Positions 1-64,000 of a DNA stretch of 64,000 bases are shown one piece after another. The notes beneath the pieces are model-generated. The model saw nothing but the letters and a program-made list of their open reading frames with translations, was not told the DNA's origin and ran no database searches. Made by a program: the position numbers and the translations under genes. The stretch is taken from assembly GCF_030733845.1 (NCBI RefSeq), contig NZ_CP132311.1, forward strand, positions 1,739,501-1,803,500, given 5' to 3'. The stretch is from Shinella zoogloeoides. Its GTDB lineage: Bacteria; Pseudomonadota; Alphaproteobacteria; Rhizobiales; Rhizobiaceae. Positions within the stretch are counted from its first letter, which is position 1; each line of letters begins with the position of its first letter.

Positions 1-718
1 GTTCGCCCGCACGCTTTCGATGCGCTCGCCGCGCGATCCGGCCCTGCCGAGCCGTCCCGGCCGGCCGGAGAAGCCGGAGCTCATTCCGCCCAAGCACATG
101 GAGAAGCGCTCGCTGCACACGCAGAAGGGCCGCGTGGCGCTCCTCCACGCGCTCGCCCATATCGAACTCAACGCCGTCGATCTCGCGCTCGACATCGTCG
201 CCCGCTTCACGACGGAGCGCGTGCCGCATTCCTTTTTCGACGGCTGGATGCAGGTAGCCTTCGAGGAGGCGAAACATTTCCGCCTCATCCGGGACCGCCT
301 GCGCGATCTCGGCGCGGACTACGGCGACCTGCCGGCGCATGACGGCCTGTGGCAGGCGGCGCACGACACGCGCAACGACCTGACCGCGCGCCTTGCCGTG
401 GTGCCGCTCATCCTGGAAGCGCGCGGCCTCGACGTGACGCCCACCCTGCAGGCCAAGATGCGCGAGACCGGCGATGACGCGAGCGCCGACATCCTCGACA
501 TCATCTACAACGACGAGAAGGGACACGTCGCCGTGGGCGCAAAGTGGTTCCGCTTCCTCTGCGCCCGCGAGAAGAAGGACCCGTCCGCCACCTTCAAGGA
601 ACTGGTGCGCACCAATTTCCGAGGTCCCCTGAAGCCGCCGTTCAACGATGTCGCCCGCGCCGAGGCTGGCCTCACGCCCTCCTTCTACCGCTCACTCGTT
701 TCCGTCAGCCAGAGCTGA
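1..718 (+). CDS. DUF455 ferritin-like protein (5' end cut off)
   Basis: The reading frame is open from base 2, so the true start lies upstream of the window. The visible part is about 238 residues. It has the DUF455/COG2833 pattern: a basic proline-rich lead (RPGRPEKPELIPPK), then a helical core with AHIELNAVDLALD, FEEAKHF and NDEKGHV, the Glu/His residues expected of a ferritin-like di-metal helix bundle. The biochemical role of the family is not established. The M23 peptidase gene starts 99 bases downstream on the same strand. Confidence 0.85.
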   Translation, partial: FARTLSMRSPRDPALPSRPGRPEKPELIPPKHMEKRSLHTQKGRVALLHALAHIELNAVDLALDIVARFTTERVPHSFFDGWMQVAFEEAKHFRLIRDRLRDLGADYGDLPAHDGLWQAAHDTRNDLTARLAVVPLILEARGLDVTPTLQAKMRETGDDASADILDIIYNDEKGHVAVGAKWFRFLCAREKKDPSATFKELVRTNFRGPLKPPFNDVARAEAGLTPSFYRSLVSVSQS

Positions 719-817
719 TATTTGCGCCGCACAACCCCGGCGCGAAAGGCTTTATTAACCCTAACGAGGTGTAATTCTCCCAAGCTGAGACAGCAGAATC
801 GGTCGGGGAGTAAACGG

Positions 818-2107
818 GTGGCGGAGCGTCCTGAAAACCGCATCTTCGGAAAGCGCGCGCAGCGGCATGTCGTGATCCTGGCAAGCGGCGACAAGATCCG
901 TCACATGACCATCCGCCCCTGGATGGCCGCCGTCAGCTTCTGCTTTGCCGGCATGTTCACCATCGGCTACCTTGCCGCCACCTCCTATCTCGTCCTGCGC
1001 GACGACCTGATCGGCGCCACCATGGCGCGCCAGGCCCGCATGCAGCATGACTACGAGGACCGCATCTCCGCGCTGCGCGCGCAGGTCGATCGCGTCACCA
1101 GCCGCCAGCTCCTCGACCAGCAGGTCGTGGAGGAGAAGGTCGAGAAGCTGATGCAGCAGCAGCTTGCGCTTTCCCAGCGCCACGGCAAGCTCGACGCCCT
1201 TCTCACCCGCGCCGAAGGCGGCGGCGTCGAGGCAACGGATACCGTGCCCCTGCCGGACGAAAAGCCTGTCACCGATGGACGCCGCGCGGACGCCGCCGGC
1301 GCCATAAACGCCATCATGGGCATGACAGGCAGCGCGCCGCAGAAGACGAAGCAGCTCGCCTATGCGGCGCCGGGCGAATCGGTCGCCGACCGTGCCGACC
1401 GGCTGTTCTCCAAGGTCACGCTGTCGCTGAAGGACCTGGAACACGAGCAGATCGGCCGGATCCAGTCGCTGACGGCCGGCGCCTCGGAAACGGCGGATGC
1501 CATCCAGACCATTTTGCGCCGCAGTGGGTTCGACGTCACCGAGCAGGCGTCCGCCGAGGGCGATTCGGATACGGCGATCGGCGGCCCCTTCGTGGAGCCC
1601 GCCGCCTTCACCGATCCCTTCGAGAATTCGATCAACGACCTCGATATCGCACTGGAACGTCTCGACACGGCGCGCCGCACCGCGCGCAAGCTGCCGTTCG
1701 GCAATCCCCTGCCCGGCAGCAGCATCACCAGCCGTTTCGGCAACCGTACCGATCCCTTCCTCGGCCGTCTCGCGCTGCACGCAGGCATAGATTTCCGCGC
1801 CAGCACCGGCACGCAGATCCGCTCCACCGGCGCGGGCACGGTCATCGTCGCCGGCCGCACCGGCGGCTACGGCAACATGGTCGAGATCGACCACGGCGAC
1901 GGCCTGACGACGCGCTTCGCCCATCTTTCCAGCGTGTCGGTCAAGGTCGGCGACCATGTCGAGGCCAACGATCCGGTCGGCCTTTCCGGCACGACGGGCC
2001 GCTCGACAGGCCCCCATCTTCACTACGAAGTACGCCGCAACGGCAAGGCCATCGACCCGATGCGCTTCCTCACGGCGGGCATGAAGTTGACGACCTACAT
2101 GGATTGA
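818..2107 (+). CDS. M23 family metallopeptidase, membrane-anchored
   Basis: A probable peptidoglycan endopeptidase of 429 residues. A basic N-terminus is followed by one transmembrane segment (about residues 32-55), then a coiled-coil-prone stretch (about 60-140) and a C-terminal LytM/M23 domain (about 305-420). The zinc ligands are visible in HAGIDF and the C-terminal HLHYE. I chose the GTG at 818 because GGGGAG lies 7 bases upstream. The frame is open further upstream, but those codons look non-coding. The topology puts the catalytic domain in the periplasm. Rhizobial M23 proteins take part in wall remodelling and division. Whether this one hydrolyses wall or only regulates it cannot be told. 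Confidence 0.9.
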   Translation: MAERPENRIFGKRAQRHVVILASGDKIRHMTIRPWMAAVSFCFAGMFTIGYLAATSYLVLRDDLIGATMARQARMQHDYEDRISALRAQVDRVTSRQLLDQQVVEEKVEKLMQQQLALSQRHGKLDALLTRAEGGGVEATDTVPLPDEKPVTDGRRADAAGAINAIMGMTGSAPQKTKQLAYAAPGESVADRADRLFSKVTLSLKDLEHEQIGRIQSLTAGASETADAIQTILRRSGFDVTEQASAEGDSDTAIGGPFVEPAAFTDPFENSINDLDIALERLDTARRTARKLPFGNPLPGSSITSRFGNRTDPFLGRLALHAGIDFRASTGTQIRSTGAGTVIVAGRTGGYGNMVEIDHGDGLTTRFAHLSSVSVKVGDHVEANDPVGLSGTTGRSTGPHLHYEVRRNGKAIDPMRFLTAGMKLTTYMD

Positions 2108-2196
2108 CGTAACGCAAGGCCGGGCGCCTTCGTATGACAAATTTGTCCGCTACAAAGTTCAAATCACTTGCGGATTCACCAAATTCACTGATTTCC

Positions 2197-2225
2197 TTGA
2201 CTTTCCGGCACTTTCGGCATATTTG
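2197..2225 (+). promoter_or_regulatory. possible sigma-70-type promoter of the RhlE-like gene
   Basis: TTGACT at 2197-2202 and TATTTG at 2220-2225 are separated by 17 bases, in an AT-richer patch between the M23 peptidase and the helicase. The match is by eye only. Confidence 0.3.
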
Positions 2226-2299
2226 CGCTCCATCCTCGCGGCCATGTGGCTGCTGAACCCCTAGCGTTCGCAAGAACCGGAACGGAAACTGTTTTCCCT

Positions 2300-3802
<1,503 letters not shown>

Positions 3803-3811
3803 TCCCTATCC

Positions 3812-4249
3812 ATGCCCATTCCCGGCATCGACGTGCCAGGCCTCGGTTGCGGCCTGGCGCTTTTGCGTGAGGGCAGGCTTCTGCTCTACCGGCGCCTGCG
3901 CGCGCCGGAAGCCGGAACGTGGAACATCGTCGGCGGCAAGATCGATCACATGGAACGCGCGATCGACAGCGCCCGCCGCGAGGCGGAAGAGGAAACCGGG
4001 CTTTCCATCGGCGCCGTCGATCTCCTGTGCATTTCCGAGCAGATCATCGCGGAGGAGCGCCAGCACTGGCTCTCGCTCATCTATGTGAGCGAGGATTTAT
4101 CCGGCGAACCGCGCGTCATGGAGCCGGAGAAGCTGCCGGAATTCGGCTGGTTCCCGCTCGACGCCCTGCCGACGCCGCTATCGCGCTTCGCGGCCGATGC
4201 CGTGAAGGCGCTCAAGACGCGTCACCTGGCGCGCAGCGCCGCCTCGTAG
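3812..4249 (+). CDS. NUDIX hydrolase
   Basis: A 145-residue protein with a complete Nudix box, starting GGKIDHME and continuing REAEEETGL, which fits GX5EX7REUXEEXGU. It should hydrolyse a nucleoside diphosphate linked to another moiety; the substrate cannot be read from the sequence. It follows the helicase gene closely. Its 3' end overlaps the convergent TfoX-N gene by 28 bases. Confidence 0.9.
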   Translation: MPIPGIDVPGLGCGLALLREGRLLLYRRLRAPEAGTWNIVGGKIDHMERAIDSARREAEEETGLSIGAVDLLCISEQIIAEERQHWLSLIYVSEDLSGEPRVMEPEKLPEFGWFPLDALPTPLSRFAADAVKALKTRHLARSAAS

Positions 4250-4539
4250 GCCCGCCGCACCCAGATGCCCATCTCGTCCGGATCGTCGAAAGCTTCGTCG
4301 GGGATCGACCAATAGGGCATCTTCACCGGCTTGCCCTGCTTTCCCTCATAGAACCACTGCCGGCAGCCGGCAGCCGCGAAGTCGGGCGCGCTCTCGTCGT
4401 CGGCCTTCAGCAGGATCTCGCCAAACACTTCCAGCGCCAGGATGCGGCCCTGGTGGTAGATGCCCTTGCCGCCGAACATGCGCTTGATCGTCACCGGCCC
4501 CAGCGCCTGGAACATTTCCTCGATCGTATCGCGATCCAT
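4222..4539 (-). CDS. TfoX N-terminal domain protein
   Basis: A 105-residue protein with the TfoX_N fold signature (LGPVTIKRMFGGKGIYHQGRI and the conserved FYEGKQGKPVKMPYW). In gammaproteobacteria, TfoX/Sxy proteins activate competence genes together with CRP. The N-terminal domain occurs alone in many alphaproteobacteria with no known job. It begins 2 bases after the stop of the molybdopterin-binding fusion gene, so it is probably the last gene of that operon. Confidence 0.85.
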   Translation of the reverse strand: MDRDTIEEMFQALGPVTIKRMFGGKGIYHQGRILALEVFGEILLKADDESAPDFAAAGCRQWFYEGKQGKPVKMPYWSIPDEAFDDPDEMGIWVRRAYEAALRAR

Positions 4540-4541
4540 GT

Positions 4542-6152
4542 CTACCCTTTCAGAATGCCGCCCGCGGCGACGACCGCCTCCGGCGTATCGACATCGATAT
4601 GCGCCGCCTGGCCGATCTCCACGTCGACCACATCGAGCCCCGCGCTCTCGACAATATGCCGCGCGCCGACATCGCCTTCTAGATGAAGAATGGCGGCGAA
4701 GGTCGACCGGGGCAGCACGACGGGGTTGCCGCGCTTGCCGCCCGAAACCGCCCGCACGATGGCATGTCCGCCGGCAGCAGCAAAGGCATCAAGCAGCATG
4801 CGCACATCCGCGCCGGTGACATGCGGCATGTCCGCCAGCATCACCACGACGCCGTCGCAGCCCGGCCCAAGCATGGAAACGCCTGCCCGCAGGGACGTCG
4901 ACATGCCCTGCGCGTGATCCGGGTTGCGCACGATATCGATCGCGAGCCCGGCAAGCTCCGCCTCGATCTCCTCCGCCCGGTGCCCCGTCACGACCAGAAC
5001 CCGTGACGGCTTGGCCGCAAGCGCCGCCTCCACGGAGCGGCGGACGAGCGCTTCGCCGTCGAAGGCGGCGAGCAGCTTGTGGCTGCCCTTCATGCGGCTG
5101 GCGCGGCCGGCGGCGAGCACCAAAGCCGCGACGGACAAGGGCCGCTCCGGCGCGCGCAGGTCGCGCGGCTGCGGCCGGCTCGGGATTTCCGCAAGAAGCC
5201 CGCCAACGCCCATGCCCGTTATCTCCTGCGATCCCGGCGTCTCGCCGGCGAAAATGCGGGCAAGAACCCAGTCAAAGCCGTTTTCCTTCGGGCTGCGCGC
5301 GCAGCCAGGCGCACCGAGCACCGGCACCGTCCCGACGCGCGCCAGCACCAGAAGGTTTCCCGGATCGACGGGCATGCCGACATGCTCGACAATACCGCCC
5401 GCGGCGCGGATGGCAGCGGGAATCACATCGTTCGCATCGGTGACGGCCGACGCGCCGAAGACGACGACAAGGTCGTTTTCCCGCACGGCCCGGCGGATGG
5501 CATCCGCAACCTCAGCCGTGCGGTGCGGCACCCGTATCTCGTCCGTCAACCGGCTGCCGGACGGGTGCAGGCGCTGTTCGAAAAGCCGCCGGGTCTTGTC
5601 CATGACGGAAACCTTGAGCGTCGGCAATTGCGAGGCGACGAGGCCGACGCGGTGCGCCGCAAACGGCTTGACCTCCAGCGCCCGGCCCGCCGCCAGCACC
5701 GCCGCCGCCGCGCGCGCCAGCCTTTCGGGCACAGCGAGCGGAATGATCTTGATCGTCGCCACCATGTCGCCGGCCGAAACGCCGGCATGATCCGGCAGGG
5801 TGGCGATGGTGATGGACGAGTCGATGCGATTGAACCGGTCGATGGCCGCACGGTCCGCGATGAAGAGACCGTTCGCCTTGGCATGAAGGTTGATGCGGCC
5901 GGTGGCGGGCGGCGTGAAGGCGAGATGGTCGGGCTCGATGGCCGCCGCGATCAGCGCAGCGGCCTCGTCCTCACCGATATCGCCCTCCTCAAGACGCACC
6001 GCGATCACGGTCGCTACGCCGGCAGCGGCGAGCGCCGTGCGGTCCTCGACAGTCACCACATGCCCCTTGTGCAGCGAAAGCCCCTCCGCCCGCACGCCAT
6101 GCGCCAGCCGCGTGCCGACTGCCTCGGCGACCGGAATTTCCCCGAAGATCAT
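4542..6152 (-). CDS. molybdopterin-binding / molybdenum cofactor cytidylyltransferase fusion
   Basis: A 536-residue two-domain protein. The N-terminal part (about 1-330) resembles the MoeA/MoCF-type molybdopterin-binding domain (VVFGASAVTDANDVIP). The C-terminal part (about 335-536) is a MobA-like nucleotidyltransferase with LVLAAGRASRMKG, GMSTSLRAG and ADMPHVT, the MocA-type pattern for transferring CMP to Mo-molybdopterin. It should make the cytosine-dinucleotide form of the cofactor used by xanthine-dehydrogenase/CO-dehydrogenase-type enzymes. The start ATG overlaps the upstream xdhC stop as ATGA, so translation is coupled. Confidence 0.88.
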   Translation of the reverse strand: MIFGEIPVAEAVGTRLAHGVRAEGLSLHKGHVVTVEDRTALAAAGVATVIAVRLEEGDIGEDEAAALIAAAIEPDHLAFTPPATGRINLHAKANGLFIADRAAIDRFNRIDSSITIATLPDHAGVSAGDMVATIKIIPLAVPERLARAAAAVLAAGRALEVKPFAAHRVGLVASQLPTLKVSVMDKTRRLFEQRLHPSGSRLTDEIRVPHRTAEVADAIRRAVRENDLVVVFGASAVTDANDVIPAAIRAAGGIVEHVGMPVDPGNLLVLARVGTVPVLGAPGCARSPKENGFDWVLARIFAGETPGSQEITGMGVGGLLAEIPSRPQPRDLRAPERPLSVAALVLAAGRASRMKGSHKLLAAFDGEALVRRSVEAALAAKPSRVLVVTGHRAEEIEAELAGLAIDIVRNPDHAQGMSTSLRAGVSMLGPGCDGVVVMLADMPHVTGADVRMLLDAFAAAGGHAIVRAVSGGKRGNPVVLPRSTFAAILHLEGDVGARHIVESAGLDVVDVEIGQAAHIDVDTPEAVVAAGGILKG

Positions 6153-6847
6153 GATGCCGCCCCGCGCAGCGGCCGGCGGCGCAGATGCTCGATGATGTCG
6201 GCCAGGACCGCGACGGCGATCTCCGCCGGGCTTGCGGCGCCGATATCGAGGCCGATGGGCGCCGATATGCTTGCGATCTCCGCTTCGCCATGCCCCATTT
6301 CCTTCAGGCGCTCGACGCGCTTGGCATGGGTCTTCCGGCTGCCGAGCGCACCGACATAGAAACAGCCAGCGGACAATGCCTGCGACAGGGGAAAATCGTC
6401 GATCTTCGGATCGTGCGTCACCGCCACGAGCGCCGTATAGGGATCGAGCGGACGCGTTTTCAAACCGTCCTCCGGCCACTCCGCCACGAGATCGATACCG
6501 GCGAATCGTTCTTCCGTGGCAAACGCCGTGCGCGGATCGATGATGCAGACGTCAAAACCGGCGACCATGGCCATTCGCGCCAGCGCCTGGCTGATATGTA
6601 CCGCGCCGATGACGACGATGCGCGCCGGTGGCAGGTGAACGTTCAGGAAGAATTTCCGGTCTTCCACCTCCACCACGCCGGATTTCCCCGAGCGGAAAGC
6701 ATTCGCGATACTCTCGCCCAACGGCCCGGCAACGGGATCGCCCTCGCAGATCACCCGGTCGCGCCCGTCGCCGAGGTCCGTCAGGTGGATGACGGCGCGG
6801 CGCGCGGCGCGTTCCCTGTTCAGTTTTCGCAGCAGATAAGGATCCAT
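6149..6847 (-). CDS. XdhC-type protein, Rossmann (C-terminal) domain part
   Basis: A 232-residue protein whose main part is the XdhC C-terminal Rossmann domain: VVIGAVHISQALARMA (dinucleotide-binding loop), VTHDPKIDDFPL and YVGALGSRKTHAKR. XdhC/CoxF proteins bind molybdenum cofactor and help its sulfuration and insertion into xanthine-dehydrogenase-family enzymes. Here the two halves of XdhC are separate genes. The partner half ends one base inside this start (TGATG overlap), and the downstream gene overlaps by 4 bases. Confidence 0.9.
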   Translation of the reverse strand: MDPYLLRKLNRERAARRAVIHLTDLGDGRDRVICEGDPVAGPLGESIANAFRSGKSGVVEVEDRKFFLNVHLPPARIVVIGAVHISQALARMAMVAGFDVCIIDPRTAFATEERFAGIDLVAEWPEDGLKTRPLDPYTALVAVTHDPKIDDFPLSQALSAGCFYVGALGSRKTHAKRVERLKEMGHGEAEIASISAPIGLDIGAASPAEIAVAVLADIIEHLRRRPLRGAAS

Positions 6848-7173
6848 CAGCCCACCCGTTCCACATAGACGCGGATGCGCCCGCCGCAGGAAAGCCCGAC
6901 GCGCCAGGCGGTTTCATCGGCAACGCCGAACTCCAGCATGCGCGGCTCGCCGTCGCCTATCACTTCCATCGCCTCGCTGATCACCGCGCCCTCGACGCAG
7001 CCGCCGGAGACGGAGCCATGGAAATTGCCCTTGCCGTCGATGACCAGATGGCTGCCGACCGGGCGCGGCGCTGAACCCCAGGTCTCCACCACCGTGGCGA
7101 GCGCCACCATGCGTCCGTCGTCCATCCAGCGTTCCGCGGTCGCCAGAGGGTCCAGCATATCGGTCGCGTCCAT
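6847..7173 (-). CDS. XdhC/CoxI family protein, N-terminal domain part
   Basis: A 108-residue stand-alone XdhC/CoxI N-terminal domain with the conserved GSAPRPVGSHLVI and GSVSGGCVEGAV motifs. The Cys of the GGC motif is the residue linked to cofactor or sulfur handling in the family. The ATG at 7173 was chosen because GGAGGAGAAG lies directly upstream; the frame continues further up without coding character. It probably works with the adjoining Rossmann-domain gene as a two-piece XdhC. Confidence 0.9.
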   Translation of the reverse strand: MDATDMLDPLATAERWMDDGRMVALATVVETWGSAPRPVGSHLVIDGKGNFHGSVSGGCVEGAVISEAMEVIGDGEPRMLEFGVADETAWRVGLSCGGRIRVYVERVG

Positions 7174-7183
7174 TCTTCTCCTC

Positions 7184-8428
7184 CTATGCAGCCGGCAGGA
7201 AACGACGGGGATCGCCGGCGCCACGCCGTGCCTCGCCGGACAGCGCCGCCACCAGATCCGCCATGGCCTCCAGATTGTGCACCGGGCGCAGCTCGTCCAC
7301 ATGCGGCAGCATGGCCCGCACGCCGCGCGCCCGCGCCTCGAAGCCCTCGAAGCGCAGCAGCGGATTGAGCCAGACAAGCCGCCGGCAGGAACGGTGCAGC
7401 CGGTCCATCTCCTTTTCGAGCAGGTCGATGCCCTCGCGCTCCAGCCCGTCGGTGATCAAAAGCACGACGGCACCTTGCCCCAGCACGCGGCGCGACCAGA
7501 GCCGGTTGAACACCTGCAGCGTCTCGCCGATGCGCGTGCCGCCGGACCAGTCGCTGACCGTCTGGCTGCAAGCCTCGACGGCGAGATCGGGATCGCGGTG
7601 GCGCATCTGGCGCGTGACGTTGCTGAGCCGCGTGCCGAACAGGAAGGCATGGGTGCGGCGCCGCTGCTCGCCGAGCGCATGCAGGAAATGCAGGAAGATG
7701 CGCGTGTACTGGCTCATCGAGCCGGAAATGTCGGCCAGCACGACGAGCGGCGGCGCGACCCACTTCGGTTCGCGGTGCCGCGGCAGGATCAGCGCACCGC
7801 CGGTGCGCATGGCGTGGCGCATGGTGGCGCGGGCATCGATCGTCACCGGCCGGTTGCTGCGGCGAAAGCGGCGCGTGCGCACCTCGTCCAGCGGCAGCAC
7901 GAGATTGGCGATCGCCCGCTTGGCCTCGGCAAGCTCAACCGCGCTCATCTGGGCGAAATCGGTCTTGCGCAGCATCTCGCTGCCGGAGGCGGTGAAGCGG
8001 GAGTCGATCTCGATATCCGGCTCGTCGCGCGGCGGACGCCGGTCCTCGCGTCCGCCGAACAGCGCGTCGGAGACACGGGTTTCCCCCGCCTTGCGCTTCT
8101 CCCGTTCCTCATGCCGCGTCACGACCGGCGACATCAGGGCGATCATTTTTCCGACGAGATCGCGCGAGCGCCAGAACAGCCGGAAGGCCTCGTCGAAAAC
8201 GGCACCGTCCTCGTGGCGCTTGACCAGCGTCGCATGCAGCGCGGTATAGAATTCCTCCCTGTCGACGATGCCGATCGCCTGCACCGCCTCGATGGCATCC
8301 GTCACCGACGCTGGCCCAAGCCGCAGGCCCGCCTTGCGCAGCACGCGGGCGAAGAACACGATATTGTCGGCCAGCCGTCCATCCATGGCGGCGCCCGTCC
8401 CGTCGCTGCCCGCCGCGTTCATCATCAT
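7184..8428 (-). CDS. CoxE-like VWA domain protein
   Basis: A 414-residue protein of the CoxE/VWA_CoxE family. The C-terminal half holds a von Willebrand A domain with an intact MIDAS (VLADISGSMSQ, and later SGGTRIGETL and LLITDGLERE). In carbon monoxide dehydrogenase operons, CoxD (AAA ATPase) and CoxE work together to build the active-site metal cluster. The gene starts with three consecutive ATG codons, the first overlapping the moxR stop (TGATG). The MoxR-CoxE pairing supports a chaperone-like maturation complex. Confidence 0.92.
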   Translation of the reverse strand: MMMNAAGSDGTGAAMDGRLADNIVFFARVLRKAGLRLGPASVTDAIEAVQAIGIVDREEFYTALHATLVKRHEDGAVFDEAFRLFWRSRDLVGKMIALMSPVVTRHEEREKRKAGETRVSDALFGGREDRRPPRDEPDIEIDSRFTASGSEMLRKTDFAQMSAVELAEAKRAIANLVLPLDEVRTRRFRRSNRPVTIDARATMRHAMRTGGALILPRHREPKWVAPPLVVLADISGSMSQYTRIFLHFLHALGEQRRRTHAFLFGTRLSNVTRQMRHRDPDLAVEACSQTVSDWSGGTRIGETLQVFNRLWSRRVLGQGAVVLLITDGLEREGIDLLEKEMDRLHRSCRRLVWLNPLLRFEGFEARARGVRAMLPHVDELRPVHNLEAMADLVAALSGEARRGAGDPRRFLPAA

Positions 8429-9351
8429 CACCCCGCCGCCAGACCGGTTTTCACCTCGTCGAGCAGTTTGCGGCCCTCCGCGCCCTCGATGCGGGCGATG
8501 TCGTCCTGGTATTTGAGCAGGGTGCCGAGCGTGTCCGACACCGTTTCGGGGTCGAGCGCCACCCGGTCGAGCTCGGTGAGCGCCGTCGCCCAGTCGATGG
8601 TTTCGGCAACGCCGGGGTTCTTGAAGAGGTCGAGCGTGCGCAGCTTCTGCACGTAGGCGACGATCTGCTGCGAGAGCAGCGCGTTGCAGCCCGGCACCTT
8701 GCGGCGGATGATCTCCAGCTCCTGCGCGGCCGCCGGATAGTCCACCCAATGGTAGAGACAGCGCCGCTTCAGCGCGTCGTGCACCTCACGGGTCCGGTTC
8801 GTGGTGATGATGACGATGGGCGGCTCGGCGGCGCGGATCGTGCCGAGCTCCGGCACGCTCACCTGGAAATCGGAAAGCACTTCCAGGAGGAAGGCCTCGA
8901 AGGCCTCGTCGGTGCGGTCGAGTTCGTCGATCAGGAAGACCGGCGCGCGCCCGTCCGGCGAGGACAGCGCCTGCAGCACCGGCCGGCGGATCAGGTAGCG
9001 CTCGGAGAAGATATCGGCTTCGATGCGGCCACGATCCGTGGTGCCGGCGGCTTCGGCAAGGCGGATCTCCAGCATCTGCGCCGGATAGTTCCACTCGTAG
9101 ACCGCCGAGGAAATATCGAGGCCCTCGTAGCACTGAAGGCGGATCAGCGGCCGGTCAAGCGCCGATGCCAACACCTTGGCGATCTCCGTCTTGCCGACGC
9201 CGGCCTCGCCCTCCAGGAAGAGCGGCCGCTTCATGCGCAGCGACAGGAAAAGCACGGTCGCCAGCGCGCGCCCAGCGAGATAATTGCCCGCCGAGAGCAT
9301 ATCGACGGTTTCGTCGATCGATTGCGGAATGTGTCCAAGTTTATAGGGCAC
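8428..9351 (-). CDS. MoxR/CoxD-type AAA+ ATPase
   Basis: A 307-residue MoxR-class ATPase with Walker A GEAGVGKT (48-55), Walker B FLIDELDRTDEAF and sensor-1 TNRTREV. The family forms hexamers that remodel a VWA-protein-bound client, often for metal cofactor insertion. The downstream gene is its CoxE-like partner. The upstream flavin reductase ends 27 bases before this start, so they probably share a transcript. Confidence 0.93.
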   Translation of the reverse strand: MPYKLGHIPQSIDETVDMLSAGNYLAGRALATVLFLSLRMKRPLFLEGEAGVGKTEIAKVLASALDRPLIRLQCYEGLDISSAVYEWNYPAQMLEIRLAEAAGTTDRGRIEADIFSERYLIRRPVLQALSSPDGRAPVFLIDELDRTDEAFEAFLLEVLSDFQVSVPELGTIRAAEPPIVIITTNRTREVHDALKRRCLYHWVDYPAAAQELEIIRRKVPGCNALLSQQIVAYVQKLRTLDLFKNPGVAETIDWATALTELDRVALDPETVSDTLGTLLKYQDDIARIEGAEGRKLLDEVKTGLAAG

Positions 9352-9378
9352 GCAACTCCTCCAGTCCGGAGGATGAAC

Positions 9379-9876
9379 TTATAGCGTGCGGTAGCCCCGG
9401 TCCATATAGAGAAGCGCCGGTTTGTGCTCGCCGAAGGAAACGCCCAGCACTTCGCCGATCAGCACCATATGCGTCGCCATGACCTTGAACTCGACGAGGC
9501 GGCAATCGAAGGCGGCGAGCGCATCCTTCAGAACCGGCGCGCCGGTCACCAGCTCCTGCCAGTTGCCCATGGCGAAACGCTCTTCCGAGGTCAGCGCCGG
9601 GTTGCGGCCGGAAAACGCATTGGCAAGGTCGATCTGGTCGGCGGCGAGCGTGTTGAGCGCGAAGCGGCCGCTCTTCTCGAAGACCGCATTTTTCGGGTTG
9701 GAGGCGTTGACGCAGGCCAGCACCATGGCGGGATTGTCCGACACCGAGCAGGCGGCGGTGATCGTGACGCCGCGCTTCTCGCCCTCATGTACCGTCGTCA
9801 CGATCTGCACATGCCCGGCATAGCGGCTCATGGCATCACGATAGAGCGACGCGTCCACCAACAATCTGTCCAACAC
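9379..9876 (-). CDS. flavin reductase family protein
   Basis: A 165-residue member of the FMN-binding split-barrel flavin reductase family (HpaC/RutF/Fre-like), with RYAGHVQIVTT, GVTITAACSVSDNPAMV and FALNTLAADQ. It would reduce free FMN or FAD with NAD(P)H. I chose the GTG at 9876 because AAGGAG lies 6 bases upstream; a TTG at 9873 is also possible. It is the first gene of the seven-gene maturation operon and could supply electrons there, or simply sit next to it. Confidence 0.85.
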   Translation of the reverse strand: MLDRLLVDASLYRDAMSRYAGHVQIVTTVHEGEKRGVTITAACSVSDNPAMVLACVNASNPKNAVFEKSGRFALNTLAADQIDLANAFSGRNPALTSEERFAMGNWQELVTGAPVLKDALAAFDCRLVEFKVMATHMVLIGEVLGVSFGEHKPALLYMDRGYRTL

Positions 9877-10047
9877 GACGTTCTCCTTTGACACAGGAGA
9901 TACATGGCGAAAGTGAAGAAAAATGTAACCCCCGAAGTCGAATTTTCCTGTCTTGCCAGAGACAAACGGCGTTTTGTGAAGATATTTCTCTTTGACGCCC
10001 CAGGCGCGATCCTTACAAAGGGCGTGATCGCAATCCATGGATTGAGA

Positions 10048-11124
10048 ATGAGAACCGCCTTCCTTGCCAGCCTGCTCGCCGCTTCAGCGCTCGCCGCCTC
10101 GCCCGCAGCCGCCGCCGGCCTCACCTTTGCGGTCGTCGCACCGAAGGAAGGACCGCTTGCGATTCTCGGCCAGCAGGTGCGCGACGGCGCGCGTTTCGCG
10201 GCCGAAGCGAACGGCGACAAGGTGATGGAGATCGCGGAGGCCTGCGACGATACCGATGGCGAGCGCATCGCCACTGACATCCTCGCCGCGGATGCCGTCG
10301 CGGCCGTCGGCTTCCTGTGCACGGAAGGGCTTGCGGCCGCGCTGCCGGCGCTCGCCGAGGCCAAGGTGCCGGCGATCACGCTGTCCGTGCGTTCCGGCAT
10401 CCTCATGGAGGATGCGCTGAAGAAGCGCTGGCCGCTCTTCCGCCTCGCGCCCGGCCCGAAGGCTGAAGCCGACAAGGCGGTCGAGATCATCACCCGCGAC
10501 TGGAAGTCCGAGCCCTTCGCCCTCATCGACGACGGCACCATCCACGCCCGCGAGCTCGTCGAAACGGTCCGGCTGCGGCTGGAAGAGGTCGGCATGAAGG
10601 CTGCCTTCGTCGACACGTTCCGCCCGGCGCAGGAACAGCAGCTCACGCTCGTGCGGCGCCTTGCCAAGACCGGCGTGACGCATGTCTTCGTCGGCGGCGA
10701 CCGGACGGATGTCGCGGTGATCGCCCGCGATGCGAAAGCAGAGAAGACGCCGCTCGCCCTTCTCGGCGGCGAGGCCCTGCTCGGCGCCGATCCGCTCGTG
10801 CCGATGACGGAGGGCGTGGAGGCCATTGCCTTGCCCGACTACGGCACGCTGCCCGAGGGCCGGCCGCTCGCGGCGTCGATGCTGGAAAAGGATATCGTCG
10901 CGGAAGGCTATGTCCTGCCGGCCCATGCCGCCGTGACGGCGCTCGCGACGGCGGCGGCGGCAGGCGGCGACCTCATGGAAAAGCTTGCCGCCGGCAGCTT
11001 TGCGACGGCAGTCGGCACCGTGGCGTTCGGCGCGGATCATGAGATGCGTGAAAATCCCTATGACCTGCTCGTCTGGCGCGCGGGCGCCTTCGTGCCGGCC
11101 GAAACTGCCCCGGAAAGCGAATAG
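10048..11124 (+). CDS. periplasmic substrate-binding protein, Leu/Ile/Val (Peripla_BP_6) type
   Basis: A 358-residue secreted protein with a cleavable signal peptide (about 1-23, ending SPAAAA). The mature part resembles the branched-chain amino-acid ABC binding-protein fold (FAVVAPKEGPLAILGQQVRDGA). No permease or ATPase gene is nearby, so the ligand and partner are unknown. The start is not certain: the frame is open from 9904, but the signal peptide begins at the ATG at 10048. The next gene starts immediately after the stop, which suggests one transcript. Confidence 0.8.
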   Translation: MRTAFLASLLAASALAASPAAAAGLTFAVVAPKEGPLAILGQQVRDGARFAAEANGDKVMEIAEACDDTDGERIATDILAADAVAAVGFLCTEGLAAALPALAEAKVPAITLSVRSGILMEDALKKRWPLFRLAPGPKAEADKAVEIITRDWKSEPFALIDDGTIHARELVETVRLRLEEVGMKAAFVDTFRPAQEQQLTLVRRLAKTGVTHVFVGGDRTDVAVIARDAKAEKTPLALLGGEALLGADPLVPMTEGVEAIALPDYGTLPEGRPLAASMLEKDIVAEGYVLPAHAAVTALATAAAAGGDLMEKLAAGSFATAVGTVAFGADHEMRENPYDLLVWRAGAFVPAETAPESE

Positions 11125-12126
11125 ATGAAGCCCGGTCCGAGGAACCTCATTACCGATGTCGCCGGCCTCACGGTCGGCAACGCGACGGACCATCGCCTGC
11201 GCTCCGGCGTCACAGTCGTTCTGTGCGAGGAGCCGGCGACGGCGGCCGTGCAGGTGCTCGGCGGCGCGCCGGGCACGCGGGAGACGGACCTGCTGGAGCC
11301 GCACAACACGGTGCAGACCGTCGATGCGCTGGTTCTGTCCGGCGGCTCGGCCTTCGGCCTCGATGCGGCCTCCGGCGTGCAGGCGGGCCTGCGCGAGGCG
11401 GGGCGCGGCTTTGCCGTCGGCCCCTTTCGCGTGCCGATCGTGCCCGCCGCCATCCTCTTCGACCTGATGAATGGCGGCGACAAGGACTGGGGCCGCTACC
11501 CGCCCTATCGCGAACTCGGCTACGCCGCGCTGGCCGATGCGGGCACGGATTTCGAAACCGGCAGCACCGGAGCCGGCACCGGAGCGCTGACGGCCACATT
11601 CAAGGGCGGCCTCGGCTCGGCCTCCAGCATTCTCGATTGCGGCTTCACGGTCGGCGCCCTTGTCGCGGTCAATGCGCTCGGCTCCGCAACGGTCGGTGAC
11701 AGCAGGCATTTCTGGGCCGCGTCTTTCGAGGAAGGTAGCGAGTTCGGCGGGCTCGGCCTGCCCGCGCCCTTCCCGGCCGACGCCCGGACGCCGCGCACGA
11801 AAATGTCACGCCGCCCCACCGGCACGGAAAACACCACGATCGCCGTCATCGCCACCGATGCGGCGCTCACCAAGGCAGAGGCCAAGCGCCTCGCCATCGC
11901 CGCCCATGACGGCTTCGCCCGCGCGCTCTGGCCGGCGCATACGCCGCTCGACGGCGACCTCGTCTTCGCGCTCGCGACCGGGAAAAGCGGACGCTCGCCC
12001 GCGCCGGAAGATTTCATCGAGCTTTGTGCGGCGGCGGCTTCCACCATGGCCCGCGCCATCGCCCGCGGCGTGCATGATGCGAGGTCCCTGACCGGAGACG
12101 TCATGCCGAGCTGGGCAGGGCGGTAA
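11125..12126 (+). CDS. P1 family (S58) aminopeptidase
   Basis: A 333-residue member of the DmpA/BapA-type peptidase family, which are N-terminal-nucleophile enzymes. The probable autocleavage site is N236-T237 in GTENTTIAVIATDA, leaving a Thr nucleophile. Conserved glycine-rich stretches (LSGGSAFGLDAASG, GSTGAGTGAL) are present. Family members hydrolyse D- or beta-amino-acid peptides or are uncharacterised. The gene abuts the binding-protein stop with no gap, so a peptide or amino-acid scavenging role is plausible but only inferred. Confidence 0.9.
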   Translation: MKPGPRNLITDVAGLTVGNATDHRLRSGVTVVLCEEPATAAVQVLGGAPGTRETDLLEPHNTVQTVDALVLSGGSAFGLDAASGVQAGLREAGRGFAVGPFRVPIVPAAILFDLMNGGDKDWGRYPPYRELGYAALADAGTDFETGSTGAGTGALTATFKGGLGSASSILDCGFTVGALVAVNALGSATVGDSRHFWAASFEEGSEFGGLGLPAPFPADARTPRTKMSRRPTGTENTTIAVIATDAALTKAEAKRLAIAAHDGFARALWPAHTPLDGDLVFALATGKSGRSPAPEDFIELCAAAASTMARAIARGVHDARSLTGDVMPSWAGR

Positions 12127-12192
12127 TTCGCCCGTTGTTCCGCCCTGCCGGGAATGATATGGCCACGCCAAAATTCTTGCCAGGAGCCTGAC

Positions 12193-12870
12193 ATGACCCT
12201 CCCCATCCGGATCGCGCCGTCCATTCTTGCGGCCGACTATGCGAAACTCGGCCAGGAAGTGCGCGACGTCGTCGCGGCCGGCGCGGACTGGATCCATCTC
12301 GACATCATGGACGGTCATTTCGTGCCGAACATCTCCTTCGGGCCAGACGTCATCAAGGCGCTACGCCCGCATACCGATGCCTTCTTCGACTGCCACCTGA
12401 TGATCGCGCCGGCCGATCCCTATCTCGAAGCCTTTGCCAAGGCCGGCTGCGACAGCATCACCGTGCATGCCGAGGCAGGCCCGCATCTCGACCGTTCGCT
12501 GCAGGCCATCAAGGCGCTCGGCAAGCGCGCCGGCGTGTCGATCAATCCGGCAACCTCGGAAAGCGTGCTCGAATATCTCCTCGACAAGATCGACCTCATC
12601 CTCGTCATGACGGTAAACCCCGGCTTCGGCGGCCAGAAGTTCATTCCGGCGATGGAGGAGAAGATCCGCCGCGTGCGCGCCCTCGTCGGCGACCGGCCGA
12701 TCGATATCCAGGTGGACGGCGGCATCACCGTCGATACGATCGCCCTCCCCGCTGCGGCCGGCGCCAACGCCTTCGTCGCGGGGTCGGCCATCTTCGGCGG
12801 CGGCCATGTTGACGCCTATCGCAAAACCATCGACACTCTGCGCAGCAATGCGGAGGGAGCGCGGGCGTGA
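12193..12870 (+). CDS. rpe: ribulose-phosphate 3-epimerase
   Basis: A 225-residue TIM-barrel epimerase converting ribulose 5-phosphate to xylulose 5-phosphate in the pentose phosphate pathway. Signature stretches are [47 protein letters not shown] and VDGGI. The ATG at 12193 has CAGGAG a few bases upstream. Its stop overlaps the GTG start of the next gene (GTGA). Confidence 0.96.
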
Positions 12871-13601
12871 GCATCTTGCGAAGAGCGGCAATCGCCCTTG
12901 CGGCGTCCCTGCTATCAACGGCAGGCGCATCGGCGGGCGATTTCTCGACCTTCCAGTCCCTCGGATTCTCGCCCGACGGCAAGATCTACGCTTTCGAGGA
13001 ATTCGGCATCCAGGACGGCTCGGGCTTCCCCTATTCCAACGTCTATTTCATCGACACGCAGAAGGACGCCTATCTCGCCGGCACACCGATCCGCGTGCGC
13101 ATAGACAGCGAAGAGGCTGACATCGCCAAGGCGCGGGCGGATAGCCGCTACAAGGCGAAGGCGCTGATCGATCAGCACAAGGTGCTCTCCAATACCGGCG
13201 TGCTCGCCGCCTTCAACCCGATGGGCGAAGGGAACGTGGACCCCAGGCGCATCGAATATGTTCCGCATGCGATCGAGCCGGTGCCGGGCGGCAGCTACGC
13301 GCTGACGCTCGACGAAATCGCGCTGGACCTGCCGGACATGTGCCGGGACATCGCCCCGGACGGCGGCAAGGGTTTTCGCCTGAAGCTCGTCAGGCGCGAC
13401 GGCCAAGCAACCGACAAGGTGCTGCACGAGGACACGCGCGTGCCGGAAAGCCGCAACTGCCCGATCTCCTATCAGATTTCGGGCGCCGTCGCCTTCCATC
13501 CGTCCGGCGCCGATCCTGTTCATGTCGCGCTCGTGCTGGTGCGTAGCTTCGGCTTCGAGGGTGCCGACGGTCGCTGGATCGCCGTGCCCTTCCGGCCTTG
13601 A
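12867..13601 (+). CDS. secreted DUF2259 protein
   Basis: A 244-residue protein with a signal peptide (about 1-23) and the DUF2259 pattern ([23 protein letters not shown] near the N-terminus, and a conserved C-terminal half). Two Cys (in DMCRD and RNCPI) could form a periplasmic disulfide. Function unknown. Translation is probably coupled to rpe through the GTGA overlap, and the following membrane-protein gene overlaps this stop in turn. Confidence 0.85.
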
Positions 13602-14128
13602 ACAGGGCCATCGCAGCAGCGCAAGGCAACGGGGCCTTTCGTGACGGGCCCGCACCGATCGTCCCGCACCTGCCGCTCCTCCTTGGCGGCGCGGCCGCCT
13701 GGGGCCTGCTCATGGCGGCCTGCGCCTTCTTCTCGCTCGTGATGCAGGGCCGCTGGCAATCCTTCCATCTGGAAAAGATCCTCGTCATCTATTTTGCCGG
13801 CGGGTTTCTCGCCTGGCTCTGCGTTCTGCCGATCGCGCGCCTGCTCTCGCGCCGCCGCAGCGCCGAGGCGCGCTTTGCCGCCCATTTCGCGCTGTTGAGC
13901 CTCGGCACGGTCGCCATGACGGCCTTCGTCTTCGCCATGGACTACCGGCTGTTCTATGCGCAGTGGCACCAGCCGTTCGGCACGCGTACCTGGTTCCTGC
14001 AGTTCCTCTTCACCTCGGCCGGCGCCACCTACCAGTTCCTCGTCATGGGCCTCGGGCTCTACCTGCCGGTCGGCCTGCCGGTGCTTGCCGGGGCCAGCCT
14101 GTGGCTGTCGCGGCCCATGATGCGTTGA
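13598..14128 (+). CDS. small integral membrane protein, unknown function
   Basis: A 176-residue protein with about four predicted transmembrane segments (about 26-48, 62-83, 93-114, 140-168). It starts with TTG overlapping the preceding stop (TTGA). No family was recognised. The unbroken overlaps rpe, DUF2259, this gene suggest co-expression. Confidence 0.65.
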   Translation: MNRAIAAAQGNGAFRDGPAPIVPHLPLLLGGAAAWGLLMAACAFFSLVMQGRWQSFHLEKILVIYFAGGFLAWLCVLPIARLLSRRRSAEARFAAHFALLSLGTVAMTAFVFAMDYRLFYAQWHQPFGTRTWFLQFLFTSAGATYQFLVMGLGLYLPVGLPVLAGASLWLSRPMMR

Positions 14129-14191
14129 GCTTGCCGGCCATCTTTGCTAAAGCGGCGGCAATTCCCACCTCCCAGAGAAAGTCTAGAGCCG

Positions 14192-15499
14192 ATGATCCCT
14201 CGCTATTCCCGACCGGACATGGTCGCGATCTGGTCGCCTGAAACGAAGTTCCGCATCTGGTTCGAGATCGAGGCGCATGCCTGCGACGCGCTGGCGGATC
14301 TCGGCGTCATCCCGAAATCGGCCGCCGAGACGATCTGGGAAAAGGGCGGCAAGGCCGAGTTCGACGTCGCCCGCATCGACGAGATCGAAGCCGTCACCAA
14401 GCACGACGTCATCGCCTTCCTGACGCATCTTGCCGAATTCGTCGGCCCGGACAGCCGCTTCGTGCACCAGGGCATGACCTCGTCGGACGTGCTCGACACG
14501 ACCTTCAACATCCAGCTCGTGCGCGCCGCCGATATTCTCCTCGCCGGCATGGACCGCGTGCTGGCTGCGCTCAAGGCCCGCGCCTTCGAGCATAAGGACA
14601 CCATCCGCATCGGCCGCAGCCACGGCATCCATGCCGAGCCGACGACGATGGGCCTGACGCTCGCCCGCTTCTACGCCGAGATGGACCGGGGCCGCGCCCG
14701 CCTCGTGGCCGCCCGCGCGGAAATCGCCACCGGTGCGATCTCCGGCGCCGTCGGCACCTTCGCCAATATCGACCCGCGCGTGGAAGAGCATGTCTGCGCC
14801 AAGCTCGGCCTCGTACCCGAGCCCGTCTCCACGCAGGTCATCCCGCGCGACCGCCATGCGATGTTCTTCGCGACCCTCGGCGTCATCGCCTCGTCCATCG
14901 AGAACGTCGCGATCGAAATCCGCCATATGCAGCGCACGGAAGTCCTGGAAGCGGAAGAGTTCTTCTCGCCCGGCCAGAAGGGCTCCTCCGCCATGCCGCA
15001 CAAGCGCAACCCGGTGCTGACGGAGAACCTGACCGGCCTTGCCCGCCTCGTGCGCATGGCCGTCACGCCCGCCATGGAGAACGTGGCGCTCTGGCACGAG
15101 CGCGACATTTCCCATTCCAGCGTCGAGCGCGGCATCGGCCCGGACACGACGATCACCCTCGACTTCGCACTGAACCGCCTTGCCGGCGTCATCGAGAAGC
15201 TGGTGATCTATCCGGAGAACATGCTGAAGAATATGAACAAGTTCCGCGGACTTGTTCACTCGCAGCGCGTCCTGCTTGCTCTTACGCAAGCCGGCGTGTC
15301 GCGCGAGGATGCCTACCGCCTCGTGCAGCGCAATGCCATGAAGGTCTGGGAACAGGGCAAGGACTTCCTGGAAGAGCTGCTGGCGGACGGCGAAGTGCGC
15401 GCTGCCCTTTCCGAAGAGCAGATCCGCGAAAAGTTCGACCTCGGCTATCACACCAAGCACGTCGATACGATCTTCCGCCGCGTCTTCGGCACCGTCTGA
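14192..15499 (+). CDS. purB: adenylosuccinate lyase
   Basis: A 435-residue member of the fumarase/aspartase superfamily, catalysing two steps of purine synthesis (SAICAR to AICAR, adenylosuccinate to AMP). It has TSSDVLDT, GRSHGIHAEPTTMG and the signature loop GQKGSSAMPHKRNP. The ATG at 14192 gives the usual N-terminus (MIPRYSRPDM). It is the first of the purine genes spread over 14-27 kb, and the others lie downstream on the same strand. Confidence 0.97.
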   Translation: MIPRYSRPDMVAIWSPETKFRIWFEIEAHACDALADLGVIPKSAAETIWEKGGKAEFDVARIDEIEAVTKHDVIAFLTHLAEFVGPDSRFVHQGMTSSDVLDTTFNIQLVRAADILLAGMDRVLAALKARAFEHKDTIRIGRSHGIHAEPTTMGLTLARFYAEMDRGRARLVAARAEIATGAISGAVGTFANIDPRVEEHVCAKLGLVPEPVSTQVIPRDRHAMFFATLGVIASSIENVAIEIRHMQRTEVLEAEEFFSPGQKGSSAMPHKRNPVLTENLTGLARLVRMAVTPAMENVALWHERDISHSSVERGIGPDTTITLDFALNRLAGVIEKLVIYPENMLKNMNKFRGLVHSQRVLLALTQAGVSREDAYRLVQRNAMKVWEQGKDFLEELLADGEVRAALSEEQIREKFDLGYHTKHVDTIFRRVFGTV

Positions 15500-15607
15500 C
15501 GCAAGACCGGAAATCAAAGGCGGCGATGGCGCCAATGGCGCCATCGCTCCCCTCTGGCGGGCGGTCTTGCACTCTCCTCCTGGCGCGGCACCGCCCGCGG
15601 AACTTGG

Positions 15608-16411
15608 CTATCGCGCTTCGTCGACGACGATCTTGCGATAGAGATGCCAGGTGGCATGGCCGAGGATCGGCATGATCACGGCAAGGCCGACGAAGATCGG
15701 GATCGTGCCGACGATGAGCAGGGCCGCGACGATGAGGCCCCAGCAGGCGATCGGCACCGGATTGACCAGCGTGGCGCGCAACGACGTTTCGATGGCGGCA
15801 ACGGCCCCGACATCCCGGTCGAGCATCATCGGAAAGGCGATGACGGTCGTCGCCAGCACGACGAGGGCGAAGCAGAAGCCGATGGCATTGCCCGCCAGCA
15901 TCAGCAGGAGCCCTTCCTCCGAACCGAAGACCGAAGCGAGGAAAAGCGCCATCGACTGCGGCGGTTCCGGTCCGAAGAGGCTGGTGTAGAGCATCTGCGC
16001 GAAGACGAGCCATGCCACGAACAGCACCATCAGCATGGCGCCGACGGCGAGGATTGAGGGCAGTGCGGGCGAGTGGCGCACTTCCAGCGCGTGACGCCAG
16101 GACGTATCCATGCCGCGCTCGCGCCGGCGGCTGATTTCATAGAGGCCGAGCGCGAAGAACGGGCCCAGCAGCGCGAAACCCGCAATCAGCGGAAAGATCA
16201 GCGGCAGCATGTTGGCGCCGGAACTCCAAGTGACGAGCACCGCCCCGCAGATCGGATAGATCAGGCTCAGGAAGACGTAATGGGACGGTTTCGCACGAAA
16301 ATCGTCGAAGCCGCGCGCGAGCGCATCCCAGACATCGGACATCCCGATCCGTCGGATCGCCGGATGGGCCACCATGTCATTGGGGCCTGCCATTACATGA
16401 AACGTCGCCAT
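15608..16411 (-). CDS. DUF2189 integral membrane protein
   Basis: A 267-residue protein with about six transmembrane helices after a short cytoplasmic lead (VWDALARGFDDFRAKPSHYVFLSLIYP), the DUF2189 pattern. Function unknown. The start at 16411 has AAGGAGGAAG upstream. It is convergent with purB and divergent from the alpha/beta hydrolase gene. Confidence 0.88.
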   Translation of the reverse strand: MATFHVMAGPNDMVAHPAIRRIGMSDVWDALARGFDDFRAKPSHYVFLSLIYPICGAVLVTWSSGANMLPLIFPLIAGFALLGPFFALGLYEISRRRERGMDTSWRHALEVRHSPALPSILAVGAMLMVLFVAWLVFAQMLYTSLFGPEPPQSMALFLASVFGSEEGLLLMLAGNAIGFCFALVVLATTVIAFPMMLDRDVGAVAAIETSLRATLVNPVPIACWGLIVAALLIVGTIPIFVGLAVIMPILGHATWHLYRKIVVDEAR

Positions 16412-16578
16412 GATGCTTCCTCCTTGCCGGCTTGGAACCGTCACGGCAGCGCGTGGAGGGCAATCGTCCGCCACCACGGCAGCCCGCGATAGGCATTGAG
16501 ACGCCGAAGCATACACCCGACGGGGCGATTTGTCCCGCCCTCTTGACTTCAGCACTTCGTGAACGCACATGCCGCCGC

Positions 16579-17139
16579 ATGAAAGCGTCAGAAGCAGAAA
16601 TCCTCATCGTACCCGGCTACACCAATTCCGGCCCGGACCATTGGCAGAGCCGCTGGCAATCCAAGCTCGCCTCGGCCCGCCGCGTGGAACAGGCGGAATG
16701 GGCCAAGCCCGTACGGGAAGACTGGGTGCAGCGCGTGATCGAGGAGGTGGCGGCGGCAAGCAAGCCGGTCGTGCTCGTCGCCCATTCGCTCGGCGTGACG
16801 GCGGCCATCCACGCCGTCCCGCATCTCGGCAAAAAGGTCGTCGGCGCCTTCCTCGTCGCCCCGCCCGATGTCGCCAACCCGGAGATTCGCCCGAAGCACT
16901 TCATGACCTTCGGTCCCTATCCGCGCGATCCGCTGCCCTTCCCGTCCATCGTTGTCGCCAGCCGCAACGATCCGTTCGGGACCTACGAGCATGCGGACGA
17001 CGTTGCCGCCGCCTGGGGATCGCTGATGCTCGATGCCGGCGAGGCCGGGCATATCAACGCCGAATCCGGCCATGGCCCCTGGCCCGAGGGAACGATGGTG
17101 TTCGCCCAGTTCCTCGGCAAGCTCAAGGCGCCCGCCTGA
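16579..17139 (+). CDS. RBBP9/YdeN family alpha/beta hydrolase
   Basis: A 186-residue serine hydrolase. The catalytic triad is visible as Ser in LVAHSLGV, Asp in SRNDPFG and His in AGHINAESGHGPW. The N-terminal VPGYTNSGPDHWQSRW is typical of the family. Substrate unknown. The frame is open upstream to 16432, but MKASEAEIL at 16579 is the natural start. Confidence 0.9.
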   Translation: MKASEAEILIVPGYTNSGPDHWQSRWQSKLASARRVEQAEWAKPVREDWVQRVIEEVAAASKPVVLVAHSLGVTAAIHAVPHLGKKVVGAFLVAPPDVANPEIRPKHFMTFGPYPRDPLPFPSIVVASRNDPFGTYEHADDVAAAWGSLMLDAGEAGHINAESGHGPWPEGTMVFAQFLGKLKAPA

Positions 17140-17222
17140 ACATCCGGATTTCGTCATTAAGAGGAATTTCATAGAAATCCTGCACGCTACGGCTGTTGAG
17201 TTCATTGCAGGCGCCGCGTTTC

Positions 17223-19811
17223 ATGGCCAAACCACCCGGTTCGACCTCCATTGCCGTGCGAGAAGCGGGCCGCGAACCGTTCTATCGCCGCCTTTTCGCG
17301 CGCTCCGGCTTCGGCTTCGCCGCGCTTGACGCTGATGGGCGCATCGTCGATGCCAATGCCGTCTTTCTGAAATCGTTCGGCGTTTCCTCGCTTTCGCAAC
17401 TCCCCTCCTTCGAGGCCTGTGTCTCTACCAAGGATCGCCCCGTCCTCGCCGTCGCCTTGCGCGCGCGCCTGTCGGAGCAGGCTCCCTGGGAAATCCGCTT
17501 CCAGCGGCCGGACGGCGTTGAATTCTGGGTTCTCGCCTCGTTCATCGAGCCGCCGGCCCTGCCGGACGAGCGCGGCACCCCCGCTTTGATCGTACAAGCG
17601 ATCGATATCGACGAGCGCAAGCGCAACACGCTGGAACTGGCGGAGCGGGAAAGCCGCTGGAACCATGCGCTGGAATCCGCCGGCCAGGGTGTCTGGGACC
17701 ACGACTTCGCGCATGGCGACCTCTTTTACTCCCGTCAGTGGCGCACCATCCGCGGCCTGCAGCCGGACGACCCGATCGAGGCTTCGCTCGACGCGTGGAT
17801 CCAGACGGTGCATCCGGACGACCGCAGCCATGTGCTTGCCCAGATCGCGCGGCAGGAAAGCGGCGAAGCGCCGTTCAGCGTCTTCAGCTATCGCGAACGG
17901 CACAGGGACGGACACTGGGTCTGGATCGAAAGCCGCGGCGCGGTCGTGGAATATGGGCCCGACGGCAAGCCAAGCCGCATCGCCGGCACGGATACCGACA
18001 TCACCGAGCGCAAGGAGGCGGAGGAACGCCTCGCGCAGATGTCCCGCCGGCTGGAACTGGCGCTCGACGTCTCGCAAATCGGCGTCTTCGACGTCAACCT
18101 GCGCACCAGCGACGTGCGTTGGGACGACCGCATGGTGGAAATGTACGGCCTCACCGAGGAACCGGACAGCACGACATGGGAGCGGGCGCTGCATCCGGAA
18201 GACAGGCGGAAGGCCGCGGCGAAGGTCAGCGACGGCATCTTCCGTAGCCGGGACTTCGCCAACGAGTTCCGCATCATTCGCGGCGACGGCGAGATCCGCC
18301 ACATCCGCGGCCGCGCTGCTCCCTATGTCGATACGACAGGCATTCCCCATCTCGTCGGCGCGAACTGGGACGTGACCGACGACGTGCAATTGCAGGAAGA
18401 ACTGAAGCACGCCAGGGACCTTGCCGAAGCGCGCAACGACGAGCTGGAGGCAGCAAGGGCGCGCATCGAATACACCGCCCTGCACGACCACCTGACCGGC
18501 CTGCCGAACCGCCGCTATCTCGACGCGACGATCGAGGAGGCGGCGCAAACGGCGCAGCAGGCCGGCAGCCGCCTCGCCGTGCTGCATATTGATCTCGACC
18601 GCTTCAAGGAGATCAACGACACGCTGGGCCACCTTGCCGGCGACCAGATGCTGGTGCATGCCGCACGCATCCTCGGCGAGCTCAAGGGACCGTCCGATTT
18701 CGTCGCCCGCATCGGCGGCGACGAGTTCGTCTTCCTTTCCACCGGGGCCGGCGGCCGCAACCTCTCGGCCCTTGCCGAGGCGATCGTGACGGCGATGCGC
18801 AAGCCGGTCACCTTCAACGGCCATATCTGCCGCTTCGGCGCGAGCGTCGGGATCGCCAGCCAGTCGGGCGCGGCGATCGATGCCAAGCAGCTTCTCGTCA
18901 ATGCCGACCTTGCGCTCTACCGCGCCAAGAACCGCGGCCGCAGCCGGCATGAATTCTTCACCAGCGACTTCCAGGCGCAGATCATCGTCAACAAGCAGAC
19001 CGCCGACGACATTCTTTCCGGCATCGAGCAGCGCCGCTTCCTGCCCTGGTATCAGCCGCAGTTCTGCGCCCGCAGCCTCGACATGGTCGGCGTCGAGACG
19101 CTGGCGCGCTGCGATCATCCGACACGCGGCATCCTGACGCCGGATACCTTTCTCAAGATCGCCGAGGACCTCGATTGCGTGGCGATGATCGACCGGATCG
19201 TGCTGGAACGCTCGCTTGCCGACTTTGCCGGATGGCAAAAGTCCGGGCTTGGCATCGGCAAGATCTCGGCCAACATCTCCTCCAAGCGCCTGCACGATCC
19301 GGAACTCGCCCATTCGCTGCGCACGCTGGGCATCGCCCCCGGATCGCTCTCCTTCGAGCTGCTGGAATCGATATTCCTCGACGATTGCGACCGCACGGTC
19401 CTGGAAAACCTCGCCGAAATGCGCAAGCTCGGCATCGACATCGAAATCGACGATTTCGGCACTGGCCATGCCTCGATCGTCAGTCTGATGAAGCTCAGCC
19501 CGCGCCGGCTGAAGATCGACCGGCAATTGGTCAAACCCGTCAGCCGCTCGCCGGGGCAGCGCAAGCTGGTCGGCACCATCGTGGAGATCGGCCGTTCGCT
19601 GAACATCGAGGTGGTCGCCGAAGGTGTCGAGACCCCCGCCCATGTCGCCATCATGCGCGACCTCGGCTGCGACATCCTCCAGGGCTATGCACTCGCCCGC
19701 CCGATGCCGGCCGCCGCGATACCTGGTTTCATCGAGCGCCAGGAATGGCGTGCGCATGGCGGCACGGCGCGCGACCTGCAGAACGACATTCGCCGCGCCA
19801 TCAGCCGCTAG
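17223..19811 (+). CDS. PAS-GGDEF-EAL cyclic-di-GMP turnover protein
   Basis: About 862 residues: three PAS-type sensor domains (roughly 20-130, 140-270, 275-405), a GGDEF domain (intact GGDEF at 498-502) and an EAL domain. The EAL signature is ETL (625-627), keeping the metal-binding Glu. DDFGTG, KID and EGVET are intact, so phosphodiesterase activity is plausible. The RxxD inhibitory site is missing before GGDEF (GPSD there). No signal peptide or membrane segment was seen, so it is probably cytosolic. Start is uncertain: ATG 17223 was preferred over TTG 17196, and neither has a good ribosome site. Confidence 0.92.
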
Positions 19812-19815
19812 GCGC

Positions 19816-19845
19816 GAAAAAGCCGCCCGGCAGGACCGGACGGCT
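19816..19845 (-). terminator. terminator of the DUF1476 gene
   Basis: On the minus strand, a 10-bp stem with one mismatch (AGCCGTCCGG / CCGGGCGGCT) is followed by TTTTTCGCG. It lies just past the DUF1476 stop and close to the convergent PAS-GGDEF-EAL gene. Confidence 0.6.
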
Positions 19846-19871
19846 CTCGAATGTACATTGTTCGGCGTTGG

Positions 19872-20192
19872 TCAGTTGGCTTCGAGCTGCGAAATGGCGA
19901 CCGCCAGAAGCTCGATCATCTGCACGCGGATTTCGTCCTCGGTGCGGGCAACGCCGGCAGCGTCGAAATCCGTCTTGACCTTGCGCACGACGTCCTCATG
20001 GCCGACTTCCTCGAAATCGGCGGCGACGACGTCCTTGGCATATGCTTCCGCATCCGCGCCGGTCTTGCCGAGCAGGCCGGCAGCCCAAAGGCCGACCAGC
20101 TTGTTGCGGCGTGCCTCGGCCTTGAAGCGCAGCTCCTCGTCCAGCGCGAACTTGGCCTCGAAAGCCTTTTCCCGATCCTGCATGCTGCTCAT
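19872..20192 (-). CDS. DUF1476 protein, F1-ATPase zeta-type inhibitor
   Basis: A 106-residue, charged, helical protein with the DUF1476 pattern (MQDREKAFEAKFALDEELRF). In Paracoccus and relatives this family is the zeta subunit, which blocks ATP hydrolysis by F1FO-ATP synthase through its N-terminal helix. It ends before a hairpin terminator and is transcribed divergently from purC. Confidence 0.9.
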   Translation of the reverse strand: MSSMQDREKAFEAKFALDEELRFKAEARRNKLVGLWAAGLLGKTGADAEAYAKDVVAADFEEVGHEDVVRKVKTDFDAAGVARTEDEIRVQMIELLAVAISQLEAN

Positions 20193-20418
20193 GTATGGCT
20201 CCCGTAGATTCTCTTTCCCATTGGGGTTCAAAGCCCATAAATCAAAACAAGGGCAAAAGTGCAATGCGAACTTTTGTGAGCGGCAGCCTCGTGCCGGAAA
20301 GGCCGGAAATCGGGGGATCGGCAGAGACGCCGATTGTTAAACTGCGGCATTTCGTTTATGGGAGCCGGAAACGAACGACACCTGCGCGACCCAAGCGCGC
20401 CAACAAAGAGAAAAACCC

Positions 20419-21183
20419 ATGAACCGTCGCCGCCGTATCTACGAAGGCAAGGCCAAGATTCTCTATGAGGGTCCCGAGCCGGGCACGCTGATCCAGTTCT
20501 TCAAGGACGATGCCACCGCCTTCAACAAGAAGAAACACGATGTCATCGACGGGAAAGGTGTGCTCAACAACCGGATTTCCGAATACATCTTCACGCAGCT
20601 CAACAAGATGGGCATCCCGACCCATTTCATCCGCCGCCTCAACATGCGCGAGCAGCTGATCAAGGAAGTCGAGATCATCCCGCTCGAAGTGGTCGTGCGC
20701 AACGTCGCCGCCGGCTCGCTTTCCAAGCGCCTCGGCATCGAGGAAGGCACCGTGCTGCCGCGCTCGATCATCGAATTCTATTTCAAGGCCGATGCGCTGG
20801 AAGACCCGATGGTCTCCGAAGAGCACATCACGGCCTTCGGCTGGGCAAGCCCGCAGGAACTCGACGACATCATGGCGCTCGCCATTCGCGTCAACGACTT
20901 CCTCTCCGGCCTCTTCCTCGGCGTCGGCATCCAGCTCGTCGATTTCAAGATCGAATGCGGCCGCCTCTACGAAGGCGACATGATGCGCATCATCATCGCC
21001 GACGAGATCTCGCCCGATAGCTGCCGCCTCTGGGACATCGCCACCCAGGAAAAGATGGACAAGGACCGCTTCCGCCGCGACATGGGCGGCCTCGTGGAAG
21101 CCTACCAGGAAGTGGCCCGCCGCCTCGGCATCATCAACGAGAACGAGCCCGTGCGCGGCACCGGCCCGGTTCTGGTGAAGTAA
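20419..21183 (+). CDS. purC: SAICAR synthase
   Basis: A 254-residue phosphoribosylaminoimidazole-succinocarboxamide synthase. Motifs seen: [15 protein letters not shown] at the N-terminus, [17 protein letters not shown], and DFKIECGR with [13 protein letters not shown]. It ligates aspartate to CAIR with ATP. purS begins 29 bases after the stop and purQ follows, so this is the head of a pur operon, with a 226-base promoter region shared with the divergent DUF1476 gene. Confidence 0.97.
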
Positions 21184-21212
21184 CACGCTCCCCAAGGATG
21201 GAACGCAAAGAC

Positions 21213-21455
21213 ATGATCAAGGCACGCGTAACGGTTACGCTCAAGAACGGTGTTCTCGACCCGCAGGGCAAGGCCATCGAAGGCGCCCTCGGCAGCCTCG
21301 GCTTCGACGGCGTCGGCCAGGTCCGCCAGGGCAAGGTCTTCGACCTCGAAGTTCAGACCGCCGACCGCGCCAAGGCCGAAGCCGACCTCAAGGCCATGTG
21401 CGAGAAGCTGCTGGCCAACACGGTAATCGAGAATTATACTATCGCCCTCGCCTGA
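21213..21455 (+). CDS. purS: FGAM synthase subunit PurS
   Basis: An 80-residue PurS (KARVTVTLKNGVLDPQGKAI). It bridges small PurL and PurQ in the three-part phosphoribosylformylglycinamidine synthase. MIKARV at 21213 matches the usual N-terminus; an in-frame ATG at 21198 would add five residues. Confidence 0.95.
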   Translation: MIKARVTVTLKNGVLDPQGKAIEGALGSLGFDGVGQVRQGKVFDLEVQTADRAKAEADLKAMCEKLLANTVIENYTIALA

Positions 21456-21474
21456 TGGTTGAGGGAGATGAACA

Positions 21475-21732
21475 ATGGCAGAAGTGACGAACGAACTGCT
21501 CTATGAAGTGCTGAGAAGCATCCACGCCAGAATGGATAAGCTGGACACGGGGCTTTCCGATCTTCGTAGCGAGATGATCACGATGCGCGGAGCGATCGTG
21601 ACGGTTCAGCAGGACGTTCATCACATCTATTCGCGCCTGGACCGCGTGGACCAGCGTCTCGACCGTATCGAAAACCGCCTCGAACTGCGTGAACTCGCCG
21701 AGGCCCAGGCAAGGTTTGAACCACACCCATGA
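21475..21732 (+). CDS. small coiled-coil protein inside the pur operon
   Basis: An 85-residue protein of unknown function. From about residue 15 it shows heptad-like spacing of Leu/Ile/Met ([17 protein letters not shown], then [19 protein letters not shown]), which predicts a long coiled coil. It has its own GGGAG ribosome site, and its TGA overlaps the purQ ATG (ATGA). It thus sits between two subunits of one enzyme and is probably translated with them. Whether it acts in purine synthesis is unknown. Confidence 0.75.
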
Positions 21733-22400
21733 AGTCCGCCGTCGTCCAGCTTCCAGGCCTCAACCGCGACCGCGACATGATCGCGGCGCTGACCAAGATT
21801 TCCGGCCAGGCGCCGGTCACCGTCTGGCAGACGGAAACGGATTTGCCGGATGTCGATCTGATCGTCATTCCCGGCGGCTTCTCCTACGGCGATTACCTGC
21901 GCTGCGGCGCCATCGCCGCCCGCATGCCGGTCATGCAGGCGATCAAGGCGAAGGCCGAGGCCGGCGTGAAGGTGCTGGGCGTATGCAACGGCTTCCAGAT
22001 CCTGCTCGAAGCAGGCCTGCTGCCGGGCGCGCTGATGCGCAATGCCTCGCTGAAATTCGTTTGCCGCGAAGTGAAGCTCGAAGTGGCGAATGCCGAAACG
22101 GACTTCACCCGCGCCTACGACAAGGGCCAGATCATCCGCTGCCCGGTCGCCCATCATGACGGCAATTTCTTCGCCGATACCGAGACGCTGGCGTCGATTG
22201 AAGGCAACGGCCAGGTCGTGTTCCGCTATGCCGAAGGAACCAACCCGAACGGCTCGATCAACGACATTGCCGGCGTGATCAACACCCGAGGCAACGTACT
22301 CGGCCTGATGCCGCACCCGGAAAACCTCATTGAGGCCGCCCATGGCGGTTCGGACGGTCGAGGTCTGTTCGCCTCTGTGCTCGACGTAATCGCTGCTTAA
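21729..22400 (+). CDS. purQ: FGAM synthase glutaminase subunit PurQ
   Basis: A 223-residue class I glutamine amidotransferase. It has the oxyanion region [13 protein letters not shown], the nucleophile Cys in [15 protein letters not shown], and the His/Glu pair near PHPEN. It supplies ammonia to PurL. The start overlaps the coiled-coil gene stop by 4 bases. Confidence 0.97.
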
Positions 22401-22447
22401 CCCGGCCTTGTTATCAAGGGCGCATGTCCGCCATCGAAAGGCTTTCC

Positions 22448-22840
22448 ATGCGCCCTCTTTTCTCCGCCAAGCTCCTTCTGCCGCTGGCTGCCGCTGCGGC
22501 TCTTGCCGGGTGCCAGACGAAGACGCCCGCACCGAAGGCCAACAACGGCGCCCTGCCCACCATGGAACGCATCGCGCTCGGCGCGAACAGTTGCTGGTTC
22601 AAGTCGGGCGACGCGGCCTTCAAGGCCTATCGCCTCGCACCGGAACTGAACTCCTTCTCCGGCAGGCCGCGCATCCTCGTCGTGCACCGCAATTCGCCGG
22701 AATCGCGCCCGCTGCTCGTCGTGCAGGCGGAAGGCAGCCCGGCCAGGCTCGACGCATTCGGCCCGATGATGAGCGAACCGGTCGGTGCGCGCATTACGAC
22801 CGACGTCAAGCGCTGGGCCGCAGGCGGCAAGGGCTGCTAG
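22448..22840 (+). CDS. small predicted lipoprotein
   Basis: A 130-residue protein with a lipoprotein signal (lipobox LAGC about residues 19-22). The rest matches no family I recognise, though it looks like a conserved rhizobial secreted protein (ANSCWFKSGDAAFKAYRLAPELN). The ATG at 22448 has GAAAGG upstream; an in-frame ATG at 22424 would spoil the signal peptide. It is convergent with the DUF1127 gene, with only 6 bases between stops. Confidence 0.75.
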   Translation: MRPLFSAKLLLPLAAAAALAGCQTKTPAPKANNGALPTMERIALGANSCWFKSGDAAFKAYRLAPELNSFSGRPRILVVHRNSPESRPLLVVQAEGSPARLDAFGPMMSEPVGARITTDVKRWAAGGKGC

Positions 22841-22846
22841 GACGCT

Positions 22847-23071
22847 TCAGGCGTTCATGTCCCAATAGAACGATTTTCCGGCTTCCCGCCGCGCTTCGTC
22901 GCGGCTGATGCCGATATCCTGAAGCTGCTCTTCCGTAAGGTCCAGCAGGCAATAGCGAGTCCGCCGCTTGACATACCAGGCGCGGCAGGCGCGCCAACCG
23001 CGCTGAAAACTCGTCTTCAGGCTTGAGGAGCCTTTCGACGCGACGGGTGGGAATATTGTATCAATTGCCAT
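22847..23071 (-). CDS. DUF1127 small protein
   Basis: A 74-residue protein ending in the DUF1127 domain (YCLLDLTEEQLQDIGISRDEARRE). Small Arg-rich DUF1127 proteins in rhizobia and Rhodobacter affect RNA turnover and phosphate or carbon metabolism. AGGAGAAGAG lies just before the ATG. It is divergent from the MocR-type regulator gene, which may control it. Confidence 0.9.
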   Translation of the reverse strand: MAIDTIFPPVASKGSSSLKTSFQRGWRACRAWYVKRRTRYCLLDLTEEQLQDIGISRDEARREAGKSFYWDMNA

Positions 23072-23109
23072 GATCTCTTCTCCTGAAATGTCACTGGGAG
23101 CGTGACAAT

Positions 23110-23155
23110 CGGTGCATTCAGGGAATAATTGACTCTCAAAACGGTGCAATATAAG
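23110..23155 (+). promoter_or_regulatory. promoter and paired direct repeats before the MocR gene
   Basis: CGGTGCA occurs at 23110-23116 and again at 23142-23148, 32 bases apart in direct orientation. TTGACT (23129-23134) and TATAAG (23150-23155) look like -35 and -10 boxes with a short 15-base spacer, the second repeat lying in the spacer. MocR regulators commonly bind direct repeats, so this may be the autoregulatory operator, possibly shared with the DUF1127 gene. Confidence 0.4.
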
Positions 23156-23165
23156 AATTGCCACC

Positions 23166-24587
23166 ATGACAAATTGGCTTCCAAATCTACAGGCCTCCGA
23201 TGGCCCGCTTTATGTCCGCATTGCCGACCAGATCGAGCAGGCGATCAATACGGGGGCGCTTGCCGCCGGCAGCAAGCTGCCGCCGCAACGCAACCTCGCC
23301 TACGATGTCGGGGTGACGATCGGCACGATCAGCCGTGCCTATACGATGGTGCGCGAACGCGGCCTCGTCAGCGGCGAGGTCGGCCGTGGCACCTATGTGC
23401 TGGGGTCGCCTCCGGAGGGCGAGCACACCGCCTCCATCGATCCCGTCAGCGCCCGGCTGGTCGGCACGCGCGCCGCCCATGCCCCGCCCGGCAAACTGCG
23501 CTTCGACACGACGGCCGCGACCGATGTCGGCCAGTCGATGGCCATCACCGATATCCTCTCCGCGCTCTGCCGCGAGCAGCCGAACGAGATCGCCAGCTAC
23601 ACCCGCAACTTCCCGCCGCAATGGCTGGAAGCCGGCCGCCGCTGGCTGGGACGGGGCGATTGGCACCCTGCCCTCGAAAGCATCGTGCCGACGCTCGGTG
23701 CCCATGCAGCCGTTATCGCAGCTGTCTCGGTGATCACGTCGCCCGGCGACCGTATCGTCTTCGAGCATGTCACCTATTCGCAGGTCAGCCGCGGCACCAC
23801 GCTCATCGGCCGCCAGACGATGCTCGTCGAATCGGATGCCGACGGCGTCATCCCCGAGGATTTCGAGCGGGTCTGCGTGCAGCAGCATCCCAAGCTCGCC
23901 TTCCTGATGACATCGGGCCAGAACCCGACGCTCTCCATCATGCCGGAAGAGCGGCGCCGGGCGATTGCCGCTATCGCCAGGCGGCACAATGTCTTCCTGA
24001 TCGAGGACAATCTCTACGGCCGCACGATGGAGACGGGCATTCCGCTGCTCGCCGAAATCGCACCCGACCGCACCTTCCTCGTCGGGGGCCTGTCGAAGAG
24101 CGTCGCGGCCGGCGTGCGCGGCGGCTGGATCGCCTGCCCGCCGCACCTTGCCCAGCGCGTGCGCATCGCCCACAAGATGGTCAGCGGCGGCCTGCCCTAT
24201 CTGCTGGCGGAAGTCGGCGCACGGCTCGTCCTGTCAGGCACCGCGGATGCGATCCGCGCCAAGGTTTCCGAGGAAGTGAGCGCGCGCGAGGCTCATGCAC
24301 GGAAAATCTTCGCCGGGCTCGATTTCAATTCGCATCCGCGCGTGCCCTTCCTCTGGCTGAAGCTGCCCGATCCCTGGCTTTCCGGCACGTTCCGCCAAGC
24401 CGCATTCGCGGAGGATATCCTCATCGACGACGAGGACGAGTTCAAGGCCGGTCGTTCGGAAAAGACCTTTCACCGGGTGCGCATCGGCCTCTCCTCGCCG
24501 GAGAGCCGCGATGAGGTGGTGAGCGGACTGACGCGGCTGCGCCGCCTGCTGGAGCACGGCCCGACGGGCTATGACAGCCCGGCCTGA
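23166..24587 (+). CDS. MocR/PdxR-type GntR regulator with aminotransferase domain
   Basis: A 473-residue protein: an N-terminal GntR winged helix (about 10-80, with RIADQIEQAINTGALAAGSKLPPQRNLA) joined to a fold-type I PLP aminotransferase-like domain. The PLP lysine is probably in VGGLSKSVAAGVRGGW. Family members sense PLP or an amino compound and regulate a neighbouring gene. The only divergent neighbour is the DUF1127 gene. There is no clear ribosome site before the ATG. Confidence 0.93.
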   Translation: MTNWLPNLQASDGPLYVRIADQIEQAINTGALAAGSKLPPQRNLAYDVGVTIGTISRAYTMVRERGLVSGEVGRGTYVLGSPPEGEHTASIDPVSARLVGTRAAHAPPGKLRFDTTAATDVGQSMAITDILSALCREQPNEIASYTRNFPPQWLEAGRRWLGRGDWHPALESIVPTLGAHAAVIAAVSVITSPGDRIVFEHVTYSQVSRGTTLIGRQTMLVESDADGVIPEDFERVCVQQHPKLAFLMTSGQNPTLSIMPEERRRAIAAIARRHNVFLIEDNLYGRTMETGIPLLAEIAPDRTFLVGGLSKSVAAGVRGGWIACPPHLAQRVRIAHKMVSGGLPYLLAEVGARLVLSGTADAIRAKVSEEVSAREAHARKIFAGLDFNSHPRVPFLWLKLPDPWLSGTFRQAAFAEDILIDDEDEFKAGRSEKTFHRVRIGLSSPESRDEVVSGLTRLRRLLEHGPTGYDSPA

Positions 24588-24690
24588 AAGCCCCGTTCTG
24601 CTGTGGCTGGCGGTCATTTTCCTGTCGCGCTGCAGGGCAGCATAGGCTAAAGAGACGGCAATCCTGCCCTCCACGACAAGACGAGCGACG

Positions 24691-26928
24691 ATGACCATTT
24701 CGAACACCCGCCCGATCACCCCGGAGCTGATTGCCGCCCACGGGCTGAAGCCGGATGAATACGACCGCATCCTCTCGCTGATCGGCCGCGAGCCGACCTT
24801 CACCGAACTTGGCATCTTCTCGGCCATGTGGAACGAGCACTGCTCGTACAAGTCCTCCAAGCGCTGGCTGCGCACGCTGCCGACCAAGGGACCGCGCGTC
24901 ATCCAGGGCCCGGGCGAAAATGCCGGCGTGGTCGACATCGACGACGGCGACTGCGTCGTCTTCAAGATGGAGAGCCACAACCACCCGTCCTATATCGAGC
25001 CCTACCAGGGCGCGGCGACGGGCGTCGGCGGCATCCTGCGTGACGTCTTCACCATGGGCGCCCGCCCGGTCGCGGCGATGAACGCGCTGCGCTTCGGCGC
25101 GCCCGACCATCCGAAGACCCGCCACCTCGTCTCGGGCGTCGTCGCCGGCGTCGGCGGCTACGGCAACTCCTTCGGCGTGCCGACCGTCGGCGGCGAAGTC
25201 GAGTTCGACGAGCGCTACAACGGCAACATCCTCGTCAACGCTTTTGCGGCCGGCCTTGCCAAGTCCAACGCGATCTTCCTGTCCGAAGCCAAGGGCGTCG
25301 GCCTGCCGGTCGTCTATCTTGGCGCCAAGACGGGCCGTGACGGCGTCGGCGGCGCGACCATGGCCTCGGCAGAATTCGACGAATCCATCGAGGAGAAGCG
25401 TCCGACCGTGCAGGTCGGCGACCCCTTCACCGAAAAGTGCCTGCTGGAGGCCTGCCTCGAACTGATGCAGACCGGCGCCGTCATCGCCATCCAGGACATG
25501 GGTGCCGCCGGCCTCACCTGCTCGGCCGTCGAGATGGGCGCCAAGGGCGACCTCGGCATCGAGCTGAACCTCGATCTGGTTCCGGTTCGCGAAGAGCAGA
25601 TGACCGCCTACGAGATGATGCTGTCGGAAAGCCAGGAGCGCATGCTCATGGTTCTTGAGCCCGCCAAGGAAGAGGTCGCCAAGGCGATCTTCGTCAAGTG
25701 GGGCCTCGACTTCGCGATCGTCGGCTACACGACGGACGACCTGCGCTTCCGCATTCTGCACCAGGGCGAGGAAGTCGCGAACCTGCCGATCAAGCAGCTC
25801 GGCGACGAAGCACCGGAATACGACCGCCCCTGGCGCGAGCCCGGCAAGCCCGCGCCGCTGCCGGCGAACCTCGTGGCCGAACCGGCCAATTATGGCGAGG
25901 CCGTGCTGAAGCTCGTCGGTTCGCCGAACCAGTCGAGCCGCCGCTGGGTCTACGAGCAGTACGACACGCTCATCCAGGGCAATTCGCTGCAGATCCCCGG
26001 CGGCGATGCCGGCGTCGTGCGCGTCGAGGGCCATGCCACCAAGGCGCTCGCCTTCTCCTCGGACGTCACGCCGCGCTATGTCGAGGCTGATCCGTTCGAG
26101 GGCGGCAAGCAGGCCGTCGCCGAATGCTGGCGCAACATCACCGCAACTGGCGCCGAGCCGCTCGCCTCCACCGACAACCTGAACTTCGGCAACCCGGAAA
26201 AGCCGGAGATCATGGGCCAGTTCGTCAAGGCGATCCAGGGTATCGGCGAAGCCTGCCGCGCGCTCGACTTCCCGATCGTCTCCGGCAACGTCTCGCTCTA
26301 CAACGAGACCAACGGCATCGCCATCCTGCCGACCCCGACCATCGCCGGCGTCGGCCTCCTGCCCGACTGGTCCACCATGGCGAAGATCGGCGGCGCGAAG
26401 GACGGCGACCACCTCCTTCTCATCGGCGTCGACGGCAGCCATCTCGGCCAGTCCGTCTACCTGCGCGACGTCGTCGGCAAGATCGATGGCCCGGCACCGG
26501 AGGTCGATCTCCATGCCGAACGCCGCAACGGCGATTTCGTCCGCTCGGCCATCCGCAACGGCCAGGTCACGGCCTGCCACGACATTTCCTCGGGCGGCCT
26601 CGTCGTCGCGCTTGCCGAAATGGCGATGGCATCCGGCAAGGGTGCCCGGATCGACCTCTCCGAGGCGAACGGACCGGCCCATGCGCTGCTCTTCGGCGAA
26701 GACCAGGCCCGCTACGTGATCGCCGTTCCGGCGGATCTCGCGAACTTCATCTCCGCCAATGCGGAAGGCGCGGGCATCCCGTTCCGCCGCCTCGGCACGG
26801 TCGGCGGTGACGCCTTGGCCGTGGATGGCCTGCTGTCGCTGCCGATTGAGCAATTGCGCAGCACCCATGAATCGTGGTTCCCTGACTTCATGGATGGCAA
26901 CGGCAACGCCGCTGCCGCCGCGGAATAA
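24691..26928 (+). CDS. purL: FGAM synthase small PurL subunit
   Basis: A 745-residue small-type PurL, which needs PurS and PurQ as partners, both encoded upstream. Visible motifs include [38 protein letters not shown] and [10 protein letters not shown]. It is separated from purQ by the lipoprotein, DUF1127 and MocR genes, so it probably has its own promoter. Confidence 0.97.
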
Positions 26929-26946
26929 CGATAAGGGAGCAGTTCA

Positions 26947-27180
26947 ATGGCTATGGCACCAGGCGATATCGAAGACCTGATCAAGTCCGGCATTCCCGGA
27001 GCGAAGGTGGTCATCCGCGATCTTGCCGGTGACGGCGACCACTATGCGGCCGAGGTCGTCGCGGAAGCCTTCCGCGGCAAGACCCGCGTGCAGCAGCACC
27101 AGATGGTCTATGACGCGCTGAAGGGCAATATGGGCGGCGTGCTGCACGCGCTCGCCCTCCAGACCTCCATCCCGGATTGA
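26947..27180 (+). CDS. BolA-like protein
   Basis: A 77-residue BolA family protein (VVIRDLAGDGDHYAAEVVAEAF, and KTRVQQHQMVYDALKG). BolA proteins form [2Fe-2S]-bridged heterodimers with CGFS monothiol glutaredoxins in iron-sulfur handling, and a CGFS glutaredoxin lies 415 bases downstream. GGGAGCAG is a good ribosome site, 18 bases after purL. Confidence 0.92.
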   Translation: MAMAPGDIEDLIKSGIPGAKVVIRDLAGDGDHYAAEVVAEAFRGKTRVQQHQMVYDALKGNMGGVLHALALQTSIPD

Positions 27181-27186
27181 TTCGGG

Positions 27187-27444
27187 ATGGCCGGCCTCCT
27201 CGATGAACTCGTCTCCGGCGTGGTCGACGCAGCCCTCAAGGAGGTGCTGAAGAAGACCGGCGTGCGCAAGACCACAAGGCGCACGCGCCGCAAGACCACG
27301 ACGCGCAAGAAGGCGTCCGGTGGCATCCTTGGCGATATTATCGAGGCCGCGCTGAAGCCGGCAAGGAAGACGGCCAAGCGCCCGCGCAAGCAGGTGAGCC
27401 GCCGGCGCACCGCGGCAAACCGCAGCCGCCAGCGCAGCCGCTGA
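27187..27444 (+). CDS. small basic protein, unknown
   Basis: An 85-residue, very basic protein. It has an amphipathic N-terminal helix (MAGLLDELVSGVVDAALKEV), a Lys/Arg/Thr-rich middle, a second short hydrophobic helix (GGILGDIIEAAL) and an Arg-rich tail. The composition suggests nucleic-acid or membrane binding. It starts 6 bases after the BolA stop. No family was recognised. Confidence 0.6.
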   Translation: MAGLLDELVSGVVDAALKEVLKKTGVRKTTRRTRRKTTTRKKASGGILGDIIEAALKPARKTAKRPRKQVSRRRTAANRSRQRSR

Positions 27445-27594
27445 GGGCGGCGAACGCGCAACACCTCCGAAATCGTAAGGCACCCCCTTGCATTTTTTCC
27501 GGAGACCTTCTGGCATTTGTCACCCGAGGTTGTTATCTAGGGCGAACTGTTCATCGCATCGGCCCTTGAAGCCGATTTGCTAGGGAATACTGCA

Positions 27595-27930
27595 ATGAGT
27601 GGCATCCACGATTTCATCGAAAACGAAGTGAAGACCAACGACGTCGTCCTCTTCCTGAAGGGCACGCCGGAATTCCCGCAGTGTGGGTTCTCCGGTCAGG
27701 TCGTGCAGATCCTCGACTATGTGGGTGTGGACTACAAGGGCATCAACGTGCTCGCCGACGCCGACATCCGCCAGGGCATCAAGGACTATTCCAACTGGCC
27801 GACCATCCCGCAGCTTTATGTGAAGGGTGAATTCATCGGCGGTTGCGACATCGTGCGCGAGATGTTCCAGTCCGGCGAGTTGCAGTCCCACCTTCAGGGG
27901 CTCGGTATTTCGATCAAGGGCGCTGCCTGA
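27595..27930 (+). CDS. grxD: monothiol glutaredoxin Grx4 family
   Basis: A 111-residue CGFS-type glutaredoxin (CGFS at 30-33 within [11 protein letters not shown], then [20 protein letters not shown]). It carries and transfers [2Fe-2S] clusters with glutathione and BolA. Its place beside a bolA gene is a conserved alphaproteobacterial arrangement. The ATG at 27595 was preferred over one at 27577. Confidence 0.95.
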
Positions 27931-27964
27931 CGCTTCACGGTCTTCCGGCCGGCAAGCTTTTTCA

Positions 27965-27990
27965 AAGGCGCCGCATAACAGCGGCGCCTT
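27965..27990. terminator. hairpin between grxD and the MFS gene
   Basis: A perfect 10-bp stem (AAGGCGCCGC / GCGGCGCCTT) with loop ATAACA. On the plus strand it is followed by ATCTCTTTC, a weak U-tract. Confidence 0.6.
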
Positions 27991-27999
27991 ATCTCTTTC

Positions 28000-29262
28000 A
28001 TGGATTTAATTGATATGTCTGGACTTTCCCCCGAATCGGCCCAGCGCCTCAAAGGCATGGGCAAGATAGAATTCATTGCGCTCATGGCGCTCCTGATGGC
28101 GCTCAACGCGCTCGCCATCGACATCATGCTGCCCGGCCTCCAGGAGATCGGCGCGAGCCTCGGCGTCGAGAACGAGAACCACCGGCAATATGTCATCTCG
28201 GCCTATCTGATCGGCTTTGCCTTCGCGCAGTTGCTCTACGGCCCGGTCTCCGACCGGTTCGGCCGGCGCATTCCCATGTTTGTCGGGCTCGGCATCTACA
28301 TCGTGTCGTCGCTGGCCGCGATTCTCGTGCCGAGCTTCGCCGCCCTGCTGGCGGTGCGCTTCATCCAGGGCATCGGCTCGGCCGCCATGCGCGTCATCAC
28401 CGTCTCGATCGTCCGCGACATTTTCGGCGGGCGTGCGATGGCGGAAGTCATGTCGCTGATCATGATGGTGTTCATGGTCGTGCCCGTCATGGCGCCGGGC
28501 ACCGGGCAGGTCGTCATGCTGTTCGGCGACTGGCACCTGATCTTCGTCTTCATGGCGGTCATGGCGGCCGCCATCTGGGCCTGGATGTATTTCCGCCTGC
28601 CCGAGACGCTGCATCCCGACGACGTGCGCCCCTTCACGGTGCGCTCGGTCCTCGCCGGCTTCCGCATCGTCCTGACGGACCGCGTGGCGCTCTGCTACAC
28701 GCTGGCGAGCACCTTCATCTTCGGGGCGCTCTTCGGCTTCATCAACTCGGCGCAGCAAATCTATGTCGGCATCTACGGGCTTGGCGTCTGGTTCCCGGTC
28801 GCCTTCGCAGGCGTCGCCGCCTTCATGGCGCTGTCGTCCTTCGTCAATGCCCGGCTCGTCGGCCAGTTCGGCATGCGGCGGCTGTCGCATGGCGCGCTGC
28901 TCGGCTTCATGGCCGTCAACGCCCTGTGGCTGGTGTTGACGCTCGCCTGGCCCGGCCACGTGCCGTTCGCGATCTTCATCGTGCTGTTCGCGCTGTCGAT
29001 GTTCCAGTTCGGCTGGATCGGCTCGAACTTCAATTCGCTCGCCATGGAACCGCTCGGCCACGTCGCCGGCACGGCCTCCTCGGTGCTCGGCTTCATGGGC
29101 ACCGCAGGCGGCACGGTGATCGGCGCCATCATCGGCCAGTCGTTCGACGGCACGGCGCTGCCGCTCGTCATGGGCTTCTTCATCCTGTCGGTCATCGGCC
29201 TCGTCTTCGTGCTGATCGCCGAACACGGAAAGCTCTTCCAGCCGCACAACAAAGCCGTCTGA
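28000..29262 (+). CDS. MFS exporter, Bcr/CflA multidrug type
   Basis: A 420-residue, 12-helix major facilitator transporter of the drug:H+ antiporter 12-TMS (Bcr/CflA) kind. After a short cytoplasmic lead, the first helix carries ALMALNALAIDIMLPGL, and loop 2-3 has the conserved YGPVSDRFGRR. The substrate cannot be read. A second ATG at 28015 would shorten it by five residues. Confidence 0.9.
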   Translation: MDLIDMSGLSPESAQRLKGMGKIEFIALMALLMALNALAIDIMLPGLQEIGASLGVENENHRQYVISAYLIGFAFAQLLYGPVSDRFGRRIPMFVGLGIYIVSSLAAILVPSFAALLAVRFIQGIGSAAMRVITVSIVRDIFGGRAMAEVMSLIMMVFMVVPVMAPGTGQVVMLFGDWHLIFVFMAVMAAAIWAWMYFRLPETLHPDDVRPFTVRSVLAGFRIVLTDRVALCYTLASTFIFGALFGFINSAQQIYVGIYGLGVWFPVAFAGVAAFMALSSFVNARLVGQFGMRRLSHGALLGFMAVNALWLVLTLAWPGHVPFAIFIVLFALSMFQFGWIGSNFNSLAMEPLGHVAGTASSVLGFMGTAGGTVIGAIIGQSFDGTALPLVMGFFILSVIGLVFVLIAEHGKLFQPHNKAV

Positions 29263-29283
29263 GAACAGCAGGACGACAAACGC

Positions 29284-29319
29284 AAAAGGCCCGGTTGCCA
29301 TTGGTAACCGGGCCTTTTT
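29284..29319. terminator. bidirectional terminator
   Basis: A long stem (AAAAGGCCCGGTT / AACCGGGCCTTTT) followed by T's on both strands, placed between the convergent MFS and inositol-phosphatase genes. Confidence 0.85.
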
Positions 29320-29339
29320 CCATGATTGGAAGATCGGCC

Positions 29340-30161
29340 TCAGTCGACGAAGACGTCGCGACGAAGCATTTCCCAGCTCTCCCTGTCCGGCGCCAGCAGC
29401 AGGCCACCTTCGACATGGTGCGGCATGTAGCGCGAACCGTCGAAGCGGGCGGCATAGGCACCGGCTTCCTCGGCGATCAGCGTGCCGGCCAGGTGATCCC
29501 AGGGCATCAGCTTGTTGTACATGAGATAGTGCAGGTTGCCGCCGGCAAAGGTGCGGTATTCGTGCGCGGCGCAACGGTAGTTGGAAACGAAGGCCACCTT
29601 GGCGAGGTTGCCCAGAATGCGGGCACGGCGCTCGCGGTCGAGGAAGCTCGTGGAGGCCATGCCGGTCATGTCCTCGAGCGCGGCCGCGCCGCGCGTCTTC
29701 AGCCTGACAGCCGGGCGGTGATCGCCGGTCTGCCAGGCACCGCCGCCCTTTTCCGCCATCACGAAATCGTCGCCCATCGGATCGTAGATGATGCCGCCGA
29801 CCGTTTCGCCGCCGGAGACGATCGCCGCCATGACGCCGAAGAGCGGCACGCCGGCCGCGAAATTGAAGGTGCCGTCGATGGGATCGACGACGATGGCAAG
29901 CTCGGCATCGGCAAGTTTCGGCAGGAGCGCCGGATCGGCCGCGACCGATTCCTCGCCGACGAACAGCACACCCGGAAACTGCGCCTTCACCTCACGGCTG
30001 ATGAAGCGTTCCGCCGCTTCGTCGGCCGCCGTCACAAGGTCGTTGGCATCCGCCTTGGTGCGGATGTCGCCCTTGGCAAGCGCGCGAAAGCGCGGGCGGA
30101 TTTCGGCCTCCGCCGCCTGTGCAAGCACGAGCGCGAGGGCATTGATGTCAATCGTCGTCAT
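29340..30161 (-). CDS. inositol monophosphatase family protein
   Basis: A 273-residue Li-sensitive phosphatase fold. It has the metal-binding motifs [12 protein letters not shown] and the C-terminal [14 protein letters not shown]. Substrates could be inositol phosphate, PAP or histidinol phosphate. It overlaps the end of ttcA by 14 bases, so the two genes are translated as a pair. Confidence 0.92.
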
Positions 30162-31017
30162 GGGGCCTTACCGTTTCGAGGGAGGAGAAATCGAAAAGCT
30201 TGGTATCGAGAAGATGGGACGGGTTGGTATGGCCGAGGGCGCGCAGCATGGCGTCCTTGCGGCCCGGCATGCGCGTCTCGATATCGGCCAGCATCGCCTT
30301 CATCGCGTTGCGCTGCAGCCCGTCCTGCGAGCCGCAGAGATCGCAGGGAATAATCGGGAACTTCATGGCGACGGCGAATTTCGCAAGATCGTCCTCCGCC
30401 GCATAGGCGAGCGGGCGCAGAAGCATGAGGTCGCCCTCGTCGTTCAGGAGCTTCGGCGGCATGGCGGCAAGCCGCCCGCCGTGGAAGAAGTTCATGAAGA
30501 AGGTTTCGAGAATGTCCTCCCGGTGATGGCCCAGCACCAGCGCGTCGCAGCCCTCCTCCCGGGCAATGCGATAGAGATTGCCGCGCCGAAGCCGCGAGCA
30601 CAGCGAGCAATAGGTCGCCCCCGACGGCACCTTCTCCTTCACGATGGAATAGGTGTCGCGATATTCGATGCGGTGTTTGATGCCGATGGATTTCAGGTAA
30701 TCCGGCAGGATGTGCTTGGGAAAGTTCGGCTGGCCCTGATCAAGGTTGCAGGCGATGAGCTCCACCGGCAGCAGGCCGCGCCATTGAAGGTCCATCAGCA
30801 GCGCCAGCAGGCCGTAGCTGTCCTTGCCGCCGGAGAGGCCGACGAGCCAGCGTTTCTGGCCCTTCAGCATGGAAAAGTCGTCCATCGCCTGGCGCACCTG
30901 CCGCAGCAGGCGCTTGCGCAGCTTGTTGAACGAGACGCTGGAAGGCGCATCCGCAAAGAGCGGATGGCGACCGTCGTCCTGCGTGTCGTCATCGGTCTCG
31001 GTGAAGGCAAGGGTCAT
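30148..31017 (-). CDS. ttcA: tRNA 2-thiocytidine(32) synthetase TtcA
   Basis: A 289-residue PP-loop ATPase that thiolates C32 of certain tRNAs with a [4Fe-4S] cluster. It has the PP-loop SGGKDS (62-67) and two CxxC motifs (C137/C140 and C225/C228). The start ATG at 31017 was chosen from the conserved start of the protein; the frame remains open upstream. It overlaps the downstream phosphatase gene. Confidence 0.94.
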
Positions 31018-31048
31018 GCGCCTGCAATGCCCCGAACCGCCGGCACAA

Positions 31049-31978
31049 TCAAGCCCCGAAGACCGACCATCCCGTGCGCGCCGCCAGCATTTCCAGCGCC
31101 AGCGAGCCGATGAGCGAATTGCCGTTCTCGTTGAGGCCCGGCGACCAGACGGCGACCGACGCCTTGCCCGGCGCGACGGCGAGGATGCCGCCGCCGACGC
31201 CGCTCTTGCCCGGCAAGCCGACGCGATAGGCAAAATCGCCCGAACCGTCATAATGGCCGCAGGTCAGCATCAGCGCGTTGATGCGCCGCGCCCGCATATG
31301 GGAGACGACGCGGTGGCCGGTCAGCGGATTGGTGCCGCTATTGGCGAGGAACAGCCCGGCGCGCGCAAGCTGCCGGCAGCTCATCGCCAGCGCGCATTGA
31401 TGAAAGTAGACGCCGAGCACCAGTTCGGCGGCATGATCGAGCTTGCCGAAGGAGCGCAGGAAATTGGCGAGCGCAAAATTGCGAAAGCCCGTCGCCTGCT
31501 CCGAACGCGCCACGGCCTGGTCGACGATGATGTCGTCCTCGTCCGCCAGATAACGCAGGAAGCGCACGATCTCGCCGATCGCCTCCTTCGGCGTGTGGCC
31601 GGCGAGCACGAGGTCCGTGATGGCGATGGCACCGGCATTGATGAAGGGATTGCGCGGGATGCCGCCCTCATATTCGAGCTGAACGATGGAGTTGAAGGCC
31701 GAGCCGGACGGTTCGCGCCCGACACGCTTCCAGATACTCTCGCCATGCTTGCCGAGCGCCAGCGTGAGGGTGAACACCTTGGAAATGCTCTGGATGGAGA
31801 AGGCTTCCTCCGCATCGCCCGCCAGATGGGTCTCGCCATCGACCGTGACGACGGCCATGCCGAATTTCTGCGGGTCCACATGGGCAAGCTGCGGAATATA
31901 GTCGGCCACCTTGCCCTCGCCGCGCCGCGGCGACAGGCTCGCATGGATTTCCTCGACGATGGCCTGCAAGTCCGTCAT
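31049..31978 (-). CDS. glsA: glutaminase
   Basis: A 309-residue serine-dependent glutaminase that turns glutamine into glutamate and ammonia. The nucleophile lies in SISK within [23 protein letters not shown] and [14 protein letters not shown] are family-typical. It ends 31 bases before ttcA begins, so the two may share a transcript. The rpsD terminator lies just upstream. Confidence 0.94.
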
Positions 31979-31990
31979 TGCGGGTACCCC

Positions 31991-32024
31991 AAAAGAAAAA
32001 GCCGCCAATCTCTTGGCGGCTTTT
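31991..32024 (-). terminator. terminator of rpsD
   Basis: On the minus strand, a stem GCCGCCA / TGGCGGC with a 6-base loop is followed by TTTTTCTTTT. It sits between the rpsD stop and the glsA start. Confidence 0.85.
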
Positions 32025-32051
32025 CCAAATTGCGCAAGGCGTCTTCGCGAA

Positions 32052-32669
32052 TTAACGCGAGTAGAATTCGACGACCAGGTGCGGTTCCATGACGACCGCG
32101 TACGGAACGTCGGAGAGAACCGGAACGCGAACGAAGGTCGCGGTCATCTTGTTGTGGTCGGCTTCGATGTAGTCCGGAACGTCGCGCTCAGCGAGGCCGA
32201 CGGATTCGAGAACCGTGACGAGCTGCTTGGACTTTTCCTTGACTTCGATGACATCGCCCGGCTTGCAGCGGTAGGAACCGATGTTGACGCGGACGCCGTT
32301 GACCTTGACGTGGCCGTGGTTGACGAACTGACGGGCAGCGAAGACCGTCGGAACGAACTTGGCGCGGTAGACGATCGCGTCGAGGCGCGATTCGAGCAGG
32401 CCGATCAGGTTTTCCGGGGTGTCGCCCTTGCGGCGTTCGGCTTCGGCGAAGATCGCGCGGAACTGCTTCTCGCGGATGTCGCCGTAGTAGCCCTTCAGCT
32501 TCTGCTTGGCGCGCAGCTGCACACCGAAGTCCGAAAGCTTGGACTTGCGGCGCTGGCCGTGCTGGCCCGGGCCGTATTCGCGGCGGTTGACCGGGGACTT
32601 CGGACGGCCCCAGATGTTTTCGCCCATGCGGCGGTCGATTTTGTACTTGGATGCAGCGCGCTTGCTCAT
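32052..32669 (-). CDS. rpsD: 30S ribosomal protein S4
   Basis: A 205-residue S4, a primary binder of 16S rRNA at the 5' domain. It has the N-terminal [21 protein letters not shown], the S4 RNA-binding domain ([34 protein letters not shown]) and the conserved C-terminus. The 222 bases upstream of the start are free of genes and should hold its promoter and leader. Confidence 0.98.
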
Positions 32670-32891
32670 CGCATTTCCTCTAGGTCTTGTTATGGCCCGC
32701 CCGTTGCCGGGCCGGCTGAAGGAAACACGCCCTCCTCTGAACCGTTTCGGGTTCCGACAGGCTTCTCACGATCGCGACCGGAGAATCCACGGGACATGTC
32801 AAATGAAACACCGGACATTGCTGCCCGGCGCTGGCGGGGTCATTAGGCGGGTTTCAGGAAGATGTCAACGCGCAAAGCCCGGAAAAACCGA

Positions 32892-34403
32892 CTATTCCGC
32901 CGCGTCGCGGTGGGAATCGGTCAGGTCCGGCCCGTTGGCGTCCCCCGGCAGCGTCTCGCAGCCGAGATCCGGGAAGGCGACGATGCGGTGGCCGGCAAGG
33001 TCGCTGTGCACCACCACCAGCCCCTGCTCCTCGAAATAGCCGAGCAGCCGGCGCGCGCGGCGGGCAGAATGCGTGCCGTAGGCCCGCGCGATCCGCGCGT
33101 CCGAGGGGCAGGCAAGGCCGCGCACCGCCGCCTGCGCGACGAGCAGGAAGACGCCCTGCAGGTCCTCGGTGACGCTGCGGGAAAGGTCGAGCGCCCTCGC
33201 CCAGATCTCCGTCGCCGCCGTCTCGGCATCGACGCCGGAGCGCGCGACGGCCATCTTGCGGCGGAAGGCCGACAGGGACAACGGCGCGCCGGGCACGCGG
33301 CGGATGCGGCAGCGCACGAGGAAATCCTGGAACAGTTCCGCATCGGCCCGGAAGGCCGCCTCGGGATTGGCGAGGATTTCGGCGAGCGCCTGGTCGAGCA
33401 GGCCTTCACGCTCCTCGGCGGAGATTTCCGGCGCGGGCGCCCTCGCCTCGGCCTGCACCGGCTCCGGCCGGGCGCGGGAGAGCTCGGCGAGGATATCCGT
33501 CGTCGGGCGCGGCGCGGGCGGCGCGCGGCGCACGAGTGGCCGGGTGAATTCCTCCGGATCGGGCGTGAAGATCAGGTCTTCCACATCCTGCGGCGCGTCC
33601 GGCAGCGGCATCAGCTTGGGGCTGGTGGAGCGGGCGGAGGTCTCCACTGCGCCGATCGTCACCGGCAGCGGGCGGCGCGACAGCGCGGGCCCAAGCGCCA
33701 CGAAGGAGCCGCGCGGCAGATCGCGGAACATTTCCGCCTGCCGCCGGTCGAGGCCGAGCAGATCGGCGGCGCGCGCCATGTCGATGTCGAGGAAGGTGCG
33801 GCCCATCAGGAAGTTGGAAGCTTCGGCGGCGACGTTCTTGGCGAGCTTGGCAAGACGCTGCGTGGCGATGACGCCGGCAAGTCCGCGCTTTCGGCCACGG
33901 CACATCAGGTTCGTCATCGCACCGAGCGACAGCTTGCGCGCCTCTTCCGAGACCTCGCCGCTGACGGCGGGCGCAAAAAGCTGCGCCTCGTCGACGACGA
34001 CGAGCACCGGATACCAATAATCGCGATCCGCATCGAACATGGCATTAAGGAAGATGCCGGCCGCCCGCATCTGCTCGTCGGCCTCAAGACCTTCCAGCGA
34101 GAGCACGCAGGAGACGCGGTGCTGGCGGATACGGGTGGCGATGCCGACGAGTTCGGCCTCCGTGCGCTCGCCGTCGACCACCACATGGCCGAACCGGTCG
34201 GACAGCGTGACGAAATCGCCCTCGGGGTCGATGATGACCTGCTGGACCCATTGCGCGGACTGTTCGAGCAGGCGGCGCAACAGATGCGACTTGCCCGAAC
34301 CCGAATTGCCCTGCACGAGCAGGCGCGTCGCCAGCAGTTCCTCGATATCGAGCCTGGCCGGTGCGCCGCCCTGCACCGTTCCCATGTCGATGCCGACCTT
34401 CAT
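32892..34403 (-). CDS. HerA-like (DUF87) ATPase
   Basis: A 503-residue hexameric-type P-loop ATPase. It has Walker A GNSGSGKS, Walker B VLVVVDEAQLFAP, and MCRGRKRGLAGVIATQRLAK, all typical of HerA/DUF87. The middle is Pro/Ala-rich, and the C-terminal 150 residues look like a separate helical domain. HerA partners with NurA nuclease in archaea; here no nuclease gene is adjacent, so the role is open. GAGGAACGGG precedes the ATG at 34403. Confidence 0.85.
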   Translation of the reverse strand: MKVGIDMGTVQGGAPARLDIEELLATRLLVQGNSGSGKSHLLRRLLEQSAQWVQQVIIDPEGDFVTLSDRFGHVVVDGERTEAELVGIATRIRQHRVSCVLSLEGLEADEQMRAAGIFLNAMFDADRDYWYPVLVVVDEAQLFAPAVSGEVSEEARKLSLGAMTNLMCRGRKRGLAGVIATQRLAKLAKNVAAEASNFLMGRTFLDIDMARAADLLGLDRRQAEMFRDLPRGSFVALGPALSRRPLPVTIGAVETSARSTSPKLMPLPDAPQDVEDLIFTPDPEEFTRPLVRRAPPAPRPTTDILAELSRARPEPVQAEARAPAPEISAEEREGLLDQALAEILANPEAAFRADAELFQDFLVRCRIRRVPGAPLSLSAFRRKMAVARSGVDAETAATEIWARALDLSRSVTEDLQGVFLLVAQAAVRGLACPSDARIARAYGTHSARRARRLLGYFEEQGLVVVHSDLAGHRIVAFPDLGCETLPGDANGPDLTDSHRDAAE

Positions 34404-34523
34404 CCCGTTCCTCGTTCCTGAAAAATCCGATTCGCCCGGCCGCTGCCGGGCAACCGGCAAGCCCTAACACGAAATCCCCGCCCGTCACGCCCGGCTTTTG
34501 AAAAACCCACAAGGAAAGCCGCG

Positions 34524-35315
34524 TCACACGACGCGCAGCCCAAAGCCCTGCATGAGCCGGCAGGTGGCGAAATCCGGTTGGCCGGAGGTGAAGATGGCGA
34601 TGTCCTCGCCGGGGGCGATTGTCTCCAGCGGGGGCACGAGGCGGCGGGCCTGGCGGGCGATAGCCTCGGCGGGGTCGAGCCAGTCGACGGGCCAGGGGGC
34701 GAGCTTGCGGAAGAGGTTCGCCATGAAGGGATAATGCGTGCAGGCGAGCACGACGATATCGGTCTTGCGGCCCATCTCGTCGGTGAAGCAAGGGATGATT
34801 TCGGCGCGCACGGCCTCGTCAGAGAGGGTCTCGCCGCGGATATAGGCCTCGGCCATGCGGGCGAGGTTTTCCGAGCCGACAAGGCGCACGTCGCACTGGC
34901 TGGCGAAGGACTGGATGAGATCGCGCGTGTAGGCGCGCTTGACCGTGCCGGGCGTCGCCAGCACCGAGACCTGGCCGGAGCGCGTGCGCTCGGCGGCGGG
35001 CTTGATGGCCGGCACGGTGCCGACGAAGGGCATGTGCGGAAAGGCGGCGCGAAGGTCGCTGCCGACCAATGTGAAGGCCGTGTTGCAGGCGATGACGCAG
35101 ACTTCCGGGTCATGCTCGTTCAGCAACTTCGCGAAGAGATCGATGATATGCGCCTTCAGCGCCGGCTCTTCCCAGCCGCCATAGGGAAAGCCGGCATCGT
35201 CGGCCACATAGGTGAAATGCCGCTCCGGCATCAGCACGCGGGCCTCGCGCAGCACGGTGAGGCCGCCGATGCCGCTGTCAAACATGAGGACGGGCTTTGC
35301 GCTACTCGATATCAC
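34524..35315 (-). CDS. murI: glutamate racemase
   Basis: A 263-residue racemase making D-glutamate for peptidoglycan. It has [10 protein letters not shown] and both catalytic cysteines (ACNTAF and ACTHYPF). It starts with GTG (VISSSAKPV) and overlaps the methyltransferase stop by 14 bases, implying translational coupling. Confidence 0.93.
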
Positions 35316-36141
35316 GGGGCACCTTGGGCCGGCGGTTGCGGGTGCGGTTCGGGTTGGTCGCCCCCCGGGGCGATTCCCGCGTGAAGCGATCGAGGCAGGA
35401 GACGATGCCGCGCAGCACCTGGATCTCCGTGCCGGTGAAGGAGGGACGCGTCAGGATCGCGCGCAGGTTCTCCACCAGTTTTGGCTTTTTTTCGGCAGGG
35501 CGGAAATAGCCGCGCGCATCCAGCGTCTCCTCCACATGGTCGAAGAGGCCTTGCAATTCCTCCTTCTTCGCCGGACGCTGGGGAAGCGCGTCGAACGGCG
35601 TGGTCTTCTCCGAGGCAAGGCCGCTCTTCATCCATTCGTAGCTCATCAGGAGAACGGCCTGGGCGAGGTTGAGCGACGCGAAGGCAGGGTTGACCGGGAA
35701 GGTCACCAGTTCGTCGGCCAGCGCGATCTCCTCGTTGGTAAGGCCCGTGCGCTCGCGGCCGAAGAGGATGCCGGTCTTCTGCTCGGCCCGGAAGCGGGTG
35801 CGCAGGTCATTGGCCGCCACGACCGGCGAGCGCACTTCCTTGTAGCCGTAGCGGTCGCGCGCCGTCGTCGCATAGACGAATTCGAGATCGGCGATGGCCC
35901 CCTCCAGCGAGGGATAGACCTTCGCCGCCTCGATGACGTGATCGGCCTTGCTGGCGGCGGAGATCGCCTTCTCGCTCGGCCAGCCGTCGCGCGGATTGAC
36001 GAGGCGCAATTCCGCCAGGCCGAAATTCGCCATGGCGCGCGCCACCATACCGATATTCTCGCCGAGTTGCGGATGAACGAGGATGATCGCCGGTCCTTCG
36101 GCGATCAGCGTGCGTTCGCTGTTCGTGCCTGCCATGCCCAT
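35302..36141 (-). CDS. TrmJ/TrmH-type tRNA or rRNA 2'-O-methyltransferase
   Basis: A 279-residue SPOUT methyltransferase with [30 protein letters not shown] and [13 protein letters not shown], closest to TrmJ (2'-O-methylation of position 32 of tRNA). The target is inferred from similarity only. It shares a 14-base overlap with murI downstream. Confidence 0.9.
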
Positions 36142-36204
36142 AGGTCCCTAGAAAGATGGGGTCTCACTGGCACAATCGGCCGGAAATGAAAAGTGCGGGG
36201 CCTG

Positions 36205-36464
36205 CTATTGTGCATTGCCGGCATTGTCGCCGGCCGCATCCTTGGCGTTGCTTTCCGCCAGTTCGACCATTTCCTGCTTCAGCGAAGCGCCCTCGGCGAA
36301 GTCCGGGCGCTCAGCGAGCCTTCCTGAAACGGAATTGGGGCGAAACTTATTCCGCCGCCGCGCGAAAATAAACTGCCTCAGCCTATGGTCGGCTTTGCCT
36401 TCCCGGTCATGGGTGCTATAGGGCCAAGCGGTTCTTTCAAGTCCACGATCCGGGGCGTCCAGCC
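36205..36464 (-). pseudogene. possible 3' remnant of a gene upstream of icd
   Basis: On the minus strand a frame is open for about 86 codons to a TAG at 36205-36207, with no convincing start codon. The last 50 codons read like real protein (FRPNSVSGRL, RPDFAEGASLKQEMVEL, then an acidic/Ala-rich tail ending NAGNAQ). It could be a gene remnant, a small gene with a cryptic start, or chance in a GC-rich genome. No family was recognised. Confidence 0.2.
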
Positions 36465-36485
36465 CCTACAAGCACGAGGCTCCCC

Positions 36486-37700
36486 ATGGCAAAGATCAAG
36501 GTCGCCAACCCCGTCGTCGAACTCGACGGCGACGAGATGACGCGCATCATCTGGCAGTTCATCAAGGACAAGCTGATCCATCCCTACCTGGATGTGGACC
36601 TTGAATATTACGACCTCGGCATGGAGAATCGCGACGCCACCAACGACCAGGTGACGATCGACGCGGCCAACGCCATCAAGAAGCACGGCGTCGGCGTCAA
36701 GTGCGCCACCATCACGCCGGACGAGGCCCGCGTCGAGGAATTCAAGCTGAAGAAGATGTGGAAGTCGCCGAACGGCACGATCCGCAACATCCTCGGCGGC
36801 GTCATCTTCCGCGAGCCGATCATCTGCAAGAACGTGCCGCGCCTCGTTCCCGGCTGGACCAAGCCGATCATCGTCGGCCGCCACGCCTTCGGCGACCAGT
36901 ACCGCGCCACCGACTTCAAGTTCCCCGGCAAGGGCAAGCTGACGATGAAGTTCGTCGGCGAGGACGGCAAGGAAAACGAATACGACGTCTTCGACGCGCC
37001 GTCGGCCGGCGTCGCCATGGGCATGTACAATCTCGATGATTCGATCACCGAATTCGCCCGCGCGTCGTTCAACTACGGCCTGCAGCGCAAGGTGCCGGTC
37101 TATCTCTCCACCAAGAACACCATCCTCAAGGTCTATGACGGCCGCTTCAAGGACATCTTCCAGCAGGTGTACGACGCCGAATTCGCCGACAAGTTCAAGG
37201 AAGCCAAGCTCTGGTACGAACACCGCCTGATCGACGACATGGTCGCCTCGGCGCTGAAGTGGTCCGGCGGCTATGTCTGGGCCTGCAAGAACTATGACGG
37301 CGACGTGCAGTCCGACATCGTGGCGCAGGGCTTCGGCTCGCTCGGCCTGATGACCTCGGTGCTGATGACGCCGGACGGCAAGACGGTGGAAGCGGAAGCC
37401 GCGCACGGCACGGTGACGCGCCACTACCGCCAGCACCAGAAGGGCGAGGAAACCTCGACCAACTCCATCGCCTCGATCTTCGCCTGGACCCGTGGCCTTG
37501 CCCACCGCGCCAAGCTGGACGGCAATGCGGAGCTGGCGAAGTTCTCCGAGACGCTGGAACGCGTTTGCGTCGACACGGTCGAATCCGGCTTCATGACCAA
37601 GGACCTCGCGCTCCTCATCGGTCCCGACCAGCCGTGGCTCTCCACCACCGGCTTCCTCGACAAGATCGACGAGAACCTCAAGAAGGCCATGGCCGCCTGA
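36486..37700 (+). CDS. icd: NADP-dependent isocitrate dehydrogenase
   Basis: A 404-residue isocitrate dehydrogenase of the eukaryotic-like homodimeric type ([30 protein letters not shown] and [12 protein letters not shown]). It oxidatively decarboxylates isocitrate to 2-oxoglutarate in the TCA cycle, giving NADPH. A rho-independent terminator follows 21 bases past the stop. Confidence 0.97.
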
Positions 37701-37721
37701 GCCAGAAATAAACACCGCGAA

Positions 37722-37747
37722 AAGCCCGGCCCTGCGCCGGGCTTTTT
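37722..37747 (+). terminator. icd terminator
   Basis: An 8-bp perfect stem AGCCCGGC / GCCGGGCT with a 5-base loop, followed by a T-rich tract. Confidence 0.9.
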
Positions 37748-37822
37748 GTTTGCGCCGCTTGCGGCCCCTTGCAGCCATGACGCTGCGCCTTATCTTCCTT
37801 CCCGCCTGCAGAGGAGGACAGC

Positions 37823-38458
37823 ATGGCCGAGGATCTCGTTTTCTACGCCAATCCCATGTCACGGGCGCGCATTGCGCGCTGGATGCTGGAGGAGGTCGGC
37901 GCCCCATACCGCACGGAATGGCTGACCTTCGACGGCTCGATGAAATCGCCGGAATTCCTTGCGATCAACCCGATGGGCAAGGTGCCCACGATCCGCCACG
38001 GCGAGACGATCGTCACGGAAGCCGCCGCGATCTGCGCCTATCTGGCCGACGCATTCCCGCAAGCCGGCCTCGCGCCGCCGACCGACAGGCGCGGCGATTA
38101 TTACCGCTGGCTGTTCTTCGCGGCCGGGCCGCTGGAAATGGCCGTCTCGATCAAGGCCTTCGGCCTCAACGTTCCCAAGGAACGCGAGCGCAGCATCGGC
38201 TGCGGCAGCTACGGCGCGGTGATGGACGCCCTGTCCTTCGCCGTGACGCGCCATCCCTACATCACCGGCGACACATTCACCGCCGCCGACGTCTATGTCG
38301 GCGCCCATATAAGCTGGGGGCTGCAATTCGGCACGCTGGAACCGCGGGCGGAATTCACCGCCTACTGGGACCGCCTCAAGGACCGGCCCGCCAGCAAACG
38401 GGCGACGGCCATAGACGACGAGGAAATGCACCGCCAGCTTGCGGCGGCGAAGGATTAG
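37823..38458 (+). CDS. glutathione S-transferase family protein
   Basis: A 211-residue GST: N-terminal thioredoxin-fold domain with FYANPMSRARIARWMLEE and the cis-Pro region INPMGKVPTIRHGE, EAAAICAYLADAFP, and an all-helical C-terminal domain (HPYITGDTFTAADVYVG). The conjugated substrate is unknown. A good GGAGGACAGC ribosome site precedes the ATG. Confidence 0.92.
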   Translation: MAEDLVFYANPMSRARIARWMLEEVGAPYRTEWLTFDGSMKSPEFLAINPMGKVPTIRHGETIVTEAAAICAYLADAFPQAGLAPPTDRRGDYYRWLFFAAGPLEMAVSIKAFGLNVPKERERSIGCGSYGAVMDALSFAVTRHPYITGDTFTAADVYVGAHISWGLQFGTLEPRAEFTAYWDRLKDRPASKRATAIDDEEMHRQLAAAKD

Positions 38459-38487
38459 GACGGGTTTTCACCCGCCCTTTCCATTGG

Positions 38488-39347
38488 TCACGCCACCGGC
38501 TGGAGCGGCAGGCAGACTTCCGTCACGAGCTCGTTCGGCGGCACGTCGCGCGGATTGTTGAGATAGGCCTCGAACATCACCTCGTCGCGGATCGAGCGGC
38601 CGGAGGCCGGCAGCCATGTTCCGTAGAGCCAGCGATAGGCCGCGCCCATATTGGCGTAAGGCCCCGTGTGGCGCAGCACGGCATGGTCGCGCCCGCCAGC
38701 GTGCGCCGCACCAGCGGCGCCTCGGCGGGCACGTCCCCGTCCGCGGTGACGCAGGCGAAGGAACGGAGCTTTTCCTCCGGCACCAGATCGGGATCGTCGA
38801 GAAAGACGCCGATCATGCGCATGTCCGGGCGGAAGATGTTGCGGGAGAAGAGCGCGCCGTAAAGCGCCTCGAAGGCCTTGCCGATGCCCATATAGGACCC
38901 GGAATGGGGGATGGCGAGCAGCGCCTGCTCGGGCAGGGCGCGGATGGTGACGTCGAACATGTCGGGAGTTTCCTTGTCGTGCGCGGTTTCGAAGGCGCGG
39001 TGGGAGCCCTCCTTGCGATAGCGCGCCGGCGGCATGCCGTAGAAGGCGGCGAAGGTGCGCGTGAAGGATTGCAGGTTGGGATAGCCCCATCGCACGGCGA
39101 TGTCCCGGACGGAGGTCTCGCTGCGCACCAGATCGCCCGCCGCGCGGTGCAGCCGCAGCCGGCGCACGGTCGTCGCCAGCGTCTCGTTGTGCACGGCCCG
39201 GTAGACACGATGCCAGTGATGGGCGGAAAGGCAGGCGATCTCCGAGAGCCGGTCGAGATCGAGTTCCTCGTCCAGATGTTCGTAGATATAGGCCGAGACA
39301 CGCAGCAGGCGCTTCTCGTAGGCGGCCCAGATCCCGTTCTCGCTCAT
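38488..39347 (-). pseudogene. AraC family regulator with GyrI-like C-terminus, frameshifted
   Basis: The N-terminal part (ATG 39347, behind GGAGGAAAAC) is a two-HTH AraC DNA-binding domain (LDRLSEIACLSAHHWHRVYRAV and IAVRWGYPNLQSFTRTFAAFYG) followed by a GyrI-like ligand-binding domain. After about 218 residues the frame changes near 38689-38693. The expected continuation (HAVLRHTGPYANMGAAYRWLYG to CLPLQPVA) is in the other frame, as if one base were missing from a GC-rich run. It is either a true pseudogene, a recent mutation or a sequencing error. The intact protein would have about 286 residues. Confidence 0.85.
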
Positions 39348-39531
39348 GCCGTTTTCCTCCCGTCGGAACGCATTCAACCAAGCATGGAGCGATTTCACAA
39401 ATCCTGCGCTTCTGTGCCGTCCTGCAATTTTCGCATAGCCTTGCCTTGTGTCATTGCAAAAACGGGCGACTCGGCGCCAGATGCCCTCGCCGGCCCGCAT
39501 TTCCCCCATTCCCCGGCCTTTCGAGGCTCCC

Positions 39532-41205
39532 ATGACCGATACATTGATGCCGAAGCTCGCCAGCGTTTTCGCGGAGGGCTATGGCGCGGCGCGGTTGCGG
39601 ACCGATGCGCTTGCCGGGCTGACGGTGGCCATCGTCGCGCTGCCGCTCTCCATGGCGATCGCCATCGCCTCGGGCGTCACGCCGGACCGCGGCCTCTACA
39701 CCGCCATCATCGGCGGCTTCCTCGTTTCCGCGCTCGGCGGCAGCCGCTTCCAGGTGGGCGGTCCGGCAGGCGCCTTCATCGTGCTCGTCTCCGCGACGGT
39801 CGCGCGCCACGGCGTCGAGGGCCTGCTGCTGGCGACGTTCCTCTCCGGCATCATGCTGGCGCTCGCAGGCTACCTGCGCCTTGGCAAATACATAAAGTTC
39901 ATTCCCTATCCGGTGACGGTCGGCTTCACCGCCGGCATCGCCGTCATCATCTTCGCCAGCCAGCTCGGCGAGCTGTTCGGCCTGAAACTGGACGGGCGCG
40001 AGCCGGGGCCGATCCTCGAAAAGCTCGCCGCCCTATGGGCCGCCCGGCCGACCTTTAGCCCGGCCTCCGTCGGCGTCGCCGGGCTCACCATCGCGGTCAT
40101 CCTGCTGCTTCGCCGCTTCCGCCCCTCCTGGCCCAACCTCCTCATCGCCGTAGCCGTCGCCTCGGTCGCAGCCGCCCTCCTCTCGCTTCCCGCCGATACG
40201 ATCGGCACCCGCTTCGGCGGCATTCCGCGCGGCCTGCCCGTGCCGGCGCTTCCCTCCTTCTCGCCCGACCTCATCGTCGCCGTATTGCCGGATGCGATCG
40301 CCTTCGCCCTGCTCGGCGCGATCGAATCGCTGCTTTCGGCGGTGGTCGCCGACGGCATGACCGGACGGCGGCATCGCTCCAGCATGGAACTGGTGGCGCA
40401 GGGCTTCGCCAATGTCGGCTCCGCGCTTTTCGGCGGCATCTGCGTGACGGGCACGATCGCCCGCACCGCCACGAATGTCCGCTCCGGCGCCACCAGCCCG
40501 GTCTCCGGCATGCTGCATGCCCTCTTCCTGCTGCTCTTCATGCTCGTCGCCGCACCGCTGGCAAGCTACATCCCGCTTGCCGCCCTTGCCGGCGTGCTGG
40601 CCGTCGTCTCCTTCAACATGGTGGAGCACCCGGCGATCGCCGCCCTCTTCCGCTCCTCGCGGGGCGATGCCGCGGTGCTGGCCATCACCTTCCTGCTCGT
40701 CGTCTTCCGCGACCTGACGGAGGGCATCGTCGTCGGCTTCCTGCTGGGCGCCGTACTGTTCATCGACCGCATGGGCAAGGCGGTGGATATCCGCGAGGAA
40801 ACGGTGCCGCGCCTCGTTCGCGCCATCGAGGAAGCCGGCGAAGACAGCGGCCTTCCGGAACGGCCGGTGGTGGCGGACGACCCGGACACGGTGATCTACC
40901 GCATCAGCGGCGTCTTCTTCTTCGGTGCCGCGGCGAGCGTCGGCTCGGTCCTCGACCGCATCGCCGACCAGCGGCGCAACTTCGTGCTCGACTGCACCGA
41001 CGTGCCGCTCCTCGATTCGACCGCCGCGAGCGTCATCGAAGGGCTGGTGCGCAAGGCCGAACGCGCAGGCGTGCGCGTCTTCATCGCGGGGCTGAAACCC
41101 GACATGCGGCGACTGCTGGAAGCCCATGAGCTCCATGCGCCGCGCCTCACCTTCACGCCGACGGTCGAGGCCGCGCTGGGCGTGATCGCAGGTGTCAGCC
41201 GGTGA
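39532..41205 (+). CDS. SulP family anion transporter with STAS domain
   Basis: A 557-residue SLC26/SulP permease. After a short cytoplasmic lead there are about 10-12 membrane helices (ALPLSMAIAIASGVTPDRGLYTAIIGG, GGPAGAFIVL), then a C-terminal STAS domain (about 455-550, with DCTDVPLLDSTAASVI). It may carry sulfate, bicarbonate or dicarboxylates. The ATG at 39532 was chosen from the MTDTLMPKL start; the frame is open upstream. Its last 11 bases overlap the convergent diguanylate cyclase gene. Confidence 0.9.
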   Translation: MTDTLMPKLASVFAEGYGAARLRTDALAGLTVAIVALPLSMAIAIASGVTPDRGLYTAIIGGFLVSALGGSRFQVGGPAGAFIVLVSATVARHGVEGLLLATFLSGIMLALAGYLRLGKYIKFIPYPVTVGFTAGIAVIIFASQLGELFGLKLDGREPGPILEKLAALWAARPTFSPASVGVAGLTIAVILLLRRFRPSWPNLLIAVAVASVAAALLSLPADTIGTRFGGIPRGLPVPALPSFSPDLIVAVLPDAIAFALLGAIESLLSAVVADGMTGRRHRSSMELVAQGFANVGSALFGGICVTGTIARTATNVRSGATSPVSGMLHALFLLLFMLVAAPLASYIPLAALAGVLAVVSFNMVEHPAIAALFRSSRGDAAVLAITFLLVVFRDLTEGIVVGFLLGAVLFIDRMGKAVDIREETVPRLVRAIEEAGEDSGLPERPVVADDPDTVIYRISGVFFFGAAASVGSVLDRIADQRRNFVLDCTDVPLLDSTAASVIEGLVRKAERAGVRVFIAGLKPDMRRLLEAHELHAPRLTFTPTVEAALGVIAGVSR

Positions 41206-42427
41206 TGGCGACGCCGGTGGCGAGCGTGGCCGGCGCACGCATGCGCTCGGCAAGGCCGGCAAGGGCCGTTGCCGGCGTCGCCCGCATCACGCGGTTGCGG
41301 CCGGCTTCCTTGGCGGCATAGAGCGCGCCGTCGGCGGCCGAATGCAGGCGGTCGAAATCCGAGCCGAACGTGGCCACGTCGGCAAGGCCGATGCTCACCG
41401 AAACGCCGATTTCGCGGTCCTCGAAGACGACGGACATGGCGGCGACCTCGTGCCGCAGCGCTTCGGCAAAGGCTTCCGCCCGGCCGATGGCGTACCGTGG
41501 CGCAAACAGCGCGAACTCCTCGCCGCCGAAGCGGCTGAACAGCATGCCCTCTTCCAGCCGATGGGAAAGGCCGGCGGAAAAATGCTTCAGCACTGCATCG
41601 CCGGCGGCATGGCCATAGGTGTCGTTGATCGCCTTGAACCGGTCGAGGTCGAAGATCATCAGCGTGCCCTCGGCCCTGCCGGCAAGCCGCGCCTGCATAT
41701 CGTCGAGGAAGGAGCCGCGATTGGCGATGCCGGTGAGCGCGTCGGTGCGCGAAGCCTGGCGGTAGAGCGCCTCGCCGCGCTCCTTGATGAGCACCAGCAT
41801 GGCCACGGCAGCAAGGATCGTATGGGCGAAGAGTTCCAGCGAGAAGACGGCGAACCAGGCAGAATAGGCCGTTCCGCTTCCGAGCGCGGCCGGCGAAAGG
41901 AACGCCATGGGAATGCGCAGGGAATAGATGACGCCGTGCGAGAGGAAGAAGACGGCGGACATGCTGCGCGTCGGCAGGGTCTCGCCGCTGCGCCCGCGCC
42001 AGATGTCGACGCCCATCCAGAGCGAATAGGTGGTGATGATCGCCGAGGAAAGGATGATGCGGTTGTTCACGTCGCCGGAAATCTGCGGCACGAAGAGATA
42101 GCCGAGGCACCAGAGGGCCGGGCCGGCCAGGACGACCAGCGGATAGACGGGCCGGCGGTCGAACACCCGGAAGCCGCTCCACATCAGGGCATAGGCCAAG
42201 GCGGCAAGCGCATTGCCGAACCCGACCGTCAGCATGGGAAACCCGGCGGGGCGCAGCGCGAACAGCAGCGTGCAGAGCGAGCCCACCCACATGGAAAGGC
42301 ACCAGTAGCCCGCCGCCGCGTGGCGCCGGTCGGTAAGCCAGACCTGAAGCATGAAAATCCCGACGACCATGGTCGACAGGAAGGTACAGATCATCAAGGT
42401 TGATATGCTGATGATGTCTTCAAGCAA
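41195..42427 (-). CDS. membrane-bound diguanylate cyclase (GGDEF)
   Basis: About 410 residues: six or seven N-terminal transmembrane helices (about 5-220), then a GGDEF domain with RFGGEEFALF and DALTGIANRGSF. The active-site variant GGEEF is normally active. No RxxD I-site is seen, so product inhibition is unlikely. TTG 42427 has GGAG 7 bases upstream and is preferred, but GTG at 42436 and codons up to 42481 are also open. It converts GTP to cyclic-di-GMP, probably in response to a membrane signal. Confidence 0.9.
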   Translation of the reverse strand: MLEDIISISTLMICTFLSTMVVGIFMLQVWLTDRRHAAAGYWCLSMWVGSLCTLLFALRPAGFPMLTVGFGNALAALAYALMWSGFRVFDRRPVYPLVVLAGPALWCLGYLFVPQISGDVNNRIILSSAIITTYSLWMGVDIWRGRSGETLPTRSMSAVFFLSHGVIYSLRIPMAFLSPAALGSGTAYSAWFAVFSLELFAHTILAAVAMLVLIKERGEALYRQASRTDALTGIANRGSFLDDMQARLAGRAEGTLMIFDLDRFKAINDTYGHAAGDAVLKHFSAGLSHRLEEGMLFSRFGGEEFALFAPRYAIGRAEAFAEALRHEVAAMSVVFEDREIGVSVSIGLADVATFGSDFDRLHSAADGALYAAKEAGRNRVMRATPATALAGLAERMRAPATLATGVAITG

Positions 42428-42480
42428 AATACGCACTCCGCACGCGGGCGATGCTAGGCAAAAAGCTTGAAGACTTCGCA

Positions 42481-42508
42481 AACGAAACGGCGGGCCTCAA
42501 GCCCGCCG
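42481..42508 (-). terminator. alaS terminator
   Basis: On the minus strand a stem CGGCGGGC / GCCCGCCG with a 5-base loop is followed by TTTCGTTT. Confidence 0.65.
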
Positions 42509-42539
42509 CGTCATCGATATCGATCGTGAAAGGCGCCGA

Positions 42540-45200
<2,661 letters not shown>

Positions 45201-45447
45201 ATCGCGTCCTTCATCTTACCACTGTCTGCCCCGGCGACCGGCGCATCATCCACCCAATTTGACGTACGGCAAAGGCGAAACCGCCCCGCCGGCCGGAGTG
45301 CCCGCCCGGAGGCTCTTCTGGCCGTCCATTCGCGAATTCCGTCGAATTTGCACGCGCCTGCCGCCGCTTTGCGAAAAGAGCAGAAACCGTGGGCGCGCGC
45401 GAGAACCCAAGGCTTTTATCGCTCGCCTCGGCACCTGTCCAGACGTC

Positions 45448-45484
45448 AAAAAAACCGGCCTCTCACGAAGAAGAGGCCGGTTTT
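45448..45484 (-). terminator. recA terminator
   Basis: On the minus strand an 11-bp stem (AACCGGCCTCT / AGAGGCCGGTT) is followed by eight T's, about 75 bases past the recA stop. The remaining alaS leader (45201-45447) shows no gene. Confidence 0.9.
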
Positions 45485-45556
45485 CGCGTTTCATCATTTC
45501 GCGCAGCGCGTGACCGTAAACCGATTCACGCTTTCACGCGGGGACGCCTTCGGCGA

Positions 45557-46642
<1,086 letters not shown>

Positions 46643-46701
46643 TTGGTCCACCTTTAGGTTATTGAAGCAAGACAGGCAACGAAGCCGTCGATGAAAGCTA
46701 T

Positions 46702-46716
46702 GTACACATTTTGTTC
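46702..46716 (-). promoter_or_regulatory. SOS (LexA) box upstream of recA
   Basis: Minus strand GAAC-N7-GTAC, one base off the alphaproteobacterial consensus GAACN7GAAC (GTTCN7GTTC on the other strand). Position and palindromic spacing fit LexA control. Confidence 0.55.
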
Positions 46717-46875
46717 TCGTTTTGCAATATCCATTCATCCACTTGAATATTTTTGCAAATCGATGGCGTGTTCTACTTTCGTTTCAGGTGGATAAGCGCC
46801 ACGGGACAATCGAGGAAAACCCCTCGCCGGGCCGCACGACAGCGGCCGAATCGGCGAAGGGCGTGAAGGAAGACG

Positions 46876-47823
46876 ATGACGGACAGGACGATACTGGTGA
46901 TGGGCGGCGCCCATGTGGACAGGCGCGGACGCATCGCCGGCGAGACCGCGCCGGGGGCGAGCAATCCCGGCGCATGGTTCGTGGAGGCCGGCGGCGGCGC
47001 GTTCAACGCCGCGCGCAACCTTGCAAGGCTCGGCCACCGGGTGCGGCTCGTCTCGCCGCGCGGCGGCGATGCGGACGGCGACATCGTCGCGGCGGCGGCG
47101 GAAGCGGCGGGCGTCGAGGACACGCCCTTCATCTTCCTCGACCGCGCGACGCCGAGCTATACGGCGATCATCGAGCGCGACGGCAATCTCGTGATCGCGC
47201 TGGCCGACATGGAGCTCTACCGGCTGTTCTCGCCGCGCCGCCTGCAGCAACGGGCGATGCGCGAGGCGATGGCGGCGGCCGGCCTCATCCTGACCGATGC
47301 GAACCTGCCGGCCGAAACACTTGCCGCGATGAGCAATGCGGCGAAGGGCGCCGGCGTACCGCTTGCCGGCATCGCCATCTCGCCGGCAAAGGTCGGGCGC
47401 TTCCGTGAAAGCCTGTCCGCCCTCGCCTTCCTGTTCATGAACGAGGCGGAGGCGCGCACGCTGACGGGCGAAGCGCCGGAGAACGCGGCCGACTGGCCGG
47501 CGGCGTTGCGCGCGGCGGGCCTTTCCGCCGGCGTGGTGACGCGCGGCGGAAAGGGCGTCGTCGCCTTCGACGCCCGGCGCACAGCCCAGGTCACGCCGCC
47601 GCAAATTCCCGCGCTCGGCGACGTCACCGGTGCGGGGGATTCGCTGGCTTCCGGCTTTCTCAGCGCCTGGACGGGCGGCGCGGATATCGGCGAGGCGCTG
47701 CGCCACGGCGTGGCCGCCGCGGCCATCACCGTGCGCTCGCCGCTCGCCGCGGCCGAAGAAATGTCGCAGGTGGCGCTTGCCGATGCACTTTCTCTTGTGC
47801 CGCGGGCCGAATGGATGGCATGA
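46876..47823 (+). CDS. psuK: PfkB family kinase, probable pseudouridine kinase
   Basis: A 315-residue ribokinase-type kinase. The N-terminal GGAHVDRRGRI and the catalytic GDVTGAGDSLASGF (Asp as base) are clear. The adjoining psuG, 70 bases downstream, makes pseudouridine 5'-kinase the natural assignment, though the sequence alone would not fix the sugar. Confidence 0.85.
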   Translation: MTDRTILVMGGAHVDRRGRIAGETAPGASNPGAWFVEAGGGAFNAARNLARLGHRVRLVSPRGGDADGDIVAAAAEAAGVEDTPFIFLDRATPSYTAIIERDGNLVIALADMELYRLFSPRRLQQRAMREAMAAAGLILTDANLPAETLAAMSNAAKGAGVPLAGIAISPAKVGRFRESLSALAFLFMNEAEARTLTGEAPENAADWPAALRAAGLSAGVVTRGGKGVVAFDARRTAQVTPPQIPALGDVTGAGDSLASGFLSAWTGGADIGEALRHGVAAAAITVRSPLAAAEEMSQVALADALSLVPRAEWMA

Positions 47824-47893
47824 GACTTTTTTGCGCGAAATTCCGCGCAAGCACCTGCCCTAGAATCCGCCCAGGAATCCGCAAGGACACAGC

Positions 47894-48820
47894 ATGACCA
47901 GACCCGCCTCCCTCCTCCTGCCGATGAAATTTTCGGCCGAAGTCGCCGCCGCCAAGGCGCGCGGTGCACCGATCGTCGCGCTCGAATCGACGATCATCAC
48001 GCATGGCATGCCCTATCCGGGCAATCTCGACATGGCCCGCAGCGTCGAGCGCATCATCCGTGAGGAAGGCGCCGTGCCGGCAACCATCGCCGTCATCAGC
48101 GGCGTGCTGCATATCGGCCTGGAGGACGGCGAACTCGAAGCGCTCGCCAGGACCGAGGGCGCGATGAAGGTCTCGCGCGCCGATCTCGCCTTCGCCATCG
48201 CCGAGCGCCGCACCGGCGCGACCACCGTGGCGGCGACGATGATCGGTGCGGCGCGCGCCGGCATCAGGGTCTTCGCCACCGGCGGCATCGGCGGCGTGCA
48301 TCGCAAGGCGGAGGAGACCTTCGACATCTCCGCCGACCTCGACGAACTGGCGCGCACCGGCGTCATCGTCGTGTGCGCCGGCGCCAAGGCGATCCTCGAC
48401 ATTCCGAAGACGCTGGAAGTGCTGGAAACCCGCGGCGTGCCGGTCGTGACCTACGACAGCCCGGCCTTCCCGGCCTTCTGGTCGCGCGATTCGGGCCTGA
48501 AGAGCCCGCTGACGCTGAACAGCCCGGCGGCGATCGCGAATTTCCAGAAGGTGCGCGACCAGCTCGGCATCGACGGCGGCATGCTGATCGCCAATCCCGT
48601 GCCGGAAGCCGACGAGATTCCGCGCGAGGAGATGGAGATCTATATCGCCCGCGCCCTCGACAATGCCGAACGCGACGAGATCGCCGGCAAGGCCGTCACG
48701 CCTTACCTGCTCGACAACCTCTTCCGCCTGACGGACGGCCGCAGCCTGAAGACGAACATCGCGCTGGTGGAAAACAACGCGCGGCTTGCGGCGGAGATCG
48801 CCGTGGCGCTGGTGGACTGA
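47894..48820 (+). CDS. psuG: pseudouridine-5'-phosphate glycosidase
   Basis: A 308-residue PsuG that cleaves the C-C glycosidic bond of pseudouridine 5'-phosphate to uracil and ribose 5-phosphate. Family stretches: VALESTIITHGMPYPGNL, SRADLAFAI, GATTVAATM and RVFATGGIGGVHR. With psuK it forms a pseudouridine salvage pathway. No transporter gene is adjacent. Confidence 0.95.
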   Translation: MTRPASLLLPMKFSAEVAAAKARGAPIVALESTIITHGMPYPGNLDMARSVERIIREEGAVPATIAVISGVLHIGLEDGELEALARTEGAMKVSRADLAFAIAERRTGATTVAATMIGAARAGIRVFATGGIGGVHRKAEETFDISADLDELARTGVIVVCAGAKAILDIPKTLEVLETRGVPVVTYDSPAFPAFWSRDSGLKSPLTLNSPAAIANFQKVRDQLGIDGGMLIANPVPEADEIPREEMEIYIARALDNAERDEIAGKAVTPYLLDNLFRLTDGRSLKTNIALVENNARLAAEIAVALVD

Positions 48821-48883
48821 TTGTTGGAGAATGACGTGGCCGGCCCAACCGGCCACTTCTCGATAGCCTCGCAAACCTTTCTT

Positions 48884-49019
48884 TCCGTCATGCCGGCCTT
48901 GAGCCGGCATCCAGTGCGCTCACGTCTGTGAGCGCGAGAAACTCCCTGACTACATAGTATGAGCCCTTCACCGCGCGGACGCGCGGTGGCTGGATGCCGG
49001 ATCAAGTCCGGCATGACGG
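48884..49019. repeat. palindromic intergenic mosaic element
   Basis: Two inverted copies of a ~30-base palindrome (48884-48914, CCGTCATGCCGGC... and 48990-49019, ...CCGGCATGACGG) flank a short spacer that itself has hairpin ACCGCGCGGACGCGCGGT. It resembles the RIME-type elements scattered in Rhizobiaceae genomes. It lies in the convergent gap between psuG and cckA. Confidence 0.8.
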
Positions 49020-49075
49020 GAGGGTGCGGATGAAGCCAGACTAGTGGCCGTTTCGGACGGCGTGCTACCGCTCGC

Positions 49076-51682
49076 TCAGGCGTCCAGCATTTCCCGCACC
49101 GCCTCGGCAAGCTGCTTCAGCGAGAACGGTTTCGGCAGGAAGCCGAACTTGGCGTCGGCGGGAAGGTTGCGGGCGAAGGCGTCCTCGGCATAGCCCGAGA
49201 CGAAGATGAACTTCATGTCCGGGTAGTTCTTCCTGAGCTCGCGCAACAGCGAGGGGCCGTCCATTTCCGGCATCACGACGTCGGAAACCACGATGTCGAC
49301 GGCGCCGTTCAGTTCTTCCATGATGTCGAGCGCCTCGACACCGGAGCCCGCCTCGTGCACCGTATAGCCGCGCGTCTCCAGCATGCGCTTGCCGCCGCGC
49401 CGCACCGCCTCCTCGTCCTCGACGAGAAGCACGACGGCGGAGCCGCCGGTGAGGTCGCGCGGCTCCTTTTCCGGTACCTGCGCGAGAGCGGCGCGCTGCT
49501 GTTCGCCCGCCTGCGGCGCAGCCACGGCATCCAGCGGCACGGCCTCTTCGATGTGGCGCGGCATGAGGATGCGGAAGGTCGTGCCCTTGCCGACTTCCGA
49601 ATCGAGATAGATGTAGCCGCCGGACTGCTTGACGATGCCGTAGACCATGGACAGGCCGAGGCCGGTGCCCTTGCCGACTTCCTTGGTGGTGAAGAAAGGC
49701 TCGAAGATTTTGTCGATGATTTCGGGCGGAATGCCGGTGCCCTGGTCGGCGACCTCGACTTCCACATAGTCTCCCGGCGGAAGATCGCGCAGGTTGCGCG
49801 CCGCGGCTTCCTCGGCCGGCACATTGCGGGTGCGAAAGGTGATCGTGCCGCCTTCCGGCATGGCATCGCGCGCGTTGACCGCAAGGTTGATCATCACCTG
49901 CTCGAACTGGCCGAGGTCGGTCTTCACCGACCATAGGTCGCGGCCGTATTCGACGTCGATCTTGACGTTGGTGCCCGTCATGCGGTCGACGAGCATGCGC
50001 AGGTCTCCGATGACGTCGGTGAGGTTGAGGACCGTCGGGCGCATCGTCTGCTTGCGCGAGAAGGCGAGGAGCTGGCGCACCAGCACGGCGGCGCGGTTTG
50101 CGTTGCGCTTGATCTCCATGAGATCGGCAAAGCTCGCATCGGCCGGCCGCGCGGACAGGAGGAGATGGTCGGAGGACAGCAGGATCGCCGTCAGCACGTT
50201 GTTGAAATCGTGCGCGATGCCGCCGGCGAGCGTGCCGACCGCATTCATCTTCTGCGTCTGCGCCATCTGCGTCTCGAGCGCCTTCTGCTCGGTGATCTCG
50301 ACGGCGTAGACGATGGCGGCCTCTTCCGGCGCTTCGTCGCTCTGGTCGATGACGGCGTTCACGTAGAAACGGAAATGGCGGCCGTCATCGCCCGGATGCA
50401 GCGAATCGAGCGGCGGGATATCGCCCTGCCGGTCCTTGGCCGCATCGAGCGCCGATTGCAGGCGCAGGCGATCCGTGTCGTGCACGATGGTTTCGAGCTT
50501 GGCGCCGCGGTCGATATCGTCGCGCGAGACCACGCCGGAGAACAGCTTCAGGAACGGCGCGTTGGTGCGCAGGATGCGCCCGTCGCCGTCGACCGAGGCG
50601 ATCGCCATCGGCGTGTTGTTGAAGAAGCGCGTGAAGCGCATGGAGGCGATGGAGGCGGACTGGTCGCTCTCCCCGCCCTCCTCGCGCGCCAATACGATGG
50701 TGCGGCTTTCCCCCGGCGCGCCGTCCCGCATCGAGGAGACGCGGTGCACGATGCGCACCGGCAGGCTCTGGCCGTTGGTCTTGCGAAGGTCGAGATCCAG
50801 CGTCTCGGTGCGCTTGAGGCCGGGCTCGGCCTGGACGGACTGGATGAGCGCGAGCCCCTCGCCCGCCACCACGTCGGCGATGGAGAGCGAACCCGGCTGG
50901 AATTTCGTCAGGTCGATGCCGAGCCATTCGGCGAGCGTGGCGTTGAGATAGACGATCTCGCCCTTGCGGCCGGCAGAGAAGAACCCGGCCGGCGCGTGGT
51001 CGAGATAGTCGATCGCGTTCTGCAACTCCTTGAAGAAGCGCTCCTGGTCGTCGCGCTCGGAGGTGATGTCGGAAATCTGCCAGATGTAGAGCGGCTGCTT
51101 CGCCTTCTCGCGGCTCGGCAGCACGCGCGCCTTGAGGCGATACCAATGGGCGCCGGAGCCGCTGGCGGCGGAAGCGTCGAGCGTCTTCTGGACGCGGAAC
51201 TCTTCTGCGCCCTCCTTGCCCTCGTGCAGGCCGTTCGTCAGGCGGTAGACCGCCTCGGTGGCGTCGCGGTTGCGCGACAGCAGCGTTTCGAGCGTCTGCA
51301 CCTCTGCATCGCCCTTTGCCCCGGTGAGCGCGCCGTAGGCGGCGTTGGCATAGACGATGCGGCCCTTGCGGTCGGTGATGACAGTGCCGTCGGGGTGTGA
51401 ATCGAGGAAGGCGCGGGAAAGCTCGTCCGAGCCCGCAGCCTGCGGCATGATCTCGATGAAGCCGATCAGCGCCGAGACGACGAAGAAGATGCCGGCCATG
51501 GCGAGAACGCCGAGAACGCCGAGCACGAGCTCGTTGTCGAGCTGGTTCTTGAAGACGATGAAGGCGCCGGCAGAGGCCGCCAGCACCAGCGCGAGCAACA
51601 CGACGCGAAGCGCCACCGCCGGCCGCACGCCACGGTCCACGATCGGCAGATTGTCCTCGCCCGGCCGCTTCATCGTCGTCAT
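49076..51682 (-). CDS. cckA: cell-cycle hybrid histidine kinase CckA
   Basis: An 868-residue bifunctional kinase/phosphatase that feeds the CtrA phosphorelay through ChpT. Order: two N-terminal transmembrane helices (about 25-80), several PAS-type regions (about 85-475), a HisKA/HATPase unit with the phospho-acceptor H491 ([15 protein letters not shown]) and [18 protein letters not shown], and a C-terminal receiver domain with the phospho-acceptor Asp at 801 ([10 protein letters not shown]). ATG 51682 was preferred to GTG 51700. A CtrA-type box upstream of the GPR/RgsE-like gene in this window is a plausible downstream target. Confidence 0.95.
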
Positions 51683-51980
51683 CAATCCTTTTGTCTGCAC
51701 CAGCCCGGCCTTGCGCTTCGCCCGGACCCGATGGCAGAATCATGTTTATCCGCCCGAGGGAAGCGCAAAAAGCCGCCCAAGGGAAGCAAAGCCGCGAATT
51801 CACAGGGAATATTACCGGCCGAACCATCGCATTTTTCGCGCGCTGCCATAGTTAGGCAACGATCCTGACGGCAATCGACGCTGGACAACCGGCGCCAAGC
51901 GCTTGTACGAGCCCGCAAAAAGCCGTCAAATGCTGCCAACCTGACGATACGGCAAACTGCCGACAAGGAGTGAACCCGCC

Positions 51981-52961
51981 ATGTTCCAGGAGATCCTCGC
52001 AGAGAACGGCACGAAGTTCGTCATCGCCGCGGTGGTGGTGCTGCTCGGGCTTCTCTGCCTTGCGCTGGTGCTCTGGATCGTAAGGGGGCGTCCCTCCTCG
52101 CCCTTCATCCGGGGCGGGCGCAACCGCACGCCGCGCCTTGCCGTGCTCGATGCCGCCGCCATCGATACGCGCCGCCGGCTGGTGCTGCTGCGCCGTGACG
52201 ACGTCGAACACCTCGTCATGATCGGCGGTCCCACCGACATCGTCATCGAAACCCGCATCATCACGGCTCCGGCCGAAAGCGCCCAGCCCGTCGAAGCGGC
52301 TGTCCGAAAAATCGAGCACGCGGAACCGGCCCCCGTGCTGCAGGAAACGCCGGCAAAGATTGCCGAAACGCCCCTCGTCGCCCGGTCGGCCGCAACGGCG
52401 ACGGCTACTGCTGCCGAACGCCGCCCGGCCGCCATTCCCGAAGGCGTCTCCGCCATGAGCAAGGTCCTCTATGCCGGCGACGACGCAGCCGCGGCCCGCG
52501 CCGCCGCGCCCGTCCGCGCGGTCGCCCAGCCCGTCACGGCGACCCAGCAGGTGCAGGCCGCGATACAGCAGGGCACATCCGAACGGCGGGTCGAGGACAT
52601 GCTGGAACAGAACCGCCAGCGCGTCCTCTCCCCGCAGACGGCCGCAACGACGACGGCGCAGGCGACCGCCGGGCAGATCGCGCAGCGCCCGGCAGCGAGC
52701 GTGACGATCGCCAAGCCGGCGGCCAATGTCGCCGACAATGCGGCGCTGGTCAGCGAATTCGAGAAGATCCTCGAGGCCGAAATGGCCAGCAACGCCGCTG
52801 CGGCGGCAGGCCAGGTGCGCACGAGCGCCCAGCCGACCGCCAACCCCACGCAGACCGCCGCGATGGCCGTCCAGGGACAGCCGGCCGGCAAGAGCCGTGA
52901 GGAAACGGAAGCCGAAATGGCCCGCCTGCTCGGCGAAATCGCCGCCAACCGCAAGGCATAG
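51981..52961 (+). CDS. FliO/MopB-like membrane protein
   Basis: A 326-residue protein. One transmembrane helix (about 13-34) is followed by a compact FliO-like region (RLAVLDAAAIDTRRRLVLLRRDDVEHLVMIGG) and a long Ala/Gln-rich, low-complexity tail. FliO belongs to the flagellar export gate, but no other flagellar gene is present here, so assignment to flagella is uncertain. GGAGTG lies before the ATG. Confidence 0.7.
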   Translation: MFQEILAENGTKFVIAAVVVLLGLLCLALVLWIVRGRPSSPFIRGGRNRTPRLAVLDAAAIDTRRRLVLLRRDDVEHLVMIGGPTDIVIETRIITAPAESAQPVEAAVRKIEHAEPAPVLQETPAKIAETPLVARSAATATATAAERRPAAIPEGVSAMSKVLYAGDDAAAARAAAPVRAVAQPVTATQQVQAAIQQGTSERRVEDMLEQNRQRVLSPQTAATTTAQATAGQIAQRPAASVTIAKPAANVADNAALVSEFEKILEAEMASNAAAAAGQVRTSAQPTANPTQTAAMAVQGQPAGKSREETEAEMARLLGEIAANRKA

Positions 52962-52987
52962 CGCCAGCCGTCAGTCCAATTGACGAA

Positions 52988-53018
52988 AAAACCCCTGGAA
53001 GCAGGCTTCCAGGGGTTT
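52988..53018. terminator. bidirectional terminator, fliO-like gene and dksA
   Basis: A perfect long stem (AAAACCCCTGGAAG / CTTCCAGGGGTTTT) with T-tracts on both strands, between two convergent genes. Confidence 0.85.
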
Positions 53019-53129
53019 TGAAGTTGTCGGATCGTTTCGGTACCGCACGAAAGCCGCCGGCACCGGACGTGTCCGGTGTTCGATTGCGTCAACCCGTCCC
53101 AGGGGCCTCCTCAGACCCGCGGGAAGTGC

Positions 53130-53549
53130 TTACTCGTCGCGATACACCTTCTCCCGACGCTCATGGCGCTCCTGCGCCTCGATCGACAGCGTGGCGATCG
53201 GACGGGCGTCGAGACGCTTGAGACCGATCGGTTCGCCGGTTTCCTCGCAATAGCCGTAGGTGCCTTCGTCGAGGCGCTGAAGCGCCGCATCGATCTTGGA
53301 GATCAACTTGCGCTGGCGGTCGCGAGCGCGAAGTTCGATGGCACGGTCGGTTTCCGAGGATGCCCGGTCCGCGAGGTCCGGGTGATTGGCGCTTTCCTCC
53401 GCCAAATGATCGAGGGTTTCGCGCGCTTCGCGCAGGATATCGTTTTTCCAGGCGTTCAGCTTCGCTCGAAAGTAAGCCCGCTGGTTTACACTCATGAATT
53501 CCTCGTCCTCATTGAGGACGAAATTGCTAAGATCGATCTTCTCACTCAA
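53130..53549 (-). CDS. dksA: RNA polymerase-binding protein DksA, cysteine-poor type
   Basis: A 139-residue DksA. The coiled-coil tip keeps the DxxDxA motif (58-63), so polymerase binding is likely. The zinc finger is degraded: only C101 remains, the other ligand positions being T104, S122 and A125. This matches the zinc-independent alphaproteobacterial type. It works with (p)ppGpp in the stringent response. TTG 53549 follows AGGAGAATCGCG and is the chosen start; an in-frame upstream ATG is less likely. Confidence 0.94.
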   Translation of the reverse strand: MSEKIDLSNFVLNEDEEFMSVNQRAYFRAKLNAWKNDILREARETLDHLAEESANHPDLADRASSETDRAIELRARDRQRKLISKIDAALQRLDEGTYGYCEETGEPIGLKRLDARPIATLSIEAQERHERREKVYRDE

Positions 53550-53570
53550 CGCGATTCTCCTGAAGAACAT

Positions 53571-54034
53571 CTCAAGGCGCGCTGTATATCCCCACGGGTA
53601 ACGCGATTCAAGTCTGCCGGGACTTACCCACGGTTTTCGCGCACGCCTTTATTTTGATCATTGCCAGTCTAATATTTCATCAAGATTACAACGAGATGGC
53701 AAAAGCCACCCGGCGACATCGTCCAGACCGCCGTTTCCCGCCGACCGGAACGCTGCTCCACAAACGGGTCCTGCCCCCAATATAGGCACAGGGCTCTGAC
53801 GCTATAACGGATGATGGCGCGTTTTTGTTTTGCGGGCCTGACCATTGGATTCGGATTTATTTTAGCAACGCGTACTTTTCTTCCCGTTGGCTCGAAGACA
53901 CCCTCGCCTATGGCGCGGCATCCGACGCGATCGCGAACATGCCTATTCGCAAAACCGGTTGATCTTTCCGGCAAGGAAAGACATGAAGTCGAAAGCGGCG
54001 CCGATCTCCGGCGGCAGGCGGATGGAGGACAGAC
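53571..54034. other. gene-free stretch with one weak small reading frame
   Basis: Between dksA and sixA. A frame on the plus strand from TTG 53825 to TGA 53962 (45 codons) has coding-like codon use in its second half (WLEDTLAYGAASDAIANM), but there is no good ribosome site and no known family. The rest should hold the dksA promoter and leader. No other signal was seen. Confidence 0.3.
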
Positions 54035-54559
54035 TTGGCATCTCTCGGCACGCCGGCTTTCCGGCTCTACATCCTTCGCCACGCCCGCGCCGCCTGGGCC
54101 CAGCCCGGCCAGTCGGATTTCGACCGCACGCTCGACGACGACGGCTTTGCCGAAGCCGAGGTGATCGCCGAGGAAGCGGCCGACCAAGGCTACAAGCCGG
54201 ACCTCATCATCTCCTCCACCGCCATGCGCTGCCGCCAGACGGCCGAGCCCTTCCACCGCACGGTCAGCGAGGAACTGTCGATCGACTACGTCGATTCGCT
54301 CTATTCCGGCACGGTCGAGACCTATGCCGAACTCGCCTTCGCCGACCGGCAGGAGACGTCCGTGATGGTCGTCGGCCACAATCCGATGGTCGAGGAGTTC
54401 TTCCACCGCCTCGTCGGCAAGGAGATCGCCGAGACGGCGGCCCCGTTCGGCTATCCGACCGCGGGGCTCGCCATTCTGGACTTCGACAGGCGCCCGACGG
54501 ACGGGGACTATCGCGGGGCCTGCCTTGCGGGCTTCATGTCGCCGCGCCCGGCGCGCTGA
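54035..54559 (+). CDS. sixA: phosphohistidine phosphatase SixA-like
   Basis: A 174-residue histidine phosphatase with LRHARAAW at the N-terminus and VVGHNPMVEEFF. TTG 54035 is 7 bases after GGAGG and is the probable start. SixA dephosphorylates histidine phosphotransfer (HPt) proteins in E. coli. An HPt protein is encoded 8 kb downstream, but a functional link is only a guess. Confidence 0.85.
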   Translation: MASLGTPAFRLYILRHARAAWAQPGQSDFDRTLDDDGFAEAEVIAEEAADQGYKPDLIISSTAMRCRQTAEPFHRTVSEELSIDYVDSLYSGTVETYAELAFADRQETSVMVVGHNPMVEEFFHRLVGKEIAETAAPFGYPTAGLAILDFDRRPTDGDYRGACLAGFMSPRPAR

Positions 54560-54629
54560 ACAAAACGGCGGCGCCTCTTTTTCCGCCGGATTTCGGTTCC
54601 TATATCGCCTTCGATGCTGGAAAGAGACC

Positions 54630-56105
54630 TTGCCGCCTAGCCTGACCACTTTCACGGACGAAGCCCTGCTCGCGCTCGACGCGCTGACCGGCCGCGCCGC
54701 CAATCTCGTCAACCCGTCGATCCGCCTCGGCGTGACGGGCCTGTCGCGCGCCGGCAAGACGGTCTTCATCTCCTCGCTGGTGCACAACCTCCTGAACGGC
54801 GGTCGCCTGCCGCTGTTCGAGGCGGGCCGCTCCGGCCGCGTCTCGAAAATCCGGCTGGAGCCGCAGCCCGACGATGCCGTGCCGCGCTTCCAGTACGAGG
54901 ATCACATTCGCGCGCTCGTCGCCGACCGCCTCTGGCCGGATTCGACGCGCGCCATCTCGCAGCTTCGCATCACGCTCGACTATGAGAGCGCTTCCGGCTG
55001 GGGCCGCTTGTTCTCGCCCGGCAAGCTTTCCATCGACATCGTCGACTATCCCGGCGAGTGGCTGCTCGACCTGCCGCTGCTGGCGCAGGATTTCCGCGCC
55101 TTCAGCGAAAACACCGTGGCGCTCGCGCAGACCGGCATCCGCGCCGACCTTGCCCGCGACTGGCTGGCGCTTTCCAACACCGTCGACCCGGCGGCGGGCG
55201 CGCAGGAAGCGACGGCCCGGTCCCTCGCCGAGGCGTTCACCGCCTATCTCAAGGCCTGCAAATCCGACGAGCGCTCGCTCTCCACCCTGCCGCCCGGCCG
55301 CTTCCTGATGCCCGGCGATCTGGAAGGCTCGCCCGCCCTGACCTTCGCGCCCCTCCCGAACCTGCCGAAGGGCGCGCCGGCCAAGGGCTCGCTGCATGCG
55401 ATGATGGAGCGGCGCTACGAGGCCTACAAGACGCATGTCGTGCGCCCGTTCTTCCGCGAACACTTCGCCCGGCTCGACCGGCAGATCGTGCTCATCGACG
55501 CGCTACAGGCAATCAACCGCGGCGCGGAGGCCGTGCACGATCTCGAACGCGCGCTTGGCGACGTACTCGACTGTTTTCGCGCGGGCACGAACAGCTTCCT
55601 CTCCTCCTTCGTGACGCGGCGCATCGACCGCATCGTGATCGCCGCAACCAAGGCCGATCACCTGCACCATGAAAGCCATCCGCGGCTGGAGGCCATCACC
55701 CGCCGGCTCGTCGACCGCGCCATCGAGCGCATCGGCATGAGCGGCGCGGGCATCGAGGTCATGGCGCTCGCCTCCGTGCGCGCCACCCGCGAGGCGAGCG
55801 TCAAGCATGACGGCGAGGACCTGCCGGTCATCGTCGGCGTGCCGATGGCGGGCGAGAGGATCAACGGCGAGATTTTCGACGGCGAGAAGAAAACCGCCAT
55901 ATTTCCCGGCGACTTACCGAAGAATCCGGATTCTCTTTTCGAAGCGCTTGAATCGGTCCCTGAAGGCGAATCGCCCCACCTCCTCAATTTCGTGCGCTTC
56001 CGCCCGCCGCATATCGAGGAAACCGGCGGCGGCCTGAAACTGTCCGTGCCGCATATAAGGCTCGACCGCGCGCTGCAATATCTCATCGGAGACCGGCTCG
56101 CATGA
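54630..56105 (+). CDS. YcjX family (DUF463) P-loop protein
   Basis: A 491-residue conserved protein with the P-loop GLSRAGKT and other YcjX stretches (LSIDIVDYPGEWLLDLPLL, IVIAATKADHLHHE). In E. coli, ycjX-ycjF belong to the phage-shock regulon, and YcjX is a predicted GTPase. The TTG at 54630 (after GGAAAGAG) was chosen; the frame is open from 54525. Confidence 0.9.
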   Translation: MPPSLTTFTDEALLALDALTGRAANLVNPSIRLGVTGLSRAGKTVFISSLVHNLLNGGRLPLFEAGRSGRVSKIRLEPQPDDAVPRFQYEDHIRALVADRLWPDSTRAISQLRITLDYESASGWGRLFSPGKLSIDIVDYPGEWLLDLPLLAQDFRAFSENTVALAQTGIRADLARDWLALSNTVDPAAGAQEATARSLAEAFTAYLKACKSDERSLSTLPPGRFLMPGDLEGSPALTFAPLPNLPKGAPAKGSLHAMMERRYEAYKTHVVRPFFREHFARLDRQIVLIDALQAINRGAEAVHDLERALGDVLDCFRAGTNSFLSSFVTRRIDRIVIAATKADHLHHESHPRLEAITRRLVDRAIERIGMSGAGIEVMALASVRATREASVKHDGEDLPVIVGVPMAGERINGEIFDGEKKTAIFPGDLPKNPDSLFEALESVPEGESPHLLNFVRFRPPHIEETGGGLKLSVPHIRLDRALQYLIGDRLA

Positions 56106-57166
56106 CCGACCGTCCGCGCAGGCCCGCCGCCTTTTCGCTCCCCGCCGACGCCGCGACGAAACGGCCCGAGCACGACAGACCCCGCGCCCCCGCCGCCTTC
56201 GACGATGCCGTGACGCTGACGCCGGACGCGGACGATCCCTTCATCGCGACGACGGTCGACCTGCCGGAACTCGTCCCGCCGGTCGCGACGCCGCGCCCGC
56301 GCCGCATCACGCTCGGCCGCATAGCCATCGGCGCGCTCGGCCTTCTCCTCTCGCTCGCCGTCGGCCTGTGGGTCGATGCGCTGATCCGCGACCTCTTCAG
56401 CCGCAACGACTGGCTCGGCTATCTCGCCATGGCGGCCGCCGCCATCGCCGTGCTCGCCCTTCTCGGCGTCGTGCTGCGCGAGCTGGTCGGCCTGCGGCGC
56501 CTCGCCGCCGTGCAGGACCTGAAGCAGGACGTCATGGCGGCCGCCGCTTCCCCGACGCCCTCGGTCGGCCGTGCCATCGTCGCCCGCCTCGTCCACCTCG
56601 TCGCCGCCCGCCCGCAGACGGCGCGCGGGCGCAGCCGGCTTGCCGAAACCGAGGGCGAGATCATCGACGCCGCCCATCTCATCGACCTTGCCGAACGCGA
56701 ACTGATGGCGCCGCTCGACCGCGAGGCCCGCGCCCTGATCCTCGGCGCGGCCAAGCGCGTCTCCATCGTCACCGCCGTCAGCCCGCGCGCGCTGGTCGAT
56801 CTTGGCTACGTCATCTATGAAAGCAGCCGGCTGGTGCGCGGCATGGCCGAGCTTTACGGCGGCCGCCCGGGCAAGATCGGCATGCTGCGACTGATGCGGG
56901 ACGTCATCGCCCACCTTGCCGTCACCGGCTCCATCGCCATGGGCGACAGCCTCGTGCAGCAGGTGCTCGGCCATGGGCTGGCATCGAAGCTGTCGGCCAG
57001 GCTCGGCGAAGGCGTCATCAACGGGCTGATGACGGCGCGGATCGGCATCGCCGCCATGGACCTCTGCCGTCCCATGCCCTTCCGCGCGCTGAAACGCCCC
57101 GGCATCGGCGATTTCATCGCCGACCTGACGCCGGGAACCGCCGCCGGCCGGCGCGAGGAGGCGTGA
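56102..57166 (+). CDS. YcjF family (DUF697/TIGR01620) membrane protein
   Basis: A 354-residue protein. Two transmembrane helices (about 63-89 and 102-128) follow a Pro-rich cytoplasmic lead, and the C-terminal DUF697 domain completes it. It overlaps the YcjX stop by 4 bases (ATGA), and YcjX-YcjF pairs are conserved. It probably responds to envelope stress, but this is inferred from homologues. Confidence 0.88.
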   Translation: MTDRPRRPAAFSLPADAATKRPEHDRPRAPAAFDDAVTLTPDADDPFIATTVDLPELVPPVATPRPRRITLGRIAIGALGLLLSLAVGLWVDALIRDLFSRNDWLGYLAMAAAAIAVLALLGVVLRELVGLRRLAAVQDLKQDVMAAAASPTPSVGRAIVARLVHLVAARPQTARGRSRLAETEGEIIDAAHLIDLAERELMAPLDREARALILGAAKRVSIVTAVSPRALVDLGYVIYESSRLVRGMAELYGGRPGKIGMLRLMRDVIAHLAVTGSIAMGDSLVQQVLGHGLASKLSARLGEGVINGLMTARIGIAAMDLCRPMPFRALKRPGIGDFIADLTPGTAAGRREEA

Positions 57167-57313
57167 CCGGACTGCAACACCCCGGTTTTCCGGGGATGCG
57201 ATCCCATCAAATGACAAGAGGCAAGGCGGCGGGAAACCGTCCATTAACCATTTTCGCGCAAACCTGATCGCACCAAAGCAGGCCAGAAGGCCGACGCCCA
57301 TCAAGGATCGTTC

Positions 57314-57862
57314 ATGTACCCGCGCACCTCTTTGATCGCCCGCGCCTCCGCAGCGGCCATCCTCGCAGCCACCACCTTCGCCCTTCCGGCCGCGGCCGGT
57401 TCGCGCGACAAGGCCTTCTTCGACCAGGTCGCCGGCAGCTGGCAGGGCAAGGGCGAGATCGTCGCCGGCAAGTACAAGGGCACCAAGTTCAACTGCGACC
57501 TGACGGGCGATTCCGGCCCGGCCAAGGATGCCGGCATCAAGCTCGACGGCTTCTGCCGCGTCGGCGTCTTCAAGCAGCCGATGTCGGCGCTGATCACCCG
57601 GGCGGGCGGCACCTACAAGGGCAAGTTCCTCGACGGCGCGGCCGGCAAGGGCCTCGACATCACCTCCGGCCAGGTCGCCGGCAACAAGGTCGTCGTCGGC
57701 ATCAACCGCCAGAAGCTGAACGGCGCGATGATCGCGCGCCTGGAAAGCGACAACAAGATGAACATCACCATCTCGGTCAAGGTCGAGAACAAGATGGTGC
57801 CGGTCATCGGCCTGTCGCTCGACCGCAACCTCGACGACATCGCCGTCGGCTCGATCAAGTGA
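57314..57862 (+). CDS. secreted protein of unknown function
   Basis: A 182-residue protein with a signal peptide (about 1-28, ...ALPAAAG). The mature part has GSWQGKGEIVAGKYKGTKFNC and two cysteines that could pair. It looks conserved in rhizobia, but I recognise no family. A TTAACCAT half-site for CtrA lies about 70 bases upstream, probably by chance. Confidence 0.7.
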   Translation: MYPRTSLIARASAAAILAATTFALPAAAGSRDKAFFDQVAGSWQGKGEIVAGKYKGTKFNCDLTGDSGPAKDAGIKLDGFCRVGVFKQPMSALITRAGGTYKGKFLDGAAGKGLDITSGQVAGNKVVVGINRQKLNGAMIARLESDNKMNITISVKVENKMVPVIGLSLDRNLDDIAVGSIK

Positions 57863-57871
57863 GCATGAAGG

Positions 57872-58390
57872 TCAAGTAGCCTTCCACCAGTCCGGGCCGG
57901 CGCTCGCCGGCTCGATCCCCGCGACATCCGCATCCCTCAGCCATACCTCGACCGTACGTCCCTCGACGTCCATGTCGGGCGCGACATCGGCAAGCGGCAT
58001 CAGCACGAAGCCGCGTCCCGTCATGCGCGGATGCGGCAGCTCCAGCCGGCCGCCGGATTGCGCAACGCCCTCGAAGGTCAGGACGTCTATATCGATGGTG
58101 CGCGGTCCCCAGCGCTCCTTGCGCTCGCGCTTCATGTCGCGCTCGATACCAAGGCAGGTGTCGAGCAGCGCCTCCGGCTCAAGCACCGTCTCGACCAGCG
58201 CGCAGGCATTGAAGAACCACTCCTGATCCGTCTTGCCCCAAGGCGGCGTGCGGTAAAGCCGCGACACGGCGACGACGCGGCAATCGTCCCGCGCGTCGAG
58301 CGCCCGCAGGGCGTCCGCCATGGACCGCACCGGATCGCCGATATTGCCGCCGAGGCCGAGCGTGGCCCGGCGAAACGCGTCAGACGGCAT
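57872..58390 (-). CDS. folK: HPPK, folate pyrophosphokinase
   Basis: A 172-residue 2-amino-4-hydroxy-6-hydroxymethyldihydropteridine diphosphokinase (LGLGGNIGDPVRSM and the GPRTIDIDVL signature). It overlaps the folB stop by 11 bases. Third gene of the folP-folB-folK operon. Confidence 0.95.
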   Translation of the reverse strand: MPSDAFRRATLGLGGNIGDPVRSMADALRALDARDDCRVVAVSRLYRTPPWGKTDQEWFFNACALVETVLEPEALLDTCLGIERDMKRERKERWGPRTIDIDVLTFEGVAQSGGRLELPHPRMTGRGFVLMPLADVAPDMDVEGRTVEVWLRDADVAGIEPASAGPDWWKAT

Positions 58391-58748
58391 GGTCGACCGT
58401 CACCTGCACGTAGTCGAGCACACCGGGCACCGGCGCATTCGGCTTCCTCACGGTAATGCAGGCGCGAAAAATCTGCGGGAAGCGTGCGCAGAGCACAGTG
58501 GCGATCTCCTGCGCCAGCGCCTCGATGAGGTAGCGGCGCTGGCCTGTGACGATCTTCTCGATCTCCTGGAAGGCGACGCCGTAGTCGACGGTCGATTCGA
58601 TGGAATCGTCGGAGAGCGGGCGCAGCGGCCGCACGTCCAGCTCCGCATCGACGAAGAAGCGCTGTCCCAAAAACTCCTCCGCGTCGTGCAGGCCGTGGCG
58701 GGCGAAGAAGGCGCAGTTCTTGAGCGTGATCGTGTAGGTGGTGGTCAT
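58380..58748 (-). CDS. folB: dihydroneopterin aldolase
   Basis: A 122-residue FolB (NCAFFARHGLHDAEEFLGQRFFVDAEL). It cleaves dihydroneopterin to the substrate of folK. It starts 3 bases after folP ends. Confidence 0.95.
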   Translation of the reverse strand: MTTTYTITLKNCAFFARHGLHDAEEFLGQRFFVDAELDVRPLRPLSDDSIESTVDYGVAFQEIEKIVTGQRRYLIEALAQEIATVLCARFPQIFRACITVRKPNAPVPGVLDYVQVTVDHAV

Positions 58749-58751
58749 GAT

Positions 58752-59645
58752 CTAATCCTGTCTGGCCGGCTGCCCGGCGCGCGTCTCGCGTGCCTTCACC
58801 GTGCGCCCCGCGGCGAGCATAGCATCCGCGATGGCAAGCGCATCCCTGTTGATTGCGACATCGTGCACCCTGAAGACCGCCGCGCCGGCAACGCGCAGCA
58901 GCGCCGTCGTCGCGGCCGTCCCGGCATCCCGCTCCGCCGCCTCGCGGCCGGTGACGGCCCCGACGAAGCGCTTGCGCGACGTGCCTGCGAGAATGGGCAG
59001 TTCGAAACCGTAAAGCTCGCCGAAACGCGCCATCAGTTCGAGGTTTTCGTCCGTATCCTTGGCAAAGCCGAAGCCGGGATCGAGCACCATGGCCTCGCGC
59101 GCGACACCCGCCTCGCGGGCGATTTCCAGCGAGCGGCCGAGGAAGAGATACTGATCCGCCACCACATCGGGCATTTTCTCGCGGTCGCGGCCCGTATGCA
59201 TGATGCAGAGCCCTGCCCCGGTCTGCGCCGCGACGCGGGCGATGTCCGGCTCGCGCTGCAGGCCGTGCACGTCGTTGACGATATGGGCGCCGGCAGCGAC
59301 GGCGAGCCGTGCGGTCTCGGCGCGGTAGGTATCGACGGAGATGATGGCATCCGTGCTGCCTGCAAGCGCCTCGATGACCGGAAGGATACGGTCCTGCTCC
59401 TCCATCGCGGTCACCGGCGCCGCGCCGGGCCGCGTCGATTCCCCGCCGATGTCGATGATTTCTGCCCCCTGTTCCAGACAGAGGATCGCCTGCGCGACGG
59501 CCGCATCGGCGCTGTCGAACTGGCCACCGTCGGAAAAAGAATCGGGCGTGACGTTGACGATCGCCATCAAAATGCCGCGCGGACCGAGCTCCAGATGCCG
59601 GCCATGGGCGAGCGCCCAGCGGAAGGGTTCGAACGGCGAGAACAT
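58752..59645 (-). CDS. folP: dihydropteroate synthase
   Basis: A 297-residue TIM-barrel synthase with IVNVTPDSFSDGGQF, IIDIGGESTRPGA and DPGFGFAKD. It joins p-aminobenzoate to the pterin and is the sulfonamide target. It heads the operon. The 146-base gap upstream is shared with the divergent DUF922 gene. Confidence 0.96.
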   Translation of the reverse strand: MFSPFEPFRWALAHGRHLELGPRGILMAIVNVTPDSFSDGGQFDSADAAVAQAILCLEQGAEIIDIGGESTRPGAAPVTAMEEQDRILPVIEALAGSTDAIISVDTYRAETARLAVAAGAHIVNDVHGLQREPDIARVAAQTGAGLCIMHTGRDREKMPDVVADQYLFLGRSLEIAREAGVAREAMVLDPGFGFAKDTDENLELMARFGELYGFELPILAGTSRKRFVGAVTGREAAERDAGTAATTALLRVAGAAVFRVHDVAINRDALAIADAMLAAGRTVKARETRAGQPARQD

Positions 59646-59791
59646 GGCGGTTTCCTTCCGCGGTTAACCAGCGCGCCCGAAAGGGTGTTGCGCTGGTCGA
59701 GCCTATGCCCCAAGCTTAAGACAAGTTCAACCGGCTCGCTCGGCCGGCACTGCATCGGGGCAACCCGATTGCGAAAGGAATACGGATCTAC

Positions 59792-60403
59792 ATGAAGACC
59801 ATCGCTCGCCTGATGGCCCTTGCCGCCCTCACAGCCCTTGTGTTCCAGCCGGTCCGCGCCGAGACGATCACCACGAAGACCTTCGCCTATTTTTCCGTCG
59901 GCGGGCGCACGGCGGCCGAACTCGACGCGGAACTCTCCAAGCGCGGGCCGGTGATGAAGCGCAGCGGCTCGCGCCATCCCGGCGCTACACGGATCAAATG
60001 GGGCGGCTCGGTCACCTATGTGCGCCGCGGCAGCCGTTGCGCGGTCGGCGAGGCGAAGGTGACGCTCTCGACCCAGATCATCCTGCCGCGCTGGAAGAAC
60101 CGCAAGCGCGCGACGCCCTCCCTCGCCCTCATCTGGGATACGCTGTCGAGCGACATCAAGCGCCATGAGGAGCGTCATGCCGAAATCGCGCGCAACCATG
60201 CCCGCGGCCTGGAGCGCACGCTCAATCGCCTGCGCCCGGAAGCCGACTGCGAGCGCATGCAGGCAAGGGTCGATCGGGTGACGGCCGATGCGGTCTCCAA
60301 GCACGACGCCGACCAGGCGCGGTTCGACCGCGTCGAATCCAAGAACTTCGACGACCGCATGATGCGCCTGCTTGTTCACCGCTTGAAGAACAAGGCCGAG
60401 TAA
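59792..60403 (+). CDS. secreted DUF922 protein, Zn-protease-like
   Basis: A 203-residue protein with a signal peptide (about 1-23) and the DUF922/COG5661 pattern. HEERH (125-129) fits an HExxH zinc motif, so it may be a periplasmic metalloprotease. Two Cys could pair. No partner gene is obvious. Confidence 0.88.
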   Translation: MKTIARLMALAALTALVFQPVRAETITTKTFAYFSVGGRTAAELDAELSKRGPVMKRSGSRHPGATRIKWGGSVTYVRRGSRCAVGEAKVTLSTQIILPRWKNRKRATPSLALIWDTLSSDIKRHEERHAEIARNHARGLERTLNRLRPEADCERMQARVDRVTADAVSKHDADQARFDRVESKNFDDRMMRLLVHRLKNKAE

Positions 60404-60672
60404 AGGCCGCCCGGCAGGGCATGTATTTCCAAAAGATGCTTCAGTGCAAACGGAACGGCTCAAGCGCCGGACAATGCTGCATGTGCAAAATCAGTGGTGA
60501 ATTCTAGCCATAGCGCAAATGCGCAAATCACCGTATCTTCAATTCAACAGTGAACGGGAAGATGGTTTCCTTCCCGAAGTTGCATGAAACGGTTCGTAAC
60601 AGGTTCTCCTGGCGCGTCCCAATAGAAGCAGCAGGTGTTTCCTCCCTCTCCTGTCTGCGATGCGCCCTCCTG
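60404..60672. other. gene-free region, likely small-RNA body
   Basis: No coding frame is convincing. The 3' part contains C-rich runs (CCTCCCTCTCC and CCCTCCT) that could pair with ribosome-binding sites, ahead of a strong plus-strand terminator. It may be a small RNA, or a long 3' end of the DUF922 transcript. Confidence 0.35.
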
Positions 60673-60711
60673 GCCTCGCTCGTCCTCATCGACAGGCGAG
60701 GCTCTTTTTTG
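60673..60711 (+). terminator. rho-independent terminator on the plus strand
   Basis: A stem GCCTCGC / GCGAGGC with a 16-base loop is followed by TCTTTTTT. It faces away from the flavoprotein gene, whose 3' end lies 6 bases beyond, so it must end a plus-strand transcript. The only plus-strand gene before it is DUF922, over 270 bases away. Confidence 0.75.
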
Positions 60712-60716
60712 ATCAT

Positions 60717-61400
60717 CTATTCTTTCGAAGCGGCCGCGCCTTCGATCTTCTTCTTCAGGCGGGAAGAGGAGGTCGTATATTCGAGCGTCGTGCGCCCGCC
60801 GGGAAACGAAATGCGCCGCACCGCCTGCGTCATCAGCGCCGCCTCGTGGAAGCCGGACAGGATCAGCCGCAGCTTGCCCGGATAGTGGCAGGCATCGCCG
60901 ATGGCGAAGATGCCGGGCTGCGACGTCTCGAAACGTTCGGGATCGACGATGAAGGCATCCTTGCTGCGCTCCAGCAGCCAGCCGGGCGCCGGGCCGGCCT
61001 CCAGCGAGGCCTCGCCTGCCCCCGGCAGGAAGGTTCCAAGCCCTGTCGCGACGACCACGACGCTGGCGCCGATCGCCGTGCCGTCACTAAGATCGACCCG
61101 AAAGCGCCCGTCCGGCTGCTGCGCAAAACCGGTGACGGTCGTCCCGAAGCGGAAGGCCGGGGAAAAGGGTGCGATCTGCTCGAGCAGCCGGCCGGTCAGT
61201 TCCAGCCCGTCGATTTTGGGGAAACCCGGTACGTCGTAGATCGGCTTGTCGGGATAGAGCACGGCGCATTGGCCGCCCGCACGGTCGAGACTGTCGATCA
61301 GCGTGCATTTCAGCCCGTAGAGCCCGAGCTGGAAAACGGAGAACAGCGCGACCGGGCCAGCGCCGACCAGAACCACATCGGTATCGGCGCCGGCGTCCAT
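60717..61400 (-). CDS. TrxR-fold flavoprotein lacking the NAD(P)H domain
   Basis: A 227-residue protein. The FAD-binding parts are clear: VGAGPVALFSVFQLG (12-26), ATG (118-120) and GIFAIGDACHYPGKLRLILSG (163-183), with a C-terminal YTTSSSRLKKK tail as in the ferredoxin-NADP reductase (type 2 TrxR-like) family. Those proteins are about 340 residues. Here the second dinucleotide-binding domain (with the usual GGGDSA motif) is absent, and residues 126-141 form a short linker. AGGATAGCG precedes the ATG. The ferredoxin gene ends 25 bases upstream. It may be a redox partner that takes electrons from ferredoxin only. Confidence 0.75.
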   Translation of the reverse strand: MDAGADTDVVLVGAGPVALFSVFQLGLYGLKCTLIDSLDRAGGQCAVLYPDKPIYDVPGFPKIDGLELTGRLLEQIAPFSPAFRFGTTVTGFAQQPDGRFRVDLSDGTAIGASVVVVATGLGTFLPGAGEASLEAGPAPGWLLERSKDAFIVDPERFETSQPGIFAIGDACHYPGKLRLILSGFHEAALMTQAVRRISFPGGRTTLEYTTSSSRLKKKIEGAAASKE

Positions 61401-61425
61401 CGCGCTATCCTGTTCCGTTTCGATG

Positions 61426-61746
61426 TCAGGCCTGGCGTTCCGGCACGTGGACCACGAGCCCGTCGAGCGCATCCGACATCTTGATCTGACAGGAGAGGCG
61501 CGAGGTGGGGCGGACGTCGTAGGCGAAGTCCAGCATGTCCTCTTCCATCGCTTCCGGCGGGCCGACCGTGGCGCTCCAGGCGTCATCGACATAGACATGA
61601 CAGGTCGCGCAGGCGCAGGCGCCGCCGCACTCCGCCTCGATGCCGGGCACGGAGTTGCGCACGGCATTTTCCATGACCGTGGAGCCGTTGGCGACATCCA
61701 GTTCGTGGCGGGTGCCGTCGAAGGCGACGATGGTGAGTTTGCTCAT
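61426..61746 (-). CDS. [2Fe-2S] ferredoxin, adrenodoxin type
   Basis: A 106-residue ferredoxin with ligands C40, C46, C49 and C86 (CX5CX2CX36C), the ISC/adrenodoxin/putidaredoxin pattern. C44 is an extra Cys. It is the first gene of a two-gene operon with the flavoprotein; the immediate upstream region carries a palindromic repeat. Confidence 0.93.
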
Positions 61747-61760
61747 GATGGCTTCCGGAT

Positions 61761-61866
61761 TCTAGAGCATTTCCAGCCGAAGCGACTTCGCTTCGGCGTC
61801 GATAATGCGGTAAACACAACAATCTAGAGCATTTCCAGTGAGCGGAGTTCACTGGAAATGCTCTAG
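61761..61866. repeat. palindromic repeat cluster before the ferredoxin gene
   Basis: TCTAGAGCATTTCCAG occurs at 61761-61776 and 61823-61838, and its inverted copy ends at 61866. Bases 61824-61866 form an 18-bp perfect stem with a 7-base loop. Between copies lies CCGAAGCGA/TCGCTTCGG. The motif TAGAGCATTTCC is common in rhizobial intergenic regions. Confidence 0.8.
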
Positions 61867-62049
61867 GGCTGCCCGCAGCGGGCGAATGACTGGCCGGCGG
61901 AGGATGGTGGGAGCCGCCGGTTTTCCGGCGGTTGTTTCCAACAAAACCCCTCCCCAGTCAACATCGCGCGCCGGCCGGGGCCTTGCAGGCCCCGGCGCGC
62001 CATCGGCTTTTCCCGCCGCGCCAGTTCCAGAGCGGCCGGGATGCGACGA
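61867..62049. other. GC-rich intergenic region with hairpins
   Basis: No gene seen. Hairpins at 61913-61932 (GCCGCCGG-TTTT-CCGGCGGT) and 61966-62001 (GCGCGCC...GGGGCC / GGCCCC...GGCGCGC). Neither has a strong T-tract, so they are not clear terminators. Confidence 0.5.
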
Positions 62050-62418
62050 TCAGCGGCAGAGCTTCAGGATGAAGTTTTCCGCTTCGACCACCGCCGCGGT
62101 GACGGCGGCAAGCGCGGCGGCATCGGCCGGATCGTCCTCGAGCGCGCCGGCGGCCTTGCTGACGGCATCGGCGCCGACCGACTGGGCAGAGCCCTTCAGA
62201 CGGTGTGCGACGGCGGCGCGGGCGGCGCCCTGCGAGCCGGCCAGTTCCTTCATGCTCTCGCGGGCCTGGCGCGCGAACATCTGCAGCACTTCCAGTTCAA
62301 GCGCCTTGTCGCCCATCGTCTGGCGGCCAAGGTGTACCATATCGATCGGCCGTTCCTTTGAGGGACACATGCCGCCCGCATTGTCGGGGGCCTCGAATGC
62401 GATGTTGAGCGCTGCCAT
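62050..62418 (-). CDS. single-domain Hpt phosphotransfer protein
   Basis: A 122-residue histidine phosphotransfer domain, with the phospho-acceptor H72 in AHRLKGSAQSVGA. It can shuttle phosphate between a receiver and a response regulator. No kinase gene is adjacent, so its partner is unknown. It is divergent from the large polar-growth gene. Confidence 0.88.
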   Translation of the reverse strand: MAALNIAFEAPDNAGGMCPSKERPIDMVHLGRQTMGDKALELEVLQMFARQARESMKELAGSQGAARAAVAHRLKGSAQSVGADAVSKAAGALEDDPADAAALAAVTAAVVEAENFILKLCR

Positions 62419-62949
62419 TTGCCAATATCCTTATATACGCTGCGTACGCTGTTTCGTTGTGATGCACGCAGATGCCGGTCTGGGATTATGCTTCGCGCCC
62501 TCGTTCGCCGGGAACTCGGGGGGCCATCATTCTGCGGGACCGGCGCGCCTATCCGATTAAAAGGAGGCGCAAAGTGGGCATGAATCGCAAACTATGGTTA
62601 ACGGCTGAAAAATAGCCTTTTTCTCAAGTTTTCCATTGCGATACAGAATCGCGCGAAATTAACTTCCTGTTAAGTTTCGGGCGAAGGGAGATGGCAATCA
62701 ATTGTGTGATACAGGCTAATGTGTCACTACGATACGACCGGATAGTCCCGGTGGATAAGCCGTTGGCGGAGATACACCCTTTCGCCTTTTCGGTTTATCG
62801 AGCGAATTTGGAATGAACGGGGGTCCGGACGCTGTTTGCCATGAGGGTATGCAGCAAGACCGGCCACCAACCGGACGGTTCGAATGCGCCTGAGCAGCGG
62901 CAGAGCGTATGAAGCCCGATCCCGGACATGGTAACGAGGCGTAACCGCA
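62419..62949. other. long intergenic region with regulatory sites
   Basis: 531 bases between the Hpt gene and the GPR/RgsE-like gene. No coding frame is convincing. It is AT-richer around 62580-62720 and holds a perfect TTAA-N7-TTAA box and a GGTTAAC half-site near 62607. Confidence 0.6.
62659..62673. promoter_or_regulatory. CtrA-type box
   Basis: TTAACTTCCTGTTAA matches the CtrA consensus TTAA-N7-TTAA exactly. It is 277 bases before the GPR/RgsE-like start and about 240 bases before the Hpt start. Confidence 0.6.
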
Positions 62950-64000
62950 TGGCGACGAACAAGTCCACCGAGTCGATCGACGAAAAGGCCTTCCAGGCCC
63001 TCGAGGAGGCACTCAAGATCGACTTTGACGATCTGGTGCCCGAGACGCCTTCCACGAAGGACGCTTCCGAGGCTCGCTTGTCCGAACCGGCAGGCCGTGC
63101 TGCGAACAAGACGCAGGAAATGCCGGCCAACCAGCCGCTCTCCGGCGAGACCGCACGCACCCTCAACCCGGAACCCGCGCCCAAGACCCCCAGCTTCACC
63201 CCCGCGAACGACGGCTCGCGCAAGACGCCGGCCGCGATCCTCAAGTCGCTGGACATGCGCTCATCCCGCGGCCCGATCCGCATGGCGATCCTCGCCTCCG
63301 TTCTCTGGATAATCGGCGGCCTCGGCGTCGCGAACCTTCTCTACGCCCCGCAGATCTGGCAGATCCGGTCGATCTCCGCCCTCGTCGCCCTGCCCGGCGC
63401 CATCGGCATGCTCGTCGCGATCGTCATGCCGATCATGCTGTTCTTCGCCTTCGCCATCATGATCGCGCGCGCCCATGAACTGCGCAGCGCCGCCCGCTCG
63501 ATGGCCGAGGTCGCCCTGCGCCTTTCCGAGCCGGAAACCGTCGCGACCGACCGCATCATGACCGTCGGCCAGGCTGTGCGCCGCGAAGTCTCGGCCATGA
63601 ACGAAGGCATCGAGCGCACGATCGCCCGCGCGACCGAACTCGAAACCCTCGTGCATTCGGAAGTCAACGCGCTCGAACGCTCCTATTCCGACAATGAGAT
63701 GCGTGTGCGCACGCTCGTGCAGGAGCTCGGCTCCGAGCGCGAGGCGATCGTCAGCCATGCCGAGCGCATCCGCTCCTCCATTTCCGGCGCGCACGAGCAG
63801 CTCAAGGACGAGCTGGTCAGCGCCGGCGACAGCATCACCGCGCGCATCGCGACCTCGGGCGAGGCCTTCGCCTCCATGCTCGACACCCGCGCCGCCATGC
63901 TGATGGAAAAGTCCGACAGCGCGACGCAGACCATCGGCGCCATGCTTTCGGCCCGCACGGATAGCCTGCTGTCGACGCTCAGCTCCTCGGGCGTCGCGCT
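62950..64000 (+). CDS. GPR/RgsE-like polar-growth protein, N-terminal part
   Basis: The gene runs off the window; about 350 residues are visible. A disordered, Pro/Thr-rich N-terminus (about 1-115) is followed by two transmembrane helices (about 117-138 and 147-172), and then a long coiled-coil region rich in Ala/Glu/Arg. This resembles the very large (about 2000-residue) growth pole ring protein of Agrobacterium (GPR) and RgsE of Sinorhizobium, which organise polar wall growth. The assignment rests on layout and context. GAGGCG lies before the ATG. Confidence 0.7.

Follow-up and report, generated by a model that had tools for sequence, protein, structure and literature searches.

A stretch of 64,000 nucleotides of the Shinella zoogloeoides genome, hereafter the window, codes for a flavoprotein that resembles the TrxR-type ferredoxin-NADP reductases (FNRs) and is much shorter than they are. 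What might such a protein do, and where would its electrons come from? We call it mini-FNR, and its ~340-residue relatives full FNRs.

A relative of TrxR-type FNRs devoid of the NADP(H) domain

The initial annotation had described a flavoprotein that keeps both FAD-binding halves and has cleanly lost its second nucleotide-binding domain, estimated at about 110 residues. Alignment with the R. palustris FNR (5ygq, 342 residues) bears this out. Residues 6-127 of mini-FNR align to residues 6-127 of that enzyme and residues 126-219 to residues 247-339, and about 119 FNR residues (115 net) are missing. The reading frame is open from end to end, the join included, as had been claimed. The available part of PMC9137726 places the FAD domain of R. 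palustris FNR at residues 2-122 and 255-344 and its NADP(H) domain at residues 127-250. As these limits match the gap, the part lost from mini-FNR corresponds to the NADP(H) domain.

The FAD segments of mini-FNR harbour the motifs of TrxR-type FNRs, i.e. the glycine-rich GxGxx (here GAGPVA), GGQ and GD, and its C-terminal tail has an aromatic residue, Tyr208. The NADP(H)-binding domain with its GxGxxA and HRR motifs is absent, and no CxxC motif is present anywhere in the protein. Judging from its sequence, mini-FNR is devoid of the usual means of binding NADPH. As there is no NADP(H) domain, 'TrxR-type FNR' is not tenable as a functional name. The labels 'thioredoxin reductase (NADPH)' and 'NAD(P)/FAD-dependent oxidoreductase' are not supported by the domain content of mini-FNR either, which calls for caution in annotation.

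Mini and full forms share 38 conserved positions, including G13/G15, G42G43Q44, D56, G168D169 and H185E186. By alignment, Asp56, Ile180 and Tyr208 of mini-FNR correspond to Asp56, Ile300 and Tyr328 of R. palustris FNR, which are named as FAD contacts in the available text of PMC9137726, Asp56 being reported to contact the flavin ring. Ile180 and the Tyr208 tail are conserved close to the window protein and variable in other branches of mini-FNRs, some of which have no tail. The tail, which covers the flavin in full FNRs, is lost or replaced in the mini rows L141, L145, L053, L240 and L146; its loss in some of the rows is a further step of reduction. A structure prediction of the monomer had been suggested in the initial annotation, and mini-FNR is predicted to fold well (pLDDT 89.8).

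The adrenodoxin-type ferredoxin that had been noted just upstream is indeed encoded there, 25 nt away on the same strand, with the mini-FNR gene downstream. Its closest solved structures are 3hui (Ferredoxin; E 4e-45) and Ferredoxin VI (1e9m; E 6e-36), and best matches with 92-100% identity are found in 21 of 21 Shinella genomes. In addition to the Pfam Fer2 domain, Cys ligands arranged as C-x5-C-x2-C...C, the pattern of the FdVI/adrenodoxin type, can be read from the sequence. Both partners have negative net charges (-4 for mini-FNR and -10 for the ferredoxin), which speaks against simple electrostatic docking.

Table 1. Features of the mini-FNR locus (positions in the window)
Feature	Position	Strand	Basis
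[2Fe-2S] ferredoxin, adrenodoxin/FdVI type, 106 aa	61426..61746	-	Pfam Fer2, E 4e-12
AGGA, likely ribosome-binding site of mini-FNR, 7 nt before ATG	61408..61411	-	Read from sequence
Mini-FNR, single-domain FAD protein, 227 aa	60717..61400	-	ORF and alignment to 5ygq
First FAD-binding segment, residues 1-126: GAGP, GGQC, YPDKPIYD (Asp56)	61023..61400	-	Aligned to 5ygq 6-127; invariant columns
Stretch joining both FAD-binding segments	60981..61022	-	Alignment to 5ygq
Second FAD-binding segment, about residues 141-227: GDACHYPGKLRLIL (Ile180), GFHEAAL, C-terminal tail with Tyr208	60720..60980	-	Aligned to 5ygq up to 339; conserved positions

Other features were observed in the window. A 16-base element, TCTAGAGCATTTCCAG, is present in three copies, one of them inverted, at 61761-61867, just upstream of the ferredoxin gene, and a fourth, weaker copy is found at 31779. 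With up to two mismatches, the element has 4 matches in the window, for 0.02 expected; it presumably resembles a dispersed rhizobial palindrome. Positions 62949-63998 comprise the first part of a gene of great length (its relatives code for about 1000-2100 aa) that lies beside the ferredoxin gene in most relatives, and the first 350 residues of its product have no Pfam match. At 57314-57862 is the gene of a 182-residue protein with a signal-like N-terminus, as judged by eye, and without Pfam match.

Distribution and genomic context of the short form

A search for homologues of the 227-residue form, as had been proposed, showed that the same deletion is common. Among the matches listed, 59 of 120 relatives have 181-237 residues, two of which (181-185 residues) may be fragments, and 105 of the 206 sequences gathered by two protein searches are shorter than 245 residues. 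The short form is present in 6 of 21 Shinella genomes and in 19 of 297 genomes of the family; with another query and cut-off, it was found in 25 of 394 family genomes, representing 10 genera. In nine of these genera there are mini matches without internal stops, and in the tenth, as well as in two genomes of another genus, stops occur only where the match overruns the end of the shorter gene. Across 385 sampled genomes of the class, the window genome alone has a full-cover short match above the full-length ones, among the matches listed. As for plasmids, 42 records match P0001, all with less than 60% identity; among 25 of these matches, those covering at least 80% span ~1 kb in two pieces, like full-length FNR.

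The initial annotation had named a deletion private to this strain and an assembly error as the possibilities that could undo its reading. We give them practically no credence: nothing beyond the odd layout speaks for them, and we rejected both because the short form recurs across genomes and genera. Its occurrence in several related genera suggests a functional electron-transfer protein and not a defective gene. One further candidate, L056 (266 aa, from a gammaproteobacterial metagenome-assembled genome), was rejected as a mini-FNR, as a run of X marks an assembly gap in a longer gene. In the Brucella cytisi record L054, the mini gene near 6001-6651 may be interrupted, with a tblastn match covering residues 1-211 and an open piece of 133 aa. 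Neither record was included in the locus counts below.

The genome of the window has no copy of full FNR, nor has any of the 21 Shinella genomes, and none of the 19 family genomes with mini-FNR has full FNR as well, among the matches listed (E-values to ~1e-37). The 297 family genomes split into 102 with full FNR, 19 with mini-FNR and 176 with neither, the matches being classified as mini at E 2.6e-62 or better and as full-length from 2.1e-60 to 2.5e-52, and some genomes without match being counted from gaps in the genome numbering.

We compared 30 loci with the short form and 15 with the full-length form, some of them possibly from the same species, using tblastn for the counts; custom gene calls missed or shortened the mini gene in two of them (L141 and L149). 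In 14 of the 15 full-length loci, which belong to more distant genera, a full FNR of ~340 residues is encoded directly after the same ferredoxin; L247 is arranged otherwise. The order in the full-length loci is a long gene without Pfam match, Hpt, ferredoxin, FNR, DUF922 on the opposite strand and folP-folB-folK, although several loci lack single markers and the right flank of L245 gave no match. In 26 of the 30 short-form loci, the mini gene lies directly downstream of the ferredoxin gene, and L140 and L145 have extra genes between mini and DUF922. In the 15 Shinella genomes without mini-FNR, DUF922 comes next after ferredoxin, and a tblastn search of this 3.3-kb stretch (E 1e-3) found no trace of the gene. 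One locus therefore occurs in three states, full, mini and absent. The full FNR gene at the same spot in more distant genera indicates that the domain was removed in place. A full gene at this locus, which the initial annotation had expected to find in related strains if the deletion were private, thus does exist in more distant genera and in none of the 21 Shinella genomes, and the deletion itself is common to many genera. Within Shinella, the presence or absence of mini-FNR has changed three times, whether by loss or by gain.

The folP, folB and folK genes follow behind the opposite DUF922 gene in most loci. We rejected a link with folate since these genes accompany full FNR and mini-FNR alike, which makes them a matter of neighbourhood rather than function. 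No acceptor or donor gene is linked to mini-FNR in the loci compared.

In the other 4 of the 30 loci (L147, L148, L235 and L236, from one other genus), the mini gene is directly behind the gene of FprA, a plant-type FNR, and the FprA stop and mini start overlap as TGATG in all four. We named FprA from its Pfam FAD_binding_6 domain and from a match to the NCBIfam ferredoxin--NADP(+) reductase family of 136 bits, which is below the cut-off of 390; its NAD_binding_1 match is just under the cut-off. The ferredoxin locus of the same four genomes has ferredoxin followed by DUF922, without a mini gene. The gntR gene comes directly after FprA in the window genome and in G181 and G294, which belong to the same genus as the four and have no mini-FNR. 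In G181, the genes for an NIR_SIR (sulfite/nitrite) reductase and a DUF934 protein precede FprA; this order is kept in L235, L236, L268 and L270, and not in L147 and L148. A gene that has shifted from a ferredoxin to the other reductase of that ferredoxin would most likely work with that pair.

Thus, mini-FNR is encoded beside ferredoxin or FprA in 30 of 30 loci. This would also suit a non-enzymatic protein that binds ferredoxin or FprA and tunes, stores or protects its partner, with FAD in a structural role. The lack of a linked acceptor gene and the variable flavin-covering tail agree with that explanation, which we nevertheless regard as quite unlikely, because Asp56, the flavin-ring contact according to the available text of PMC9137726, is conserved in both forms, as expected for redox work.

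FprA is absent from none of the 19 family genomes with mini-FNR, from 32 of the 102 with full FNR and from 4 of the 176 with neither (cut-off E 1e-30). Fisher tests on FprA absence gave p 0.003 for full versus mini and p 6e-13 for full versus the rest, values that overstate the evidence as the genomes are related. Full FNR and FprA thus look interchangeable. That mini-FNR was never seen without FprA is as expected if it has lost the NADPH-ferredoxin reductase activity. The four genomes with neither FprA nor any form of FNR are G085 and G169, from the same genus, G199, which is 66% complete, and G256; they may have another ferredoxin reductase.

Selection, decay and number of origins

The dN/dS ratios of mini-FNR range from 0.13 to 0.40 in 14 of 14 pairs, and those of folP from 0.06 to 0.18, as estimated by the simple Nei-Gojobori method, with several pairs near saturation (dS >1). 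Mini-FNR is therefore under purifying selection. It evolves faster than its neighbours, and its branches are longer than those of full FNR.

In a tree of 55 rows, hand-picked from 128 aligned rows, all 32 short rows fall into one supported clade (100/91), which also includes four full-length rows; there are five changes of label. An AU test on these 32 rows rejected a single clade (p 0.0026). With 21 short rows, i.e. 20 fetched genome loci and the window, one of them (L146) being a long branch, a single origin was not rejected (p 0.14). As the test rejects one origin only with the larger set, the case for repeated loss depends chiefly on the metagenome rows P0057, P0061, P0074, P0077 and P0169, and repeated excision is supported only when metagenome sequences are included. 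Among the four full-length rows inside the short clade, the NADPH motifs are eroded in P0060 and P0165 and intact or nearly so in P0148 and P0163. Possibly, then, the ability to bind NADPH can be lost ahead of the domain itself, with P0060 and P0165 as possible intermediates.

Such intermediates also fit a gene on its way out: with NADPH-ferredoxin reduction covered by FprA, FNR would first lose its NADP(H) domain and then vanish, and mini-FNR would be of little function. The three states of the locus, the faster evolution of the mini form, its absence from 15 of 21 Shinella genomes and the possible interruption in Brucella cytisi are all compatible with decay. However, purifying selection in every pair, matches without internal stops in nine of ten genera, the retained FAD motifs and, in four genomes, a place behind FprA in one operon, where stop and start overlap, argue against it, and we consider decay unlikely.

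Putative role of mini-FNR and comparison with known systems

We think it fairly probable that mini-FNR is a TrxR-type FNR that lost its NADP(H) domain by excision in place and has become a single-domain, ferredoxin-dependent FAD protein. The unrelated FNR FprA would take over the NADPH-ferredoxin reduction, and the most likely chain would run from NADPH to FprA, the FdVI-type ferredoxin, the FAD of mini-FNR and an acceptor. We infer the binding of FAD, the reduction of mini-FNR by ferredoxin (or directly by FprA) and onward transfer, as well as the direction of flow and the acceptor. The initial annotation had also suggested a minimal FAD protein fed by ferredoxin; ferredoxin upstream of mini in 26 of 30 loci and FprA in four, the FAD motifs and FprA in 19 of 19 mini genomes lend this indirect support. 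The fast evolution of mini-FNR, its absence from 15 of 21 Shinella genomes, the variability of Ile180 and of the tail with Tyr208, and the low reactivity of full R. palustris FNR toward the [2Fe-2S] ferredoxin RPA3956, as stated in the available text of PMC9137726, count against it. So do the lack of a linked acceptor gene, the negative charge of both partners and the weak match behind the name FprA.

Electrons might also flow in reverse, with another donor, a small molecule or a protein, reducing the FAD, which would then feed the ferredoxin. In R. palustris, the full-length enzyme is believed to operate in the direction of ferredoxin (PMC9137726, available text), and without the domain the flavin may lie exposed. 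No donor gene is linked to mini-FNR, however, and its place behind FprA suggests that its partner is already a source of reduced ferredoxin; this direction of flow thus seems very improbable.

If mini-FNR is indeed a ferredoxin-dependent FAD protein, evolution would have made a ferredoxin enzyme out of an NADPH enzyme through the loss of a domain. More tentatively, and as a possibility rather than an expectation, mini-FNRs might be a new class of flavoenzymes, with a single domain and fed by ferredoxin. TrxR-type FNRs would have lost the NADP(H) domain in frame repeatedly, once the oxidation of NADPH had passed to FprA, and in one genus the short gene would later have been drafted into the operon of FprA and the sulfite/nitrite reductase. 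The presumed working principle of TrxR-type FNRs is a movement of the NADP(H) domain relative to the FAD domain. A family without the NADP(H) domain and with flavin motifs, encoded beside a ferredoxin, would show what the enzyme is capable of without NADPH, and mini-FNR would be a minimal system for electron transfer between flavin and ferredoxin. Because one locus occurs in full, mini and absent states, the route by which the domain was lost can be followed in the sequences.

The initial annotation knew of no described enzyme of this layout. Our literature search, of titles and abstract openings, likewise found no description of a TrxR-type FNR without NADP(H) domain, which a 2021 fold overview may contain; the available parts of PMC10294844 and PMC8945050 have nothing on such a protein. 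That view needs to be qualified in one respect. The closest layout is that of TTHA0370 of Thermus thermophilus (2cvj), a TrxR-related structure that with 180 residues is short enough to lack the second domain. The similarity is remote (Foldseek E 5e-11, TM by target 0.78, 22% identity), and TTHA0370 is not in the best 60 of 534 matches by sequence profile. We know of no link between TTHA0370 and a ferredoxin, and a literature search on it found no functional study; the available text of PMC4859513 mentions it as a structural homologue.

Mini-FNR differs from the TrxR-type FNRs (R. palustris RPA3954, and those of B. subtilis and C. tepidum) in having no NADP(H) domain at all, hence neither GxGxxA nor HRR. 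FprA presumably serves the same ferredoxin as mini-FNR and is its operon partner in four genomes, but it belongs to other domain families. DDOR, a diflavin-linked disulfide oxidoreductase, has two domains. Both DDOR and the NAD(P)H-independent TRi of Desulfovibrio are TrxR relatives without NADPH binding, according to the available parts of PMC9025218 and PMC5627308. DDOR has a CxxC motif, which mini-FNR does not have, and two flavins per subunit, whereas TRi keeps its second domain in the crystal structure. Finally, FFTR is, like the proposed mini-FNR, a ferredoxin-fed TrxR relative that does not use NADPH (PMC9025218, available part). In contrast with mini-FNR, which has neither the second domain nor CxxC, it harbours a redox-active disulfide domain (PMC8469568, available part) with a CxxC motif and reduces thioredoxin. 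Mini-FNR may thus work like an FFTR, ferredoxin-fed and blind to NADPH, without being one.
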